Below, in pieces: positions 1-5,939 of a stretch of DNA of 5,939 bases. Source of the DNA: Candidatus Latescibacterota bacterium (GTDB taxonomy: Bacteria; Latescibacterota; UBA2968; UBA8231). The position numbers and the translations under genes are program-made. Where the stretch lies: assembly GCA_022827165.1 (NCBI GenBank), contig JAJDTN010000298.1, forward strand, positions 1-5,939, written 5' to 3'. The notes below the pieces were generated by a model. It did no database searches, was not told the DNA's origin, and saw only the letters and a program-made list of their open reading frames with translations. Positions within the stretch are counted from its first letter, which is position 1. Each line of letters begins with the position of its first letter.

Positions 1-706
1 CGGCGGAGGCGGCCACCAGCTCGCCCGTGGAGTCGCCCGCGTAGACGGTCCCGCCGCCGACGCTGGCGGCGCTCAGCAGGCGGCCGGGCACCTCGACTTC
101 CCAGAGGAGGCGGCCGCCCTCCGGCGCCAGCGCCTCCAGACGGCCCGACTCCACGGCGGAATACACCCGGCCGCCGGCGACCGCCGGCGGGGCGCAGACC
201 TGGCCGGGCCGGCGCCAGACGGTCTCGCCCGAGGCCCGGTGCACGGCGTGGAGGCCGGCGCCGCCGCCGGTCATGGCCATCAGCAGCAGTTCCCCCCGCC
301 CGCCGGCGAGGGCGGCGGCGGCGCACAGGGGCCGGTCCAGGCGCCGGCGGCCGACCCGGGTGCCGGTGGCCAGATCGAAGACGACGACATCGGTCTCCCG
401 GGTCAGCTGCAGCACCAGCGGTCCGGCGATCAGGGGCCCGCCGAGGGGCGCTCCCCCCACGGCCTGCCGCCACACCAGGGAGAGGGGCGGCTCCGGGCCC
501 TCGGCCGCGGCGTGGAGCCCGTCGGGGGACCCGCCCTGCTGCACCCAGGCCGGACCCGCGCCGCCGTCCCAGGGCGCGAAGAGGTTCCCGGGGCCGCAGC
601 CGCAGAGGGCGGCCAGCAGCCACGGCCCCCCCCACCGGAGGAGCGGTCCGGGCCCGGGGGCCGGGTCAGTAATCCCAGCCGAAGAAGAAGTCCCAGCGCG
701 TGTCAC
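1..706 (-). CDS. PQQ/BamB-like beta-propeller probable lipoprotein (3' end outside window)
   Basis: The frame is open from a GTG at 704-706 to the left window edge, giving 235 visible residues. The N-terminal region holds a short hydrophobic stretch, WLLAALCGCG (residues 29-38). LCGC (34-37) fits a lipobox with Cys37 as the lipidated residue. From about residue 54 come strand-rich repeats typical of PQQ-type propellers, for example VVVFDLATG (107-115), LHAVHRASGETVW (152-164), a third around 172-204 and GGTVYAGDSTGELVA (218-232). No enzyme residues are visible, so a structural or scaffold role such as that of BamB is more likely than a quinoprotein dehydrogenase. The start is uncertain. The GTG lies inside the end of the upstream barrel gene (41 nt overlap) with only a weak GGTGGA upstream, and the resulting n-region is unusually long. 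A GTG at 633-635 would give a better signal peptide but is out of frame across a G8 run. The propeller assignment is firm; the function is inferred. Confidence 0.75.
   Translation of the reverse strand, partial: MTRAGTSSSAGITDPAPGPGPLLRWGGPWLLAALCGCGPGNLFAPWDGGAGPAWVQQGGSPDGLHAAAEGPEPPLSLVWRQAVGGAPLGGPLIAGPLVLQLTRETDVVVFDLATGTRVGRRRLDRPLCAAAALAGGRGELLLMAMTGGGAGLHAVHRASGETVWRRPGQVCAPPAVAGGRVYSAVESGRLEALAPEGGRLLWEVEVPGRLLSAASVGGGTVYAGDSTGELVAASA
626..633 (-). repeat. G8 homopolymer run near the lipoprotein start
   Basis: Eight consecutive C on the plus strand, which read as G8 on the coding strand, lie just upstream of the hydrophobic signal segment of the propeller gene. A GTG codon at 633-635 uses the first of these G bases. 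With eight G it reads out of frame with the propeller; with seven or ten it would be in frame and give a short signal peptide beginning MGGPWLLAALC. The run is a plausible site of a sequencing or assembly length error, or of slipped-strand length variation. Confidence 0.9.
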
Positions 707-3485
707 CGTCCACCGATCGGAAGTCGGTCCGCCGCGAGGCGTCGAGCCGAAAGACGAAGAAACCCCCCAGGCCGATGCGGGCGCCCAGGCCGAAGCTGCC
801 CTTCCAGTCCCCGAAGCGGTCGTTCCAGGCGTTGCCGGCGTCGGCGAAGAGGGCGCCCCTCAGAGCGGAGAAGGCGATGCTGCCGAAGGGGAAACCGAGG
901 ACGAAGCGATCGAGCAGCGGGTAGCGCAGCTCGTGGTTCAGCAACACGAGGTTGCTCCCCCACAGGGACCGGAACCCGTACCCCCGCAAGGTCCAGCTGC
1001 CGCCGAGGGACCAGAACTCGGGTACGTCGCCGCGGCTGTGGCGGCCCATGTAGCGCACCGCCAGGCAGGTACGCGGGCTGAGGCGCAGGTAGTGGCGGTA
1101 GTCGCCGTAAAAGGTGGTGTTGAAGGGGCGCGAGCTGCGTACGTCGATCGTCTGGCCGGCGCCGAGGCTGAAACGGGACCCCTCCATCGGGCCCGTGGGG
1201 ATCCACAGGCTGTTGTCGTGGGTGAAGGTCAGGTGGTTCGACATGAGCCACCCCGTGAGCCGGCGGCCCTCGAACTGCCGGTCGATGTCGGCGTGGCGGG
1301 CCGTGAACCGGAGATCGACGCGGTCGTGGCGGTTGAAGGGGTAGCTCAGCTCCGCCCATCCTCCGGTGCGCTTCTCGCGCACGGCGCGCCCGAAGCGGCC
1401 GCTGAGGCGGTCGTTCAGGTGGAACAGGCCCCAGTCGACGTTGAGCTGACGGGCCAGGTGCTGCCGGCCGAGGAGGAAGTTGAGCCCGTCGAGGATACCG
1501 CTCCGGGACCCGGAGATGTGGGACAGGACGAAGTAGTAACGCTCGTCGCCGAGGACATCGCTCAGCCCCACCTGCACGCCGCCGGAGGTGCCGAAGACGG
1601 GGTCCTGCGAGATCTGGCTCTGGGCCACGTCCAGGGAGAGCCGGCGCTTGTAGGTGCGGCGGCTGACCGCCGCCCGGTCCGGCAGTCCCGCCAGGTTCCA
1701 GGGGCCGGCCGCGCCCGCCGGCGGATAGGCGGTGGAGTCGATGCCCGCCGGATCCGGGCGCAGGCGATAGATCTGGAACCCCCCGGCCTCGAACCCGGTG
1801 AGCAGCAGCTCCTCCCCGTCCGGCATCCAGGCGGGATCGAAGAGGCCGGTGAGGGCGCTCGTCAGCCGCCTCCGGCCCACCGGCTCCACGACTCCGGCGG
1901 AGTCGCGCAGGGTCAGGGCGTGGAGGTCGAAGTACCCGCGGCGGTCGGAGCTGAAGGCGAGCCTCTCCCCGTCGGGGGACCAGGCCGGCTGCAGGTCCCG
2001 GTGCTCACCCGAGGTCAGCGGCCTCACGCGGCCGCTGCCGAGGTCGAGGGTGAAGAGATGCTGCCAGCCGCCGGTCTCCGGAGCCGAGGCGCGGTCGGAG
2101 CTGAAGGCCAGCAGGTCGAGCCGGGGGTGCCAGTCGGGATCGCTGTCGAGGCACTGATCGTCGGTCAGCTCGGTCAGGGCGCCGGTGGCGAGATCGAGCA
2201 GAAAGAGGTCGGTGGAGCCGCCGCGGCGGGCGCCGGAGAAGGCGATCCGGCCGCCCCCGGGAGACCAGGTCGGCGACGACAGGGCCACCAGGTCCTCGAA
2301 GGTGAACCGCTGCCGGCGCCGCCCCTCCTCCAGGTCCCACAGGATCAGGTGGTCGCGGCCGTTGCGCTTGGCCACGAAGGCCAGCACCCGGCCGTCGGGC
2401 GACACGTCGAGACTGGTGCGCAGGGGATGGAGGGACTCGTACTCGGGCTCGCGCTCGCCGGCCATCACCAGGCGGTGCCCGCCGCCGCCGACGCGGGACC
2501 GGGCGATGGTGGTATAGCCCTGGTCGTTGCGGAAGAACACGAAGGAGACGGAGTCGGCTGGCAGCTGGCGGCCCGAGGGCGGGGGGATGACCGCCGCCTT
2601 CAGGTTGTATCCGGTGCGCGTGAGCGGGTCCGCCAGGCGCCCCGGCGGCTCACCCTCGTCGATGTCGGGCAGGTAGTCCTTCTGCATGCGGTAGACCCAG
2701 GCCGCGTCGAGATCGGCCAGGCTCTCGCCGGTGGTGGCCTCGAAGACGCGGCCGAACTCCTCGCCGCGCCACCAGTTGTCCAGCAGCCGGGCGAAGACGT
2801 CCTCGCCGTAGCGCTCGGCCATGAGGTGGCAGATCGACTCGCCTTCCTTGTACATCTGGAAGGTGCCGTGGATCCGGTGCATCCGGGCGATGGGGGCCAG
2901 GCGGCCGCTGAACATGGCGTCGCGCAGGATCATGTGGGCATAGCTGTCCTGCGCGCCGGAGAGGTACTCGGCGAGCCCCTCGGAGAACCAGAGGGGGCCG
3001 AACCAGACATCGGCGGAGCCGCGGCCGCGCAGGACCGTGCGGATGCGGTCGAACATGAAGACGTGGACCAGCTCGTGGTGCAGGACCCGCTCGAAGTCGG
3101 CGTAGGAGCCGCTCAGGGGCAGGGCCACCCGCCCCTTGAGGAACTCCGTGAAGCCGGCCACCCCCTCCGGGAGCAGGCCCGGCATGATGTTGGTCTGCTC
3201 GAAGTAGACGTGGGAGGAGTAGACGATGAGCGGCACCCGGCGGCGCACGGTGTGGGCGAGGCGGCGCTCCAGGCGGCGGAAGCCCTCCTCCGCCATGCGC
3301 GCCGCGATCGACGCCAGCTCCTCCTCCTCCGGATAGAAGTAGACGTCGAAGTGCTCGGTCTCCATCCGCTGCCAGGCGAGCTCGTCGTGCTGGACCTTGT
3401 TCTTGCCGAAGCGGTAGGGCTGGGCCCCGGCCGTTGCCGCCGCCAGCAGGACCGACGCCAGCAGCGCCGTCAGAGCGCGGGACAA
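666..3485 (-). CDS. Exported gluzincin protease / TolB-like propeller / Omp85-like barrel fusion
   Basis: The product is 939 residues from a TTG start at 3483-3485, chosen because a perfect AGGAGG lies 7 nt upstream and a signal peptide follows at once (about residues 1-21, cleavage after TAGA). Residues about 40-270 look like a peptidase MA-like gluzincin domain: HELVH at 137-141 gives two zinc-binding histidines and the catalytic Glu138, and FSEGLAEYL (167-175) supplies the probable third ligand Glu169. Residues about 310-580 form a TolB/DPP-type propeller with motifs VSPDGRVLAF (361), WSPGGGRIAF (407), WHPRLDLLAF (452), WSPDGERLAF (502) and WMPDGEELLL (553). The region from about 612 to 939 resembles an Omp85/D15 barrel, with the LRGY motif at 833-836, FADAGNAW (880-887) and a terminal aromatic strand ending WDY. 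No POTRA domain is seen. It probably sits in the outer membrane with the other domains in the periplasm or outside; substrate unknown. The frame stays open upstream into the previous gene, but that part is not coding. Confidence 0.88.
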   Translation of the reverse strand: MSRALTALLASVLLAAATAGAQPYRFGKNKVQHDELAWQRMETEHFDVYFYPEEEELASIAARMAEEGFRRLERRLAHTVRRRVPLIVYSSHVYFEQTNIMPGLLPEGVAGFTEFLKGRVALPLSGSYADFERVLHHELVHVFMFDRIRTVLRGRGSADVWFGPLWFSEGLAEYLSGAQDSYAHMILRDAMFSGRLAPIARMHRIHGTFQMYKEGESICHLMAERYGEDVFARLLDNWWRGEEFGRVFEATTGESLADLDAAWVYRMQKDYLPDIDEGEPPGRLADPLTRTGYNLKAAVIPPPSGRQLPADSVSFVFFRNDQGYTTIARSRVGGGGHRLVMAGEREPEYESLHPLRTSLDVSPDGRVLAFVAKRNGRDHLILWDLEEGRRRQRFTFEDLVALSSPTWSPGGGRIAFSGARRGGSTDLFLLDLATGALTELTDDQCLDSDPDWHPRLDLLAFSSDRASAPETGGWQHLFTLDLGSGRVRPLTSGEHRDLQPAWSPDGERLAFSSDRRGYFDLHALTLRDSAGVVEPVGRRRLTSALTGLFDPAWMPDGEELLLTGFEAGGFQIYRLRPDPAGIDSTAYPPAGAAGPWNLAGLPDRAAVSRRTYKRRLSLDVAQSQISQDPVFGTSGGVQVGLSDVLGDERYYFVLSHISGSRSGILDGLNFLLGRQHLARQLNVDWGLFHLNDRLSGRFGRAVREKRTGGWAELSYPFNRHDRVDLRFTARHADIDRQFEGRRLTGWLMSNHLTFTHDNSLWIPTGPMEGSRFSLGAGQTIDVRSSRPFNTTFYGDYRHYLRLSPRTCLAVRYMGRHSRGDVPEFWSLGGSWTLRGYGFRSLWGSNLVLLNHELRYPLLDRFVLGFPFGSIAFSALRGALFADAGNAWNDRFGDWKGSFGLGARIGLGGFFVFRLDASRRTDFRSVDGDTRWDFFFGWDY

Positions 3486-3487
3486 GG

Positions 3488-4567
3488 TCAGCCCTCCTGC
3501 AGGTAGCCGCCGAAGGCGCCGCCCCGGGCGAGGGGGCGCCGCAGGCGGATGCGCCGGCCCGCCTCGACCCCGTGGTCGAAGGCTTCGCTGGCGGCCACCC
3601 CCGAGGACCTGCGGGTGACGACGCGCGGATTGTGGTACCGGTACCAGGCCCGGAGACGGGCGTCCCCCTTCCACACGAGCTCGGCGGAGGCGGCGCCCGC
3701 GGTGCGGCTGCGTTCCCTGCGGTCGAGCTGCTCGTGGAAGCCCTGCAGCAGGCCGGTCCAGTAGCCCATGCGCTCGCGGTTGCCCGTGAGGCTCCGCCGC
3801 CGGCGGTAGTCGTCCCACAGGGAGCGCAGCACCTGGGTGAGGTATGCGTGCACGTACTCGGCCATGTCCACGTTCGCCGGAGTGCCGTAGACCTCCAGCA
3901 CCGTGCCCTCCAGGTCGCGCCGGGCGGCGTAGCTGCGGGCCCACAGGACCTCGACGAAGAAGAAGTCGTTGAGGATCATGGCCAGCCACAGCTCCCAGGA
4001 GACGTGGCGGCCCTTCACCGGACCCAGGCGCCGGCGGGTGAAGGAGCGCCCGCCATCGGCCTCGACGAGCTCGACGTTGTACTTCAGCAGCAGCCGGCGG
4101 GCCTTCTCCATGGCCGCCCGCGCCTCGTTCTCGTTCGGCGACCCGGCCAGGGAGAGCAGCTTCTTCACGCGGGACACGACGCCCGCCTCGGCGCCCTCCG
4201 GACCCGCGCCGGAGGTCCGCGAAGTCGCCCGGGGCTCGCAGCGCAGGCGCCGGCAGGCCTCGCAGAAAGCCGGTCCGTGGGGCGGCTCGTCTCCGGCCCT
4301 CAGGACCTCGCCGGCGTACTGGTGAGCCATCTCGTGGCGCAGGGTCTCCATCACCTCGACCCAGGGGTCGTCGAGGATGTGTCGGCGGCTGATGGTGAGC
4401 GTGCGCAGCGCCGGGTCCCACGAGCCGAGTCGGGAGACGCCTTCGCCGAGGCGGATCTGGGGGCGGCGCAGGGCCTGGCGCAGGTACTCGTGGTCGTAGT
4501 GCTCCCACCATCGGTAGAGGGCGCGGACCCAGGCGCCGTTCAAGTCCCGGGGAGCGGAGACGGACAT
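3488..4567 (-). CDS. SprT-like zinc metalloprotease domain fused to DUF2786
   Basis: A 359-residue protein with no signal peptide or membrane segment, so probably cytoplasmic. Residues about 10-110 resemble a SprT-like domain: HEMAH at 78-82 gives zinc ligands His78 and His82 with catalytic Glu79, and HGPAFCEACRRL (97-108) gives the expected third ligand His97. The preceding WDPALRTLTISRRHIL (50-65) is typical of the family. The C-terminal zinc ribbon found in many SprT proteins is not seen, though Cys102, Cys105 and Cys110 sit close together. Residues about 132-170 match DUF2786 (VKKLLSLAGSPNENEARAAM, then KARRLLLKYNV). The rest (about 185-345), including YGTPANVDMAEYVHAYL, looks like the domain that usually follows DUF2786. 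SprT-family enzymes such as eukaryotic Spartan act on DNA-protein crosslinks, but nothing here shows that substrate. The ATG at 4565-4567 is the only start after an in-frame stop at 4592-4594 and has no Shine-Dalgarno sequence. It ends 2 nt before the next start. Confidence 0.87.
   Translation of the reverse strand: MSVSAPRDLNGAWVRALYRWWEHYDHEYLRQALRRPQIRLGEGVSRLGSWDPALRTLTISRRHILDDPWVEVMETLRHEMAHQYAGEVLRAGDEPPHGPAFCEACRRLRCEPRATSRTSGAGPEGAEAGVVSRVKKLLSLAGSPNENEARAAMEKARRLLLKYNVELVEADGGRSFTRRRLGPVKGRHVSWELWLAMILNDFFFVEVLWARSYAARRDLEGTVLEVYGTPANVDMAEYVHAYLTQVLRSLWDDYRRRRSLTGNRERMGYWTGLLQGFHEQLDRRERSRTAGAASAELVWKGDARLRAWYRYHNPRVVTRRSSGVAASEAFDHGVEAGRRIRLRRPLARGGAFGGYLQEG
3493..3498 (-). promoter_or_regulatory. 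Ribosome binding site that sets the TTG start of the barrel-fusion gene
   Basis: AGGAGG on the minus strand lies in the last codons of the SprT-like gene, 7 nt before the TTG at 3483-3485. It is the strongest Shine-Dalgarno match at any gene start in this window. It supports a TTG start and suggests that translation of the two genes is coupled, as the upstream stop codon lies between the site and the start. Confidence 0.85.
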
Positions 4568-4594
4568 GAGGGGGCGGTCTCGGCGGGTGGCTCA

Positions 4595-4628
4595 GGGCCG
4601 CGGGCGGCGGGCTTCGGCGCCGGGGCCC
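4595..4628 (-). other. Possible hairpin in the dapF-to-SprT gap
   Basis: The 62-nt gap after dapF contains two nested 5-bp inverted repeats: outer GGGCC with GGCCC, and inner CGGCG with CGCCG around the loop CCGAAGCC. No T run follows, so it does not look like an intrinsic terminator. In DNA this GC-rich such pairing may arise by chance. If real, it could stabilise the transcript or reduce downstream expression. Confidence 0.3.
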
Positions 4629-4629
4629 G

Positions 4630-5499
4630 TCATCGCAGGCTCTCGACGAAAGCCGGGGCCAGGCGGCCGCTGGCCACCTCTTCCACCGCTCCGCGCATGG
4701 TCAGGCCGAAGCCCGGGTCCACGTCGATGTGGAGGGTGCCGCCCTCGGCCTTCACCGCCACCGGCGCCTTCACCAGACCCAGGCGGACCGCGGCGGCGGC
4801 GGCGGCGCAGGAGGAGGAGCCCGAGGCCAGGGTCTCGCCGGCGCCGCGTTCCCAGATGAGGATGTGGAGCGAGCGGGGGCCGATGGGGATGGCCAGTTGA
4901 ACGTTGGTCCGGCGCGGGAAGATCTCGTGGTTCTCGAGGGCGGGTCCCAGGGTGAGCAGCTCCTCCCGCGTCCACGGCTGACCGCGGCCGCGGAAGAGGA
5001 CGCAGTGGGGGTTGCCGACGCTGACCCCCGTGAAGCGCAGCTCCCGGCCGGCGGCGGTCACGGGCTGCTCGATGAGCTCCTCCACGCGCAGGCTGCAGGG
5101 CAGGGCCGAGGGACGGAAGGTGGCGCCCCCCATCTCCACCGTGGCGGCGCTGGCGTACCCGGAGGCGTCCAAGTGCAGCTCGATGGCCACCCGCCCGCCC
5201 CGGGTCTCCACCGTGAAGCGGCGGCGGCGGGTGCGGCGCGTGGCGTGGAGGTAACGGGCGAAGATGCGCAGGCCGTTGCCCGACTTCTCGGCCTCCGAGC
5301 CGTCGGGATTGTAGATGCGCACGCCGAAGTCGGCTGTCCGCGACGGCGCCAGGGCGAGGATGCCGTCGCTGCCGACGCCCCGGTGGCGGTCGCAGATCGC
5401 CCGGATCCGCCGCGGCGTGAGGGAGATGTCGAGCTCGGCCGGGTCCAGGGCGATGTAGTCGTTGCCCAGGCCGTGGCCCTTGAAGAACCCGTTCCTCAT
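4630..5499 (-). CDS. dapF: Diaminopimelate epimerase (DapF) family isomerase with both catalytic Cys replaced by Ser
   Basis: DapF interconverts LL- and meso-diaminopimelate in lysine and peptidoglycan synthesis without PLP, using two cysteines as acid and base. This 289-residue protein is near the usual family length and keeps the fold signatures: HGLGNDY (9-15, Asn13), HRGVGSDGIL (39-48), NPDGSEAE (64-71), GNPHC (162-166, His165) and WERGAGET (216-223, Glu218). The two catalytic positions differ. KSGNG has Ser73 where KCGNG is usual, and ETLASGSSSCA has Ser226 where ETxACGTGACA is usual. Both are TCG codons (5281-5283 and 4822-4824). The second Cys of the later motif remains as Cys231. The ATG at 5497-5499 places the motif two residues further in than in typical DapF; AGAGG directly touches it, so the binding site is weak. 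It follows the membrane-protein gene by 22 nt. Family membership is certain; activity on diaminopimelate is not. It could be a serine-based DapF variant or an isomerase for another amino acid. Confidence 0.92.
   Translation of the reverse strand: MRNGFFKGHGLGNDYIALDPAELDISLTPRRIRAICDRHRGVGSDGILALAPSRTADFGVRIYNPDGSEAEKSGNGLRIFARYLHATRRTRRRRFTVETRGGRVAIELHLDASGYASAATVEMGGATFRPSALPCSLRVEELIEQPVTAAGRELRFTGVSVGNPHCVLFRGRGQPWTREELLTLGPALENHEIFPRRTNVQLAIPIGPRSLHILIWERGAGETLASGSSSCAAAAAAVRLGLVKAPVAVKAEGGTLHIDVDPGFGLTMRGAVEEVASGRLAPAFVESLR
4791..4807 (-). repeat. Short GCC/CGG triplet run encoding alanines in dapF
   Basis: Five consecutive CGG units plus two bases on the plus strand encode most of a six-alanine run (residues 232-237) directly after the second active-site motif of the DapF homologue. 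Alanine-rich sequence is normal at this helix in the family, so the run probably reflects composition and codon choice. Confidence 0.8.
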
Positions 5500-5521
5500 C
5501 CTCTGCCGGCTCGACGGCGCC

Positions 5522-5939
5522 TCAGAAGCGCAGTCTCAACTCGGCCAGCCGAAGGGGGCGGTCCCTGGCCGCGGCCTCGTCGAGGAGCAGCTCCGGCTCC
5601 CGCTCCTGGTGGACGGCGTTGGCCGCCCGCACCTGGTCCCGCAGGTGGAGCAGGGAGGCGACCTTGGTCCAGGCCAGCAGGGGGATCCAGCCCGCCGCTC
5701 CGCTGCGCCCGGTGGCCCACGCCGTACCTCCGGCGATGGCCGTGACCCCGACCATGGCGTATCCCTGGCCGTACTCGCCGGCGTAGAAGTAGCCGAACCC
5801 CGGCAGCACGGCCTCGATGGCGACGGCGAGGCCCGTCCACTTCGGAGGCCGGTACGGCGCCATCTGCCGAGGGATCCGGTGGACGCCGATCTCGCGGGCC
5901 GAGCGGATGTGGGCCAGCGGATAGGCGGCGGGCCGTAGC
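5522..5939 (-). CDS. Small membrane protein, C-terminal part (start probably outside window)
   Basis: I do not recognise a named family. The frame is open from the right window edge to a TGA at 5522-5524, giving 138 visible residues. An ATG at 5861-5863 would give 113 residues, but it has no ribosome binding site, and the 25 codons before it show the same strong G/C third-position bias as the rest, so the gene probably begins outside the window. Two hydrophobic stretches are visible, about residues 35-53 and 60-76 of the visible part, with a weaker one around 81-97. The first holds PGFGYFYAGEYGQG (46-59), which resembles the PG-x-G-x-x-Y turn of TM2-like or DUF5683-like small membrane proteins. 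The tail (about 98-138) is charged and probably soluble. It is the first visible gene of the probable operon, 22 nt before dapF. Confidence 0.7.
   Translation of the reverse strand, partial: LRPAAYPLAHIRSAREIGVHRIPRQMAPYRPPKWTGLAVAIEAVLPGFGYFYAGEYGQGYAMVGVTAIAGGTAWATGRSGAAGWIPLLAWTKVASLLHLRDQVRAANAVHQEREPELLLDEAAARDRPLRLAELRLRF

Follow-up and report, generated by a model that had tools for sequence, protein, structure and literature searches.

The window, a stretch of 5,939 nucleotides from a Candidatus Latescibacterota bacterium, encodes a homologue of diaminopimelate epimerase (DapF) in which both catalytic cysteines are replaced by serine. The protein belongs to a Ser/Ser subfamily of DapF that is best read as old and widespread. 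The substitution is fixed on one branch of the family and is carried by the sole DapF copy in most genomes read, and the DAP pathway, the DAP-contacting residues and the DapF fold are retained. We propose, with a probability of roughly 0.6, that the protein is a working LL-DAP/meso-DAP epimerase and the cell's own, which would use the Ser/Ser pair and would probably be tuned by Lys72.

Identification of a DapF with two catalytic-site serines

The dapF gene lies on the minus strand at 4630..5499 and encodes a 289-aa open reading frame. The product scores 215.6 bits against NCBIfam TIGR00652 (cut-off 114.65) and 164.3 bits against Pfam PF01678 (cut-off 34.7). Alignment to the solved DapFs 8qzy and 4ik0, gap-free near both sites, places Ser73 (codon TCG, 5281..5283, minus strand) on the Cys of CGNG and Ser226 (codon TCG, 4822..4824, minus strand) on the Cys of ACG[TS]G, confirming the original prediction of serine at both catalytic cysteine positions. 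The interval 4822-5283 singled out in that prediction spans exactly codon 226 to codon 73, and both codons are, as it claimed, two base changes from either Cys codon. The window protein thus lacks the catalytic Cys pair of DapF; the PROSITE DapF signature, as quoted in the consulted part of PMC8225329, includes Cys. In the structural model the protein adopts the two-domain DapF fold, with the reactive residues predicted at the N-terminal ends of the central helices, Ser73 preceding helix 74-86 and Ser226 preceding helix 227-239. DapF entries outranked the proline racemase/hydroxyproline dehydratase group for the window protein in both Foldseek and Z ranking, and the families of that group gave no score for the window proteins in NCBIfam and Pfam profile searches. 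Membership in the proline racemase/hydroxyproline dehydratase group was rejected, as sequence and fold are closer to DapF.

Directly downstream of dapF, a minus-strand gene at 3488-4567 encodes a protein that combines an SprT-like metallopeptidase domain with DUF2786 and DUF7168. The other neighbour of dapF (5522-5863) is a small protein that matched no family. A single minus-strand reading frame at 666-3800 of the window combines a TolB-like propeller with an Omp85-like C-terminal part. By gene order, no DAP gene was recognised next to the Ser/Ser dapF of either the window or Nitrospira moscoviensis.

Sequencing error, pseudogene formation or decay would be suggested by nothing beyond the odd sites themselves. 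Against them, a relative of the window, L001 (a MAG named Gemmatimonadaceae bacterium COS4_bin_9), aligns at 93.5% over 5.9 kb with a dapF dN/dS of about 0.10, and comparison of the window dapF with five relatives gave dN/dS values of 0.07-0.29, with dS high or near-saturated in some. Among 127 rows, duplicates included, Ser73 is encoded by TCN in 113 and by AGC in 14, and N. moscoviensis has AGC in an otherwise TCN group among the rows read. No single base change leads from TCN to AGC without leaving Ser, yet Ser stands on both sides of such a switch, indicating that Ser73 was kept across the change of codon class. Upon comparison with hundreds of relatives, single-chromosome genomes included, the pair is fixed, purifying selection acts on the gene and no stops occur inside the DapF matches. 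Error and decay are refuted by these observations and we give them practically no weight, in agreement with the original arguments against both.

Extent and phylogeny of the Ser/Ser subfamily

Three protein searches were performed, in each of which about 8000 candidates were scored and the best 120 taken. With the window protein as query, 119 of these best 120 relatives were Ser/Ser; the remaining one, P0011, is broken at the site, with the residues around position 73 absent, and was counted as AS since the deletion leaves Ala at 73. The suggestion that the protein represents a subfamily instead of a singleton is therefore upheld. When two distant members (48% and 44% identical to the window protein) served as queries, Ser/Ser was found in 120/120 and 119/119 newly listed matches, again among the best 120 of about 8000 each. 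Among the matches listed, Ser/Ser proteins are named after Nitrospirota, Leptospirillum, Leptospirales, WOR-3 and Deltaproteobacteria/Thermodesulfobacteriota, and further after Bacteroidetes, Armatimonadota, Binatia and NC10. Many of them are annotated as diaminopimelate epimerase by their sources.

An unrooted tree was built from 55 dereplicated rows of these searches with columns 72, 73 and 226 masked. All 19 Ser/Ser rows fall on one side of a single branch (support 100/99, present in 100% of 200 bootstrap trees), as a Ser/Ser clade, which the original prediction had raised, would require. When the tree is rooted, by midpoint only, the Ser/Ser proteins of genomes with both DapF types (P0123) branch first among the Ser/Ser rows. 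Four Nitrospirota loci (L129, L131, L133 and L142) encode Ser/Cys DapFs, with Ser at 73 only and Cys kept at 226. They read EFSGNG or ELSGNG, position 72 is Phe or Leu, position 163 is Val, and each of the four genomes has one DapF match; the two Ser/Cys rows in the tree are placed apart from the Ser/Ser rows, among divergent Cys/Cys rows. One contig with a full-length Ser/Ser gene also carries a C-terminal DapF-like fragment of 110 aa (L074:6546-6875), in which Leu stands at the position equivalent to 226.

Residues changed and residues kept

The residue counts derive from an alignment of 549 rows in all, 488 of them Ser/Ser and 56 Cys/Cys, with duplicates of the same genes included and the 110-aa fragment of L074 left out by length. 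Compared with Cys/Cys DapF (TIGR00652; H. influenzae 1gqz, Anabaena 9mro, E. coli 4ijz), the Ser/Ser group differs in both catalytic Cys residues and also in Met72 to Lys, Cys79 to Ile and Gly229 to Ser. Lys72 (codon 5284..5286, minus strand) is present in 488/488 Ser/Ser rows, whereas Met is found in 54/56 Cys/Cys rows and Phe or Leu in the four Ser/Cys rows. A later set of 47 Ser/Ser and 41 other loci, standing outside the 488-row counts, gave Lys72 in 47/47 Ser/Ser and Met in 40/40 Cys/Cys loci. Position 79 is Ile in 488/488 Ser/Ser rows and Cys in 56/56 Cys/Cys rows. The residues Ser228 and Ser229 (codons 4813..4818, minus strand) replace the Thr-Gly of 56/56 Cys/Cys rows; across the Ser/Ser rows position 228 is Ser in 438 and Thr in 50, and Ser229 is found in 481/488.

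The residues that contact DAP, all encoded on the minus strand, are fixed or nearly so. Asn13 (codon 5461..5463), the contact of the proximal amine, is kept in 486/488 Ser/Ser rows. Asn64 (5308..5310, distal end), Asn163 (5011..5013, distal carboxylate), Asn199 (4903..4905, distal carboxylate) and Glu217-Arg218 (4846..4851, distal amine and carboxylate) are each kept in 488/488, as are Gly74, Asn75 and Gly227. By alignment to 9mro, the Ser/Ser group has the residues given as DAP-binding in Anabaena DapF, namely N13, N66, N164, N197, E215 and R216 (PMC12039745, consulted in part). Of the signature residues originally listed, Asn13, Asn64 and His165 are in place as claimed, and the one called Glu218 is Glu217, 218 being the neighbouring Arg. 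Since residues 72, 79, 228 and 229 have changed and the DAP contacts have not, the surroundings of the bases appear to have been remodelled as a set with the grip on the substrate unchanged. The proposal of a changed substrate is thus disfavoured: the contacts to either end of DAP are conserved, and a DAP epimerase is what the surrounding pathway requires. Altered chemistry is plausible.

The fixation of Lys72 raises the alternative that the protein is a DAP epimerase in which Lys72, or a Lys72-Ser73 dyad, serves as the base on one face, with Ser226 or a bound water opposite. The partition of Lys, Met and Phe/Leu at this position, in the main alignment as well as in the later loci, is consistent with such a role. 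According to the consulted part of the Anabaena DapF study, the loop with the residue-72 place curves round the substrate and no basic residue lies within 4 Å of the catalytic sulphurs (PMC12039745), and Lys/Ser is a base pair reported for the PLP-dependent serine racemase (PMC8142540, in part). However, the same loop makes no direct substrate bonds in known structures (PMC12039745, in part), and Lys72 may merely pair with Glu71 or another neighbour. We regard a Lys72 base as unlikely, and favour the Ser73 and Ser226 hydroxyls themselves as the probable bases.

A second alternative retains the thiol mechanism with a relocated cysteine, Cys166, Cys231 or Cys36. No Ser/Ser row is free of Cys, and Cys36 (codon 5392..5394, minus strand) is the sole cysteine fixed in them (488/488). 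However, Cys36 is also found in 49/56 Cys/Cys rows and is therefore an old family residue; in the model it would be the last residue of helix 29-36, away from the start of the central helix. Cys166 is Phe or Ala in 70/488 Ser/Ser rows and Cys231 is Ser or Gly in 60/488. The original prediction had named these two as cysteines that might take the catalytic places; both vary across the group and were rejected. In addition, a two-base thiol mechanism requires two Cys, and six rows hold only one. A relocated cysteine is therefore very improbable, and the Ser/Ser pair is kept as the preferred reading.

Distribution of the two DapF types

A single DapF match was found in 8/8 genomes first searched, including the single-chromosome genomes of N. 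moscoviensis, N. defluvii and Nitrospira UBC2, and the sole match in N. moscoviensis and N. defluvii is of the Ser/Ser type. Across Nitrospirota, a DapF match was found in 143 of 148 genomes. The Ser73 signature is present in 53/148, in a search that read residues 71-79 only and would miss proteins departing from EKSGNG(L/I)RI, and residue 226 is Ser in 52/52 readable cases. Two matches are fragments at contig ends, G026 without position 226 and G104 without position 73. No other DapF type is found in 50 of the 53 signature genomes, 49 of which have a single match (G026 counted) and one of which, G036, has two Ser/Ser copies. These two copies are different proteins (L119 and L120). The Ser/Ser and Cys/Cys types coexist in G014, G024 and G033 (L121-L126), where lysA (split into pieces in G024), dapB and a match to an aminotransferase are found on the contig of the Cys/Cys copy. 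Of the genomes with a DapF match, 90 lack the signature; they comprise 85 Cys/Cys, 4 Ser/Cys and 1 fragment with Cys226.

Taken over the 148 Nitrospirota genomes, 3 have both, 50 Ser/Ser only, 90 the other type only and 5 neither; as these genomes are related, the Fisher p of 8e-30 is descriptive and no true probability. In a sample of the phylum around L001, which includes genomes of Candidatus Latescibacterota (L003) and Latescibacteria (L060) loci, 48/50 genomes have one DapF match each, 40 of them Ser/Ser and 8 Cys/Cys. A hidden second DapF in most Ser/Ser genomes was rejected, since most have no second TIGR00652 match. Of the second Cys/Cys dapF considered in the original prediction there is thus no sign in the eight genomes first searched, and it exists in the three Nitrospirota genomes with both types.

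These three genomes bear on the alternative that the protein is no longer an epimerase and now binds DAP or carries out some other activity, meso-DAP being made by an enzyme not yet recognised. As a Cys/Cys copy is kept there, the Ser/Ser protein could serve another job in those cells. The near-mutual exclusion of the two types across Nitrospirota (3 both against 50 and 90) argues against this, as do the missing second match in most Ser/Ser genomes and the conserved DAP contacts.

DAP pathway context

The pathway was read in a panel of 30 hand-picked genomes (23 Ser/Ser only, 3 both, 4 Cys/Cys only). DapB and MurE score over cut-off in 23/23 Ser/Ser-only genomes. The MurE of these genomes carries the motif SDNPR, which we take to be the mark of a DAP-adding MurE. 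LysA is over cut-off in 19/23 and below it in the window relatives G001, G005, G006 and G008 (255-288 bits versus 297.9), so that the last lysine step there may use a divergent LysA. The LL-DAP aminotransferase exceeds one of two family cut-offs in 20/23 genomes, 16 by TIGR03540 and 4 by TIGR03542, the latter being the same four window relatives; the TIGR03540 scores of G027 and G018 lie just under the cut-off and that of G060 is lower. Among 14 genomes searched with TIGR03542, 9/10 Ser/Ser genomes of the window relative's phylum are over cut-off, G171 and three Cys/Cys genomes have no match, and N. moscoviensis is below cut-off. Both N. moscoviensis and N. defluvii have matches to DapB, MurE, LysA and LL-DAP aminotransferase. 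The former is presumably an autotroph that grows in mineral medium, which would oblige it to make its own lysine.

A DAP dehydrogenase over cut-off was found in 0/30 panel genomes, and some match at E up to 0.001 in 14/30. Three Nitrospira, N. defluvii included, have a distant relative of this enzyme at 110-117 bits versus the cut-off of 180.6, and the other matches reach at most 24 bits. Scored at its own locus, the N. defluvii protein (L188:1462-2436) reaches 119.7 bits, likewise below 180.6. A general bypass through DAP dehydrogenase was rejected on the 0/30 count, and the relative may yet have a role in the three Nitrospira. Of the two bypass routes originally suggested, the aminotransferase is thus present and the dehydrogenase is not found over cut-off; as the aminotransferase makes LL-DAP, an epimerase is still needed. 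In the window's relatives we therefore find a DAP pathway and no other epimerase or dehydrogenase of a known family, with exceptions that we count against the reading: the low aminotransferase score of G060, the lack of a TIGR03542 match in G171, the dehydrogenase relatives of the three Nitrospira and the Cys/Cys copies kept in the three Nitrospirota genomes with both types. In the Ser/Ser-only panel genomes, the Ser/Ser protein is the only DapF found that links the LL-DAP made to the meso-DAP used.

The gene order is lysA-dapF-dapA in a Cys/Cys relative and lysA-dapA-dapB, without dapF, in N. defluvii. By coordinates, dapF adjoins lysA in 4/4 Cys/Cys-only panel genomes, and in seven Ser/Ser-only genomes (L197, L198, L199, L201, L203, L204 and L207) the lysA region, read over 18-20 kb, contains no DapF-like sequence, a pattern expected if a Ser/Ser gene elsewhere replaced the operon copy.

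Proposed mechanism and comparison with known enzymes

In the standard DapF mechanism, a thiolate takes the alpha proton and a thiol gives one. In the Ser/Ser enzyme, Ser73 and Ser226 at the two helix ends would flank the alpha carbon of the substrate and assume the acid and base roles. Upon closure of the two domains around DAP, water would be driven out, and the helix dipoles together with the amides at Gly74 and Ser229 might stabilize the developing alkoxide. According to the consulted part of PMC12039745, the second catalytic sulphur of Anabaena DapF is bonded by the backbone amide of the residue equivalent to Ser229. Lys72 and the hydroxyls of Ser228 and Ser229 may tune the alkoxide and are candidates for making deprotonation of the hydroxyl cheaper.

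The designed Cys-to-Ser mutants point the other way. In the parts consulted, such mutants of the Dab racemase PddB are reported to have less than 0.1% activity, with a like effect cited for M. tuberculosis DapF (PMC8225329), and those of the histidine racemase HisR to have greatly reduced activity (PMC11602996). As mutants of ordinary relatives are nearly dead, a natural Ser/Ser epimerase is surprising, and these mutants favour the non-epimerase alternative. The natural group has fixed extra changes that the mutants do not have, which makes the proposed mechanism testable. The H. influenzae DapF structures C73S and C217S (2q9h, 2q9j) each have Ser in place of one of the two catalytic cysteines, 73 and 217 presumably being positions 73 and 226 of the window protein. 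They are laboratory single mutants, whereas the natural group has both serines along with fixed neighbouring changes.

A natural exchange of Cys for a hydroxyl residue is described, in the consulted part of PMC8142540, for the Cys/Thr Asp/Glu racemases Ecl-DER and MMP0739 and for human trans-3-hydroxyproline dehydratase. These enzymes replace one Cys only, and their reaction is one-way (shown or predicted) or a dehydration (PMC8142540, in part), so the single Cys-to-Thr change in related cofactor-independent enzymes also speaks for a protein that is no longer an epimerase. On the other side stand the distribution and residue evidence above and the meso-DAP product required by LysA and MurE. 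Loss of epimerase function is accordingly quite improbable in our view, and we think it very probable that the Ser/Ser DapF is an epimerase by one route or another.

The O-ureido-serine racemase DcsC (7vdy) and the histidine racemase CntK have the DapF-like fold in common by structure comparison. Both, together with HisR and PddB, are reported or presumed to be Cys/Cys enzymes with other substrates. The DapF-like fold is likewise shared by HisR (PMC11602996) and PddB (PMC8225329), as described in the consulted parts of these papers. A review of racemase and epimerase bases names Cys/Cys, Cys/Thr, Lys/Lys and other pairs, and no Ser/Ser pair in its consulted part; the nearest natural precedents found there have one Cys changed to Thr, not two Cys to Ser (PMC8142540). 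At the level of titles and abstract openings, with subscription papers outside the scope, we found no report of a natural Ser/Ser DapF, and the consulted part of PMC6254735 holds nothing on Ser at the two catalytic sites.

DapF is a standard example of a two-base mechanism with a thiol and a thiolate, which is accounted for by the special desolvation and pKa of cysteine. We lean slightly towards the broader view that the subfamily represents an ancient cofactor-independent epimerase, in which either two serines or a Lys-Ser dyad opposite a cluster of Ser residues would act on the alpha proton, and that it supplies all meso-DAP in whole lineages. If the Ser/Ser DapF does so in nitrite oxidisers and other phyla, the cysteine-based explanation would be incomplete, and a natural comparison pair within one fold would be at hand for the cofactor-free removal of an unactivated alpha proton. 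Such a non-thiol solution would be expected to resist oxidation and thiol-directed inhibitors. A Ser/Ser subfamily also matters for the annotation of proteins named DapF and for cysteine-alkylating inhibitors of DapF. Bench confirmation would mean that the accepted chemistry of DapF is not nature's only way to make an essential building block of the cell wall and of lysine.
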